DNA of 64,000 nucleotides from Gautieria morchelliformis (Eukaryota > Basidiomycota > Agaricomycetes > Gomphales > Gomphaceae): the NCBI GenBank assembly GCA_015179125.1, contig WHVA01000309.1, positions 1 to 64,000 of the forward strand, read 5' to 3'. Numbering within the stretch: position 1 is the first letter of the stretch; each line of letters begins with the position of its first letter. The notes beneath the pieces are model-generated. The model was given only the letters and a program-made list of their open reading frames with translations. It ran no database searches and was not told the DNA's origin. Below are positions 1-64,000 of the stretch, in pieces. A program made the position numbers and the translations under genes.

Positions 1-480
1 CAAAGATGAGGCTCTCGTGGCATACAAAGAGTATGACATGTGGTGTGACATGCAATTGAATGCTCATGTCAAAACATAACACTCTGAGAGAGGTGGTGAA
101 TACCTAGGAAAGGAGTTTATGCCGTACCTAAAATCAAAAGGTACTGAACAAAAGCTCACCAACACGATACACCCCAACACAATGGGGTTGGTCACCGAAG
201 GCTGCAACTGCAGCATCGTTGAATGTGTGTGAGCCTTGCTGCATGCCAGTGGATTGCTGAGATTATTGTGGGGTGAGGCTGCCTTTGGAACACCTGTGGG
301 ACCCTCTCCAATATGTATAATTAGAAGGTGGTGCTGGGTGGATGGTCCAAACTAGTAAGATATCGTTAGCAGTCAAGGTCTATACCTTGAATAGTACCTC
401 TGTTAATTCTGCCTTGTAGAAAAAAGGAGTTGTCATGTATGCCTGTGGACTCGACAAGAGCCTCACGTATTCCACCAACA
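1..480 (+). mobile_element. Ty1/Copia integrase relic
   Basis: Plus-strand frames read like the middle of a Copia integrase core, for example RGGEYLGKEF followed further on by HASGLLRLLWGEA, in the order seen in fungal Copia polyproteins. The piece enters from the left edge of the window and fades out before 500. It is a broken fossil with several disruptions and no LTR in view. Confidence 0.75.
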
Positions 481-959
481 AAGGCACGTGGTCCCCACCA
501 TGTGCATCTCTCCAACTTGTGTTGTCATCATTGTCTGCATTGTCCACAAAATGCCACCATCACCTTCATATTTTTTGATCTGCACTCTGAGTGCTCTCAG
601 TTATCCTAGCGCTCTCAGTTATCCTCTTGCTATGCTGCCTTCAAGGGCTCAAGTTTCACAGGAGGTGAAAGGCTGGACATCAACCTATCAAACTGATGGT
701 AGCATCCATACTCAGTATAGCGCTCAAAATAGCTTGCGCACATGCTGAATTGTCTGAACATTGAAAAGGTGTCCTCTAGACTAGCCGTCCAATTGCTCAC
801 ACTAGGTTGCATTAGATTCTACTTGATCTGAATGTCAGACTCTCAAGGAGATTGCTCAATCTATGGCAGCACACTTGATCAAGGGATTAGTGGGAACCAC
901 TACCTGCTGATGATGAACCCAAGTAAGTCATTGTCTGATATGACAAAGGCAGTCAACTG
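481..959. other. No gene recognised
   Basis: Short open stretches occur on both strands but none resembles a protein family I know. It lies between a Copia relic and a KDZ relic and is probably decayed transposon sequence. Confidence 0.4.
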
Positions 960-1990
960 ACTCTATGGAAGGCAATCAACCATAAATTGGTGAACACGAT
1001 GTGACCAAGTTGAGAGGACCAATGAAGCATGGGAAGCCCTGTATCCCAGCCTTGTTGAGGCTTATTTGCAGTGGGATTCCATCGGCATACCTGCTTCTGA
1101 ATCTGAGGCACTGCATCATCCACCAATTGAAACTGTCGGCATTTTTGGTATCTATGTTCAAGGCATGTTGTTCTGGCTTCTGAAGCCATTGCAGAATCTC
1201 ACAGCCATGTGTGATGAAGAGGGTCTGACAGCCACTATGGTCCGTCATGGTTACATGGCCAATGCACCACTTCACCTATGACATGGATTCTCTTTCATTT
1301 CACTTGAACTTTTTCATGTCTTAAACAGCCGTGCACTGCACCTGAGTATTCAGAAGTATGTCCAGAGCTTATGTTATCTGCAACAGGTGCTCTTTCATTA
1401 TCTTTATTTTATGCTATTATCATGACTGAATTTTTCGCAGTGAGCTTACCCCCTGCTTTGCGAGCCCAGTTCTCAGCGGCTTATGACACCTACCTCATGA
1501 TTTTACATCACATAAATGATAACCCAGTGCATTAATGATGTGTTAGCTTGCAATAGCATAGGGTGGTCACATAATAATCTGTGCCCACAATGCATTTCAA
1601 GTTTCCTCCTATCGCATCTCTCTAGTCCGTGACAGCATCACCCATCACGCCCCACCCTACGTGTCACTCGAGTCCACCAGCACAACTTGCCATATAAACA
1701 GGGCTCGACTGTGCTCACCTATAACGTGGACAATTCGATGGACTGCATGTGCTAGAAGATAGAAGATGAGCCCATCCTTAAATATTCTATGTTGGTTGCA
1801 ATGGATGGTAACTCTCTTCACTTAAGCATGTTGAGCCAGGTGATTGAGAAAAGACACTGCTGGGAAAACAGTGGTTTCCAAGAGTATTGAACAACCTGAC
1901 AGCTGGAGTCCAGACGCTGGTATCTATCTGACAGAGAGCCAAGTGGATTTGTTCAAAAAGTGGAATTATGATAAATATGCTGAGCTCAGT
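960..1990 (+). pseudogene. KDZ transposon, N-terminal CxC-type region fragment
   Basis: Successive plus-strand segments match the region before the catalytic core of basidiomycete Kyakuja-Dileera-Zisupton (KDZ) transposases: WEALYPSLVEAYLQWD, then MVRHGYMANAPLHL, then a helix ending IQKYVQSLCYLQQ, then LPPALRAQFSAAYDTYL, then DEPILKYSMLVAMDGN near 1770-1810. Between CYLQQ and LPPALR there is a credible intron of about 55 nt (GTGCTC to TTCGCAG, about 1386-1440), so this was a spliced gene. Stops lie between the blocks and no catalytic core follows, so it is a truncated pseudogene. The assignment rests on block order and wording remembered from the family, not on a search. Confidence 0.6.
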
Positions 1991-2109
1991 AAGTTAATTG
2001 GTGCACTACAATACTGCTTACCCATTCAATGGCAGGCACATTTATGTATATCAATTATCATCAAGCTTTGCACATACTTGATGTTCAGCTTCAGCTCTGA
2101 CCTGAGCAC

Positions 2110-2433
2110 ACCTCATGAGCCAGGCTGAGTTCCTGAACCCTCAGCTTCAGGAATTATCCTGCAATGGTGCCAGGGTCGTGGGTCGAGACGTGTGCATTAG
2201 GCAAGTACTGCAGAAGCATGGACTTGTTTCAGAAGTGGAGCGGGCATCCCTGACTTCAATCAGGGGTGTGAGGTATATAGGTAGTGTGCTGGCAGTGGAG
2301 ATCCTTAGCTTTTCCTCTTTGGATCCTCCTCTACCAGGTCAGTTGTATGTCACATAGGTAGCCCATTCATACTTTGGACCGCCTCTACCAGACTGCATGA
2401 CTTCTGCTGTCCAGGGAGAGTTGCCCTTACAGC
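2110..2433 (+). mobile_element. LTR 3' end, related to LTR-C
   Basis: The stretch ending AGTTGCCCTTACA near 2433 resembles 25190-25378 and, inverted, the end of the LTR at 26918. Shared landmarks are GGTGTGAGGTATATAGG and a run reading CTTAGCTTTTCCTCTTTGG. It precedes a Gypsy Gag relic and is probably what remains of its 5' LTR. Fossil. Confidence 0.5.
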
Positions 2434-2486
2434 AGGAAAAGCTCTTCTTGAAGGACCGGTAGTCTGGTCATGTGATCAAGCTATAG

Positions 2487-2859
2487 CACTGCAGGCATAT
2501 AAAATTTTTCTGGTCTGAAAAACTGTTCAAAAAACTGTAAAGATATTCCATACTTTTTTAGTGTTTTTGTTAGAATTTGTTGAGCAAGAAAATTGTAAAA
2601 ATGTTTAAAGTTTTTTCCAGGGGTTTTTATGTGTTTTTATATGTTTCTTTGTGAAAACACAAAGAAACCCATAAAAATCCCTGCAAAAAAAACTTTGAAT
2701 TTTCTTACAAATTTCTTGCAAATTTCTTGCTCAACAAATTCTAGCAAAAACACTAAATTTTGTCAAAGTTTTTTTAAATTAAAAACAAAAAAAAATTGGA
2801 ATATATTTACAGTTTTTGAACAGTTTTTCAGACAAGAAAATTTTTATATGCCTCCAGTG
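2487..2859. mobile_element. AT-rich foldback MITE
   Basis: A 373-bp inverted repeat. The left arm begins CACTGCAGGCATATAAAA, and the right arm reverse-complemented begins CACTGGAGGCATATAAAA. Pairing continues through CTGTTCAAAAA and on towards the centre, so nearly the whole element is palindromic. TA follows the right end and TAG precedes the left, suggesting a TA target duplication as in Tc1/mariner-type MITEs. It has no coding capacity. It sits between the LTR remnant and the Gag of a Gypsy relic. Confidence 0.75.
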
Positions 2860-2861
2860 TA

Positions 2862-3460
2862 GACAACTTTGGCATCAGCAACTCTGAGTCAGATTTGGGA
2901 ACCCTATCTGAGCACTCTGCACCTGACACCCCCTCCTTTGAAGTCATTCCTTCAGCCTTATGCTGTCCCTGAGTACCTCTTCAAATTCCATGATGATGGA
3001 TCAGTCCCAATGGATCCAGAATATTGAAAATGAGCTCTGCGCTAGCAGGGTGAAGAATGAGGAAATAGCAAACACACTACACCTCATCATGACTAAATTA
3101 GAGGTAAGAGTGATGGCCCAAGAACTGAGTAGAGAAGAAACATGAACCAAAGAGTTCAGGGGGTTTGAAGATTTGACAGAAGAAGCCAAGTGGCTGGTGA
3201 CAGGTTCGAGGCAAGGGAAAGTGAAGCCAGTGAGGCCCTGGGATTTCAATGGTGACCAAGAACAGGGCCGGGCCTTCCTGAACACCTTGACCCTATATTT
3301 CATGATCAGTGGAGATGTGTTCCCCTTGGACCAGGAGTGCATCCATTAGGCCCTGTCCTTTTCCAAATCTAGCTGAGCTGCACATTTCATGAACTGAGTC
3401 CTATGTGCCAAGGCAAAAACCCAAGCTCCACACTTTCAGACCTGCATTGAATTCCAGAAC
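2862..3460 (+). mobile_element. Ty3/Gypsy Gag relic
   Basis: The frame around 3220-3345 reads KPVRPWDFNGDQEQGRAFLN, the usual start of the capsid domain in basidiomycete Gypsy Gag proteins, followed by a segment like LTLYFMISGDVFPLDQE. The upstream stretch from about 2960 has the low-complexity look of the Gag N terminus. The copy is broken in several places and lacks pol. Confidence 0.7.
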
Positions 3461-4951
3461 CCCTGCATGGGTATTGCCACATTCCTAATCTTTCTCTCCT
3501 GCACCTCCTCTCTGGCTGATGAACTAGTACAGTATAAACAACCTGTCTAGCTAATCCCATCCCCATGTAACATACATTCAGTCTTCCTTTGCATTGCTGT
3601 TTCCTCCACTCTCCTGTCTGTCACTCAACTCCACTCCCCCAACCTCGCCCAGTGAAGTTACACATAGTTAAATACTATTATTCCCTGTATGAATAAATCT
3701 AGTAGCAATAAGACTTTACCTTATCATCTCACTTGGAAGCCACAGATTATGGCGACTATCATCTCTGGGCACATACATCCTTTGTACACATGTATACTTT
3801 CTATCTTGAAACTCTGCTCAATTCAACTTCACATTGAAGATTGAATTATTCTGCTATTAGTTACAGGACCCCAACTACAACAATTCTCTCCACATTCTGG
3901 AATTACCTCCACATGCTGCCACCTTGCCTCTGTGCTCTTGATGTGTGGAACCCTTGCATGCCCCAGCCACCTGTCTGTCTCTTCCAAGGCCACACCCACC
4001 CCTCCCATGCACCGGTACTATCCACAGTTGGCACTTGTGCCTGTTATTATATGGCAGAAGGACATTTCCCAGTCAGGACATTCATCATCTTACTCCTTTA
4101 TCATGAACTATTTTCCTATCTATCATTTTACAAGCTATGACCACATACTCCTATTATCACCATCATCTATTTAGCCTTGCCTGAAGTATTATGCATAGCG
4201 GGGCTTACAGCATCATTAGTGACATCATATTTCTATTTAGGAGTCCAAACTATCAGCAGCATCACCTTTCCCTATCCATAACCCTATTCACAACCCCTGT
4301 ATCTCACAGCTTAAATAGCTGGACTTTATACACACAATAAAACCACTTCTACATGATTTTCTGCCAGGCCTGCTTCGAGTTATAAGCCACCTAGGATTAT
4401 CTTCGGGTTTTTGTCACTCCATATTTCTAAACCTCGAGTTATAAGGCTTCATATTCTATTCCCATCACACAAAGCATCTCTGGATTATGTTTGTTTCCTC
4501 CTCACATCTTACACTAGAACACTGCTCATATCTTGCACTAGAACACTGCCTAAATCTTTATCACCATTCCAGTATCATCCACTCGACCTCATTATATTAA
4601 TCCAATTTATATTAGTGCCCCCATTCACCATCAGTCCCTTTGCCCAGGTTCTCATGTCAGTGGCAAGGAGACTTCTCACGGTGAGTGATACCCATGGCTG
4701 ACCATTTAAGATGTAGTGTGACAAGCATTGGGATAGTTGGGGGGTTTTGCTGCAGGGAAGGGGGGATGGACATACATACCCCTGGGGTTGGTGGGGGTAA
4801 AGGGTCTTTTCATTCATTGCATTGCATGCCAGCTGTGTTTGGCCGTGTATATCTCATCCACCCACTTTGTCCAGCTGCACTCTCCCTACATCCCTGTGCT
4901 GCCTGGGTCACCGAGTTGTAAGGCGACACATCATGAAGTTTTTGTAACTGT
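3461..4951. other. No gene recognised
   Basis: Pyrimidine-rich sequence with only short open stretches. Around 4300-4440 there is a TATA-like stretch and a repeated phrase (CGAGTTATAAG twice, 60 to 70 bp apart), which could be LTR remnants. I could not define ends or a target duplication. Confidence 0.35.
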
Positions 4952-5260
4952 TTATGTAATGGATCTTTCAGTCCCCTGTGACAGGTATATGATTGTTGAC
5001 TGTATCTTTGATCGCAGGCTGAGACAGTTCTGATCAGATCCCATCACCCTTCCTCCGGTGGCATGAATGTGCATCTTCAGAAGATGCACTGCTGGTTTTG
5101 AAATTGGCTGATTGTTAGCTTCCTCTTCTGCTGCTAGTCGCATATCTGCCTCGGTGATAGTAGCCAAGATATGTGCATCTGCCTCGAAATTTCTCCGACA
5201 CATTTGAATCCGAGTCAGTAGCTTCTCTGTAAAGATGATTCTGAGCACCTCCTCCTTCTG
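4952..5260 (-). pseudogene. Helitron-like helicase N-domain fragment
   Basis: A minus-strand frame of about 98 codons reads MCRRNFEADAHILATITEAD, then NQPISKPAVHLLKMHIHATG, then VMGSDQNCLSLRSKIQST. This matches the Helitron_like_N region of basidiomycete Helitron Rep/helicase proteins, which continues SDQxxxxxRSKIWST in intact copies. Neither the HUH Rep motif nor the helicase follows, so it is a fragment. A different part of the same kind of protein lies at 47239-47953. Confidence 0.65.
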
Positions 5261-6491
5261 GAACCTGCCCTCTGCACCATACAGGAACTACTTCGACAAT
5301 GCCATATTGGTGTCAGGTTCACCCTGTTGGGAGGAAAGGCAGTGGGTAGGATCAGCTGTGTTGTGGGGAACACAATAAAGTGAATTCCCAGTTCCACCAT
5401 GTCAGAACAATAACCGTATTGCCCCAACAGGTACACCCAACCCATCCAGATACTTCACCCACCCTGCCCAGCTGCATCACGCCCCACGTATGCTGCCCAT
5501 TGCTAGTAGCATGCACAACCACTACAAACCACTCCCACCATGTAGTCCCGCTGCCCTCCTGCCTGCCCACATGCCCTTCCCACATGGCCAGAGTCAGACT
5601 CACTGTTGCCCCTGATGCCCCACTCATGCCTGCACAATGAGCATCCCCCCTGGCTCTCTGTTTCCCCTCCCGCTTTCTGAAATGGGCTTTTTTTGTAGAT
5701 ATAAAATGACAACACACAGGCTCTTTCTAATGCATTATGGGACATGCCCGTGCACCTTGTTTTCACTCAATTTATTTATCATACACTACGGCAGCTAATC
5801 CTCTAAGGGATGTTAGTCCATCTTGGGACCTCCCTGCCTCAGGGCCAATGTTTGGCAATTCTTGACAATGGGCACTCGTTAGTTACGTGTGCTGTATTAT
5901 CTTACATGAGCCTGTCCCTCAAAGGATATAAATGGATAGAAAAAAAAAAAAAAAAAGGTGAATTCCAGAGAAGAAGTGAGGTTGAATGAGAGGTGCAGAT
6001 GCAAGGGGGTGGAAACAGAGAAGCAACAATGAGAAATAGAAGGTGTAGAGTGAGGCGACAAGCAGCATGTGGTGCGTGAAGGAACCCACACCACACAAAT
6101 ACAAAAACACAAAATAACGATGAGCCTGCTCATATTGCATCACCCATATCTTCCTGGACACAAATACCCATCACCCACCACAGCAACCCACCCAATGCTG
6201 GGCAACTGCACAATACGTATGCCAAGATAGCATGCAGATGTAGTGAGTGATGTGAAGCTAATCTGGGTCAGAGGTGAGCATAGATTATACTCTACTTACA
6301 TACCAAAGCCTTCACACATTTATGATGACCTTGTGTGAATTGTTAGCTTACATGGTAGATGCACTGCAGGACAGACTTTGCTCAAGAGAGACTATCAGAG
6401 GGTTGCTGCATGTAAACATGTGGGAAGTCAAATCACTAAGATAGCAGGATATACAATATCCATGTGTCAATGAGTGTTTGCCTTGGGAAAC
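5261..6491. other. No gene recognised; A18 tract
   Basis: No protein-like frame is convincing. A pure A run of about 18 lies near 5940-5957 and could be an old retroposon tail, but no body was recognised beside it. Confidence 0.4.
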
Positions 6492-9400
6492 TCATTCAGC
6501 CCCTCTGCATTGCATCCATGAAGTCCCATGCTCAAACTGGTTGAGATCAAGCTTTGTGAGTCCCTTTCCAATGACAACAGTATTCATGGGCCACCACAAA
6601 CCTGACTGAGACCAGGGTGGTACCCAGAATAAAAGTTCTTGAAGGCGAGTTGAGTAACCAGCCATTTTCGAGCCGTGAGTCATGTCGAAAAGGCCCTGCA
6701 GCTGTGCAAAGGACATTAGCGGATTTTGCATGTTCACACAAAGCAAGGTCACAGCTACTGACTAGTCTGACCTGCGAATGGTGCTGAAATGAGCTCTCCG
6801 GGGTCTGCATTCCACACACGGATCGTGTTGTCACCCGAGCCGGAGACGATGCGCTTACCGTCCTGCGAGAACGCCACGGACATGACGCTGGTGTGGCCTT
6901 TGAATGGTGCTGAAATGAGGGCCCCGGTGTCTGCATTCCACACGCGGATCGTCTTGTCACTCGACCCGGAGACGATGCGCTTGCCGTCGTGCGAGAACGC
7001 CACCGACCAGACGTAGTCGGTGTGGCCTTCGAATGGTGCTGCAATGAGCTCCCCGGTGTCTGCCTTCCACACACGGATCGTCTTGTCATCAGACCCGGAG
7101 ACGATGCGCTTGCCATCCTGCGAAAACGCTACCGACATGACGGGGCCGGTGTGGCCTTCGAATGGTGCTGCAATGAGCTCCCCAGTGTCTGCATTCCACA
7201 AACGGATCGTCTTGTCATCAGACCCGGAGACGATGCGCTTGCCGTCCTGCGAGAACGCCACCGACCTGACCGAGGCGGTGTGGCCTTCGAATGGTGCTGA
7301 AATCAGCTCCCCGGTGTCTGCATTCCAAACACGGATCGCGTTGTCATCAGACCCGGAGACGATGCGCTTGCCGTCGTGCGAGAACGCCACCGACCAGACG
7401 TAGACGGTGCGGCCTTCGAATGGTGTTGAAATCAGCTCCCCGGTGTCTGCATTCCACACATGGATTGTGGTAAGCAAACGCAGAGGCGATTCGCTTGCCG
7501 TCATGCGAGAACGCCATCGATAGGACGAGGCCGGTGTGGCCTTCGATTGGTCCTGAAATGAGCTCCCCGGTGTCTGCATTCCACACACAGATCATGTTGT
7601 CACCAGACCCGGAGATGATGCGCTGGTCGCCGTGCAAGAACGCCGCCCGCCCGACACCTGCGATGTGGCCTTCAAATGCTGCTGAAAGGACCTCCCTAGT
7701 GCCTGCATTCCACACACGGATGTCTGAGGACCCAGAGACGATGCGCGTGCCGTCGTGCGAGAATGCCACCGACGCGACCACGCCGGTGTGGCCTTCGAAT
7801 GGTGCTGAAATGGCCTCCCCGGTGTCTGCATTCCACACACGGATCATCGTGTCATTCGACCCGGAGACGATGCGCTTGCCGTCCTGTGAGAACGCCACGG
7901 ACACGACGCGGTCAATATGCCCTTTGAATGGTGTTGCAATGAGCTCCCCGGTGTCTGCATTCCACACACGGATCGTCTCGTCAAAAGACCCGGAGACGAT
8001 GCGCTTGCCATCCGGCGAAAACGCCACCGACGTGACGGGGCCGGTGTGGCCTTCGAATGCCGAAATGAGCTCCTCGGTGTCTGCATTCCACAGACGGATC
8101 GTCTCGTCATCAGACCCGGAGACGATGCGCTTGCCGTCGTGCGAGCACGCCACCGACCAGATGTTGTCGGTGTGGCCTTCGAATGGTGCTGAAATCAGCT
8201 CCCCGGTGTCTGCATTCCACAAATGGATCGTCTTGTCATCAGACCCGGAGACGATGCGCTTGCCGTCCTGCGAGAACGCCACCGACCTGACCGAGGCAGT
8301 GTGGCCTTCGAATGGTGCTGAAATCAGCTCCCCGGTGTCTGCATTCCACACACGAATCGTGTTGTCATAATCCTCGGTGAACCCGGAGACGATGCGCTTG
8401 CCGTCTTGCGAGAACGCCACCGAGCAGGCGCCGCCGGTGTGGCCTTCGAATGGTGCTGAAATGACCTCTCCAGTGTCTGCATCCCACACAAGGACCGTGT
8501 CCCAAGACCCAGAGAAAATGCGCTTGCCGTCATGCGAGAGCGCCACCGAGTCGACCCCATACGTGTGGCCTCCTCCCAGAACGGTTTGAATAGGTGGCCA
8601 CGTCGTCGCTTTCCCGGTCTCGATGTGGAGCAGTCGTGGAAATCGTGGAAGGTAAGTCTCGCATAGTTTTGACCTTTCAGGTGCAAACGGGAGTGCCGAC
8701 AAATAGAGATGGGGAGCACTCTGAGAGATTGCACCCCCAAATACACCTACAAAACTGTGGGTATCCATTCCGAATGCTGTAATGTCATTATCCTGAAGTT
8801 CATTAGACTCCCGTCGGAGTTCATAACAACTTGGGCACTGACCTGACTCCAGTCCATTATTGACGAGAGCGCGGCTGATGCATCGGGTACCTTCTTGATC
8901 AAACTCAAAACTTCCAGCCAGTAGAGTAGCTTAGTCTCGAAGAACTCCTTGACCTTTGCACCTAGACTCGGCGTAAATGTGGTGGCGCGAACATGGTCCG
9001 CCCAAAAACGGCAAGAGTAGGAAAGTTGTGAGGATATATACTTCTTGGTCCGTGTCGCCAAGTCGACAACGTCGTCATTACGCAGATGTGAAGTTTCAAG
9101 ATGACAAATGTTGAAACAAAGCTCATCCCTCATCACGCGCAAGGATGAGAGAGCAAGGCCGTCATGGTGCAAAGATGTGTCAATGTAGTATGGTCCACTC
9201 CGGCTGCGATCTGTCAAGAAGTCACGAAAAGAGGTGTGTAGCAGACTGATTGTGCCAGATTCTTGAGAAGGAAGGCTCAGCAGAGCACCCATAGGTCCAA
9301 CTATATCATGAACCTCAGTACCCGAGTCGTCTTCCTTGCACAATTTCTGCAGGGCAGACATCGAAAGCGGTTCCCTGGCTGCAAGCAAGCAGCCCATCAC

Positions 9401-11867
9401 CAAGTGAAAGCGATGCCTGAAATCGTCATCATCCATAAAGTCATCGTCATCGCCGAATATCTGCTTGAGAACACCGAGATATAGCTGATCCAGCCCGCTG
9501 AGGTTCTTGACCAAAAGTCTTTGAAGTTGGTTAACAGGATCCCGACCATACTTCCCATCTCCTTGGACAAATCGACAAGCTGTGGACACCCATTGAAAGT
9601 GACCCTCTGCTTTCTCGACTAATAATCGACACCAGCCATTGTTGGGCCATTCACGCTCCAGGGCCATAATATGACGTAGTTGGTCTTTCACAAAGAGAGA
9701 GACGTCATCGGCAGGGTTCGGGTCAATATCTGTGAGGGACCTAGAAAGCACATGCTTCCTCCCAACAAGGGCAGCCTGGATGTCTTGTTCGGCACGAGAG
9801 GTGATGAGAACGCGGAAGTTAGGCGGCAATTCTGCAGCTTGGTTGCCAAAGACATTCAAGAGATCCTTGCGAGATTTCTGGTCTCCGCTCTCATCCAATG
9901 CATCAATGACGATCACCGTTGGCCCGACGGTCGTTAGCCCATGGGCGGCGTCTAAAATGAACTTCTGGAACTGCCGATGAGGTATGCGTGTGGTCCGAAG
10001 CGCTGTCTGCTCTCCGACCACTTTCAGCAACGATGCTTTGCGTTGTGGGTCCATATCAGCCAGATCACGGGCAATAGTGCTAAAGAGATTGTCGGGGGAT
10101 CGCTCTGCCGGATGATCGCGGTCAAAACAGTATGATGATCCGAGACGTTTGAGTTTATAAAACCGTCGAGCGACCTCGTGAGCAATCGCAGACTTGCCGG
10201 AACCGGCAACATCATTCAAGAAAAATATCCGAGGAGCATCGTCGCTATCCTGGTTAGCCCAATCGCAGATTTGCCCAATAACTTTCTCGCGAGTACCCGG
10301 CAAACAGCCTTTTTTAGGATCGCATCCAGCCCCCGCTGCGTAGGGCATGTCAATCAGCAGAACTGCTCCAGCTGGTTGGAAGGTGTATTAAGCTCGGGAA
10401 ATGCCTCAAACCAGAAAATTCACATATGTCCCCGACAGCCTCCAGAACACGTAGTACCTTTATTTCGGTATGAATGACGGCGTGTTCCTGTAACGCCGCC
10501 CTGAGGCTGTTGAAGGTTTGCTGGTATTGTGTGACCGTGGTGTCGACATCCGACCATAGATTTTTCGCGGTTCTTTTCCCTGAACAAAGATCATCAGTAT
10601 GACCATCTGATACACTGGGTCTAACATACAGAAGTTCATGTCTTTGGCATAGTCGCGAATAAAGTAACCACACTCAAGCGTTTGACTCGTCAAGGATATG
10701 ATAAGTGGTTTTTGTGATTCAATTTCCTTCAACGGCTCTGCCAAGTGGACGAACGTATAGGCATCTCCCATAAGTTTCGCCAGCTTATTGACGCTATTGT
10801 CCCGGTCCCTCTGAGCAATGATCGTCTGGGCCAGACGTCAGATATGTCAATTCAGCTGGTGCATGGGATGGATCTACCTTTGGCACACTAGACAGGATAG
10901 ACCATGCCATTTTCGCGTAAGGATGGACCTAGGATCGAGGAAAACATGTACATGAGATGACCTGGGAGACCGCCGACGCTTGAACCATACCTCGGAGATC
11001 CCGTCCACGATCTCGGTAAACAGCTTGATCTTGTCCAGGAGTGGATCCCAAGCCGCCATTCTCGGGATGACAGTATTATTGGTGGCGGAAGATATGCCGT
11101 CGACCACATTCCCTGCTTCAATAACTCTGGATGGCGCTGGGTTCATACTATCGACCACTTTCGCGCCGCTGACTGCTTCGTTCAACTGGCCTTCCTGCGC
11201 ATCGTCGGGCGTCCCGAAAGACGTGATGGTGAACTCAAGGACAGTCTGAACCTTATGCATGTTCCCTGCCTCATCGTATTTACGCAGTTTGAGAGAAACG
11301 GCCGCTGAGTTCGATGATTACGTGTGCACTCAGTCGTTGAGCGACGAGGACTGACCTCCTGTTGCTTCGTTTTTAAGCAGTGATTCAATCCGTTCCTTCC
11401 CACCGCCAATGTACTCATCACCACCAAATGTACGATGCCTATAGACTTCGATGCCTAATACGGAACCCGCATTCAAGTCGTTGCTGGGCATGGTTTTAAT
11501 ATCTACGTGAAGATAACACTGGAATTAAACGCACAAATAGAACGACACATCCCATGAGGCAGTATTGCCTCTCGCAGCTACGGCAGTCTTCTTGACATCC
11601 TCATCGACAAAGAGTTTCACGTAATATTTGCCAGACCGTTTGCCGAACAGTCCAATATTGGGAGGGTGATTGCATTTCAAGTCTGTGGTCGACCGTCAAG
11701 AATCAGTATACGATGGACAGCGCAAACGAAAGAGACCTCCCTGCAACTTTGATTGCTGCAGGAATACTGCGGGGGGGGGGGGCGGGGGAGTGAACAGTTG
11801 GCTCAGTAGAAAAGTGATCGTGGACTTACGCTACTGTGCCCTTACCGTTTCCCTCAACGTTGTTCAT
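6492..11867 (-). CDS. NLR-type protein: C2, NACHT, 14 WD40 repeats (probably frameshifted)
   Basis: A STAND/NLR receptor of the type abundant in mushrooms, in which WD40 repeats are thought to sense a target and a NACHT NTPase to switch state. In minus-strand order it has: a C2-like domain (about 11690-11400; NIGLFGK, YYVKLFVDEDVK, GIEVYRHRTFGGDEYIG); a helical region with WDPLLDKIKLFTEIVDGISE and HPYAKMAWSILSSVPK; then NACHT (10348-8840) with Walker A NDVAGSGKSA, Walker B VIVIDALDES and FRVLITSRAE; then 14 WD40 repeats; then a tail with LFWVPPWSQSGLWWP and FEHGTSW. Introns near 50 nt fit at 10990-10929, 10877-10826, 10629-10580 and 10423-10372. The start at 11867 is tentative because exons 1-2 can be joined in more than one way. 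Two small indels appear, near 7475 between WD repeats and near 6650 in the tail, so this allele may be a recent pseudogene or carry sequence errors. Confidence 0.85.
6780..8580 (-). repeat. Tandem WD40-coding repeat array (14 units)
   Basis: Fourteen direct repeats of about 123-129 bp, each coding for a blade of the form SVAFSQDGKRIVSGS, then TIRVWNADTGELISAPFEGH. Many units are nearly identical at DNA level, while positions around the blade's variable strand differ (for example ASVR, DNIW, GPVT, DRVV, GVVA, VYVW, DYVW). Fourteen would make two seven-bladed propellers. The opposite strand is also open over much of the array because of the periodicity, and those frames are shadows. Confidence 0.9.
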
Positions 11868-12659
11868 TGCTCGCAGTCTTCGAGGTGGGTGATAGGCGGA
11901 AAATGACGAGAGGCGCCGCCATTGCTCTCAGACGCCGGGAACACAGGCTTCGGTCCAGGTGAAGCGGTCAATCGTCTCTGCATGTAAGTACTTACTCGGC
12001 CGTCTTCGTAAGCACAGCTGGTCCGTGTCTCAGAGGCACCACGGCTACATAGCATGTCGTGCGGGCGGCGAGAAAGAAAATTACGTGATTTGCAGCGCCC
12101 CCGATGCCCCGCCCAATGCTGCCTAGATCCCGCGGGCTCCTGCGCTGTCCACTTGCGTTCCGTGCCGCATCCCACCGTCCACCCCTGTTAAGTTGTTAGC
12201 ACCGCACTATCCCGCAATCCGCATGCTACTTCTCAACGCCAATCGTTCGCAATCGGAGGTCCCTTGCGCCTTGTCCAGTCTCCAACTGGCCCGCATTGCC
12301 CGCTACCCATCCCCGTCCTCGCCCACCATCCTCCGCTCACCTCTAGTGCTAGTTCTGTCTGTCCCGTTCCAGCACGCTCCGCTCCTTCCGGGGGATATCC
12401 AGTACTGTGTCTTATCGTCGCTCTTCCTCCCACACCCTTCCCCCCATTGCCAGCGCCCACTCTGGCGGCTACCCCTCGCCATACTCTCCAACCAGCTTGT
12501 GCCACCACACTTCATTCATCTCTACCGCTCTCCGCCTACTGGCCCCAACCAATACTGCGTTATATTTGTGGTCGAATCACACGCGTCTTCTCGTACCCTC
12601 TGATTTCTCCAGCCTTGCACAGCGGACAGATATTGGCATCGGTATGTTGAGGTTGAAAT
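11868..12659. other. Intergenic, between NLR start and hsp60 relic
   Basis: GC-rich upstream region of the NLR gene. Several overlapping open frames on both strands (12193-12650) show no family resemblance. Just inside the NLR's probable first intron, near 11771-11790, is a G-rich tract (G12 then G5) that would form the polypyrimidine tract on the coding strand. Confidence 0.4.
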
Positions 12660-12862
12660 AAATACTTCGACAGGCAGACAATTGTCGACCCACTGAAGGT
12701 CGCCCGCACGGCTCTCATCGAAGCCAGCGGCGTGACATCCCGCCCCACAGCTTCGGAAGCATCCATCGTCGAGGCCGAGGAGAAACAACCTCCAGCAGAC
12801 GGCATGGGAGGCATTGGCGCAAGGGCGGTATGGGAGTATGGGCAGTTTCTGAGCAGCATGAA
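12660..12862 (+). pseudogene. Mitochondrial Hsp60 C-terminal exon relic
   Basis: The plus frame reads [20 protein letters not shown], then [22 protein letters not shown]. This is the C-terminal end of group I chaperonin Hsp60, where yeast and human proteins have VDPxKVVRTALxDAxGVAS, a TTxE motif, then a glycine-methionine tail. The GGM tail is displaced by an indel after GGIGA: a neighbouring frame ends GSMGSF and stop. An AG directly precedes the block (ACTTCGACAG), as at a 3' splice site. The rest of hsp60 is absent upstream, so this is a stranded last-exon fragment, not a working gene. Confidence 0.75.
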
Positions 12863-13672
12863 CTGTCCTTCGCATAACCAAAAGTAGACATTGGTCGCAT
12901 TAGTTATTCTACATTTGCCCCAACGCATATCATATCGATCATCGCATGCTTACAACCACCACCCAGTGCCTTCGTTACCTTGTATCTTTGGAGAATAGCA
13001 TAGTAATCAAGATCACTAGCCCTTGGTCTGCGGTTTTCATGCGCATGTAATGATTTGGACGATCTCAGAAAAGAGAAGTAAGTACGGAGATTACGTTGAA
13101 AACCTGACTGAGTACGGGCTTCAAACGATAGTTGTGCCATCAAATAAGCAGTCAAAGGGAAGGGGGATTGAGTTTGAGCAAAACTGCTGAGCCAATACAT
13201 GATGCTGCCAGACCGACTTCAGACAGCGCCGATGCAGTGATGGTAGAGAACGCTGGTAAGGATGAATTTCATGGCAGCGTGAAGCATTCCCTAAAATGAT
13301 CATGGAAGCCAAACCTCTGACAGTCGTAAGCGAATGCTACCCTCTACACTAACTGAGGCACGTGCAAATGCCCGAATCGTACATATTAATAGGTCGTGAT
13401 TGGGCATTCGAACAACGAGTGTACCTTGACAGTACGTGAAACCCCTCCCTTTCACTCCATGAAGAGCTACATAGTGTATCAGCGAACCGCAGGAGACGTC
13501 ATCGCTCTCCAGTCGGAGTCGGAGAAACCGCAGCGGCAGCGGAATCTCGTCCGGGCCGCGACTCCATCGCTAGGAAGGATGGACACCCGTGGGCGGCCAC
13601 AGCGCGAAAAAGTTTGCACCGCCCTTCCCATCCTCTTCCTGTCTCTCTCCACGTTTCGCTGTACATCTTCAA
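12863..13672. other. No gene assigned; ARB1 upstream region
   Basis: A minus frame of 98 codons (13200-12904) has mixed composition and includes KALGGGCKHAMIDM. I do not recognise it and see no splice-linked partner. The last 200 bp are the 5' region of the ABC-F gene, with a pyrimidine-rich stretch (13617-13660) typical of fungal promoters just before the ATG. Confidence 0.35.
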
Positions 13673-16513
13673 ATGGCTCCGTCTGCATCCAAACAAAAGC
13701 GACTGGCCGAAAAGGCCGCTAGGGCAGCCTCGCGGGGCGGTGATGGCACATCGACGTCGACACCAACGACGTCCGTCAATGGGGGCAGCGCAACGAATAC
13801 GCCATTAACGAGTTTGTCCGCAGCGCAGAGTCGAGAGGATCTCACCTCTATGGCCAAACTACAGATCGCGACGGATCGGTGAGTCGGTTGGGCCGTGTGA
13901 GTGGGATAGTTTTCAATCCTCTACGTAGGAGTGCTGCTGGTGTGCTGGTGTCGGACGTCAAGGGTCGCGATGTTAAAATCGATGCGTATACCCTATCGTT
14001 CCATGGCCGCTTGTTAGTGGAAAATGCTGAGGTCGCGCTAAACTATGGACAGCGGTGCGTGTCTATCAGTTTTGGCTGCTGCAAGGCTCATCTTCCTCTC
14101 AGGTACGGTTTACTGGGAGAGAATGGGTCCGGAAAGGTATTTGCCTCGGCTTCTCGCTAACAAAGTCCTCAGTTTCATGCTGTGTAGTCTACCTTCCTCC
14201 AATCAATTGCTGACCGGGACATTGACATCCCAAATCACATCGATGTGTGTCCGTCCTTGAGATGACCATTCTGAGGAGCAATTGACTTCTCCCTAGATCT
14301 ACCTTGTCAAAGGCGAGGCGGAGCCTGCTGATGTCAATGCTGTGGACTTCATCATTCATTCGGCACAGGCCAAGGTCGCCGCTCTAGAACGCCGGATTGA
14401 AGACCTCTCCCTCGAGGCAGACGACCCCGAAGCACAAGTAGCTCTCGACGCGGCTTATGAGGAACTCGATGAACTTGACCCCAGCACATTCGAGGCCAAG
14501 GCGGGAAGCATCCTGCACGGTCTGGGGTTCAGTCGCGAGATGATGAAACGTCCAACGAAGGATATGAGTGGTGGATGGCGAATGCGTGTAGCATTGGCCA
14601 GAGCATTATTTATCAAACCCCATTTACTTTTGCTGGGTGAGCTGGCTATTGGGACGCAAATGTAATCACGCTGACGCTTGGACACAGATGAGCCTAGTGC
14701 GTATGGATGCTTGCATTTCCGGATACGATTGTTAACAAAAAGGGTAGCTAACCATTTGGACCTCGGAGCCGTTGTGTGGCTCGAAGCTTACCTATCTACC
14801 TATAATCACATCCTTGTCGTACGTTGCACTTCCTCCACTATCGTCTTCTTCTAATTGTTTGATTGTAGATTACCTCGCACTCGCAAGACTTCATGGACAG
14901 TGTGTGCACGAACATCATGGAGCTCACGCCCAAGAAAAAAGTCTGCTTTTATCCCCACAGATCCATGTTTTACTGATATAATGGTTCTCTCCCATTAGAT
15001 GGTGTACTACACCGGCAACTACACGACGTATGTGCGGACGAAGCAGGAGAACGATGTTAACCAAATGAAAGCCTATCACAAGCAGCAGGAAGAAATTGCG
15101 CATATCAAGAAGTGGGTGACTTGAAAATATGCTTCCGGATAATACACCAACTTCGAATATACAGGTTCATTGCTAGCGCGGGTACTTACGCCAACCTTGT
15201 CAAGCAAGCGAAGTCGAAGCAGAAGGTGCGACTTGCCAACACAAAGGTGATCGACTATTGACTCACATCGAATAACGGCAGATCATTGATAAGATGGAAG
15301 CTGCGGGATTGATTGAGAAAGTGGACACGCTTCGGCCGCTACGATTCAATTTTGAAGATGTGCGGAAGCTACCACCACCCATAATTGCATTTAACGAGGT
15401 CGCGTTCTCGTACTCGGGAAAACGAGAAGACTACCTCTATAAGAAGCTTTCGTTTGGTATCGAGTGCGTGTTTAACTCGTAACTGTTCTTCACTCGTTGA
15501 GCTGTCATACTATCTTAGTATGGACTCACGGGTGGCTATCCTCGGAAACAACGGTACAGGCAAATCCACGTTGCTGAACCTGATTACGGGCGTACTGCAG
15601 CCATGTGAAGGGACGGTGTCCAAGCATGCAGCACTCAAACTTGCCAAATACAGTCAACACTCGGCCGACCAGCTCCCGTATGAGAAAAGCCCCATCGAAT
15701 ACTTCCAAAGTGCATATCATGAAAAGTACCCGGACAAGGACATTATGGTTCGTTGTAACTTACTTGTCTATTCTCCCCACGTACCGATGGAAACCTCTAT
15801 GTGTGGTGTAATGTAGTTCTGGCGCGGGCAGTTGGGTCGGTTTGGGTTGTCAGGGACACACCAGACATCACCGATCAAACAGCTGTCCGATGGCTTGCGG
15901 AATCGGTGTGCCGCTGTCACTAGTTGTGCCATGTTTCTTAACTTAGTCAATTTTCTTGCAGCGTGGTCTTCTCCCAGCTTGCCATGGAGCACCCTCATAT
16001 ACTTTTGTTAGGTACGTTACTTGTTCAACGTCAGATCCTTATCCGACTACGAAGCTCAGCCTGATGTGCAGATGAACCGACCAACCACTTAGACATGGGG
16101 TCCATCGATGCACTCGCGCAAGCGATCAAGGAGTTTGAGGGTGGAGTTGTGATTGTATCACACGACTTCCGTGAGTGTCGTCCCCTGGTGAAGCGTTTTT
16201 ACTAACCAAAGGGCCTACCTATGTAGGGTTAATCTCGCAGGTTGCGGAGGAACTCTGGGAGGTAAGAGACCAGACGATCCGTAACTTGAGCAAGGTACGT
16301 GGGTAAGCCATGGATGAAAATGCCATGCTTAATTGTGCGATTGTCAGGACGACGTCACCATTGTGGACTACAAAGCCAATCTTGCTAAGCAGAGTAAGTT
16401 CCATGGAGTTCGCCTACCACTCAATGACGTTTAACACTAAATGTAAACCAGGTATGAAAGAAATTGAGAAGGCTAAGTTGATCAGTAAGACAACGGGAAA
16501 GACGAAGACCTGA
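13673..16513 (+). CDS. ARB1: ABC-F ATPase, ARB1/ABCF2 orthologue (ribosome biogenesis)
   Basis: Soluble twin-ATPase of the ABC-F family. Yeast Arb1 shuttles with pre-ribosomes and is needed for 40S and 60S maturation. The 5' exon starts [18 protein letters not shown], a basic N terminus like yeast Arb1. Cassette 1 has Walker A GENGSGK-ST (split by an intron), signature [16 protein letters not shown] and [10 protein letters not shown]. The linker has [20 protein letters not shown]. Cassette 2 has Walker [12 protein letters not shown], the degenerate signature [16 protein letters not shown] and [13 protein letters not shown], then VIVSHDFRL. Eighteen exons fit in frame with GT-AG introns of 45-70 nt. 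Exon boundaries include 13673-13878, 13929-14054, 14103-14136, 14188-14244, 14297-14636, 14688-14696, 14748-14818, 15282-15463, 15519-15747 and 16452-16513. All nucleotide-binding motifs are present, so it looks functional. It is the best-supported gene here. Confidence 0.95.
14688..14696 (+). other. ARB1: 9-nt microexon in ARB1
   Basis: The Walker B/D-loop DEPTNHLD of cassette 1 is only read if ATGAGCCTA is spliced between two introns: 14637-14687 (GTGAGC to ACACAG) and 14697-14747 (GTGCGT to GGGTAG). The first base of the Asp codon comes from the upstream exon, and the last two bases of the Thr codon come from the downstream exon. Confidence 0.85.
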
Positions 16514-17936
16514 TCGCTGGAACAAGTCTCGGCATTGCGGTCGAGTCATATGTTTGCAGCAATTCGAGTACCTTCCTATTTACATTACGTTTTGCATATA
16601 ACTGTGGATCCCTTACGCTCCCCTCCTGAGGATAGATTCGTGCACGAAGCAAAACCCTTGCACCTACTTATCTGGGCTCGACAAAGATGATTAAATATGT
16701 GGATGTCCGCACGAGCAGAAACCATATCCCGTTGCACGTTTTTCACGGGTGAAAAGAGTCATCCTGTGCCAGCAAATTCACCTCGTCAGCTTTCCATCGG
16801 GTGTTTCGCGCTTGCTGGCTTTTCCCGGAAAAACGTGAGTTGCAAAAGCGCCGCGGGGACCCCACCGCGTTTTTGATCGCTTTTCAGGCATTAGAAAATT
16901 CGACACTTGTATATGATCAATATCCACGCATTTTCATTGTTTCTTGGTTGTTGTCAGCTCTCTAGACCACCATACTTACACTTTCAGCATCTTAGAACAC
17001 TGATTTTCAGCTCTTAATAAATACTACTTTAGAATGCAATAAAACATTGATTTCTATTACCGAACAGACAATTGGAAATACCTAGATTGAAAGGTATTGG
17101 GAACAACGAAATGGATGCAGTCAAACCATGCTGAGAAGAGACCAGAGCTGACACTAGAGACTAGTGCAAGCGCAGTAGCGTGATGAGTGGCATGATTATG
17201 GTTGGATATGGAAGTGGTTGACAGTGTGGGAATACCAGAGTGTTGAGTGGGGTAGTGAATTCAGCTGGCAGAGACGATTGCGAGAGCGGGAAGATAATGA
17301 AAGTGATGAGGGTCAAACGTGAGCAACGATAAGCGGCACTCAGGCAGGGACGAGCACAAATGCGGAATATAGAAAAGGACAAGGCGGGGGGGTTGAGGGT
17401 TAGAGTGGCCAGGTACAAAAACAAGAGCTTGAGGTAGAGAGCAAGAGTTTAGGAGCAAGAGCAAAAGCTTGAGAGCAAGAGGGAGGGCGGGGCGGGGCGG
17501 TCTATTATGAAAGCAAGAGTAGCTGAAAGGACATATTCTGAGAGTGAAGGGATATACATATGAATGTCTGCATGCATACTCTTTCAAATCTCAGGTGATA
17601 GGTGTGATGGGAGCACAACACTGCACTCCATGCACATGTCTCCATGTCCCAAATCATCATAGATGGGTATGCCTTCACCCTTGACAGTCTGCACATATCC
17701 TGGGAAGAGACATTAGCACCTGTCCTTCAAGTCCACAAACTGTGTGTGGGATAGAGGTGGAATGTGGGGACAACCTCATTGCCTATCTGCTCACCTGGCT
17801 GTGTCATGGCCTCCCACTTCAGCTGTACAACATGCCCATCCAGATGCCTCAGGTTTCACTCAAATCCCAGGAGCACCTATGACTACAGAGATGCAATATC
17901 AGCAACCTGCAGCCCCAACCAACCCAATGTCACTCT
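16514..17936. other. No gene recognised
   Basis: The ARB1 3' region is followed by purine-rich low-complexity sequence (17380-17510, repeats of GAGAGCAAGAG and GCGGGG). Open frames here follow that composition and are not protein-like. Confidence 0.4.
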
Positions 17937-18425
17937 TGTAAGGGCAACCCTGGCTGGTTGTGGAGATCACACTACCACACAACTGACAAGGGGAAATCCG
18001 AAGTATGTATAAATGAACAGAGTATACAAGAGAGGGGATTCTCACCTGACAAGGGGAAATCCAAAGAGAAAAGTCTAAGGACCCCCAATGTCAGCAAGCC
18101 CGTATTATACTACGCTGCGCAGCCAGGGACAACACTTGGCACCCGCCATCAACCCTGCATCCTCCTGACCTCCCTGACCCCTGATCGACCCTTGATGCCA
18201 CCTATTACGCGAGTCGCTTGATTTCCGACACTGTTCCGAGAGTGGAAGTCGGAAATTGGAGTGGAACTGGCAAGGTGAACAGAACTGGTGGAAGTTCTCC
18301 CAGAAGCGGAATCCTTTCCGAAAGCGGAGGCGGAGATGGAATCGGAACTGGAAGCGGAGTCGGAAATGGAGTCGGAACTGGGTGTGGTGTCGGAACTGGA
18401 AAAGGAAAACAGGGTGTCCCCTGAC
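17937..18425 (+). mobile_element. LTR-C, truncated copy
   Basis: Starts TGTAAGGGCAACCC and matches, inverted, the LTR at 26918-28547 through GACAAGGGGAAATC (twice), GACCCCCAATGTCAGC, and a GGAATC/GGAACTGG-type hexamer-repeat region (18300-18400). It ends abruptly near 18425 after GGTGTCCCCTGACA, short of the 3' end seen in the other copy. Fossil. It preserves the uninterrupted GACCCCCAATG site at about 18084-18094. Confidence 0.75.
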
Positions 18426-18429
18426 AACT

Positions 18430-18765
18430 CTACACACCTCCTCATCCAGAATGTTCTCCATGAAATATAAACTTGTCTCATTCTGCTGCTACGTGCCCTT
18501 CTTCTTCCTGCCCCAGACACTTATGATAATGTCGTCCACCTCCCAGTCTGGGCTCTTATTGCCCTTGCCCTCAAACACAAACTTGCTGCCCTTGGCAATG
18601 CCCATGAGGATGTTGAGCATGTAGTGCTGCATGTGCAAAGCAACCTTCTGTCCAGAACAGTGCAGGCACTGCTACGTGATGATCTTTCCCTTTGTTACAT
18701 ACCAGTTCCCATGTTTGGCCCAGAAGCCTTGGCTTAGGTACTTGCTCAGGAACCGTCAATTCTCA
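18430..18765 (-). pseudogene. Unidentified coding fragment
   Basis: A minus frame reads FWAKHGNWYVTKGKIIT, then after a stop QCLHCSGQKVALHMQHYMLN, then GSKFVFEGKGNKSPDWEVDD. The composition is protein-like with a CxxC pair. It abuts the truncated LTR-C. I do not recognise the family; transposon gene debris and a host gene fragment are both possible. Confidence 0.3.
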
Positions 18766-19050
18766 CGTACACTCTTCAGTTCACATCTGTTCTCCTCGGA
18801 ACTCCTTGGTCCCCTTTTCCCAATCACCCATTACCCCTGACTCCCTTTCTTAGATCAAACCCATGCATCCCCTTTCATCCGTCCCTTAGTTACCTGATTC
18901 TGCCATCCTGTCTATGACCCTGCATCCTGTTATCCTATACAAGCCTGGCCTGCGCTTCGCTCCGGCCAGGATTTCAGGCAAGGATGAATGGCGCTAGTTT
19001 CCAACACTGCAGATGGAACACACATGAAAAGGATGAAAACAATGAATTGT

Positions 19051-19640
19051 GCATCATAGAATCACTAAAGAACAGGCAAAGTTCCTGAAAAGGAACCACC
19101 ACTCACCAAGAATATCTCCGCATGCTTGGGGTTGGCATAGTATGCAAATCTTCTCTTAATAGTGATTTCAAGGTCTGGTTCCATGAGCCGCTGATGGAGC
19201 AACCCTCTGATGGCACAGATGATGTCCGTGATGAGAGAACAGGTAGGGTGGTGATCCAGGCAGTCTGGGTGGCCTGTGTCAGTCCCTAGTAAGTTGAGAG
19301 CCAAGCCTGCAAGGTCTTTATAGATCGGGCTTGTTGGTGTGTCAAAGTCACCATGGATCGCTGCTCAACACTTCTCTGAGGAGTTCCTGTGTGCGTCAAT
19401 GACTCAACATGCACGGACAATGGAAGAATGAATATAAGGGATGGCCAAGAGTGATGCAACAAAAACAATGAATCATGCATCATAGCATCACTAAAGAACA
19501 GGCAAAGTTCCTGAAGAGGACACCACTGCTCACCGAGAAACCCTCTGCATGCCTGGGGTTGGCATAGTATGTGAATATTCTCTTAATAGTGATATCAAGC
19601 TCTGTCTCTGTGATGGGACGCTGCATGGATGCCAACACAC
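19051..19640 (-). repeat. Duplicated exon-like segment, two copies
   Basis: 19051-19215 and 19473-19640 are imperfect direct copies about 420 bp apart. On the minus strand they read EITIKRRFAYYANPKHAEIF and DITIKRIFTYYANPRHAEGF, so the reading frame is kept while DNA differs. Each is followed on the coding strand by a GTGAGC-like donor. I do not recognise the protein. The copies look like a duplicated exon of a decayed gene. Confidence 0.5.
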
Positions 19641-20010
19641 CTGGATCCCAACGCAGCCCATGCACAAGGCGGCACTGAGTCCTGAGTATCCATGTACATA
19701 ATATGTAAGGGCCATGTATGAGATTTGAAAGAAAGTATGCTCCAGTAACCACAGAAATTTAAAGCAACAGAAAGGTGACCGGGGAATGACTTGTGGATTT
19801 GTTGATGAGTCAAAGGATGAGAGTGAATCAAACTTGAAAGTGTGGGGGTGAGAGTGAGAAGAAAGGATGTGAATAACAGGGAAAAGCAAGAGGCAACATC
19901 CATAAGCCAAGGGCAACATGAAATGGACAGAGCGGAATAATGACAATGGAGTCATACAGGAAGCTGATTGGTCACAACAGCTGCTACAACGATCCTGATG
20001 TATCGGAGAT

Positions 20011-20262
20011 GTGTAATCCTCGAAAAAAAAACCCCCCAAGGTTGGTGCAAGGAAGCCGATTATTTGGAGAGAGGTTATGAATGCATGTGTAATCCCTGAA
20101 AAAAAAAAACCCTCCGGTGGGTCAAGTCCGATTAAATGGAGAGATTAGTCACAACGATGTCCGTGCGAGGTTCACAGGATAATACCGTACAACGGTGGGT
20201 GCAACCTGATTAATCGGACAGACGCTACCAATGGATGACTAATCCTCGAAAAAAAAAACGCA
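20011..20262. repeat. Degenerate satellite, left part
   Basis: Units of about 75-90 bp share ATG(T/A)GTAATCC, then an A8-A11 run followed by CCCC, then GATTAATCGGA and GACGCTA. Three decayed units are seen here, and three more at 21992-22245. The two halves are separated by about 1 kb of unrelated sequence and a hAT element. Confidence 0.65.
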
Positions 20263-21234
20263 GATTGCTGCTGCTGCTGACTTGAGCGGGTTTGATGCGC
20301 AGGGGAACACGATTCGCTTTGGGGCGTAGTTTGAGCTCGAAAAGACTATCGTTGTGTTTATAAGCGAGTATCCTGACTATGTGGTATGCGATGTGTTTGC
20401 TGAGGGCTGGACATATGACACCAAACCGAATGCCCCAACCCAACTTCACAGTCTCTTGAACGGACTTTGACGCTCACCTTCTTGAGCGTCGCCACACCCG
20501 AAAACATAACCCTATAAAAGCTCCCGTCCCTCCCCTGATGATGTATTTTATCCAGATCATCTAACCCAACGAAACCCCGATCCATGTCGAATATCTTGAC
20601 AGTCTATTTGAGAAAAGTCCGCACATCATCGTAGAGGAAGAACTCTTTGTCAAGGAATGGGCCATAGATGAATTTGTCACACATAATAAGACACACGAAC
20701 TCAAATTATCATCTTGGAAGGAGAAAAGTCTTGACCAAGTACACTATGTTATGTAGAGCCTTGAGAATAGGGTCCTTGATATCCGATGTCATATCTTGAG
20801 ACAATGAGAGTGTTTGAACAGCCGAGGACACGTGTGCAGTGACTCAGAACCTACAGCAATAGGGTAGATAGAAGCAGTTGCGGGGGTGAAAGATAAACGT
20901 CGCCAAATGCTTCAATGATGTACTTGTCCGCGAGCATGCATTATTTGGCATAATCCGTGCTGATACATCCTCAAAGCGTAACACCTCACATGCCAGGACG
21001 ATGATCGACGAAAAGCTGTCAGCACGGCATGACACATATGAGACAGAAATGACAAACCTGCTACAAAGTAGTCATTAGTCACCTTCCTCACCTGCTGACA
21101 CCGCTACTAAGCCCTCTTACCCATCTGGCCGGCCCAGTAGGTCAATGACCGTCCTCATCGAGGCAGCTGTTGGGGGCAGCGGCATGTGTGTGCGGGGGTG
21201 GGAGGATGTGCGGTGTGCCACAACATCGTGAAAC
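20263..21234. other. No gene recognised
   Basis: This sequence separates two parts of a satellite. Minus-strand frames near 20358-20585 are open but resemble nothing I know. Ends and target duplication were not found, so whether it is an insertion is open. Confidence 0.35.
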
Positions 21235-21254
21235 AACCCGATTTATCAATAGAC

Positions 21255-21983
21255 TAGTGTTGTTTACAGTTCAGCTTGAATTGATCCATACCAGTTCAGT
21301 TCCAGTTCAGTTCATTGAGCTGAACTGGTATTTGAACCGAACCTGGAACTGGCATCCTCTCCATTCCTTAGATCGGTCTGAACCAATCATGAACCGGTTC
21401 TGAACCGGTTCAATACTATTATATATCTAAATGATTTATTTTTTAATTCTACTAATATTTGGCTAGTTTAAGATCATAATTATTTATTTTTGACATCTAA
21501 CTAACTAAATAAAAAGGGGAATGACTCCTGCAAGGGCAGGAGTCGTTGTGTGAAGTGAGCAAACAGTGCGGCCTTTTAAAGACCATGCTGTTTGCAAGTC
21601 ACGTGACCAGCGAATGTCGCTGTTTTGTTGACCATCACAGGTCACATGACTTGCAAAGATCAACAAACAGCGCGGTCTACATAAGGCCGCGCTGTTTTCT
21701 CACTCCACACAATGACTCCTGCCCTTGCAGTAGTCATTCCCCTTTTAATTTAGTTAGTTAGATGTCAAAAATAAATGAATATGACCTTAAAGTAGCCAAA
21801 TATTAGTAGAATTAAAAAATAAATCATTTAGAGTTAAACCGGTATTGAACTGGTTCAGAACTGGCTCAGGACCGGTTCATGAGCTGAACTGGCACATGAG
21901 CTGAGCTGGAGCTGGGTCATGACCCAAAACCAAGAACCGGTTTGTGAACTGAATTGAACTGAACTGAACTATAAACAACACTA
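21255..21983. mobile_element. hAT-type foldback MITE with 8-bp TSD
   Basis: A 729-bp element with terminal inverted repeats TAGTGTTGTTTACAG and, at the other end, its near complement CTATAAACAACACTA. The first bases fit the hAT TIR pattern (TAGNG). It is flanked by an exact 8-bp duplication CAATAGAC at 21247-21254 and 21984-21991. The interior is largely palindromic: an inner inverted repeat begins GGGGAATGACTCCTGC near 21518 and ends near 21744, and GGTTC/GAACC runs lie near the ends. It has no transposase. The host site is satellite sequence. Confidence 0.9.
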
Positions 21984-21991
21984 CAATAGAC

Positions 21992-22245
21992 GCTATGGAT
22001 GCATGAGTAATCCCCAAAAAAAAAACCCCCTCCAGCTGGGACAAAGAACCCGATTAATTGGACGTACAGTATGAATAGATGTGTAATCCCAGAGAAAAAC
22101 CCCTTCGATTGCTGTAAGGAACGCGTTTAAACGGAGAGGCGATTAATCGGACGTACAGTATGAATGGATATGTAATCCCAGAGAAAAACCCCTTCGATTG
22201 CTGTAAGGAACGTGTTTCAATGGAGAGGCGCTACGTGTAATCCCT
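21992..22245. repeat. Degenerate satellite, right part
   Basis: Continues the satellite of 20011-20262. The units starting near 22078 and 22168 are almost identical to each other (GTAATCCCAGAGAAAAACCC, then TTCGATTGCTGTAAGGAACG), so this end was tandemly duplicated more recently. Confidence 0.65.
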
Positions 22246-22438
22246 GAAGTAAAAAATAAAAGAACAGGAAAAATGAGGGCTGCATCCTATCTGCATCACC
22301 ACGCGCTCCATAGCACAGGTGGTGTGCCCCGAGCATGCATCGACGTCCTTCCCGGGGTTCATCCTCCAGCCCCCGAGGATGCGCTACTGCGAGCAGCTCG
22401 AGTGCTTCTCGATACAATGAAATCACCTCAGCCAGGTC

Positions 22439-22965
22439 TACGCAAATTGCCGCGGTGGATTGTACGTTGAGCGATTGAAATCATAGTGCATAGGCCGCAC
22501 ATACGTAACATGGGAGGCATCCGCATTCCCTCTGAACGATTATTCACCCATACGCATGCTAGAAACCCGTTTGTGGCAGATGACCGCTCATCTTCAGAGT
22601 CTATGGCAGCATCTCTGCCAATTCAGCTGTCCATGGCGATGAGCAATAATAATACGAAATAAAGAGGTAACAAAAAACTAACAGGTCTTCGTGTCGACCG
22701 GACGCCTCAAACCGTGACCGTAAAGCTGCTGCGATGATGTGGAGGGAGGTGGATCGTTGAGCATGAACCTGACGCAAATTGCCGGGCTAGATCGTATGAT
22801 GAGCGATTGAAATCATAAACATAAGCACATATGTCACGTGTGATGCATCCGCATTCCCTCTGAACAATTATTCACCCATACGCATGCTAGAAATCCAGTT
22901 GCCGCAGATGACCGCTCGTCTTCAGAGTCTATGGCAGCATCTCTGCCAATTCGGCTGTCCATGGT
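22439..22965 (+). repeat. Direct duplication of about 190 bp
   Basis: 22439-22640 and 22770-22965 share CGCAAATTGCCG, GAGCGATTGAAATCATA, ATCCGCATTCCCTCTGAAC and CAGCATCTCTGCCAATTC in the same order, about 330 bp apart. There are scattered differences and no reading frame runs through both. Confidence 0.75.
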
Positions 22966-23599
22966 ATATCACCACTGCTTACTCTGTCTCCCTCCGTGCA
23001 GCGTAAGTACTCTTATTCCCCGAGAAAATTGCTCATACCTGACCTGAAACGACTATCGTCGTCCATCTTATCATAATCTCCCACCGGAGAGTTTCAAGCT
23101 CTTGCCTCGGGATCTATGGACATCACTGTCTAATGTGACCTCTGTCATACCAATGATACAGAACGATGAGGATGCTCACCCTTGCTGTCCCTTTCCATTT
23201 CCCTCTCACTCCTCACCTCATCCTCCGGCGGTCACTTTCACCCCTGGCTCCTCACCCACGAATGCGTTGATCATAAGTGCTCTAAAGTGCACCCCCGGCG
23301 GGCCGTCGCTTGTGAAGCTGTTGAGAAGGTCATCAAGAGATGGCGAAGTAGTAGATTGGCATTTGGATGTCTGATGGGAGGGGAGAAGGGAGGCTAGGTT
23401 GGGAAAACAGGTACGTCTGAGATCAGGGGCGTATGGTATATGGCGTGACATAAGAAGCATGTTGTGAGATCCACCGAGGAGAGACTGTAGGTGTGGGAAA
23501 TTGGGGGAGTTTAAGTTCGAACGTTTTAAAGGCGGCTGCAAATCTGTGAGGAAGTGTGATTTGATTGTGCCCATACTACACTACGGTGGGCATCAGCGA
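22966..23599. other. No gene assigned
   Basis: A minus frame of 118 codons (23574-23218) is open and includes DGPPGVHFRALMINAF. It lies just downstream, on the same strand, of an aspartic-protease fragment and could be part of that lost gene, but I cannot place it in the family. Confidence 0.3.
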
Positions 23600-23845
23600 C
23601 GGGATGGAAAAACGTGAAGCAGGGCTGAGTACCTGTTTACCAGGAATCCCATGCCAACAATCCCCGCTGAGCCTGTTTGAAGAGTTGTGTTGGTATCATT
23701 GATGGCGGCGAAGAACTGGGTTCTGATTGAGAGACCTGGGATGCCAACAACATCTCTGCCTAATTCCTCGAATGCAAGCGTTGCCATGATAGAGTCGCCA
23801 TAGAAAAGACTTGTGTCTAGGCCGGCAGACTGGAAGCTCGCGTGG
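23600..23845 (-). pseudogene. A1 family aspartic protease fragment
   Basis: The minus frame reads DTSLFYGDSIMATLAFEE, then VVGIPGLSIRTQFFAAINDT, then TGSAGIVGMGF. This is the flap-side N-terminal lobe of fungal pepsin-like (A1) proteases, where YGDGS, an F-A-A-I/V stretch and GSAGILGLGF occur in this order. Neither catalytic Asp segment is present: the first DTG should precede this block and the second lies far downstream. About 65 codons survive; a GT follows VNRY as a possible splice donor. Gene fragment. Confidence 0.6.
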
Positions 23846-24255
23846 GCATATCTTTGAGTTCTCCGATGCTTTGGTGGCGTGCTTGAACACCTGCTGTCTG
23901 GGCGCATCGTCGAGCTTGTCGAGTCTCTCGGCGAGTGCGGTGGGCAGGAAGGAGGAGAGTGTAGAGAGCATACGGGTATAGCGGCGGGAATAGCGAAGAA
24001 GGCCGAAGAACACCTGCAGAGACTGGCAGACAGTGGCCCCGACGTCGTAGTCGCTCACGCGACGCAGGAGACCCAGGGAGCGAGGAGAAATACCCAGGCA
24101 GACGTTCGACGCATCTAAGAATGGAGCGCAATGGAAGACGTGAAATAGGAGCGGACATAAAGGGTGGGCTTAGATAAGCAAAACAGACGCACCAAACGTA
24201 GTCACAGGAGAGAGGAAACCACGGATATTGATAAGTAAATTGTAGCACACGTCAC
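23846..24255. other. Unassigned open region
   Basis: A minus frame (24058-23850) reads SDYDVGATVCQSLQVFFGLL, then LSSFLPTALAERLDKLDDAP. It is protein-like and helical but not recognised. It runs on the same strand into the protease fragment. Confidence 0.3.
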
Positions 24256-24259
24256 CGAC

Positions 24260-24416
24260 TGCTGATCGATGATGGTACTGAGCCCGTGCATGCAGAGGGA
24301 AACCCTCGGCAAGCAAACGGTGCAACACACACGCAAGTGGCGATTGATGATGGTAGTGAGCCCATGCACGCAGAGGGAAAACCTTGGTAAGCAAACAGTG
24401 CAACACACACGCAAAG
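24260..24416 (+). repeat. Tandem duplication, 78-bp unit
   Basis: Two adjacent units begin GATCGATGATGGTACTGAGC and GATTGATGATGGTAGTGAGC and both end CAACACACACGCAA, with about ten differences. Confidence 0.85.
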
Positions 24417-24505
24417 CAGAGGAAGAGCCAATAGCCAATCAGAGGAGGGCACACGAAGGACAGTGTCACTTCTCAGCCAATAACATTAGACAGACAACAT
24501 CACAT

Positions 24506-24835
24506 GCCACCAAAACAGATGAAAACATATGCAAACCCCTGCTACACCCCCTGCTACACCCAATCACACAAATGCTGAGTAACACTTGTCTGACACGATA
24601 GCCAATGAAAGGCCAACAATCCAACATCTCACAATGTCACATGGGCGGAAAACACGGTACACCACTGGCAAAGCAATCCAATGCCATCAAAACATAGGAA
24701 AACATATGCAAACCTCTGCGACACCCAATCACAAAAATGCTGAGTAATGCTTGTCTGACACGATAGCCAATGAAAGGGCTACAATCCAATGTCTCACAAT
24801 GTCACATGGGAAAACACTGGCAAAGCAATGCAAAT
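24506..24835 (+). repeat. Tandem duplication, about 175-bp unit
   Basis: Units starting near 24506 and 24682 share AAAACATATGCAAACC, CACCCAATCACA, ATGCTGAGTAA and TGTCTGACACGATAGCCAAT. The first unit also holds a short internal repeat (CCCTGCTACACC twice). Confidence 0.8.
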
Positions 24836-25189
24836 GAAATGGTGTCGTATGCTTCATAGAAGATAGATAAACCCACTGTCATATGCTCTAGTTCCTCAGT
24901 CAGAAATCAACTTAGACCTCACACAACCTAAGCTTCCATCTGTTATTGATACCTGAACTCTTGGTGTCAAACCCAAGCCCCATCCCAAAATTAGGGTGGA
25001 ACTCTGAGTGGGTGCAACACATAAGTTGAAGCCAACACGTCTTACATAGGGCATGGCCTGTCAGGGGAACCCCCTCCTGAAGACATTTCTAGCCTTGGCT
25101 TCACCTCCGACCCAAGCACATCCCAAAGGCCCAGCCAAGTTTCTGAAGCTTCGGCTTTGGAAGTTGTCCCCGAATGGCACCAAGGTGGT

Positions 25190-25378
25190 GGGTTGAGACG
25201 CGCATAGTAGGCAAGGGCCACGGGGATGCGGATGTGTGTCAGGGGTGGAGGGGGCCCCCTGACTTCGATCAGGGGTGTGAGGTATATAGGTATCACACTG
25301 GTAGCGGAGGTCCTTAGCTTTTCCTCTTTGGATCTTCCTCTACCAGACCGCGTGAGTCTGATGCCTAGGGAGAGTTGC
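25190..25378 (+). mobile_element. LTR-C-like 3' end
   Basis: Ends GGGAGAGTTGCCCTCACA and shares the last 90 bp with LTR-C (inverted at 26918-27005). The upstream part matches 2150-2433, including CTTCGATCAGGGGTGTGAGG. No Gag follows. Fossil. Confidence 0.6.
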
Positions 25379-26149
25379 CCTCACATGGCCCAAAATTAAA
25401 TTGTATGTATAATAAAAAAAAGTTGAAGCCCAGCCCTCTGATCCGAACATCTAGTAAGACACCAAGCCTTAATAGTATTTCTGACTCTCTACACTCAGTT
25501 GTTCTGAAATTCCTGTCACATGTTCTTATGCCAGCACCCAGGGTAGCCGCATCACACCGACCATAGAGGCCCGCCACGCATGCAGTGTCGAACATTCTTG
25601 AAAATCCCCCATTCCAGCACCATTACCAGCAGTTCCACCCATGTCATGATGTCGAGTCACTGCAGTTCCACCCATGTCATGATGTCGAGTCACTGGCGAT
25701 GCTCGAGGATGCATCAGCAAAGTTCCCAACAATCCCTGCGACAAGTCCACTGCAAGTGACCCTGGAGGTGGAGGTGACAATGGTGATGATGACTCTGGTT
25801 CCGAGCATAATTCCAACCCTGATGCAGATGCCCTGAGACATAACCCTGACCCGAATGCAGAGGCATGACCCAAATGCAGAGGCATGACCTGAATGCAGAT
25901 GCAAACAGCGAGGAACAGGTTGGGCACTGTGTGCTTGCAGCTTTGGAAAAGCTCACCAGCAATGGGCTTGGTGGTGGAGGAACCTGCAACGATGTGATGA
26001 ACCGGTTTATTTCACCAACTGTGTGGAGTGCTTACACGGAATCTTTTCTCCAATTGTCTCATCAGGCCACTATCATCACATCTTACCCCAAGTTGAGCCA
26101 TCACCTCCAGTGCCATGTGCTGTTCTGGATTATTGGTTGGCTAGGGGTT
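25379..26149. other. No gene assigned; short tandem repeats
   Basis: Contains two exact adjacent 33-bp units (25629-25661 and 25662-25694, beginning GCAGTTCCACCCATGTC), followed by degenerate repeats of GAATGCAGAGGCATGACC (25850-25900). Several frames are open across the repeats. The plus frame at 25865-26176 is not recognised. Confidence 0.5.
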
Positions 26150-26917
26150 AAGGATGACTCATTATTGTCTCCATGAGTCGCTATTGTTCCTCATTACTTG
26201 CTCTTGTTTTCATTGACTCATTATGACTCAGTTCCCCTATTGTGTACCATACCAGCTTTATTGTTCTGACTCCTCTTTATGACTCACCCAACTCACTCTG
26301 ACTGTTCTGACTCATTCTGACTCATTGTGACTCATCCCTCTTGTTGTTCTGACTCCTTCTCATAATCACATGACTCACTCTGACTCACTCTGACTCATGG
26401 TGACTCATCCCTCCTATTGTCTTCTGACTCATCCCCCTTTTCCAAAGTAGATAAATACCAGAGCTTGCTGCATGTATTTCACTAGTTTGGTTATCATATA
26501 TGTTACACCGTCTCCTGTGGCCTTAAGAACTTGAGGATACCTTGCTCACTCTATCGTCTCTCTTCTCTCAATCTCTTACTTCGAGGCTTGTATACTTCAG
26601 ACTTGTCCTTCTTCTTATCTTTTTTGACCAACTAGAACAGGCACCCCTTCTTAGTGCAGGGTCTTCAACATTGGGACCTTACGCCCGGTGTGGACGGTTC
26701 TGACAAACGACTCAAAGGCTAAGTTTCGGGAACCAGATCAGTTTGATGGCCCAGACCCGAAGAAGCTCTGAGGATTTCTTCTTCAGTGTATGTTGAATTT
26801 CCATGCCAAACCCCAGGCTTTCCAAGACGGTTCTATGACAGTGAACTATGCCTTATCCTTCCTCAAGGGAACAGCTCTAGACTACTTTGAGCCTTACCTT
26901 GCAGATGACCCTGCCAG
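26150..26917 (+). mobile_element. Ty3/Gypsy LTR-like promoter region plus Gag relic
   Basis: 26150-26440 carries about a dozen TGACTCA motifs, then an AGATAAATACC box (26451), then CT-rich sequence to about 26635. From about 26715 the frame reads KAKFREPDQFDGPDPKK, then NYALSFLKGTALDYFEPYLA, the Gag capsid start seen in basidiomycete Gypsy elements. The copy is truncated at 26917 by LTR-C. Fossil. Confidence 0.6.
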
Positions 26918-28547
26918 TGAGGGCAACTCTCCCTAGGCAGTGGACTCACGCAGTCTGGTAGAGGAAGATCCAAAGAGGAAGCTAAGGACCTCCGCTACCA
27001 GTGCGCTACTGTCAGGGGACACCCTGTTTTCCAGTTCCGACACCATACCAAGTTCCAACACCACACCAAGTTCTGACTCCATTTCAGACTCTGCTTCTGG
27101 GTCCGATTCCATCTCCGACTCCGCTTTCAGAAATGATTCCACTTCTGGGAGAACTTCCACCAGTTCTGTCCACTTTGCCAATTCCATGCCACTTTCCGAC
27201 TTCCGCTCTTGGAAAAGTGTTGGTCGTCAAGTGACTCATGTAATAGGTGGCATCAAGGGTTGATCAAGGGTCAGGGAGGTCAGGGGGATGCAGGGTTGAT
27301 GGTGAGTGCCAAGTGTTGTCCCTGGCTGCGGAGCCTAGTATAATACGGCCTCGCTGACATTGGGGGGTGTCATGACCTGTCTATTTCTCTTACCCCACTG
27401 CCTCTATGTTCCCCCTCGTCACTCCCTAGCATCTTCGCCAGAGTTCGTCGCACCCTCCGACCACTCCTCCTCTATGTCCACTCTACCTGCTGTTCCCCCC
27501 ATTATCCAAACCGCTATTCGCTGCTCGCGCATTTCGCCAGCAGACACGCCATCAAATACGATCGACACCATTTACCCAGCATGATGGTTCATCACTAACC
27601 CCATCATCTTCTTAATCCAACCCCTTTGGGTGTTCGTATGGCCAAAGTGTGTTTGCAGGACATCCCTTCCATAGGTCGTGCGGGATCAACCCAGTAGACG
27701 AAGAGTCCGTGCAGGGTAGCATGTATGCAGGTCCCAAGACATGGTTTTGGACATAAGTGCCTCCGCCACCTTTACTCTGCGTCGTTTCATGTTCGCACTC
27801 TTCCCTCACTCTATTGTATGTTTATTCCATCTACTTAGTATCATGACTGCGCACCCCTATCCAACCCTGACTCAAGACGGCCTCTTTCCTATTCACTGAT
27901 GCCTTACGAGCATTCGATATAAGTAGTTTACATTCGCATGTATATTCTCCAGTTCAATTATCATACGTTGTCCATCTTGTGCAAACTTGACCTCACTGTG
28001 ATCATCATTTTGAGCCTTCTCTTGGAGATTTCTATCTTCGACCAGAAGAGGACTTAGGCATCACTAGTGAGCTTTCATACTTCATCTTCGTTACCTTAGC
28101 CTTCGAACTATTTTCTGTGCTGACGGCGAAGGGCTCTGAAGGAGCACCTTCGCCGGCGAAGGGATTGTCGCTACTTAGACGACCCTTCCGTGACACTTGC
28201 ATGTTACATCATCAAGTGCCACGGGCTATTTTGCTACGACTGTAGATAGGGCGATCTCCACTCGGGCGGCCCGCTTATCTTGTGAACATTTATTGGTTCA
28301 CCTATTCGCCGAACAGCATAGTTATTCACACAAGTCATTCGGGAATTCGCTGTGTTCACTAATACACGATATTAACGCCTAAAAACCAACCTTGACAGGG
28401 GGTCCCTAGACTTTTCTCTTCATATTTCCCCTTGTCAGGTGAGAATCCCCTCTCTTGTATACTCTGTTCATTTATACATACTTCAGATTTCCCCTTATCA
28501 GTTGTATGGTAGTGTGATCTCCACAACCAGCTAGGGTTGCCCTTACA
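26918..28547 (-). mobile_element. LTR-C, inverted copy with nested LTR-A
   Basis: Reading the minus strand, it starts TGTAAGGGCAACCC at 28547 and ends GAGAGTTGCCCTCA at 26918. The two ends are inverted repeats of each other, as in LTRs. Without the inner LTR-A insertion it would be about 595 bp. The five bases outside the ends (GCCAG and GCTAC) do not match, so no TSD is claimed. Fossil. Confidence 0.75.
27368..28397 (+). mobile_element. LTR-A solo LTR, short form, TSD GGGGG
   Basis: Begins TGTCATGACCTG and ends AACCAACCTTGACA, about 1030 bp. GGGGG flanks both ends (27363-27367 and 28398-28402). The uninterrupted version of the same target is seen in the other LTR-C copy near 18084-18094. 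It contains a hairpin CCTTCGCCGGCGAAGG near 28149. Fossil, no internal region. Confidence 0.9.
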
Positions 28548-29198
28548 GCTACCTACATACTTTGCACCCCTGATTGAAGTCAGGGACGCCTGCTCCACTC
28601 CTGACACACAATTACACCCATCCTGTGTATAAAGGTGCTGTGGAGAGCGGAACAGGTAAAGTATAAAAAGAAACATATGAAACATTGGCAAGGCATTCCC
28701 TGCTAGTGTTTTAGAGCATATATCGATTTCCCCATAATCTAGGGTCAGTTAGCAAATGTAAGGGAGAAAGAGGTAAAGGAACCCGCAAGGAACACTCCCT
28801 CACTGCAAGAGCATTCGATGGGTCAAAGTAATCGGTTTCAGAAAGGCCGTAGAACCTGGACGGTAGCTGTATAGAAGGAAGATTATAATCACAAAGACAG
28901 CTTGCCTGATGAGTGCAGAATTAGGCCTGGTTTGTCAATTTGTAGTGGTTGGATTACGCTGGGTGCGGTCTGCTTTCCTCCCATTCCACGAAATAGTTCC
29001 TCAAACCGGGGCGTGGGAAGGATCTCGACGTTGTGGCCATCTCTCGCAAGAAGATCAAGAGATTCCCAAGACAAACGTTGCATTGCTGGGTCAGGGCTGG
29101 GTCAGAGCTGACGAAGAGCTGGAAGACACCCATCTTGGAAACCAGATGTGTGATGGCTGGGGGTGAATTTTGCGTAGATATTGGGAACACCGCGCATC

Positions 29199-29548
29199 TG
29201 TGAGGGAAACACTAATGACAAAGCCACAACCTAAAGATACTCAAGGAGATAGTGGCCGATACAAGGACAATAACCAACTGTGTAGTGGGTATCCTCAGAG
29301 ATCAAGCTGAGGAAACGCCACCACACTGGCTACAGTCTTATAGCACTGGCAAGGTTTACATAATAGGGGAGGCAGAAACTTGTAGAAGGTTGTGGAAACT
29401 CGTGGAAGATGATAGAAACTCGTAGAAGGTGACAGAAACTGATGGAAGGTGGCAGAAACTGATGGAAGGTGACGGAAACTGGCTCAAGGTGATGGAAACT
29501 CATGGAAGGAAATAGAAACTTGTGGAAGGAAGCACATGAACCCTGACA
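29199..29548 (-). mobile_element. 350-bp solo LTR with minisatellite, TSD GCATC
   Basis: Ends TGTGAGGGAAACAC and TGAACCCTGACA (plus strand), flanked by GCATC at 29194-29198 and 29549-29553. The other reductase copy has the same gene without this insert (GGGATGCACGGTGTTCCC, near 58560). The interior holds about eight units of a 19-bp repeat of the type GAAACTCGTGGAAGGTGAT (29390-29535). Fossil. Strand is arbitrary because both orientations give TG...CA. Confidence 0.85.
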
Positions 29549-30119
29549 GCATCCCAGACTCATGATGCCTATAATCAGGCAGGAATAGCTTATTGTGTCT
29601 GTAGCGTCCATCATATCAATGAGTGGCACACCCTACCCAATATCATACTGAGGGCTCGGCACCGTACTCGTATGAGCCGTATATACGGCTGCCGTATTAC
29701 GGACCTGTACCCGTACCGAAGTTCAGTTAGCCAATTCTGACCATATACAGTTACAGCGGGTATGACCACCATATGAGGCAGTACGACATACGGCCGTAGT
29801 GTTTTCCTGGGCCCGGCTTAGGCTGCGACAAAGCCGGAGCCGAGCCCTTACAGGCTGACCTGAGCCGGGCCGTAGCCGTCTCCAGGCCGTCCCAAAAAGC
29901 CCGGCTCAGGATTTGACAAGCCTGGGCCAAGCTGTGAAGCCGCGGCTCTTGAGTGCCTAGATGGTATGGGTGAAGCCACCCTAGGCAGCTCGACAGCACC
30001 CAGCCAGGCACAGCGTGCTGGCACCATGCGTGGGAAACTTAGATAAGGCGCTTAAAGTTCAACTGAGGGACGAAAAGGGTGTTTTTTCCATGTTTAAAAG
30101 GTATGTCTTTACACAGGGC

Positions 30120-33100
30120 GAATTCCGCTCCGGCCCACCGGCTTAGTCATCGCACCAACAGTCTTGTTGCACGTAATCTTTGCTCTACCCCCGCTCTTTT
30201 ATCTCTCACTTTAACTTAGGGTGCGCTTCACCCTCCGCTGTTACTGATCTGCGTTCCGCTGAGCGATGTTTCACTAGCAGGCCTGAGTCCCGCTTTGGCA
30301 TAGCTGAGCCCGCGTCATGGGGTTCATCATCATGTCTCAGCAGGGGGCTCACTCAAGCCTTTATCTGTTTTCGCACCAGCGCGCCTTCCCTCGCTTGCTT
30401 GCTTTGCACCATTACTTTCGCACAGGTACTTGGTCGCTGCTCACATGCTCCGCACACACTGACTTCACACAGCTTAGCTCGTTCCGTCGTTCTCCGTCAT
30501 TTTCATATCCCCAGGAGCATCTTTCGATTCATGGCTGATAATGGACGATCCACCATATCACACGAAAACTCCCCTAACGTGGGACTCAGTTATTCAGCGC
30601 AGGAAGACAATGTCGACATGCAGCCCATCACTGCTGCCGCTGCTGTGCAATGCCTCCGCACTGTTGACCGTCGATGCACTGGAGAGATCGACACCGCCGA
30701 TGCTACCATCCAATTCCACCGAATACTCCCCGACGACGAGCGGGGCAACGCAGCACTCAGGCGCTACATCGAAATGTGCACTGAGCTTGATGTCGAGCGA
30801 GCCACCGCCGCCGTTTGCGGTGGAGCACCAAGCAGTGGTGAACCCACTTCCAGTGTCCAACCTTTTGCCAACCACGGAACCCAACTCACGGGCGTCGAGC
30901 GAGCGACTACCACTGTTCGAGGTGGAGCACCACTCAGCGGAGAACCCATGTCCAGCATCCGCCCGTCGGTCAACCATAGAGCTCGACACGCGAGTCACTC
31001 CGAAGCCCAAGCCGGAACATGCAGGGAAAGGGAACTCGTGGAGAACACCTTGGAAGAAGGGGACTCAGAGTCAGACTCCGACAGTGTCATCTCGATTAGA
31101 AAACTTAAGAGAAGACATTCGGACTCTGACGCATCAGATTTGACTGCGTGAAGCAAGAAACGACCTAACAAAGCTAAGTTCTCTTGGCATCAGCGGCAGT
31201 GTGATCCCTTCCACGCCAGTGCCGACCCGGCCAAAACACTCTCCCTTCAAGCGAACCATCTCTGCGACCTCAAAGCAGCCAGGAATGACCTCATCTCCCA
31301 GATTGACTGTCCCAACTTCCCTGACAGCCTATGGCTCGACGTACTTGCCAATCACTTCATCAACCTCGATTGCATCTTCTCCAGGCATTACAGCCTCGAA
31401 TCTGAGCAAAAGGTTACAGAGTCTATCGGCAACGTCGACATCACCCTCCTTGCAGGAGGAGGGTCTCGAGCTCCTTCCAAATCCATTGAATCTCACGGAG
31501 ACTGGTCAATCACCTTCGCTGCCGCCAAACGAGCCATCCTGTACGTCTACCCCCACAGAACTGAAGAACTCGTGGAGTACGAACAATATATTATCGGACT
31601 CTTTGCGTCCCTCCGACATACAACTTTGCACCAAAGAGTCATCAACCTGGACAAAGAGATCCGAGTACGGGTCACCAAAGATAACCACCTCTCCCTCATC
31701 TCCTTTGGAAAATTTGACGATCTCTCAGCCCGACACCTCATTGGAGAGAGCTTCCCAATCGCAAGGGAATTCTGTACACCCCGACCTCTTTTTGGCACAG
31801 CAGCCCCGATTTGCCAATGTTTCAAATGTTTCAATGCCGGTCGATGCACTGGCGATTCCTGCAAGTACAGACACATCTGCGCCACCTGCTCTGGTAAGCA
31901 CCCGATCTGCAACTGCGCCAACCGGAGGAGGATCGAACCTTCCAAGTCAGAATGACTCCCTGCGCTGGGAGTGTCCCAAATGGGCCCAAGGTTTCCTATG
32001 GACTGAGCACGCGCTGTCCCACTCACCCTCAGCAGACTCCACAGAATTCGCCGACCCTTTCCCAACAGTCCCCGACAGCGTGCGCCGCGACACTGCCGCA
32101 GCTCAAACAATAGCCACCAATCTGACTTTATTCCCGATAGTCACTCCAATCAATGTTGACCGTTTCGAATCACTTCTCTCGTCCCATCCAAACTGACCTC
32201 TCATCCACTCTGTTTGCAGGAGTCTTCATGAAGGAGTGTGGCCATATGCTGTCTTAGACGAAGCTGCCCCAGAAACATTCGATTTCTCTGACCGCAACAT
32301 TTCCGCAGAAGGCCTAGCTTTCTCTGGGAGCAGCGGGATATCGAAGTAGCTTCCGGTCGCTACTCTCCTGCATTTGGCTCTGACATTCTGCCTGGCATGT
32401 ACAGCTCGCCTCTTGGCGTCGTTCCCAAGCCTCATTCAGACAAATTCCATCTGATTAACGATCTCAGTGCCAGTCCCCATGCTCTGAACTCCTGGATTGC
32501 ACGCGAGGACTCACGAGTTCGTTTTGATAATTTACAAGATTTTGGTGTCATTCTCCGCAACCTCCACAAACAGTACAAGCGCGCACCTGAGTGGCCCTTC
32601 AAGGACGATGTCTTGGGAGCCTACCAGCGCTGGCCCATCCACCCATTCTGGCAACTCAAGAAAATCATTACCATTGACGGTCTGCGCCACGTCAATCATT
32701 GCATGCAGTTCGGAACGCGCAGCGCTGCCCGTATCTGGTGCACCTTCATGGGGCTTGTTATCTGGATCGCTATTCACGTCAAAAATATTTCTGACCTGCT
32801 CCATTATATGGATGATGCCTGGTCTTGTGACATGGACTCCGTGTTAGTCCTTTACAAACCCTAAGCTACGCGCTATCCTGCTAAACAAGTTCGGCTCCTC
32901 CTCCTTTGGGATGAGATCGTGCTACCTAATGAGGAGCCCAAACAGTCCTTTGGGAAAACTCTTCGCATCATCGGGCTTGATGTAGACCCGTGCGCCCTCT
33001 CCATCACCTTTCCCTCAGATAGTAAGTGCGACTTGGTCTCAGCCATTCGAGCCTTTGTCGACCCAAGCGTTTCACGCTGTCGCACTCTGCTTCAATGGCA

Positions 33101-34360
33101 GTGTCTCCTCGGGTGGATCAACTGGTCTCTCAATGTCTTCCCTTTGCTGCGCCCCGCTCTGCAATCCTCTTATGCCAAGCTCAAAGGCAAAACCATCGCC
33201 TGAGCTTCCCTTTACTTAAACCAAGCCGTTATTGGCGACCTCACTGTTACGATACGATCCTTCATAAGGTTGACCGAGCTCAGGAGCGGAACCTGAGGTA
33301 AGGTCCGAGGTTACGGGGTGAGGTTTTGATAGGGAAGTCAGAGAGGGACTAGGCTTCAGCTTATGTGCTGCGCCGACCCTACGCACGAGTCCCAACTTCG
33401 GAGGCAAATGAATAAGAGGCGAGGTTTGGCTTAAGAGGCGAGGCTTAGAAACTAACTAGGGATCAAAATATAAGATAGTTGATTTTCAGACTGAGGAGTA
33501 GGGATGCATACAAGGGGGTTTATATACAAGCGAGGGTACGTGTCAGGGGCAAGCATATTAGGGGAGGTCAGGGCGAGGTCAGGGGGGGGCGAGGTCAGGG
33601 CAAGGTAATATACGAATGATGCGTGATGGAGCGGAATCACTAACTAAGAGGAAAAGGGCATGGGATCAAGGTTGGATATGAGCTCTAGCTCGGGCTCAGG
33701 CTCAGGCGCAGGATAAGCATCATAAGTACTCGGGCATGAGTATCACAAGGCTCGGGCTCGGAAGAAAGGTTATACCGGTAAGTAACCGGCCAAAGGCCGG
33801 GTTCTTACACTCACCTGGCTTGCCGATACGATCACTGCTTCTGATGGCCTCTATCTTGTCAATTCCCTTGTATGGGGATGCACAGACGCCAACCTCATCA
33901 TCTATTGCGACGCCTCGCTTGAAGGCATGGGTTTTTGCATAGCTGAGCCTGCGTCATGGGGTTCGTCATCGTGTCTCAGCAGGGGGCTCACTCAAGCCTT
34001 TATCTGTTTTCACGCCAGTGCACCTTCCCTCGCTTGCTTGCTTTGCACCATTACCTTTGCACAGGTACTTGGTCGCCGCTCGCATGCTCCATGCACACTG
34101 ACTTCACACAGCTTAGCTCGTTCCGTCGTTCTCAGTCATTTTCATCTCCCCACCCCCCCCTCTCTTCGTTCGCATCCCTGTGCGGCACGAATGCTTTTTC
34201 CCATAGGGTTTTTTAACGCCTCGTGTCGTCATCAGGTACCCCCTCGCATCCCTGTATTTTACTTCCTTTTGCTCTTCTCTTTTCTTCGATTACTTGTATT
34301 TACACATCGTACGTGCGTTGATAAAGTTTTTCCTGCGCGGCAGCCTCGCTGGCGCCGACC
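30120..34360 (+). mobile_element. RT retroelement fossil (DIRS-like lineage suspected)
   Basis: Parts in order: a leader/direct repeat (30296-30510, repeated at 33935-34150), a Gag-like open region (30532-31151), a second region ending in a cysteine-histidine knuckle (about 31820-31920, CFKCFNAGRC and CSGKHPICNC), an RT domain (32397-33203, with LINDLSASPHALNSWI and the YMDD box) and the start of RNase H (around 33815-33930, IIYCDASLEG). No tyrosine recombinase or integrase was recognised, so the order is uncertain. The copy is broken in several places and also holds a solo LTR. Confidence 0.65.
33245..33809 (+). mobile_element. 565-bp solo LTR, TSD CTCAC
   Basis: Begins TGTTACGATACGATCC and ends GGGTTCTTACA, flanked by CTCAC at 33240-33244 and 33810-33814. 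The flanks belong to the RNase H region of the surrounding retroelement, on either side of the insert. The interior is GAGGTCAGGG-rich. Fossil. Confidence 0.85.
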
Positions 34361-36501
34361 TCCCTTTACCGCCTTGCTCTAAGCCCTCTGCGCCGCTCAA
34401 GGAATTCGCACCCTGCGGCCATGCTCCAGCGAGCCGGGGCCAAAGTCGAGCCGAGCCGGAGCCGGGCCTGAGCCGTAAAAGCCCGGCCTGGGTTTTGTGA
34501 AGCCCAAGCCGTCTCAGGTCGAGCCGTGACCGGGGCTTTTGAGCCCAAGCCGGGCCGGGAAAACACTATATGGCCGTATGTACGCAGTGTACGGGTGATG
34601 CAGTTATTTAAGGTAACTATCCTTCAAAAATTGCCTATTATCCATAAGTACCCCCGTACACTAAGTCCGTGGTACCCAATGCTTCCAACCACACCCTTTG
34701 CCGTCTACCGCGCGCACCTCCCGCCATTCCCCTCCATGCCCCCCGGCCCCGGCGCCCGCGCACCTGCTGCCGCACCCTCTGCATGCTCGCGTTCGCATCC
34801 CTAGCCTGACCACCTTCCCGCTGCTCCTTGAGTACATCTGCACGTGCTGCATGGACATGCTCCTCGTGGAGCTCCTCCCCATGGGCGCGCGCGGCGCAGA
34901 GGAGGCAGGCGTGGACACTCTGTTGGCGTGAGCGGGGATGGTGTGTGGCATGATTACAAAGAGGGTTGGTAGCGAAAATCTCACATGTGGTCATGTCATC
35001 ACTCCAAATACTAAGGTGGCTTCTAAATGGGAGCGAGATATAATATTTTTGAAGGTGTACACAGGAATGATTACCTGCAAATACATTTCAACCAAAATGA
35101 CGATATTATTATTGGATTACAAGTGAGGACAGCGGAGCCCTTGCCAGGCAATCGCGAGATCTATCTTGTTATCCATGACCTGTTTCACGTAACTCCATGG
35201 TTTCCGGGATTGTTTGGCATACATGCTGATACCACTGTTGTAATACATGAGTTGGTCATCGCCCTTGATAAATCACCTGTAGAGGTCTATGACATTTGTA
35301 TTCTTTTGAGATGTCAGACCCAGTATCGTGGGTTGCAAGGAAATGGCCCACGAATGATTGGTCAAAGTTGGTTGGATGTGCTGTCAATGCACACCACAAG
35401 GTTTCGTCCTTTCTTCTTACTCGTGAGAGCAGTTAACGAACTTTGAACGGGGAAGATTGAGTACGGGGTCAAGGGTATGCCAGCGTCAGAAGCATCGGCC
35501 ACACCCTGGGGCAAACATAAGCTTCTTCGCCCTATGATAGGTGAGCCCCTTCCCACATATTTCCCTGGCAAGTGTCCACTAGGTCTGTAAATACACCTAG
35601 TACCTTGGACATATCCCGTATTTCCATACGACGGCCGTATCCGTACCGTCGGGGTTCCAGCAGCCCAACATACGGTACGGATGAGGCCGTAATGTCGCCG
35701 TACAATGCACGGCCGTACACGTATACGGTACGGCGCCGAGCCCTAATCATACTGCACTATCAGACCTGCGGCGGCGAGGATTCCAAACGTAGGCCCAAGA
35801 TCTTTAGTCTGTTTCTGAGATATGTACTGGTCTTTGCAGCGGGAATAGTGGAATTCGACGATGCGGGCCGCATTACGGATTGCTTGTACGCCCTCAGGGT
35901 AATACACGGTGCTAATTTGCCTTGGAGCTTCAGCGAAGACGAAGATAGGATGATTCGGACTATTCTTTGCCTGTGCCTCGTATATCTCTGGGATCGTAAG
36001 TGACCCGTCAAGAGGAGGCGGAGTGAAAGTTGTGGAATAAACGCCTTGTGGTGTTAGAGTTGCATCTTGGAAGGGGCGTAAGCTACAACCTGGGGCCCCA
36101 GACCCGTAAACTCTGTATTATGTGGATAAATAAACCCACTACTGAAACCGGACTGCTAACTTCCCACTGTGCATCCGAAAGCGGTGATAAGGAATTGAAT
36201 AGATGACAAACAAAAGCAAACAGAGAACTTTCACCATCATACTTACTGTTGATAGGTGTCTTAGGTAGGCGATGTATGTGCATCGCCATCTCATTAAGAA
36301 GCACGAATTGTCGGAACTGCATTCTCTCGAAGAGAGCCAAGTGATTACGCCTCGTTCGCTGCTGAAAGCCTAAAACGACTCTGCCATGGCGTTCCACTGT
36401 TTCAAGCCGAGTGTGAATACTGGGGAATAATTGCTCTTCCTGTAAAAGATATTTCAATCCCCATTAATAATCTTTTGTTATAGTTACTGTAATCGTTAAA
36501 T

Positions 36502-37224
36502 TAGGGCTGATCACAGTAGAGGATTTGGCTAGGATTTGATGAGGATTTGACGGAGGATTTCGATTTTTTTAGAACACCCGACAATGCCCCGAAATCGCGA
36601 TTTAACTGTGATTAGCCCGATTGGAAACTGGATTTGAGTGGATTTGAGAACGCTGGTGCCGGACACGGCAGGATGGCGCTCTCGCCGGTCTGTCAGCGGA
36701 AGGTAGGTTCTGCGTTATAATGTATCTCTAAAAAATAACATATATGAAAGCATTAATTTACCTTTAGGTGTCCTCTTAAAATAACAAATAACATAGATCA
36801 AGAGAAACTCAAAATTATATAAAAATATAGAAGAGAAACACTGAAGAATAAAAAAAAGAGATGGAACTATGTATTTTTTAGAGTTTTTACTGAATTGACC
36901 AGATTCAAAGGCTTTCACAGGTGTCATAACTGGTTGGCGGCATGGTCTTGGACCAGGCCACTAGATTGTAGCGGCGGTATGGAGTCACTTTACTTCAGTT
37001 TCCGGGTTACTTTCTGCAGGCACAAAGGCCCGGGGAGATCCCGAGGGACTAGTTTAGGGCCCGCGACGGCGCCGGCCGAAATCCAAATCCAAATCCACGC
37101 ACAAATCCCAAATCACCTCCTGGAGGTGATTTGAGGATTTGGATGGATTTGCCCTCCAAATCCATTTCTCAAATCCCCATCAAATCCCCTCCAAATCCTC
37201 TACTGTGATCAGCACTATTCTTGT
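36502..37224. mobile_element. hAT-like MITE with GGATTTG subterminal repeats
   Basis: Left end TAGGGCTGATCACAGTAGAG; right end, reverse-complemented, TAGTGCTGATCACAGTAGAG. Pairing extends about 50 bp through GGATTTGG and GGATTTGATG. GGATTTG/CAAATCC repeats fill both ends. The bases outside do not form an 8-bp duplication, so an old or rearranged insertion is likely. No transposase was seen. Confidence 0.7.
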
Positions 37225-38151
37225 ATCGCCAGAACACTCACGAACCATTTTGGGACTGAGCTTAGAGCTCATGTGCTAGGCTCAAATTAACGCCAAGCCA
37301 GCCTGTTTTGACCGTCGGGAGATAGACAGCTGAAGATCCGCCGGACATGTAATCCTAATATAAAAAATTAATAACCTATAGACAGATGAAGTCACGTTTC
37401 TCATAATGAAGGGTACAACGCGTGCCTGGCCTGTGCCACCGTTGCTACTTACATAGTAGCACGTCGCACGTATGAACGAAATCTCGGCAGAGGTGTCGGG
37501 TTTCTTACGATTGCTCAGTTCACCCCTTCCACGTGCCCTTGACGAGCAAGGGAATCAAGGGGCCTTGAAACTTGACAAGCACTGCATATGCCTCGTGCAG
37601 CGCAACTTTGAGCTTGCACCTGAGAACCGGCAGTGGACGATAAAACATCATCATATACCAAACCTATTGAGGTGCATCCATCCGTCACCTGTTGGCGACG
37701 TCAATACCCCACATCTGCTTCGGCCCATAGTTTCCAATCTCGCGGACTCCACGAGGCTGGATTCTCATCGATCGTGTCAGAATGCGCTGGCGATAATCAA
37801 CTGAGATCAATACTCTTTTTAATAACTAAGTGGCGCCGATTCGATGCGCGACTTGTACGTTGTTCTGAGCTCAGAGTCCAGACACGTAACTGATGTTTTT
37901 GATACAGTGAAATGTCCAGTTTTCTCAGTCGTTCGCCTTTGGCTTATAGGTCATCTATGACAGTAGCGCGCGTTGCATAGCCCCTCGTAGAGTCCGATGG
38001 TATGGACATGTGTGGCGTAAGTCTGTCAGAGTTCCAGTTGGTGATGTGTTCTCTCCTCGGATCATTGCACCACCTGTCAGTAGTGGCACAGACCGCGAGT
38101 GCTTAAAGGAATACATCCTTTGACACCCTTAACACACACTCGCACCAAATC
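37225..38151. other. No gene recognised; upstream of 7-TM gene
   Basis: A 110-codon plus frame (37472-37804) is open but unfamiliar. No TIR or repeat found. The last 150 bp before 38152 should hold the promoter of the membrane-protein gene. Confidence 0.35.
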
Positions 38152-39577
38152 ATGGCTGGCATTGCTCTCGACAAAGCAGAAATAATTGCGATATTTCTGG
38201 AAACTTTGCTCTACGGTGAGAACTCCATCCGTCAACTGGTGGATTATTTTGAACAGCCACCATCGACCTTTCAGGCATTTCTTTAACTCTTTTCTGTATC
38301 ACGTTATGGGTTCTGGTGAACAAACCGGCTGAGACCAAAATACGTAGTCTCATGTTGGCGATCGCTATCAGCTTGTTCGTTCTGGCCACTGCGGTGAGCT
38401 CTTTCACTATACTTATGAGAAAGTCAGTCCAATTCGAGTCAAACTAGCATATTATACTTGACTTCATCAGAATTTTAGAAGCGTTCATTTTCTTGCGCGA
38501 TTCAATACCAGGTGGTCCAATCGGTATGTCGTACTTAGCCTTCATCGACTGGTCATACATCGATGGTCACATACTTATGTTTTGTTTAAAAGGATACTAT
38601 GGGAATGTCTCCAATCCTCTTCATATCGCGAAGACTGCAGTTTATACTACCCAAACATTGATAGGTGATTCCCTGGTGGTGCGTTGGATCTATTAACCAC
38701 GCTCCCCTGAGATGTCAACGTTCGGCAATGCTGTTTCCTACAGACCTGGAGATGTTACGCAGTTTACCGGGGAAACAAGTACGTTATCATATATCCAGTA
38801 ACGAGTGCCGCTGTGTGTGCTGGTAAGTTTTCTACTTGCAGACACTGTCAGCTCTGAAATTTAAACGTATGTGTGTATGTGTTCTAGCTACTGGCTATTA
38901 CATCACCTGGAACCTGACCAATGCGACTCCTGGTTCAACAATATTTCAGGCCGGTGGAGCTTGGATAACGGCCTTCTTCGTTCTTACCATGTCCACGAAT
39001 GTTTACTGCACGAGCAAGTCGCATATCCAGTGACGCTGCAACGTCACTATTTCTGACCATTCGCCTAGGCCTGATTGTGTACCGAATTTGGACCTCTAAT
39101 CGATCTGTGGCCTCCTACCATCAGAGTAGTCTCATACCAGTAATCTTAGCGCTGGTCGAGAGTGCCGGATTGTATTCTTCTACACTTCTCGCGCTGCTCA
39201 TCGCATATCTTGCGAATTCCAACGGGCAATACCCTGGTCTGGACACTGTGATGCCAGTCATAGTAAGTCGTGCTTCCGAAACTTATCAGCCTTGGGAACT
39301 GACCTTCGACGACTGAATCCAGAGCATAGTATTTAGCTTGATTATCCTACAGATCAGCTTTGGCAGCTCTGGCGTTAAAGGCAGCACCGGAAAGTATTCT
39401 ACCAGGGAGCATGCGAGCACGGCCCGCCATGGATTTTCCACCACAGTCCCAAGCTACCCTTTACAAGCCATTTCGGTCGAAATATCCCGGGTTACGAATT
39501 CAGACGATACAAATGTGCAGAAATCCTCAAAGGATCAGAAGAAATCCATACCGGGGCAAATGTGGGAACAAGCTTGA
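38152..39577 (+). CDS. Fungal 7-TM integral membrane protein, function unknown
   Basis: Member of a large basidiomycete family of seven-helix membrane proteins of unknown function. It starts MAGIALDKAEIIAIFLETLL. Exons joining in frame: 38152-38215, 38275-38393, 38448-38523, 38593-38678, 38744-38822, 38888 onward, and 39323-39577. They give helices such as ISLTLFCITLWVLVNKPAET, IRSLMLAIAISLFVLATA, ILEAFIFLRDSIPGGPIG, TQTLIGDSLV, ATGYYITWNLTNATPGSTIF, VILALVESAGLYSSTLLALL and SIVFSLIILQISFG, with a cytosolic Ser/Thr-rich tail. Introns are 53-73 nt, all GT-AG. Near 39010 the frame shifts between TNVYCT and the next helix (TSLFLTIRLGLIVYRIW) with no plausible intron, so this allele has a small indel there, or an error. 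Flanked by hAT MITEs on both sides. Confidence 0.8.
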
Positions 39578-40048
39578 TGATTGCATCTTAAATTTTGTAT
39601 ATTCTCTGGTCAATGTCGCACATGATGCTACAGTTACCCTGTAAGGTACCTTTTTACATAACATACACCGCTGCATGGATGTAAGCACCACTGTCTCTAA
39701 ACAGGCCCCCTAACTCCTGCACAGAACTTGTTCAAGACTGAAAAAAACTCAATTCTTTGACACACCATATCTCTTCGACGCCCTTTGTATTAATGTAAAC
39801 GCACATTTGCATGCGTCAGCGAGAGCAGAGTAATATGGCAGCCATAACATCTGCATTGGTATGTTTATATTATGATTCAAATGTGAAAACATCACAGGAA
39901 TGATATTCTCATACTGAACAAGCAGTTAGGAGAAAAAGACCGGTAGCATAATCCCTACTAGAGCTGCGTTTGGTGAACATTGCGGTATGCGGGACTCTAG
40001 ATGAGAGATTCACGGTGACACAGTATGATGTTGCGGATCAGGGATGTT
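39578..40048. other. No gene recognised
   Basis: 3' flank of the membrane-protein gene. No frame, repeat or element end seen before the MITE target duplication at 40049. Confidence 0.45.
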
Positions 40049-40056
40049 AGTATTAG

Positions 40057-40592
40057 TAGGGCTGCACACCGTGCTGTACAATCACGGCTGTACGGTGCCG
40101 TGTTACGGCCACGGCACCCGTACTGTCAAGGGTCTGGGTGCGCTGCTGACGGCACGGTATACGGTACGGGTTGACGCCGTATGATACCGTAAAAATACGG
40201 CCGTGTACGGCGTATACGGCATGCATTCGGAAAACCCCGAAAACCTTGTAGCCGAGCCCAAAAATACATCGGCCGACGGGCGCTACCGCGGGTAGGCAGG
40301 CCATTTACATTCTGCCGCGCGCGCACGCACCGTAGCGAGCGGCCGGGTCAATATTTTAGTTTTGCCGCCGGTCATGTGCAGTAAGGAAGCCGGTAAGTGA
40401 TCTAAGTTTAGGCCGAGCTATAATAGATCAGCCCTATGATCCATCAACCGTAATACGGATGGTACGGTACCAGTACCGTACCGTCAGAGGGGGTGAGGTG
40501 TCGATCATATGGACAGTATATGGTCTGCCGTATCCATCAACTTGCCGTACATTATATGGCCGTAGCCGTAATACGGATGGTGTGCAGCCCTA
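40057..40592. mobile_element. hAT-type MITE, TSD AGTATTAG
   Basis: A 536-bp element with ends TAGGGCTGCACACCGTGC and, complemented at the right, TAGGGCTGCACACCATCC. Exact 8-bp duplication AGTATTAG at 40049-40056 and 40593-40600. The interior is dominated by ACGGTACGG/CCGTACCGT-type short palindromes like those at the ends of the element 29650-35745, suggesting one family. No coding region. Confidence 0.9.
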
Positions 40593-42182
40593 AGTATTAG
40601 TGATGATATGCAAGGTTGTTCTATTTTGGTAGTAGATACAATTTCTCCAAAATATTTTGAGAACTGAGGTAACTGAACCATGAAGACAAATCAAAATAAA
40701 TATTTGATGTTTTGAAAGCTCCAAAGATTGGAAATCAAGCCATTTATTCAAAAACTCCATGCATCGACTCACATGTGCCAAAAAGCATCTGCTGTGGAGA
40801 TTGGTCAAAACCTTTTATTATATTGGGCTATGGCCAATCACTTCTCAGGTTATAGAAAAAAAGATGGTGAGGGTTGGTGTGATATTGTATTTTACTTTAT
40901 TTTATTTTGTTTATTCCAATTTTCCCTTTTGGGGTGTTGCCCTATGTAAGGCGATGCATACAGTACTTCCGTCAACATTTGTGTTCTATCTAACCTTTCT
41001 CCCTCAATCTCTGCATGGGCTCAGTGGGCTTGGCCCTAAGCTAGTCCGTGCCTGTTTGCGGGCGGGGATCATGTGATCATCTGACTGCTGTAGCGTCTGT
41101 GTCTCTCCTCTGATTCTGCTTGGTCTCCGGTATCGCCACATTGCCGAACGTGCTTGTGAATCTGCCCGTCACATTGATGTACTGGAACAGCGGGGGCATC
41201 GCTTTCGGTCTGGTGAGCAACGTCTGTAGTGATCTAGTGCCTCATTTGAGCTTCTGTTCTAATTGTCACCTCTGTGTACTTTGGGCACTGGAGCAGGTAG
41301 TGGTGTACAGTCTTATCGCTGCTGAGGCATGCTTTGCAAGTGGGGGAGTTGGCTTTTCTGATGTTATATAGGTGTTTGTTGAGTGGGATGTGCCCTGTCC
41401 TTAATTGGATCAGCAGGGAGCTGTGTTGGCGGGCCAGTCCATTGCAGAGTTTCATGAACGCTGGTGATGGCATTGTGGGATGTATCTTGTGTGGTCTGAG
41501 GGTCCTTGGCGACATCTTGAAAAGTTCCCTTACCTGGCTTTTGAGTACTGCGTGGTACCACTGCAGCTCCACCACTTTGCTGACAGGTAACTCCCCCGAC
41601 ATAGGATCAGCATATCTTGCTCATCCATTGAATCCCTGCTAGCTGCTCTTTTGGCCTCCTCGTCAGCACATTTGTTGCCCTTCACCCCTGCGTGCCCTGG
41701 AACCCATCTCACTGCTATCCTGCTCTGCCCTGCTCTACGCGCACTGACCACTCTCATTTGTTTGTGGAGGATGTTGACCAGAGACTGCCCTGAGATGGCG
41801 TGTTCTTCCCTGGTCGTCTGGAAGGCGGCCTGGTTTTCCATGGCCACCATGTGCCCCCCTGCTTGTTCCCATCACAGCAACTTGGCTCCCATCGCGGCAC
41901 CCAGAAGCTCCGCTTCGAATACTGTGTGTTCATCAGCTGGCCCCGTATACCTTTTTTTTTTTTTTTTTAAATCCTGTTTATCGTCTTTTGGAGCTGAGCT
42001 ATATGTAAGACGGGTACTACAAAGCACCTGTCAACATGTCTTCGTGACTTATTCTCTGGTTCTATCTCCGCTTGTGCTCCATGGGCACGGCCCTGGGCGT
42101 GTCCATGCCTGCGTAGGCGAGGTGGTTCATGTGTGGTCGTTGCGCATTGTGCATTTCTGCCTGCCCTCTAGGTCCCATCTTT

Positions 42183-45100
42183 CTATGTCCCCGTATTCTC
42201 CAGTAGTGCAACGTTCCCGCATACGTGCTGTAGTCTCCCTGTGTCGTGTACGTATTTGAACAGAGGTCGCATTGCCCTGGGTCTTCCTAAGAGTGTTCTG
42301 ACCTCCATCACCCCCCTCCTCAGGCTCTTTTGTAGCTCTCCTCTCTGTGCTCTGTATTTGGGGCATATGAAGAGGAAATGGTGCACAGTCTCTGTTGCTC
42401 TCCTACATGCCGGGAATAAATGGGAGTTGACTGTACACGAGGTGTGGTATGCCTTATGCAGATGTTTGTTCAGTGGTATGTGTCCCATTCTGAGTTGTAT
42501 GAGGAGCATCGCCTGTCATCTTGGAAGTCCGGCACTGAGTCTGGAGTACGCTGTAGAGGGCATGGACGGGTCAATTCTATGCACAAATCTCACTCTGGGG
42601 GACTTAGCAAATGCCGCTTTAGCCTCCTGCTTAAGCTCCTTGTGGTGTCTCTGAAGCTCCTCCGCTTTACTGATCAGTAGTCGTCCTCTGCACTCAATTG
42701 GGATGCTTGTCTCTTCAGAGGATGCTCCTCTGGCGGCTTTTTTGGCTTCATCGTCCACCCTCTCATTCCCTCTTATCCCCTTGTGTCCTGGAACCCACCG
42801 CATGTGTACCTTTGCTTCCGTCTGCCAGCGCGTGACTCCCTCGATCTGTCGGTGCAGTGCGTTAACCAGGTACTGACCCGATATTTGGTTTTCCTGCCTC
42901 ATCGTCCGTATAGCCGCTGATTGTCTAGGCTTATGGCATAGCTGCTTGCCCTTTCCGTGTTTAGGAGCTTCACTCCCAGAGCCGCCCTGACCACCTCCGC
43001 CTCAAAGACTGTGTGCTCTTGTTCCGTTCCTAGGTAGAGTCTCACCGCCTTTGTCTCTATGCCATCTCTGTCTGCTGCCCCGACTCCTCCGTCCACGCAC
43101 GACCCATCCGAGAATATCTGCATGCTGGTCTGATCGGCTGCAAGCTCTGCAATGGCTTGTTTCTTGTCCAGGGGTATTCGTATGTTGAAAGTGGGCATCC
43201 ACTTAGGGCCGTAGGTGACTGTCTGTATCATTTCCATGCTGTTTGGCTCTATGTTGAAGGTTCCCTTGATCTCGTGTAGGGGGCTTCGGTGCTTCTTGAC
43301 GTATTGGCGCGCCGCCTTCTGGACCTTGGGTGCAAGTGGGTGTTTACCTGGGAGGTACGCTAGGCGTACAGCTGCTTGGTGAACGAGCTTTGACATGAGC
43401 AGTCGGAAAGGCAATAAATTGATGGGTGCATCTATGGTGTCCGTGGTGGTTGTCCTCATAGCCCCTGTTATCATCAGCCCAGCCTGTTGTTGGATTCTAG
43501 AGAGCTTGTTAATGTGTCCTTTTGACCCTTTGCTACTTGCTGTGCTCGGTATGAGGAAGATGTCCACTGCGTACAACATCTTTGGCACTGCGACGGCTAA
43601 ATAGAACTGGTGCATGTGTCTCGCTGTGGCCCCCTTCGTCAGCTTAGCTAGCCTCCTGTATTGCCCTATGAATTTCTCTCCTTTCGCCAGAGCATAATTG
43701 AGGTGTTCTTTGTAGCGCAGTTCCTGATCCACTATGACGCCTAGGAATTTGTGAGAGGTGGATGGGTTTATTGTGTGATGGCCGATTTTTATTGTGGGGT
43801 GTGTCAGGGGCCTAGTCTGCCTGGTGTGTGACGGATCTGTTTCTCGTCTCCTGGTAAAACCTATCAGCGCAAACTTCTCCACTGCAAAGTGGCACTCATG
43901 GGTTTCTGCCCAGCTCATTGCGCTGCCTCTCCTCATCATCATATCTTGTAGCTTGCTGAAGGCTTCGATGAAGTCTCTGCCTTCCGCGATCAGCGTTGTG
44001 TCGTCCACAAATCCTACGCAGTCTTCGCCGTTGTTGCGGTTCGCGGTTTCGATTAAGTCAGAGTTGTAGTACTGATAGGTGATGGCTGAGAGTGGGCAGC
44101 CTTGATCCATTCCTCGTCCTATCTCACACATGTGTGTGTTGTAATCGTCGAAGCTTACCATCCTTCGGCAGCCCTGTACTTTCCGTTTAATCCACTCAGT
44201 GTATTCTTCCGGTATGCCTCTGCTGCACATGTTGTGTACAAGTCTGCCAAGCATTATGCTCGGGAAGGCGCCCTTGATATCCAAGAAAAGGGCCCCCAGC
44301 ACATTTCCTCGTCTCCAAGTGTCTTTGGCGGCTGTGACTGTGTAGTGGATGGAGTCTGTTGTCGTGCATCCCGGCCTACATCCGTAGTGATTATCTGGGA
44401 GCAAGTAGTGCTTCTCCATCATTTTTATGAGGTCCTCGGCGACGCACGCAGACAGCACCTTCCCTATCGTATCAAGGAGTGCGATGGGTCTGTACGCACC
44501 TGGGACCATGTAGTCGGCCTTGCCTGGCTTCCGAAGGACCCGCATTATGGAGTCCTTCCACTCGTCAGGGTATATCTTCAGACTGAAATTTGCTTGAAAG
44601 AGCGGCTCTAGGTAGGGGAGAAGTGTGTCAATACACTGTTTTATGACTGCATTGGGGATACCGTTGATTCCCGGGGCCTTGAACGAGTTTAGCCTGTTGA
44701 CGGCCCTTTTGATTTGTTTGTCGGTGATGGGCTCGTATTCAAAGGCATTTGTGGGGTATTGTGGACTTCACGGTACGGCTTCGCCGGTAGCTCTGGTGGT
44801 TGGGAAGAACGTGTCAAAGAACATTGACACTTTTTCTTTGTTTGTATTAGCCACCCACTTCGTCCTGTCCTCATGCCTAGCTGTAAGTGTTGGCACTCTG
44901 GTGCACCCTCCGTCCGTGGCATCCGCCGACGCGTACTTGTGAGCTGTCCAGAGCGTCTTCTGGTTTATTCCTTCTAGGAAATCATCCCAGTGCTCCTGCT
45001 TCTATTGTTTGATCGCCATTGCCTACTGGTTTCGAGTCGTCTTGTATTCGTCATGAGCTTCATGCTTTGGGTCTGACTTGTGAGCATAGGCCCTTCTTCC

Positions 45101-46617
45101 CGCTCTTTGCATCTCTGTCCATAGCGTTGTCATCTGTCACGTCCACCATCATTTAATATAGGGGGAGGGCTTAGTCTTAGGTATTATTTCCTCCGACATC
45201 TCTGTGATCGCTTCGACGATTGCCTTGAATCATAGGGTGAACTCTTCCATGTTGTCTGGCACAGGCCTCTCGATGCTCCTCTGCAGCCTTGCCCCGAGTC
45301 CTTCTTTGAAGGGCTCCCAATCAGCCTGTCTGTAGTTGAACCTTGGAGGGTTGGCGGTCGTTTTGGTGGAGACTTGTATGACCGTGTCCACTGGATAGTG
45401 GTCACTCTTGGCAGGTTGATCTGCTGGTTGTTAGCAACTCAGGGTTATGGCAGGGAAGGTTCGGTAGAGCTCTTAGAAAGCTAGAATCAAATTCACTCTC
45501 TCAGTGAATTTATTGTCACTGTTATATTAATACAATACCTAGAATCAAATTCACTACATGATTTTCAGTCAACATGCTATGAAAATATAAAGAATACTAC
45601 TCGCCTCTCTCAGTGAATGTATTGTCACTGGGAGAGGAGCACTATCTTTTCTCAGAAGGCATATACGTGCACCCGTCCCTTTAGCGCTCAAGAGCTCGCG
45701 CGTCGAAGTCATTTCAAACTCCGCAGGGTGCAGCCGCTTGTGAAAATAGAGATAACAAAATGATATGGAGAGGTACGGAGTGACTGGAAAATTTCGAAAA
45801 TAATCAGAAAAGTGAGTGCGAACAATGTGAGAAGAGATTGAAACACCACACAATAAATCGAATATATTATGCTTGATTTTGGTGCAGGAGCATAAATACA
45901 CACAACACTGGTATTGTCATGCAACCAGTGAGATTTTCTAGTAGCCCTGTGGAGATGAAGACATTGTCAGTGTCTGTAAGGTTTCTGGTGGACTGGGCCT
46001 TGAGCATGGGCAGTCCTTTGGGGAGCGAGCACCATTTGCATGTCGTGTTCTGCCACGGCATCTAGCAGCAACTGAGCGGCATCGAGATTGGCTCTCGTGA
46101 ACAGATGGCCGTTGCGTTCTTCATCCCAGTATGGGTGGTGTCTGTTGAAGTCACCTACCCATACCATCTCTGCCGGGGCGTGCTGCTGTTTCTGTCTCAT
46201 TCTCACCTCGTTCTGGACGCTGATTTGGAGCTTGTTGATGCTGTCATGGTTAGTACCGTCCACATATAGATTGAACAGTGACACTTCACTGGCTTGTGTC
46301 CTTATTGTGATCACTGTGACGTCTGGCGTTCCCACGTCTATTGCTGTCCACTCACTCGTGGCCATTCTCTTGTTTACCAGGATCATTGACCTGGTTCGCT
46401 TCTGCTTGTCGCGGTAGTGCGTTCTTGGATATATTGGGAACCAGTGTGGGGTGGCTCTTGCATTGCCCAGGAAATCAAGGTAAGATTCCTGTATCGCGAT
46501 GATGTCGTATTCGTCAGGAGGGCATTTCATTAGCAGGTCTAGTGTGGCGGTGAGTGATTTATTGACGTTTTTTTGTCTGACTCGCAGTTGCGTTAGGTTG
46601 TGGGTTGTGGTATTCAT
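42183..46617 (-). pseudogene. LINE-2 ORF2: endonuclease, RT, RNase H
   Basis: Starts MNTTTHNLTQLRVRQKNVNK. APE-type endonuclease motifs follow (YDIIAIQESYLDF, MVWVGDFNRHHPYWDE, SDHYPVDTV), then RT (VLRKPGKADY, GALFLDIKGAFPSI, MDQGCPLSAITYQYYNS, CVGFVDDTTLIAEG), then RNase H (QIFSDGSCVDGGVGAA, VHMRWVPGHKGIRGNERVDD), then a CxxC/HxxxxC tail (CRRATETVHHFLFICPKY). The longest open run is 44545-42899. It is broken by an LTR in the endonuclease C terminus, by stops between 45170 and 44550, and by frameshifts near 42905 and 42513. RNase H after RT is typical of the Tad1 clade. Confidence 0.9.
45429..45907 (-). mobile_element. LTR-B solo LTR, TSD CTGGT
   Basis: On the minus strand it begins TGTTGTGTGTATTTATGCTC and ends GAGTTGCTAACA, 479 bp. 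CTGGT flanks both sides (45424-45428 and 45908-45912). It splits the LINE-2 endonuclease just before SDHYPVDTV. It shares ATTCACT-CTCTC-AGTGAAT hairpins with the copy at 56272-56810. Fossil. Confidence 0.9.
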
Positions 46618-49012
46618 CCCATGTAGATGTTGTTGATGTTGTCATCTCTGGGGTGGTCATTTGTTCTGTCTTCCCTTGGTCCATATTCGTCTAGCGTTCT
46701 CTGCCTCCCTCCTTGGTTGTGCCATCCCTCATCCCTACTGTTCACCGGCCGATTGCCTCCCCTCCGACCTTCGTGCCATCGGTTGCCCGAGTACGACACA
46801 CCTTGGTTCCGGTCATGGTGCTGTCATCTCGTACTGGCGCATTCCTCCGCTTGCCTGATCAGCTCCCCCGTGTCGGCTACCTCCGCTGCATGGTCTTGCT
46901 GCTCCCACGTCCATGGATCCTCATTGGGGTAGTACTTGTACGTGCTTTCCGGGTCTGTCCTTTCCAACCTTTGGGCTGCTATCATGAAGCTTGGGCAGGT
47001 GTGGTCCCAGGACGTGTGCCCGTGCTTGTTGCAGGTAACGCACTTGAACTTCGTCGGATCCGTCTCTTCGCACTTGGCAGTTTTGTGGGTCTCCCCACAA
47101 GTGCCGCAGATGTTTGGGCCATCGCACTCTGCCGCGGTATGTCTGACGTGGTATCTCTGGCATTTCAGGCACCTCCTGGGCTCTCCCCTCATCCTTCTAG
47201 CCCATGCCCATTTTCCAGTGATGATCAGGCCATCCCTGATGCACTGCATTTTCAGGGAGGAGAGAGCCATGGAGATGATACAGTTCACCCTGTAGCTTGA
47301 GCACATATGGACCACGACCCTCCTGAAGCAAATCTTGGTCAAAGTTGGCCCCCACAGAAGTGAATGCAAACGCAGCCTTATACTGCCTGATATTCTGGCG
47401 AAATCCTTTTGCCTCAGGGTCCTGGCCTTCTAAGAGCTGTTTCAATGGCTGAGGGGGCTCTGGCAGGTCTTCCAGCTGCACCTTTCCTTCCATACAGCAA
47501 TCACCAAACCTGGGCCGCACATTTGAGGATTTCTGCAGACGTTCTGCCCTCCAGTGTAATGCTCCACAGTCAGGGCAGGGAATAACCATGGGACCCAAAT
47601 GATGACGCTGCACATCTGCCTCAATTATTCTAGAGTGACCAAGTGGAATAGGAGGAGGAGGTCGCTGAGGATGCTGCCGAGGTACAGGGAGCGGCTGAGG
47701 AGGTGCAGGGAGCAGCTGAGGAGGTGCAGTGAGCGGCTGAGGAGGTTCAGGGAGTGGCTGGGGAGGCTGAGGAGGTGCAGGGAGCGGCTGAGGAGGTGCA
47801 GGGAGTCGCTGAAGAGGCCGCAAAAGCGCAGGGAGTAGCGGCGGCATTGGTCTTATTGCATTGGCCTGAGCACGCAATCCTGCCACTCCTGCAGAACCTA
47901 CTACAGGAGGTCTAGGAGCTGGTTGTACAGGTGCTTGCCTGTGTCTTCCCAAGGGCTGTGTTCGCGGCTTACGCTGTAGTGAACTTGGCGATCAAGTGTG
48001 CGGTTTTTTGGCTTCCATGCGTCTGTGTATCGGTTTAATCCATCTTGTCAATATGAGGGTGCCATCTGGGATTCTTGAGTCACGTTCTATCTTCCTCATA
48101 TCAGCGAAGGCTTCCGGAGAGTGACTGAGCGGACGTATTCGACGATGACCGTTAGTGCTCTGTCCTTTACTATCGATGTTGTGCTGAATTTCTCTGGGAA
48201 TTGTCTCTTGTGTTCCTGTATCCACCTTGCTCCCTGTGGGCTGCTTATGTCTAGGACTACTCCTCCATGCGCGAGCTTTTTGACCCCAAAGACCCTTTCA
48301 TTCTCGTTGCCTCGTGACTGTCCCATTCGTTCCAACGCCTCGTTGGCCTTTGCTACGATCTCCCGCTCCGTCAATTCAGCTAGGGCGTTGCTCTCTGCTG
48401 CTGGATCTTTATATATCAGTATCTGGCTCTTTCTGGCCTTCGCTCACGCTAGAGTGTTGGGGTGCGACAATGGTACATTACCTTTGAGCGCAGCCGCGTA
48501 CGTTGCTCCCACCACGCCATCTCTGCTGTTAGCTTCGCTGACTTTCTGCGTGTTGTGCGCTTTCTCTGTTGCTTGTAGAGCCTCAGATGCTGCTGCCTTT
48601 CTCCATCCGTCGCGTCCTTTGCTGACTCGAGCAGAGCGTTTATGCTGTTGAAGGCGGGTGCGAGTCCTTTTTTGACGTATTGGAGGACTGCCGTTCCCAT
48701 GTTTCTGGCAGCCTCGTCCATCATTAGGATCGCTATCGCTCTTGCACATTCTTGCATCAGCTTCAGGGTCACATTGTGCGCTAGGGATAGGAGGGTGTAG
48801 CTGAGTTGGTCGATGGAGAGGGTTTCTTCCTTCGCGAGGTAGCCATGTCTGTCCAAGAATGCTCTGGCTTGTTCCCTCGTTCGGATAGTGAAGGATGTGT
48901 CTGCTATTAGGTCTGTTCTGCTTTTTGTTCCCCCCTGCTGCGCTGTTGCTCTCGTTCAGCCGCCTTGTCCTTGTGACGTGGCAGGCGGCTGCGGGTCCAT
49001 GGTGGGCGGCAT
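46614..49012 (-). pseudogene. LINE-2 ORF1: Gag-like protein with zinc knuckles
   Basis: Starts MPPTMDPQPPATSQ. It continues with a helical region (FLDRHGYLAKEETLSIDQLS), a segment VFGVKKLAHGGVVLDISSPQ, and VIVEYVRSVT. After the inserted Helitron piece come WARRMRGEPRRCLKCQRYHV and three cysteine-histidine knuckles (CLKCQRYHVRHTAAEC, CGTCGETHKTAKC, CVTCNKHGHTSWDHTC), ending DNINNIYMG and stop. The stop overlaps the ORF2 start as ATGA at 46617-46614. Several frame breaks and the Helitron insertion make it inactive. Confidence 0.8.
47239..47953 (-). pseudogene. Helitron helicase N-terminal fragment inside LINE ORF1
   Basis: A continuous minus frame carries a proline/leucine-rich stretch (47830-47640, repeats of the type LPAPPQP), then HHLGPMVIPCPDCGALHWRA, FGDCCMEGKVQLEDLPEPP, NIRQYKAAFAFTSVGANFDQ and LQGELYHLHGSLLPE. 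This is the region just upstream of Helitron_like_N in mushroom Helitrons. LINE ORF1 reads AANTA before it and resumes IRDGLIITGKWAWARRM after it, so the insert is bounded cleanly. It has neither Helitron 5' TC nor 3' CTRR-hairpin ends, so it did not arrive as a complete Helitron. Confidence 0.8.
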
Positions 49013-50520
49013 CGTTGTTTTGCACATCTTTTTCGTGGGGAGTGTTATATGTGTAACTAGTATGTGTTTTCCGAGCTCTAACTATCTCTAATGTGTGTGT
49101 GTGCGTGGGAAAAGTGATTTTGGATATTTTGGATGTTGTGGTGCGCGTGAGAAAATTTTGTTCCCCCATATACTTCCGCACTACCTTTTCCTCTACCCCT
49201 CCTCGATACAGCACTGCTGCTGCTCCTACTCCTCCATCTATTGCCAAGCCGTCCATGTATACCTTGACCATTGCGCTGTCAGCCCTCTCCTCCTCTACTG
49301 CCTTCTTCTTGTTTTTGGGGATCTGGATCTCAAATGTGGGTGCCCACTTCGGTTCCATCAGCGTCACATCGATTGTTTCCATCCACTGAGGTTGCAGGTG
49401 GGATGCGTGCAGTGACTCATGCAGGGATGACTGGTGTCTCTTGACATACCTGCTTGAAGATTTTTTGATGTGCTTCGACAAAGGATGCTGTGTGGGTAGA
49501 GTGGTCAGTTGGACAGCTGCACGGTGTATGAATTTGGAAACTAATATCTTAAACGGTTAGCAGGTTGGCATGAGTATCTAGCATGTTGCTAGCTGTCGTT
49601 CTCATAGCACCGGTCATCGTTAGCACATCCTGTTGTTGTATTCTAGTGAGCTTGTTAATGTGTCCTTTTGTGCCTTTAGGGTGTGCGGCTTCTGGGACCA
49701 GGAACACGTCAGATGCATATAATACTTTTGGTATCACTATGGCAATGAAAAATTGTCTCATCTGCTTAGCTGCTATCCCTTTTGACATTCGTGCTAGTCT
49801 TTGGTATTTGTCTGTGAGCTTTGCCCCATTTTTCAGCGCTTAGTTGGTATGGTGTTTGAACCGAAGCTCCTGGTCAAGCATGATGGCTAGGTACTTATGC
49901 ACTTCTGTTGGCTTGATGGTCTGGTTGTCCACTGATATTGTGGGCCAGGTGGCTGGTCTGGACCCTTTTTCTCTAGTCAGGTCCTTTTCCCATCTCCTGG
50001 TGAACCCCATCAAGCTGAACTTGTCGAGTGCAAACTGGCGCTTGTGTTCTTCTGCCCATGCCAGCATGCCACGGTCTCTGCTCATGATGTCGGCCAGATT
50101 GTTGAAGGCTTCCTGAAGGTCTGCGCCCTCTGCTAGGAGTGTTGTGTCATCAACAAAGGCCACCGCGTCCTCGCTGTCACTTTCGTTTGTGATCTCTAGT
50201 ATGCCGGCATTATAGTATTGGTAAGCGATGCCAGGCAAGGGGCAGCCTTGATCCATTTCCCTCTTGACTTGATAGGCTCTGCGGGGGTTTGGTAGTCGTC
50301 ACAGCTCAATACTGTAACACGGCCTTCGACTTTGTTGTGTATCCAATTGGTGTACTCGTGCGGCATACCCCTGCCTCACATGTTGTCAATAAGCTGGTCA
50401 AGGGTGATTCTGGGGAATACCCCCTTAATGTCTAGGAACAGTGCTCCTAGAACTCTGCCTCTCCACCATGCATCCTTTGCCTTCATGATCGTGTAGTGCA
50501 GTGCATCTGTCGTAAGATAG

Positions 50521-51017
50521 AAGTCATCTTAAAGTGGCACCTTTATGTAAGCGGGCGCTTAGGTCACATGATGCGCCAAATCCTCACCTTGGGGATTTTT
50601 TTTTTCTCTTTCAGAAGGCACCTTGGTGCAATGACATGCTATAATATAATTAGTGACATTGAATCATATTACATGAATCCCTTGTCCAACTCAGACATAA
50701 TGTTTGGAGGTAAAGTACAATGGCCATGGTATTTACGGTTTGCCCAGACAGCTTGTGCCCCATTCAACCCTTTTTTGTAGGCATCTATAAAGAGAGACAA
50801 GCAACTAGTGAAGTGGATGGCATGAAAAATAGGAGCACAACCCCTGAGGCCTGAATGTGTGAACGGGGTCAAGCACAACCTGCCCAGCGGTCAAAGTGAT
50901 GACTAAGCAAGCAGCCTGCAGTGGAACTCACCTAGTGTAAGGTTGTACCTACCTAAACCCCAATTTAAGCAGTAGAAATGTAGCAAGGGCCCCAGAGCAG
51001 TTTGAAACTTTTTTCAT
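50521..51017. other. No gene recognised
   Basis: Sequence between the truncated LINE-3 5' end and an LTR-A insertion; it resumes at 52301-52398. AT-rich, no protein-like frame, no repeat identified. Confidence 0.4.
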
Positions 51018-51022
51018 GTGTC

Positions 51023-52295
51023 TGTCATGACACGTTTATTTCTCATATTCAGGTGCTCTGTCTTACCATTTGTCACTCCAACTCAGTGTTCGTTCCGATC
51101 GCCATTGTCATGTTCGGTAACCAATTCTCGCTGTTCGCAACAATGACCCTGGTTATGCCATCAACAAGCGATCGACGTCCTCGGACTAACTTAGCAGTCA
51201 TTGTTGGGCCTATCACCTCCTCTGCTCGACCCTCTTCCGATGGTGTTCTGACAATCAGATTGTCATGACCTATGTATTTCCTGCACCTTGGTACCCCCAT
51301 TCCCTCGTTCGCTACCCCTCCTCCGTGTTCGCTCGGCTTCACCTCTCCCTTCGGCCACGCCTCCCCTATGTCCTCTCCGTTCACCCTTCGCCGCATTTCG
51401 CCGAACCGCTATTCGCTGCTCGCACATTTCACCAACAAGGCACGCCATCAAACACGATCGATACCATTTACCCGGCGTAATGATTCATCACTAACCCCAT
51501 CATCTTCTTAAATCCAACCCCTTTGGGTTTTCGTATGGCCAAAGTATGTTCGCAGAGCGTTCCTTCCGTAGGTCGTGTGGGATCGACCCAGTGGACGAAG
51601 AGTCCATGCAGGGTGACATGTATGCGGGTCCCAAGACATGGTTTCGTACATAACCACCTTCACCACCTTTACTCTCCATTGTTTCATGTTCGCACTCCTC
51701 CCTCACTCTATTGTATGTTTATTCCATCTCCTTAGTATCATGACTGCGCACCCCTATCCAACCCTGACTCATGACGGCCTCTTTCCTATTGGCTGATACC
51801 GTACGAGCATTAGATATAAGTAGTTTACAATCACATGTATATTCCCCAGTTCAATTATCATACGTCGTCCATCTTGTGCAAACTTGACCTCGCTGTGATC
51901 ATCGTCTTGAGCCTCTCCTTGAAGATTTCTATCTTCGACCAGCCAAGGACTTAGGCATCACTGGTGAGTTCTCATACTTCATCTTCATTACCTTAGCCTT
52001 CAAATTACTTTCTGTGCTGTTGGCGAAGGGCTCCGAAGGAGCACCTTCGCCAGCGAAGGGACCGTCGAAACTTAGACAGCCCTTCCACGATATCTTGCAC
52101 GTTACGTCGTCAAGTGCTGCGAGATATTTCACTACGACTGTAGATAGGGCGAGCCCTGTTCGGGCAACCCCCTTGTTTCGTGAACATTCATCGGTTCACT
52201 TATTCGCCGAATGGCATACTTATTCGCACAAGTTATTCAGGCATTCGTTGTGTTCACTAATACACGATATTAACGCCTAAAAACCAATCTTGACA
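51023..52295 (+). mobile_element. LTR-A solo LTR, long form, TSD GTGTC
   Basis: Begins TGTCATGACACG and ends AACCAATCTTGACA, 1273 bp. GTGTC flanks at 51018-51022 and 52296-52300. A second TGTCATGACC start-like sequence occurs 238 bp inside (51261), and the rest from there matches the short form at 27368-28397. Fossil, no internal region. Confidence 0.9.
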
Positions 52296-52329
52296 GTGTC
52301 GTCCAAAGGTTCAAAAGGCTGACAAATAG

Positions 52330-52351
52330 GTCACGTGATGTATCACGTGAC
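52330..52351. promoter_or_regulatory. Palindrome with two CACGTG boxes
   Basis: Arms GTCACGTGAT and ATCACGTGAC are separated by GT, making a perfect 10-bp-arm inverted repeat with an E-box-type CACGTG core in each arm. It lies in the 103 bp between two LTR-A copies in opposite orientation. A regulatory role is a guess. Confidence 0.5.
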
Positions 52352-52398
52352 AGCCAAAAGAGCCCAGTGCATTTGATTGCTCTCTGTACCTGGTTGTT

Positions 52399-52802
52399 GT
52401 CAATATTGGTTTTTAGGTGTTAATATCGTATATTAGTGAACACAGTGAATGCCCGAATAGCTTGTGCAAAGAAGTGTGCTGTTTGGAAAATAAGGTGAAC
52501 CAATAAATGTTCAGAAGATAAGAGGGCTTCCCAAATGGAGCTCGCCCTATCTACAGTCATAGCGAAGTAGCCCGTAACACTTGATCATGTAACGTGCAAG
52601 GTGTCACAGCAAGGTTGTTTAAGTAGCAACAATCCTTTTGCTGGCGAAGGTGCTCCTTTGGAGCCCTTCACTGACAGCACTGATAGTAGTACAAAGGCTA
52701 AGGTAACAAAGGTGAACTATGAAAACTCACCAGTGGTGCTTAAGTCTCCCTCTGGTTGAAGATAGGAATCTACAGGAGAGGGCTCAAGACGATGGTCACA
52801 GC
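52399..52802 (-). mobile_element. LTR-A fragment, inverted
   Basis: Begins TGTCAATATTGGTTTTTAGG, the complement of the LTR-A 3' end, and continues to about 52802 where the match stops and LINE sequence starts. Only the 3' third of the LTR remains; there is no TSD. Fossil. Confidence 0.75.
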
Positions 52803-53034
52803 TGGGCTGAGTCTAAGTTGCTGTGTGAAAAGAGGTGTGCATTCTGGGGCTCATCCCATTGGGGGTGGTGGCAGCTGAAGTCCCCTAGCCAGATCATTCC
52901 CGCTGTCTGGTCCGCTTGCGTCCTGGTCCTTCCTTGTGCCTGTAAAATTGTCAGTGTGGTGTATGCCTTTTGAGTGTGCGCAGTCGCAGTAGAGGTTGAA
53001 TATAACTATGTTACCGCTGTCTGGGGTGACCTTG
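52803..53034 (-). pseudogene. LINE endonuclease fragment, left of MULE
   Basis: The minus frame reads VTPDSGNIVIFNLYCDCAHS and then, in a neighbouring frame, GDFSCHHPQWDEPQNAHLFS, the endonuclease region that in LINE-2 reads GDFNRHHPYWDE. It belongs to a third, diverged Tad-like LINE. A further piece lies across the MULE at 55845-56005. Confidence 0.7.
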
Positions 53035-55844
53035 AATCCCCACCCCGACGCTTCAACCTCCGACGGACCTCGCAGCCTGAAACTGTTCAAACGTATCTAC
53101 ATTAGATTTACTGGATGAAATAATTAAGGCAGAGAAGTATATTGACTCTGACCAATTTTATTGGTTCTAGCAGTTCAAGCTGTTGAAGATCACTTCAAAC
53201 CTTTGGTATGAATTAACCCCGACTCTAAACTACTTTGACATACACAAGCTATCCATGCAAGGTATCCCTTTCAAGATGGCGCAAACTCTCTACTGTGCTG
53301 AGCAATCGAGTCAGCCATTCCCTTGACAGCCGGTCAAAGCCATCATCTGTCTCAGCGGCTGCCCAACCCTCATGCCATCCTAATTGGCATATTTCCTCTT
53401 GGATCTTTGCCATGAGACACCTCTTCTCTTCCCGGTGATTGTTGAGATTGATAGGTTCAATTTGGTTATGGATGGGAAGGATGGCTTTATCTATGATGAT
53501 GTTGTTAGCTGTCACTCGTTGCGCAAGAAACATGTGTTTGCATGGTAAGCTTGACTGCGTGAGCCCTGCCCAGCTGCACGTCAGAATGCCACCATTCTGG
53601 ACAAGGATGTTATATTCAATGCCATCCTTTGAGAAGGATTCAACCTGAATCTATACCATTCCCTTATTACAATTAATGGTATTAATGACATGGGGAATGC
53701 CCACCTGGTCCTCAATTTGTTCCCTTACTTGAGAAACTGCTACTTCAAAGCTAAGCTGCTCAGCTGCTCGCTGGCTCTGGAATTCTATCCTGCAGGGTTG
53801 ACGGCCATTGAACCCCAGCCCAACATGAACATGTGCACACATGTAGTCAGGTTCGATGGCTTCAGCTAGGAGACGGATCATATAATCGACACGCTGCTTG
53901 TGCAATCGTCCAATGTAGTTCCTTTTCAAGTTGGCATGCCAGCTTTCAACAAAGTTATTTGTGTCAATGCCATAGTGAGCATGCTATAGTGGTGTTAATA
54001 GGTGGACTACCAGGCTAGTAGAGGAAATTTTGCCTACCTTACATCAGGCTTTAGCCCAGCATTCTTTATGGGTTACCCACTTGTGTTCCATACATACTAG
54101 CCATTGACCCTGGTCAGCCCAGTCTACCTGCAACTCTGTCCAACACTCCTGAAACTCATTTGGTGTTGCTGCTTTGAGTAATGCTGCTGTGGCCAGACAG
54201 ATATCTCTGAGTGTTTGTGCACGATCCTGTTTGGAGCGCATGTGCTTTAAGTGGATCTTTGACCAACAACACCTTAGTCCAGAATACAAAGGTTCACTAT
54301 GGCAACCATACCTTATTCTTCATATTAGTATCCCATGCTTTCCATAAGTGCCAATAGCAATAGAGTATGTGCAATTCTGAAGCTAAGAAGGCAAGGTTAA
54401 TGGCCAAGGCTTCAGTATCCAAGCAGTCAATCATAATAGTGTGAGGTTTAAAATGGCAGTTTTCATGCATCCAAATCAAGAAATACTTTAACGGAAAACT
54501 GAAAAAATGTGAGTGTGCAAGGTTAATAGTCTAGCATGAATGGACTTTACTTACTGTGATTCTAGGTTGGCAAGCATAAACGCCAATGGAACACCTTTAC
54601 CAGTGGTTCTGTCCCTTCCTACAATAGTGTATAAGAAAATCTTCTCACCGTTTTTCCCATGGCGAGTGTTATGAGTGGAATCAAGGCAAACCGTGTCGCC
54701 ATAATGAGTTATGAGCTACACGCCAGGCTAATTAATAAATGCAAGCCTATGAGAAAATAACAAACCAGTTTCTGCCATGCAGAGCACAATGAGATAGTAT
54801 ACCCTTCCCGTGCTTCTTCCCCGGGAGTCTGGTCATAAGATGCTGGCCAGGCCTTCTCTTGTAGCCGCTTTCACCAAAGATGAACACTTTCATCTGCATC
54901 ATCAGACAGGAATGTGTCGTAATGGCTTTCTGCTGCACGGCATTATAGATATCCATCGAACTAATTTTAATACTAAATGGTATCTTCTCAGCTGCGTCTG
55001 TAAGCTATCAAATAATCAGTTAATGCCTGAGTACTATAATGTGCATGAATAAGTTAACCTCAGCCAATTCGTCACTTGAGATTCGAAGCAATCCCTTGAT
55101 TGCCTTTTGATCGAAACCTTGCTCAACTTTCTCATCTAACCACTTCCGAACCTCCTTGGGGTTTCTTGAAGACCACATATCAGTTAGTGATGCTGGGTCT
55201 TTGTTTTCCAGCATTCATGTAATTAATGACAAGTCATTTTCATGTAATTTGCGATATCATTGCACTCACTGTGTCCAGTATGTGTCCAATGGTATTCAAT
55301 TTGCACGTTACTCGAACCTGGTGTCTGTGAGATATATATCTTCGCCTTGCAGTCACACTTGAAACTAGAGTCTCGCTTCTGTCGTTTCCTTGGACTCAAG
55401 TTTTCATCACGACGATCATGGTAGTGACCCATGTGATCACATTCATACGTATTCCTCCACACATATTTGCATTTCCTCTTTGCTCCCGGAGCTAATGGCC
55501 TGTATTTAGTCTCATTGTGGAAATTTCTGAGGCTGACGTACTGGACACATAACACTTTGTCAGTCACCAGTTAGTACTCCTGCATTGTGAACGAAGCCAG
55601 TCCTGCCAGGCATTTATTGATAAATCAACACGGTGTGGGTACTTGGGAATTCTTCAGGTTTGAGTAGACACTGTATGGCCAGGTTAATTGACTCTGTGCT
55701 CATTTTTGAAGCAGCGACTGTGAGAATCGGTTGAGTGTGCATAAAATAAAAAACCTATTTGTTGATCTTTGTACACTAGCTGGTTAGTGAAGGCTTGTGG
55801 GTGGTGAGGGGTCTGTCGGAGTCTGAAGGGTCCGGGTGGGGATT
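53035..55844 (-). mobile_element. Mutator-like element (MULE) with inverted ends
   Basis: Left end AATCCCCACCCCGACGC; right end, complemented, AATCCCCACCCGGACCC. Similarity continues through CTTCA and CTCCGAC(G/A)GACC for about 36 bp. The ends bracket an intron-containing transposase gene. LINE endonuclease pieces lie directly outside both ends, as if inserted into one. The flanking bases suggest but do not prove a TSD. Confidence 0.7.
53249..55567 (-). CDS. MULE transposase (FAR1-type finger, DDE, SWIM)
   Basis: Minus-strand exons in order: zinc finger (55567-55223: WRNTYECDHMGHYHDRR, FKCDCKAKIYIS); helical segment (WSSRNPKEVRKWLDEKVEQG); DDE core with first Asp in DTVCLDSTHNTRHGKNG (about 54700-54650), second Asp in IMIDCLDTEALAINLAF (54440-54390), CYWHLWKAW, and the catalytic Glu in TNNFVESWHANLKRNYIG (53970-53920); then a SWIM finger, CSWAGLTQSSLPCKHMFLAQ (53560-53520). 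Introns of 50-90 nt fit between the blocks. One block ends INCNKGMV and stop, which could be removed by a 39-nt intron ending TATAG (about 53690-53652) or may be a true stop. The triad is complete, so this may be a recently active element. The exact start codon is uncertain. Confidence 0.75.
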
Positions 55845-56007
55845 TAAGACTTTCCCGCTGTCTGTTTTAACTCTGACTCCTGTCACATCTGGATGTCCCA
55901 CATCGATTGCTGCCCAGGCGTCTTTCACTATTCTTTTGTTGACTAGTGTCATGGACCTGGTGCACTTCTCCTTTTTATTGTAGTGGGTGTCTGGGTATAT
56001 TGCATAC
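55845..56007 (-). pseudogene. LINE endonuclease fragment, right of MULE
   Basis: The minus frame reads RSMTLVNKRIVKDAWAAIDV, then GHPDVTGVRVKTDSGKV. It is the same endonuclease region that LINE-2 has as RSMILVNKRMATSEWTAIDV. It ends at the MULE on one side and at an LTR-A start on the other. Confidence 0.75.
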
Positions 56008-57422
56008 TGTCATGACACATTTATTTCCCATACTCAGATGCTCTGTTCTCCCATTTCTCACTCCACCTCCGTGTTCGTTCTGATCGCCCTTGCCATGTTC
56101 GGCAACCGATCTTCGCTGTTCGCGCCATTTACCATAGCCACGCTGTCAAAGCATGATCGACATCTTTGGACTGACTTGTCAGTCATCACTGGGCCTGTCA
56201 CCTCTGCTCAACCCTCTTTCGATGGTGTTCATATGATCGGATTGATTGTCATGACTTGTGTACTTCCTTACTGTTGGGTGCATTTATGCTCCTGCACCAA
56301 AATCAAGCCAAATAGATTCCACCATTCGTATTTCTTTTGATTTTGACTTGAAACCATGCTGACATTCATTCTATGATTTGTCAAATTTTTCTTTGATTTT
56401 TCGAAGCAGTATTTCTGCTTCTTTTCATGTTCTGTCCAACCGACCCTTTGTGGGTGGTTGTGGACAAGTTTCCTTTTTGAGCTGCGGCTGTTCACTACCG
56501 TGCTACGTTCTACGGGCGCTTAGCATGGCACACCGTGGCATCATGGCGCTAAAGCGCCGGCTAGTAGTACATGCGCATGAGACACATTTCCCCCCTCTCT
56601 CAGTGACAACTAAATTCACTGAGAGAGGCAAGTAAATTAGTCTTGTTTCTTTTCGATTTGTTGACCTAGAAATCCTGTAGTGAATTGATTTCTAGGTAGT
56701 GTATAATGTATTTACAGTGACAACTAAATTCACTGAGAGAGTGAATTGATTTCTAATCTTCTTTTGAGCACCAAGTCCGAACCTACTGCCTATAATTCCT
56801 GTCCTCTACACTTACCCCATTTCCCCTTTTGCCACTCCTCCCCCGTGTTCGCTCGGCTTCACCCTCCACCTCGACCACTCCTCCCCTATGTCATCTCCGT
56901 TCGCCCTTCCTCGCATTTCACCAAACAGCCATTCGCTGCTCGCATTATTCGCCAGCAGGCACACCATCAGATCACAATCGACATCCCTACCCGGCATGAT
57001 GGCTCGTCAGTCGCTCCATCAGCTTCTCGATCCAACCCCCTTTTGGTGTTCATATGAGCAGGGTGCGTTCGTGGGATGTTCTACACATAGGTCGTGTGGG
57101 ATCAACCCAGTAGATGAAGAACCCATGCAGGGCGGTGTATATGCGGGCTCCAAGACATGATTTCGTACATAGGTGCCTTCGGCACCTTTACTCTCCGTCA
57201 TTTGATGTTCGCACTCTTCCCTCACTCTATTGTATGTTTATTCCATCTACTTAGTATCATGACTGCGCACCCCTATCCAACCCTGACTCACGACGGCCTC
57301 TTTCCATTCGCTGATACCTTACGAGCATTCAATATAAGTAGTTTACATTCACATGTATATTCTCCAGTTCAATGATAATACGTCGTCCATCTTGTGCAAA
57401 CTTGACCTTGCTGTGATCATCA
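56008..57422 (+). mobile_element. LTR-A long form, 3'-truncated, with nested LTR-B
   Basis: Begins TGTCATGACACA like the long form at 51023, with the second TGTCATGAC at 56248. LTR-B is inserted at 56272-56810, and LTR-A resumes CCCATTTCCCC and runs to TGCTGTGATCATCA at 57422, short of the normal 3' end. No right-hand TSD. Fossil. Confidence 0.8.
56272..56810 (+). mobile_element. LTR-B solo LTR, TSD CTTAC
   Basis: Begins TGTTGGGTGCATTTATGCTC and ends GTCCTCTACA, 539 bp. CTTAC flanks at 56267-56271 and 56811-56815. The uninterrupted target TCTTACCCCAC is visible in LTR-A at about 27389-27399. Fossil. Confidence 0.9.
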
Positions 57423-58049
57423 GGGGGACGAAGGGGGTCAAGGGACGGTGGACAAGGATGCAGACACTGAGGCCGCTGGGATTTATACCGTCAGAGAGGA
57501 CTCTAACACAGCTCTTTGGCCGATGAGTTCGGCCTTTTTGGGTGAGGCCCACGCTATGACTGCTGCATTTTTATTATTGGTTGTATTTTTATTATCGGTT
57601 AACCTCTACATAATACTATATAATTGGAATCCTATCAGGTGCATTTCCTGCAGGTGCTAGAACATATTTAGATTGCACAGAGATATATATTTAAGATGTG
57701 CTCTGAGCCATTAGCATATAACTAGAGTTTGAGCGGCTCGGACCTGCAGATATAAATAGATGTAACTGCATCTATATGCTCAATGAGTACATAGTATATC
57801 TGGATCTATCTAAATGTGATTACATATAGTAGCTGTCTGTGCAAGGAACGCACTTGAAGACTAGATAGACCTTGTGTTTGCCCATCTGATGGTAAGCTGT
57901 ACTTGGATATTGAACATTTCCAGAATGAAAGCCTATTAACAATCGGGCAGATGTACTCGTGACCTGTTTCCTTACTCTCCATGCCCCACGATTAGCCACC
58001 CTAAACCCAGTGATTGGTGTCTATTCAGACTATGAATACCTGCCGCCTC
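57423..58049. other. No gene recognised
   Basis: After the LTR-A break there is about 140 bp with an open plus frame (57448-57600) that I cannot assign, then AT-rich sequence. A loose palindrome around GCAGATATAAATAGATG (57750-57785) is probably fortuitous. Confidence 0.35.
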
Positions 58050-59135
58050 AACCCGGTGAGTGGGAAGTACTTAGCAGTCCAGTTTCAGTAGTGGGTTTAT
58101 TTACACACACATTGCGAAGTTTACGGGTCTGGGGCCCCAGGGTGTAGCCTACGCCCCTTCCAGGATACAATTCTTAACACCACAAGGTGTTGATTCCACA
58201 ACTTTCACTCCGCCTCCTCTTGATGGGTCACTTACGATCCCAGAGATATATGAAGCACAGGTAAAGAATAGTCCAAATCATCCTTTCTTCGTCTTCGCCG
58301 AATATCCAAGGAAAGTTAGGACCGTGTATTACCCTGAGGGCGTACAAGCAATCCGTAATGCGGCGCGCATTGTCGAATCCCACTATTCGTGCTGCAAAGA
58401 CCAGTACATATCTGAGAAACAGAGTAACAATCTTTGACCTATGTTTGGAATCCTCGCCACCACAGGTATGATAGTGGAGTATGATATTGGGTAGGGTGTA
58501 CCAATGGATGCTTACAGACACAATAAGCTATTCCTGCCTGATTGCAGGCATCATGAGCCTGGGATGCACGGTGTTCCCAATCTCTACACGAAATTCACCC
58601 CTGGCCATCGCACATCTGGTTTCCAAGATGGGTGTCTTCCAGCTCCTCGTCAGCCCTGAACCAGCCCTGACCCAGCAATGAAACATTTCTCTCGAGAATC
58701 TCTTGATCTTCTTACAAAACATGGCCACAATGTCGAGATCCATCCAACTCCCCTGTTTGAGGAACTATTTCGCGGAACGGGAGGAAAGCAGACCGCACCC
58801 GTCGCAATCCAGCCACTACAAATTGACAGACAAGGCCTAAGTCCACCCTCATCAGGAAAGCTGTCTTTGTGATTATAATCTTCCTTCTATACAGCTACCG
58901 TCCAGGTTCTACGGCCTTTCTGAAACCGATTACTTTGACCCATCGAATGCTCTAGCAGTGAGGGAGTGTTCCTTGCGAGTTCCTTTACCTCTTTCTCCCT
59001 TACATTTGCTAACTGACCCTAGATTATGAGGAAATAGATATATGCTCGAAAACACTAGCAGGGCATGCCTTGCCGATGTTTCATACATTTCCTTTTTTAC
59101 TTTACCCGTTCCACCCTCCACGGCACCTTTATACC
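58050..59135 (+). pseudogene. NRPS-like adenylate-forming reductase 5' fragment, copy 2
   Basis: Uninterrupted partner of the split copy at 28622-36175. It includes TPPPLDGS-type sequence near 58200 (LDGSLTIPEIYEAQ), FFVFAEYPRKVRTVYYPEGV, then after an intron ISYSCLIAGIMSLGC, VFPISTRNSPLAIAHLVSKM and GVFQLLVSPEPALTQQ. These are the N-terminal adenylation segments of mushroom NRPS-like reductases. Similarity to copy 1 covers the upstream flank (from about 58050) and continues downstream of the coding part to GGCACCTTTATA at about 59135. There Gypsy sequence begins. Stops are present and the protein ends within the adenylation domain. Confidence 0.75.
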
Positions 59136-62100
59136 TTCGAGTTTATCCATCGATGGGATAAGATCTCGTCGACGAGCCACTCTTCCTCATTGTTCACCCC
59201 AAAGTCATAAAATGATTTTGCTTCTTGACGAGCGAATAGATCATTGTTGTTCGCCTCATACCTTTGTATGAGGTTGGTATGAAATGTGGGTATGATGCGC
59301 CGGTTCGTCAATTCCTCCAGTAACTCGAGGGTTACCATCGAGGTGTCATTATGGGCCTCCTTCATGCGATATGGTCCTATATATTGCGGTATTAGCGTCC
59401 TGGCCCTCCCTTTTGGCAGGGTCAGGTTTTGGGTTGACAGGTATATGTGGTCTCTCACCGCATACATGTCCCCTTCGCGACATTTCTTATTAGCATGAAA
59501 TGTCTGAGTCACACGATGCTCTATGATGGAATCATGTGCTGCCATCAGGTTCCATTGAGCCTGATGTGCGAATTTCGCAACTCCCTTGAAGGGAGTGTCT
59601 GTGGCCATTGGTAGGTCGATCCGTGGCACATATCCATGGTTCAGCTCGAAGGGCGCAAACCCTGTCGTTGAGCTGACGTTGCTGTTTAATGCAACTTCGA
59701 CCATTGGGCACTTGTTGGCCCAGTCCTTTTGGTTGTCTTTGAAGACTGATTGAAGGACCTTGCCTATCAAACAATTTGCCTATGTGGTCACGCCATCTGT
59801 TTGAGGATGGAATGTGGTGGACATGAGGAGCTTCATCCCCATGAGTTGTTGGAGCTCACACCAGAATATGGATATGAACTTTTAATCTCGATCCAAAACT
59901 ATGGAATCTGGGACTCCATGAAGTCTTACGACCTCCTTCAGGAATAGCCAGGCTATTCCTTTGGCTGTCACACTCATCATTGTTGGGAGGAGGTGTATGT
60001 GAGACCTGAGTCTATCTATGATTACCATGAGGTAATCACAGTCATTCGACTTGGGCAATGGGCCCATGAAGTCGATCCCAACAGATTGACATGGTCTATC
60101 GGGTATGGGCAGGCTATGTAGTAGCCCTGCAGGCGGTTGCGTGCCTGTGTTGGTAGTCTTACACTTCACGCACGAAGTGCAGAATGCCTCGATGTCCGAG
60201 GCCATACTGGGCCACCAGTATGTTCTTCGAACATAGTTCAAAGTTTTCAGTTGACCGTAGTGGCCAATTGTCTGGTGGGTGTGATCGATTATGATCTCGA
60301 TCAGCCTCCTTCCCCCTTGAAATATGTTCTGAGGGATGGCTATGACATCCCTCTTGAGCTGATTATTTGTCCAAACCAGCCCATCCCAGATGCCAAATAT
60401 TGGATGTGCATCTGGGTTTGCCATGATCTTCGCGAACATGGGCTCTTTATGGTAGGAGTCACATCGGATCTTTGGCAGGTCCAAGTTTTCTTCTACACTT
60501 ACATGTAGGGAAGCTCCATCATTGCTTGCGGCAATGACATGGATGTCGTCGTCATTGTCTTTGTCTGGCAACGACATCTCATGGCGAGGTTCCTTGATGG
60601 AGCCTTCGTTCATAGCCACTGCTTCTATCATTCACGGCTCTGTTTTCTCCATGAGGCGAGCTGATCGCCTCGTAGCTGCTGTATGCAGCTCCATGTATTG
60701 GTCGGTGGGAATTAGCTCACCGTCCAGGTCTAGTCACACATCTGCGTTGACAAAGACATGATCTGGGTGCTTCTTCTCACCTGTGTCGCTCTCATAGTAG
60801 CGGGATAAGCAGTCTGCTACTTTGTTCTCAACGCCGTCAATGTGGACGGTGTTGTAATTGAAGTGGGATAGGAACTCCCACCACCGGACCTGTCTATCAG
60901 ACAGGTTCTTTTGGGTCTCGAAGTACTCGAGACCCTTGTGGTCCGTAACTAGGGTGAACTTTCGCCCTAGGAGTTTGTCCTCCCATTTCATGAGGGCTTC
61001 AAGCACGGCAATGGTTTCGTGCTCGTGTGTTCTGTAGTGTTGCTGCGCAACACTGAACTTCTTTGACAGGAAGCCAGCTGGTCGATAGGCCCTCCAGTCT
61101 GGTCCCTGGCCGTAGACGGCACCGACACCCGACTTTGAACCGTCAGTGATGACCCATATCGGGTCTGTGTTCCATGCCTCAATGGGACGTAGGATCGGGG
61201 CCTTGCAGGCCAGTACCCTTATGCTGTGGAAGCATTTGTCCAGCAATGGTGTCCATTCAAATGGTCAGTTGTTGCGCACACATCCCGATAAAGGAGTGGT
61301 GTATGCGCTGACATAACGTGCGCAAGGCCTCCTCCACTCACGGATGCGTTGCATTTTGTCACCATCCGCGTGAACCCCTTGGCTATCATTGGCCAAGGCA
61401 CTCCATTCTTTCAGAATTGAGATCAACCTTCTTTTACTTAAGAAGAGGTGGCTGCTCCATAGTCTGTCGAAGACTATGCCGAGGTGTTCCTCATGCTCTT
61501 GTATCGAGTGTGAGAAGATGAAAATATCATCCATGTAGACATGGACGAAGCGATCTATGTAGTCGTGGAATATCGACGTCATGAGATGTTGAAACGTCGA
61601 TGGGGCGTTGCAATCCCCCATCTGTATCACTTGGCTCCTGAACGTGCCAAGGGTCATTGCAAAGGCTGTCTTTGGGACATCTCAGGATGAATACAGATTT
61701 GCTCATATGCCTCTCACCTATCGAGTTTCATCCTATATTTGCAGCGAGCGACATCGCTCCTGATAACATCCTGATCCAGGAAGGGTGTCCCGGCCTTCAC
61801 TGTGTTCTCGTTCTGCTGTCGCAGGTCGAAGATGGTACGTAACATACCGTTTTTCTTCGGTGCACACAGCATTGGCACTGCTTGATGGGCCACTGCTGGT
61901 ATCCACCACTTTGCAGTGGTGTATCGTTCTAACTTTACGGAAAATTCCTCATGGAAGTGTTTGGGACACTTGGGTAGTCAATACCACATGGGTTTGTCAG
62001 GATCAATAGGATTGATCTCGTGATTCACCTCCCGTCAGGGAGGGAGCTCCAATGGAATACCGCCGACTAGGTCGGCAATCTTGTTCATCCATTCCTTGCG

Positions 62101-64000
62101 CAAGCGAGGGATGTCATCGTCCGTGAGGATGATGGCTGTGGTTTAAGCAGCCATCAAGCACCATGTACGTCTGTTTGGACTCCTGGCACTCGGCAGCATT
62201 TTCCTTTGTTCTAGCGCTTTCATCGTGAGATGACAGCGTCTCTCCCTACGGGTGTAGGGAGAGGGTGAGGACGAGTCGTGAGACTCGTCCTCCTGGCTTC
62301 AATTGGCCAGGGGGGGCGTAGGCCCCGAGGTGATTCTACTCAACTTTGGGTCCATGCTGTTCTTCGACAACTTTTCATCGTCAAAGCTTACTTTTCCTGT
62401 GGGGATGGTTTGATTCCCCACATGGATCGTCCCTGTACTGGCAAAGTCCAGGGTCACTCCTAGTTTTCTTAGGAACGGAGTCCCCAAGATAGTGTTGTAG
62501 TACTCAACGTTCGCCATGTTGAAGTATTCTTCAACTGTTTCGCGACCAAATCTAATGGTTGTGTTTGTCCTGTAGTTGATCATCGATCGACTACTGATGC
62601 ATGCCAATTGCACAGCAATTGGCTGTTCCAAGGCAAATGTCCAATTCCAGTGACACGAGTGAATTATGTGGATAGCAGTACCCCTTCACTCCCACTGTCT
62701 AGCAGACAGTGGGCCTTTGTGCCACCAATTTCCCAGTACCCTGACAGGGTACAGTTTTCGCTGTGCAGCCATACCGGTCGCGTGTGGTGTTTGCTCCGAT
62801 GATGATACATTGGTTCGTTCAGCTGCCTTGTCTGTGACCGTCGTTCAAGCAGCCATGACTTTGGCTGTCTTGTCTACCTGCGCGATTCTAATTGCGCTGG
62901 ATCTGTAGGCAGTCTGGTTGTCTGCCATGTCTTCATCCCAATCATAGTATTGGGATGGTTCCAGCTCCCAGGCTTCTCCTGGCTCGCCGTTCCCTTCTTG
63001 ATCCTCAGTTTCCTGAGGGTCACCCTCCCCCTCTTCAACCTCTTGAAGAGAGGTATCGATGGGGTCCTCCGGACCCTCATCGTCGTCCTCCCATACTGCT
63101 GCTGTCCGCACTTTTGGCCTCAGGCGTGGGCAATTTGCCTTAACGTGGCCTGTCTGGCCGCATTCAAAGCAGCTTGCGCTGCTATGGGCATTTTGCGGCC
63201 TATCTGGAGGGCGTCCGCATGGATTTTGCGGGTAGCTTGGCTTTGCTGAGCTTCCTGACACCTGAGGCAGACGACCTGTTGTGGCGGCTTTGTTGCCATG
63301 GGTCTGTGGAAGGCATTGTTTTCCTGGAATGCAGTGGGCTTGTTAAAGCCTGACTGTGCAGTCGGCTTGCTCGTTGCAAGCCATGACGTGATGGCCGTTG
63401 CTCCCACGGTTTCTGCCCGGTGCAGCCCTTGGTTGTACTGGGATGCCTCCTCAATCATTCGGGCAGCCTCGAAGAGCTGCTTGATCAAGCTGGACTTGGC
63501 GTTGTAGCCGTTCTTTAGGACTTCATTGTGCAATGTATCGTGCAATGCTCCGGAGCATATATTCCTCGGGCATGCCGAGTACTTCATGAGCTTGTTCAGC
63601 ATTTCCTGCATGGTCTTTGGGCCTTGCACAACCACGTCGAATTTGTAGATGTGTGGTGATATGTGAGGGTGTGCATGAATCTCTTCTGCAGCCCTTGCAT
63701 AGCTGTAAAGATGTTGATCTTAAGACCTTGTATCACAAGGGCACAATAGAACTTGACCAGTGTGTGGTGTTCTGAATGCTACATGGTGACAGGTAAGAGT
63801 AACATGCGATGGGAACCGCTAGCCTGTTCCCATGCATAAACTATACAATGGGTCCCTAAGGGGCCCACTGGGATTATGTAATAACTAGTATACATACATA
63901 GGTTATTTACACCCCACCCCCCCCTCTATAGACAACTATAGGCAACTTTAGGAGTCATAGAGGTCATCCATGATGGCATCCTTTAGTGATTCCAACACAA
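59136..64000 (-). mobile_element. Ty3/Gypsy element, broken, running off the window
   Basis: Minus-strand parts from right to left: Gag (63635-62845, with knuckle CFECGQTGHVKANC), aspartic protease region (62631-62299), RT (about 62050-61265, with the box VYMDDIFIFSH), RNase H (61246-60734, DHKGLEYFETQKNLSDRQ), integrase (60631 to about 59400, zinc-binding HxxxxH and CxxC, then QSVGIDFMGPLPKS) and a chromodomain-like end (about 59250-59136, EEEWLVDEILSHRWINSK). Domain order is that of a chromovirus. There are several breaks, and no LTR is in view on either side. It adjoins the reductase fragment directly. Confidence 0.85.

Follow-up and report, generated by a model that had tools for sequence, protein, structure and literature searches.

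Layered insertions in a duplicated gene copy

We consider it highly probable that the nest of mobile elements in the window (the whole stretch of 64 000 nt of Gautieria morchelliformis DNA that was analyzed) was built by successive single insertions, each into the previous layer, in a duplicated copy of an NRPS-like reductase gene (Table 1). Uninterrupted relatives were sought in the same genome (122 Mb, 1113 contigs); they were present for every layer, and every junction was observed. What we infer are the enzymes used, the single (not pre-loaded) arrival of each layer and, for the LTR elements, that their internal part was lost.

The landing ground would have been a gene copy already duplicated and apparently decaying. 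A non-autonomous hAT element holding a DUF2235 gene piece would have inserted first, with an 8-bp target site duplication (TSD); a 450-bp hAT-like MITE would have entered it next, also with an 8-bp TSD; an Ngaro-like retroelement may then have entered the MITE via a tyrosine recombinase, with no target duplication; finally, an LTR retrotransposon would have entered the retroelement, with a 5-bp TSD, and LTR-LTR recombination would have left a solo LTR. The first-pass annotation had proposed the same order, from gene duplication to LTR; it is supported provided that no element came loaded, and among the relatives examined none was. The four-layer nest that it described is real but larger, as inserts Y and Z, a MITE-like insert and the captured gene piece also belong to the picture. 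Its reading of the layers from TSDs holds except for the retroelement, which has no TSD (none had been claimed for it) and which was recognized through uninterrupted MITEs. With element ends fixed beforehand by TIRs or TG..CA ends, the chance of a flanking match is 1.6e-5 for 8/8, 3.9e-4 for at least 7/8 and 1e-3 for 5/5 bases.

Table 1. Coordinates of gene pieces and inserts in the window
Feature	Coordinates	Strand	Remarks
LTR-like insert Y, in repeat left of copy 1	27010..28547	.	TSD GCTAC
LTR-like insert Z, within Y	27368..28397	.	TSD GGGGG
Copy 1 gene piece, gene-internal end	28611..29198	-	matches copy 2 and L069 4361-4937
LTR-like insert in gene piece (TGTGAGGG..CCCTGACA)	29199..29548	.	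TSD GCATC 5/5 at 29194-29198 and 29549-29553
Copy 1, middle piece	29549..29649	-	last 8 bases = TSD ATCATACT (29642-29649)
Outer non-autonomous hAT element, layer 1	29650..35745	.	TIR GAGGGCTCGG../..CCGAGCCCTA; TSD ATCATACT 8/8
Inner hAT-like MITE, layer 2	29797..34568	.	TIR TAGTGTTTTCC../..GGAAAACACTA; TSD TACGGCCG (29789-29796) / TATGGCCG (34569-34576), 7/8
Ngaro-like tyrosine-recombinase retroelement, layer 3	30087..34408	+	ends: TCCATG (left), ..GGAATTCG (right); TSD absent
Reverse-transcriptase-like frame	32292..33203	+	one stop (32862-32864); motif LHYMDDAW, YMDD by eye
Solo LTR, layer 4 (TGTTACG..TTACA)	33245..33809	.	TSD CTCAC 5/5 at 33240-33244 and 33810-33814
Piece matching multicopy PF09994 (DUF2235) gene family, within outer hAT	35107..35577	-	471 bp
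Copy 1, gene 5′ piece (to ~36168) and upstream sequence	35746..36499	-	begins with TSD ATCATACT
MITE-like insert	36502-37217		
Copy 2 gene piece, no interruption at either insertion site	58059..59134	+	

The host gene and its copies

A BLASTN search with 28400-36400 as the query against the whole window (target, the single-site copy in reverse complement) resolved copy 1 into three pieces collinear with copy 2: 28627-29198 versus 59134-58563 (90.9%), 29549-29649 versus 58567-58478 (82.4%) and 35746-36168 versus 58485-58059 (89.0%). On copy 2 the overlap between neighboring pieces is exactly 5 bases at 58563-58567 and exactly 8 at 58478-58485; these overlaps are the TSDs GCATC and ATCATACT. The gap edges fall exactly where the first-pass annotation had predicted them, at 29642-29649/35746-35753 and 29194-29198/29549-29553. 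Divergence of the two copies before these edges, which it had named as counter-evidence, is not what we saw: joined at both sites, the copies are 90.3% identical over 1072 aligned columns. Both gene-level insertion sites are uninterrupted in all three other gene copies covering them (copy 2, L069 and L070); a fourth, diverged copy (at C547) covers neither site and stands outside this count.

The split of a reductase gene fragment and its single-site copy, placed at 58050-59135, were annotated correctly; however, judged by sequence, what was split is probably the adenylation-domain end of a gene for an NRPS-like reductase, with the reductase domain outside it, and copy 1 is not a bare fragment, as collinear blocks common to a paralogous locus span 28611 to 40057. 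In L069 the Pfam profile NAD_binding_4 matched above its cut-off (E 1.3e-6 and 6e-9); the reductase part is absent from the window copies. Matches to the AMP-binding profile were under the cut-off in both L070 (E 0.0097) and L069 (E 0.04), the NCBIfam thioester-reductase match of the NRPS-like gene was weak and far under its cut-off, and in PDB the adenylation piece of L070 matched the acyl-CoA ligase FadD13 without significance (E 0.052).

The outer element and its captured gene piece

The outer element (1316 bp without its inserts) is, on the evidence of its ends, a hAT derivative, since at 7 other loci its 17-base end has a hAT transposase domain close by, a match to Dimer_Tnp_hAT (PF05699) at 372-406 bp; the number expected within 500 bp was 0.07. 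This end has 56 exact matches in the genome (the window's own included) versus 0 for the reversed control, and in C188, C372 and C612 the TIRs of the outer element are paired 4.0-4.5 kb apart with PF05699 between them. The annotated splitting of the gene by a hAT-like element was borne out by the 8/8 TSD and by a TIR common to hAT-transposase loci. Among four full copies examined, the TSD was 8/8 in three and 7/8 in one.

By its similarity relations, the PF09994 piece that the outer element carries is a transduplication: the homologous gene reaches beyond the element segment and is without element ends. The exact 10-base element end was absent, within the retrieved stretch, from 13 loci of the gene family (L015, L016, L018, L019, L021-L023, L025, L028-L030, L033 and L034, of which L018 and L025 overlap) and also from L036, a family locus that ends at a contig end. 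Similarity between family loci extends over at least 2 kb in 6/6 pairs compared. Three loci (L015, L022, L033) were searched for PF09994, and each matched it with E ~1e-14, downstream of what they share with the element; over that common stretch no Pfam match was significant (0.17 in L015, none in the window piece). The piece appears to be genomic, not transcript-derived, as an intron-like frame shift seems to have been kept.

An 80-bp block is missing from the window's outer element, taking out coding-type sequence of the captured gene. We considered loss of an intron and rejected it; the alignment has no GT..AG and one relative (L014) shares the gap, so the gap is read as a deletion probably common to a sublineage.

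As far as the excerpted report goes, hAT elements of Dothideomycete fungi transduplicate histone H3 (PMC6710886); our case resembles theirs in the hAT element, the 8-bp TSD and the amplification of a host gene piece, whereas there a spliced transcript was captured and here the piece appears genomic and comes from the DUF2235 family. It adds a case of fungal hAT transduplication, with genomic DNA, not a transcript, as the apparent source. Pack-TYPE transposons are described for plants in the portion of PMC8903248 consulted; like them, the outer element has TIRs, is non-autonomous and carries part of a coding gene in several copies, though here one family was examined, and in a fungus. We lean slightly toward regarding it as a fungal Pack-type hAT that captured a genomic, intron-containing DUF2235 piece, multiplied it to at least five copies and set it in the same orientation in the 5′ region of a second gene. 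If true, the nest would also be a record of hAT gene shuffling in this fungus.

The inner MITE

Without its insert the inner element measures 450 bp, and its TSD in the window has one mismatch. Among 22 other copies listed, 12 were read in sequence and 10 by coordinates alone. All of the 12 were uninterrupted and lacked the retroelement, began with TAGTGTTTTCC, ended with GGAAAACACTA and had flanks other than TACGGCCG; their TSDs were 8/8 in 10 copies, 6/8 in one and 4/8 in one. Three of the 10 copies known by coordinates (C330, C326, C448) look continuous and five were not judgeable; C438 and C793 break off 16 bases before the retroelement site, the right part following ~0.5 kb farther.

The annotated nesting of a second hAT-like element inside the first, with its edges, was retained, while a hAT relationship was established for the outer element only; the inner one is hAT-like in two respects, TSD and ends. 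Other superfamilies, such as KDZ/Zisupton and P, have 8-bp TSDs as well, and it is possible, if rather unlikely, that the inner element came from one of these. The 8-bp TSD and the TAGTG ends are not exclusive to hAT; among 24 exact matches to the element ends (the window's own included) no hAT transposase match was tied to the ends, and the closest PF05699 among the matches listed was 4.0 kb away (C475), outside a complete MITE copy. Against this, the ends agree with YARNG, the hAT end pattern.

The retroelement and the LTR-like inserts

Layer 3, annotated as an RT retroelement inside the inner element, is indeed nested there, and we corrected its class: its features point to an Ngaro-like element (DIRS order). 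Comparison of the window site with the 12 uninterrupted MITEs gave no TSD; flanks differ at the retroelement copies C1026, L048, L051 and L065 (read by eye). Relatives have split direct repeats of the form A1..B1A2..B2, with the B1-A2 junction in six loci and ends conserved with small changes. This junction sits just downstream of a recombinase-type frame, and in L041, L044 and L050 the internal repeats follow the recombinase; set against its relatives, the window copy has an internal deletion at ~33931 in which the recombinase region and the junction are gone. This order would favor Ngaro over PAT or DIRS1, Ngaro elements being marked by internal repeats after the recombinase and by the lack of a methyltransferase domain.

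PF00589 matched this frame with E 9e-5 (L044) and 0.0058 (L050), none above the curated cut-off, and gave no match for L045 or the broken L041 frame. A catalytic-type motif, HSLRS(G/R)GAT..GMG(R/H/C)WSS..VYIR, was present in 5/9 loci examined; L045, as a sixth, carries it with an altered residue. We read the relatives, not the window copy, as encoding a probable tyrosine recombinase. Immediately before the recombinase frame the relatives have what we take to be an RNase-H-like end. The L041 recombinase frame had weak kinase matches only in PDB, taken as chance. The RT-like frame of the window had no match in Pfam, NCBIfam or PDB, and its single-sequence AlphaFold fold (pLDDT 37) was unusable.

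Ngaro elements are reported from fungi (PMC4157794). They have split direct repeats, and their internal repeats lie behind the recombinase frame. The relatives share both traits and the window site is without TSD; the window copy differs in having neither recombinase region nor B1-A2 junction, and the placement is by features, not by phylogeny.

The edges of both annotated LTR insertions were confirmed. The layer 4 solo LTR, flanked by CTCAC, is absent from 5/5 retroelement relatives examined; its own relatives show a clean 5-bp TSD in 2/5 cases (by eye). The insert flanked by GCATC is absent from copy 2, L069 and L070; it is independent of the stack, and its order relative to the stack is not determinable. 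For the MITE-like insert at 36502-37217 a TSD was sought and none was recognized.

Alternative histories of the nest

Nested TSDs by themselves are compatible with two or more layers entering the gene together, in which case nesting would give no order of events here; a cargo of another kind, the DUF2235 piece, is indeed present in the outer hAT, and the MITE copies C438 and C793, known by coordinates, are interrupted by ~0.5 kb near the retroelement site. We regard such a composite arrival as very unlikely, as the inner MITE is absent from 4/4 full outer copies, the 12/12 examined MITEs are without the retroelement and have flanks other than TACGGCCG, and the LTR is absent from the 5/5 relatives scored, a part of all copies. 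hAT elements can excise, so copy 2, L069 and L070 might once have held the inserts and lost them precisely; yet we know of no excision pathway for LTR elements, and all three copies show, for both inserts, a single site with no added bases and no footprint, which makes this history exceedingly improbable. Equally negligible is the possibility that unrelated repeats were joined in assembly: the assembly is repeat-rich and in 1113 contigs, but four pairs of junctions are bounded by TSDs, and the gene sequence is collinear to either side.

With successive insertion as the preferred reading, the nest resembles those of other TE-rich fungal and plant genomes, where layers are likewise ordered by interruption, with TSDs and solo LTRs; 'nested insertion' is a term met in several fungal TE papers, as far as their excerpts go. 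There is no difference in kind, though here the layers were also checked against uninterrupted copies. Such nests are common, ordinary transposon biology, and neither nest nor capture changes the known workings of these elements; the value lies in a clean worked example, each layer being backed by uninterrupted copies from the same genome.

Neighborhood of the gene copies

The left edge of copy 1 (28611) adjoins an LTR-like repeat that stops at 28610. Copy 2 has a repeat as its left neighbor and a Ty3/gypsy-type pol end as its right neighbor (SH3_Tf2-1, E 1.7e-5, under the profile's cut-off). The inner breakpoints of the two copies nearly coincide (28611 versus the equivalent of 28627); the neighbors there differ, an LTR-like end at one and a gypsy-type pol end at the other.

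Gene copies and edges of the insertions

Alignment of the interrupted gene piece (copy 1) with the single-site copy (copy 2) gave three collinear blocks, overlapping on copy 2 by exactly 5 and 8 bases. These overlaps are the target site duplications (TSDs) predicted in the first-pass annotation: GCATC at 29194-29198/29549-29553 and ATCATACT at 29642-29649/35746-35753. After removal of both inserts and of the second copy of each TSD, copy 1 matched copy 2 at 90.3% over 1072 alignment columns. The window spans C348:1-64000 of the assembly searched (122 Mb, 1113 contigs), whose gene and element types suggest a fungal, probably basidiomycete, host. Elsewhere in this assembly, the same gene stretch was intact at both insertion sites in loci L069 (C491) and L070 (C715), which are mutually alignable over 4.5 kb; a fourth, diverged copy (L071, C547) had piecewise matches outside the insertion sites.

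Profile searches of these loci found NAD_binding_4 over the cut-off in L069 frames (E 1.3e-6 and 6e-9), as well as weak AMP-binding below it (E 0.0097 in L070, 0.04 in L069). We interpret this as an NRPS-like gene of reductase type, of which only the adenylation end is present in the window copies. Judging by their short and scattered frames, the gene copies look either decayed or intron-rich.

The first-pass annotation put duplication of a gene fragment first. The duplication did precede the inserts, but the copies did not arise by one simple fragment duplication. Copy 1 lies within a longer paralogous block, with pieces collinear with L069 spanning 28611 to 40057. Copy 2 is short: its left limit, 58059, adjoins a repeat, 20 of whose 36 other matches stop there to within a few bases (query 406-416), and its right limit, 59134, adjoins a gypsy-type pol end (SH3_Tf2-1, E 1.7e-5, below the cut-off) at which 38 of the 39 other matches scored have their start.

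We also saw that the cut-off points of the two copies (28611 and 59134) fall within ∼17 bases of one gene position, with different repeats adjoining. The 2 kb upstream block, 38036-40057, has 92.6% identity to L069, clearly above the ∼80% of the stretches between block and gene.

Elements of the nest and neighbouring LTR-like inserts
Feature	Positions	Remarks
Outer element	29650-35745	1316 bp without insert
Inner element (MITE)	29797-34568	450 bp without insert
Retroelement	30087-34408	inside inner MITE
Solo LTR	33245-33809	between CTCAC repeats
LTR-like Y	27010-28547	TSD GCTAC; left of copy 1, contains Z
LTR-like Z	27368-28397	TSD GGGGG; inside Y

Outer hAT and its gene piece

Four full outer copies elsewhere lack the inner element; they have TAGGGCTCGG ends and a TSD matching at 8/8 positions (three copies) or 7/8 (one). 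The 17-base outer end occurs 56 times in the genome, the window's own included (reversed control, 0). The distance from this end to a Dimer_Tnp_hAT match is 372-406 bp at seven loci (0.07 expected within 500 bp), 3.4 and 3.9 kb at two further loci, and ∼6 kb or more on the remaining nine contigs compared. In three cases (C188, C372, C612) such a match is flanked by a pair of facing ends with a spacing of 4.0-4.5 kb. By this proximity and pairing of ends the outer element is a non-autonomous hAT; the earlier hAT-like assignment is borne out by an end common to loci with Dimer_Tnp_hAT.

Within this element, 35107-35577 matches a multicopy PF09994 (DUF2235) gene family. All six family pairs compared were similar over 2 kb or more, and the exact 10-base hAT end was absent from the 13 fetched family loci (two overlapping). 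PF09994 was found in all three loci tested (L015, L022, L033; E ∼1e-14), downstream of the stretch shared with the outer hAT; that stretch has no significant Pfam match of its own. As the same piece is present in the full outer copies on C197, C217, C625 and C447, the hAT has multiplied it. The window piece translates as GRNLVVCIDSTSNQ and then, in another frame, as QKNTNVIDLYR; this change of frame suggests that an intron was retained from a genomic source. Histone H3 was likewise multiplied by hAT elements in other fungi, although the captured source there, according to PMC6710886, was a transcript.

Inner MITE and retroelement

Among the matches listed were 22 other MITE copies. All 12 with sequence fetched have TAGTGTTTTCC ends and are intact at the retroelement site, with TSDs matching at 8/8 positions in ten, 6/8 in one and 4/8 in one. 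Of the 10 known by coordinates only, three are apparently continuous (C330, C326, C448) and five could not be judged. The copies C438:59586-60489 and C793:257489-258404 end 16 bases before the retroelement site, the right part following ∼0.5 kb away; this gap is far shorter than the window's retroelement but might contain a remnant. For the 24 exact MITE end matches (one being the window's own), the closest hAT transposase among the matches listed was 4.0 kb away, outside a complete MITE. The MITE likely belongs to hAT.

Other MITE copies read GGGTGTTTTT-CACCCTG uninterrupted, with small changes; in the window the retroelement is inserted between T and C, and comparison with the uninterrupted copies reveals no TSD. 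Ends resembling TCC(A/G)TGTTTAAAA and GGAATTCG, slightly varied, are also present at other loci. The window's RT frame matched none of the profiles searched; we take it to be RT by its YMDD motif and context. At ∼33931 the element skips from an RNase-H-like stretch into repeat A2; therefore, the recombinase is missing.

Relatives carry A1 on the left and B1-A2-B2 on the right, the B1-A2 junction being seen in six loci. The frame upstream of this junction has a tyrosine-recombinase signature, with the motif HSLRS(G/R)GAT..WSS..VYIR in 5/9 loci; PF00589 matches stayed below the cut-off (E 9e-5 in L044, 0.0058 in L050), with none in L045. We read the layout of the relatives as that of Ngaro/PAT; the position of the internal repeats, downstream of the recombinase, agrees with Ngaro as described in PMC4157794. 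PMC3266345 states that DIRS1-like elements are without TSD, and reports no well-conserved DIRS1-like copies found in 16 basidiomycetes.

Solo LTR and order of events

The solo-LTR site is uninterrupted in all five of the retroelement relatives fetched. The LTR family is very common (best 40 scored of 1106 candidates), and two of five relatives viewed have a clean 5-bp TSD.

The nest was read correctly in the first-pass annotation, each layer now being supported separately; nesting gives the order outer hAT, MITE, Ngaro-like element, LTR, as proposed there. The GCATC LTR cannot be placed relative to this stack. Layers might instead have arrived pre-loaded within one another; since uninterrupted relatives exist, this seems unlikely, as judged on part of the copies. 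The possible remnant in C438 and C793 slightly lowers confidence in successive insertion. Nests of such kind are common.

Other features in the window

The second nest, Y with Z, sits in a repeat whose end, 28610, adjoins copy 1. The MITE-like insert at 36502-37217, upstream of copy 1, is bounded by inverted ends that match, TAGGGCTGATCACAGTAGAGGATTTGG and TAGTGCTGATCACAGTAGAGGATTTGG, and has no recognisable TSD; it is absent from L069, L070 and a further locus, L072. Tandem repeats at 6762-8571, in ∼130 bp steps within long minus-strand frames, are probably WD40-type, and a nearby frame resembles a NACHT NTPase. Large palindromic (self-inverted) repeats lie at 51892-52802 and 21379-21879.
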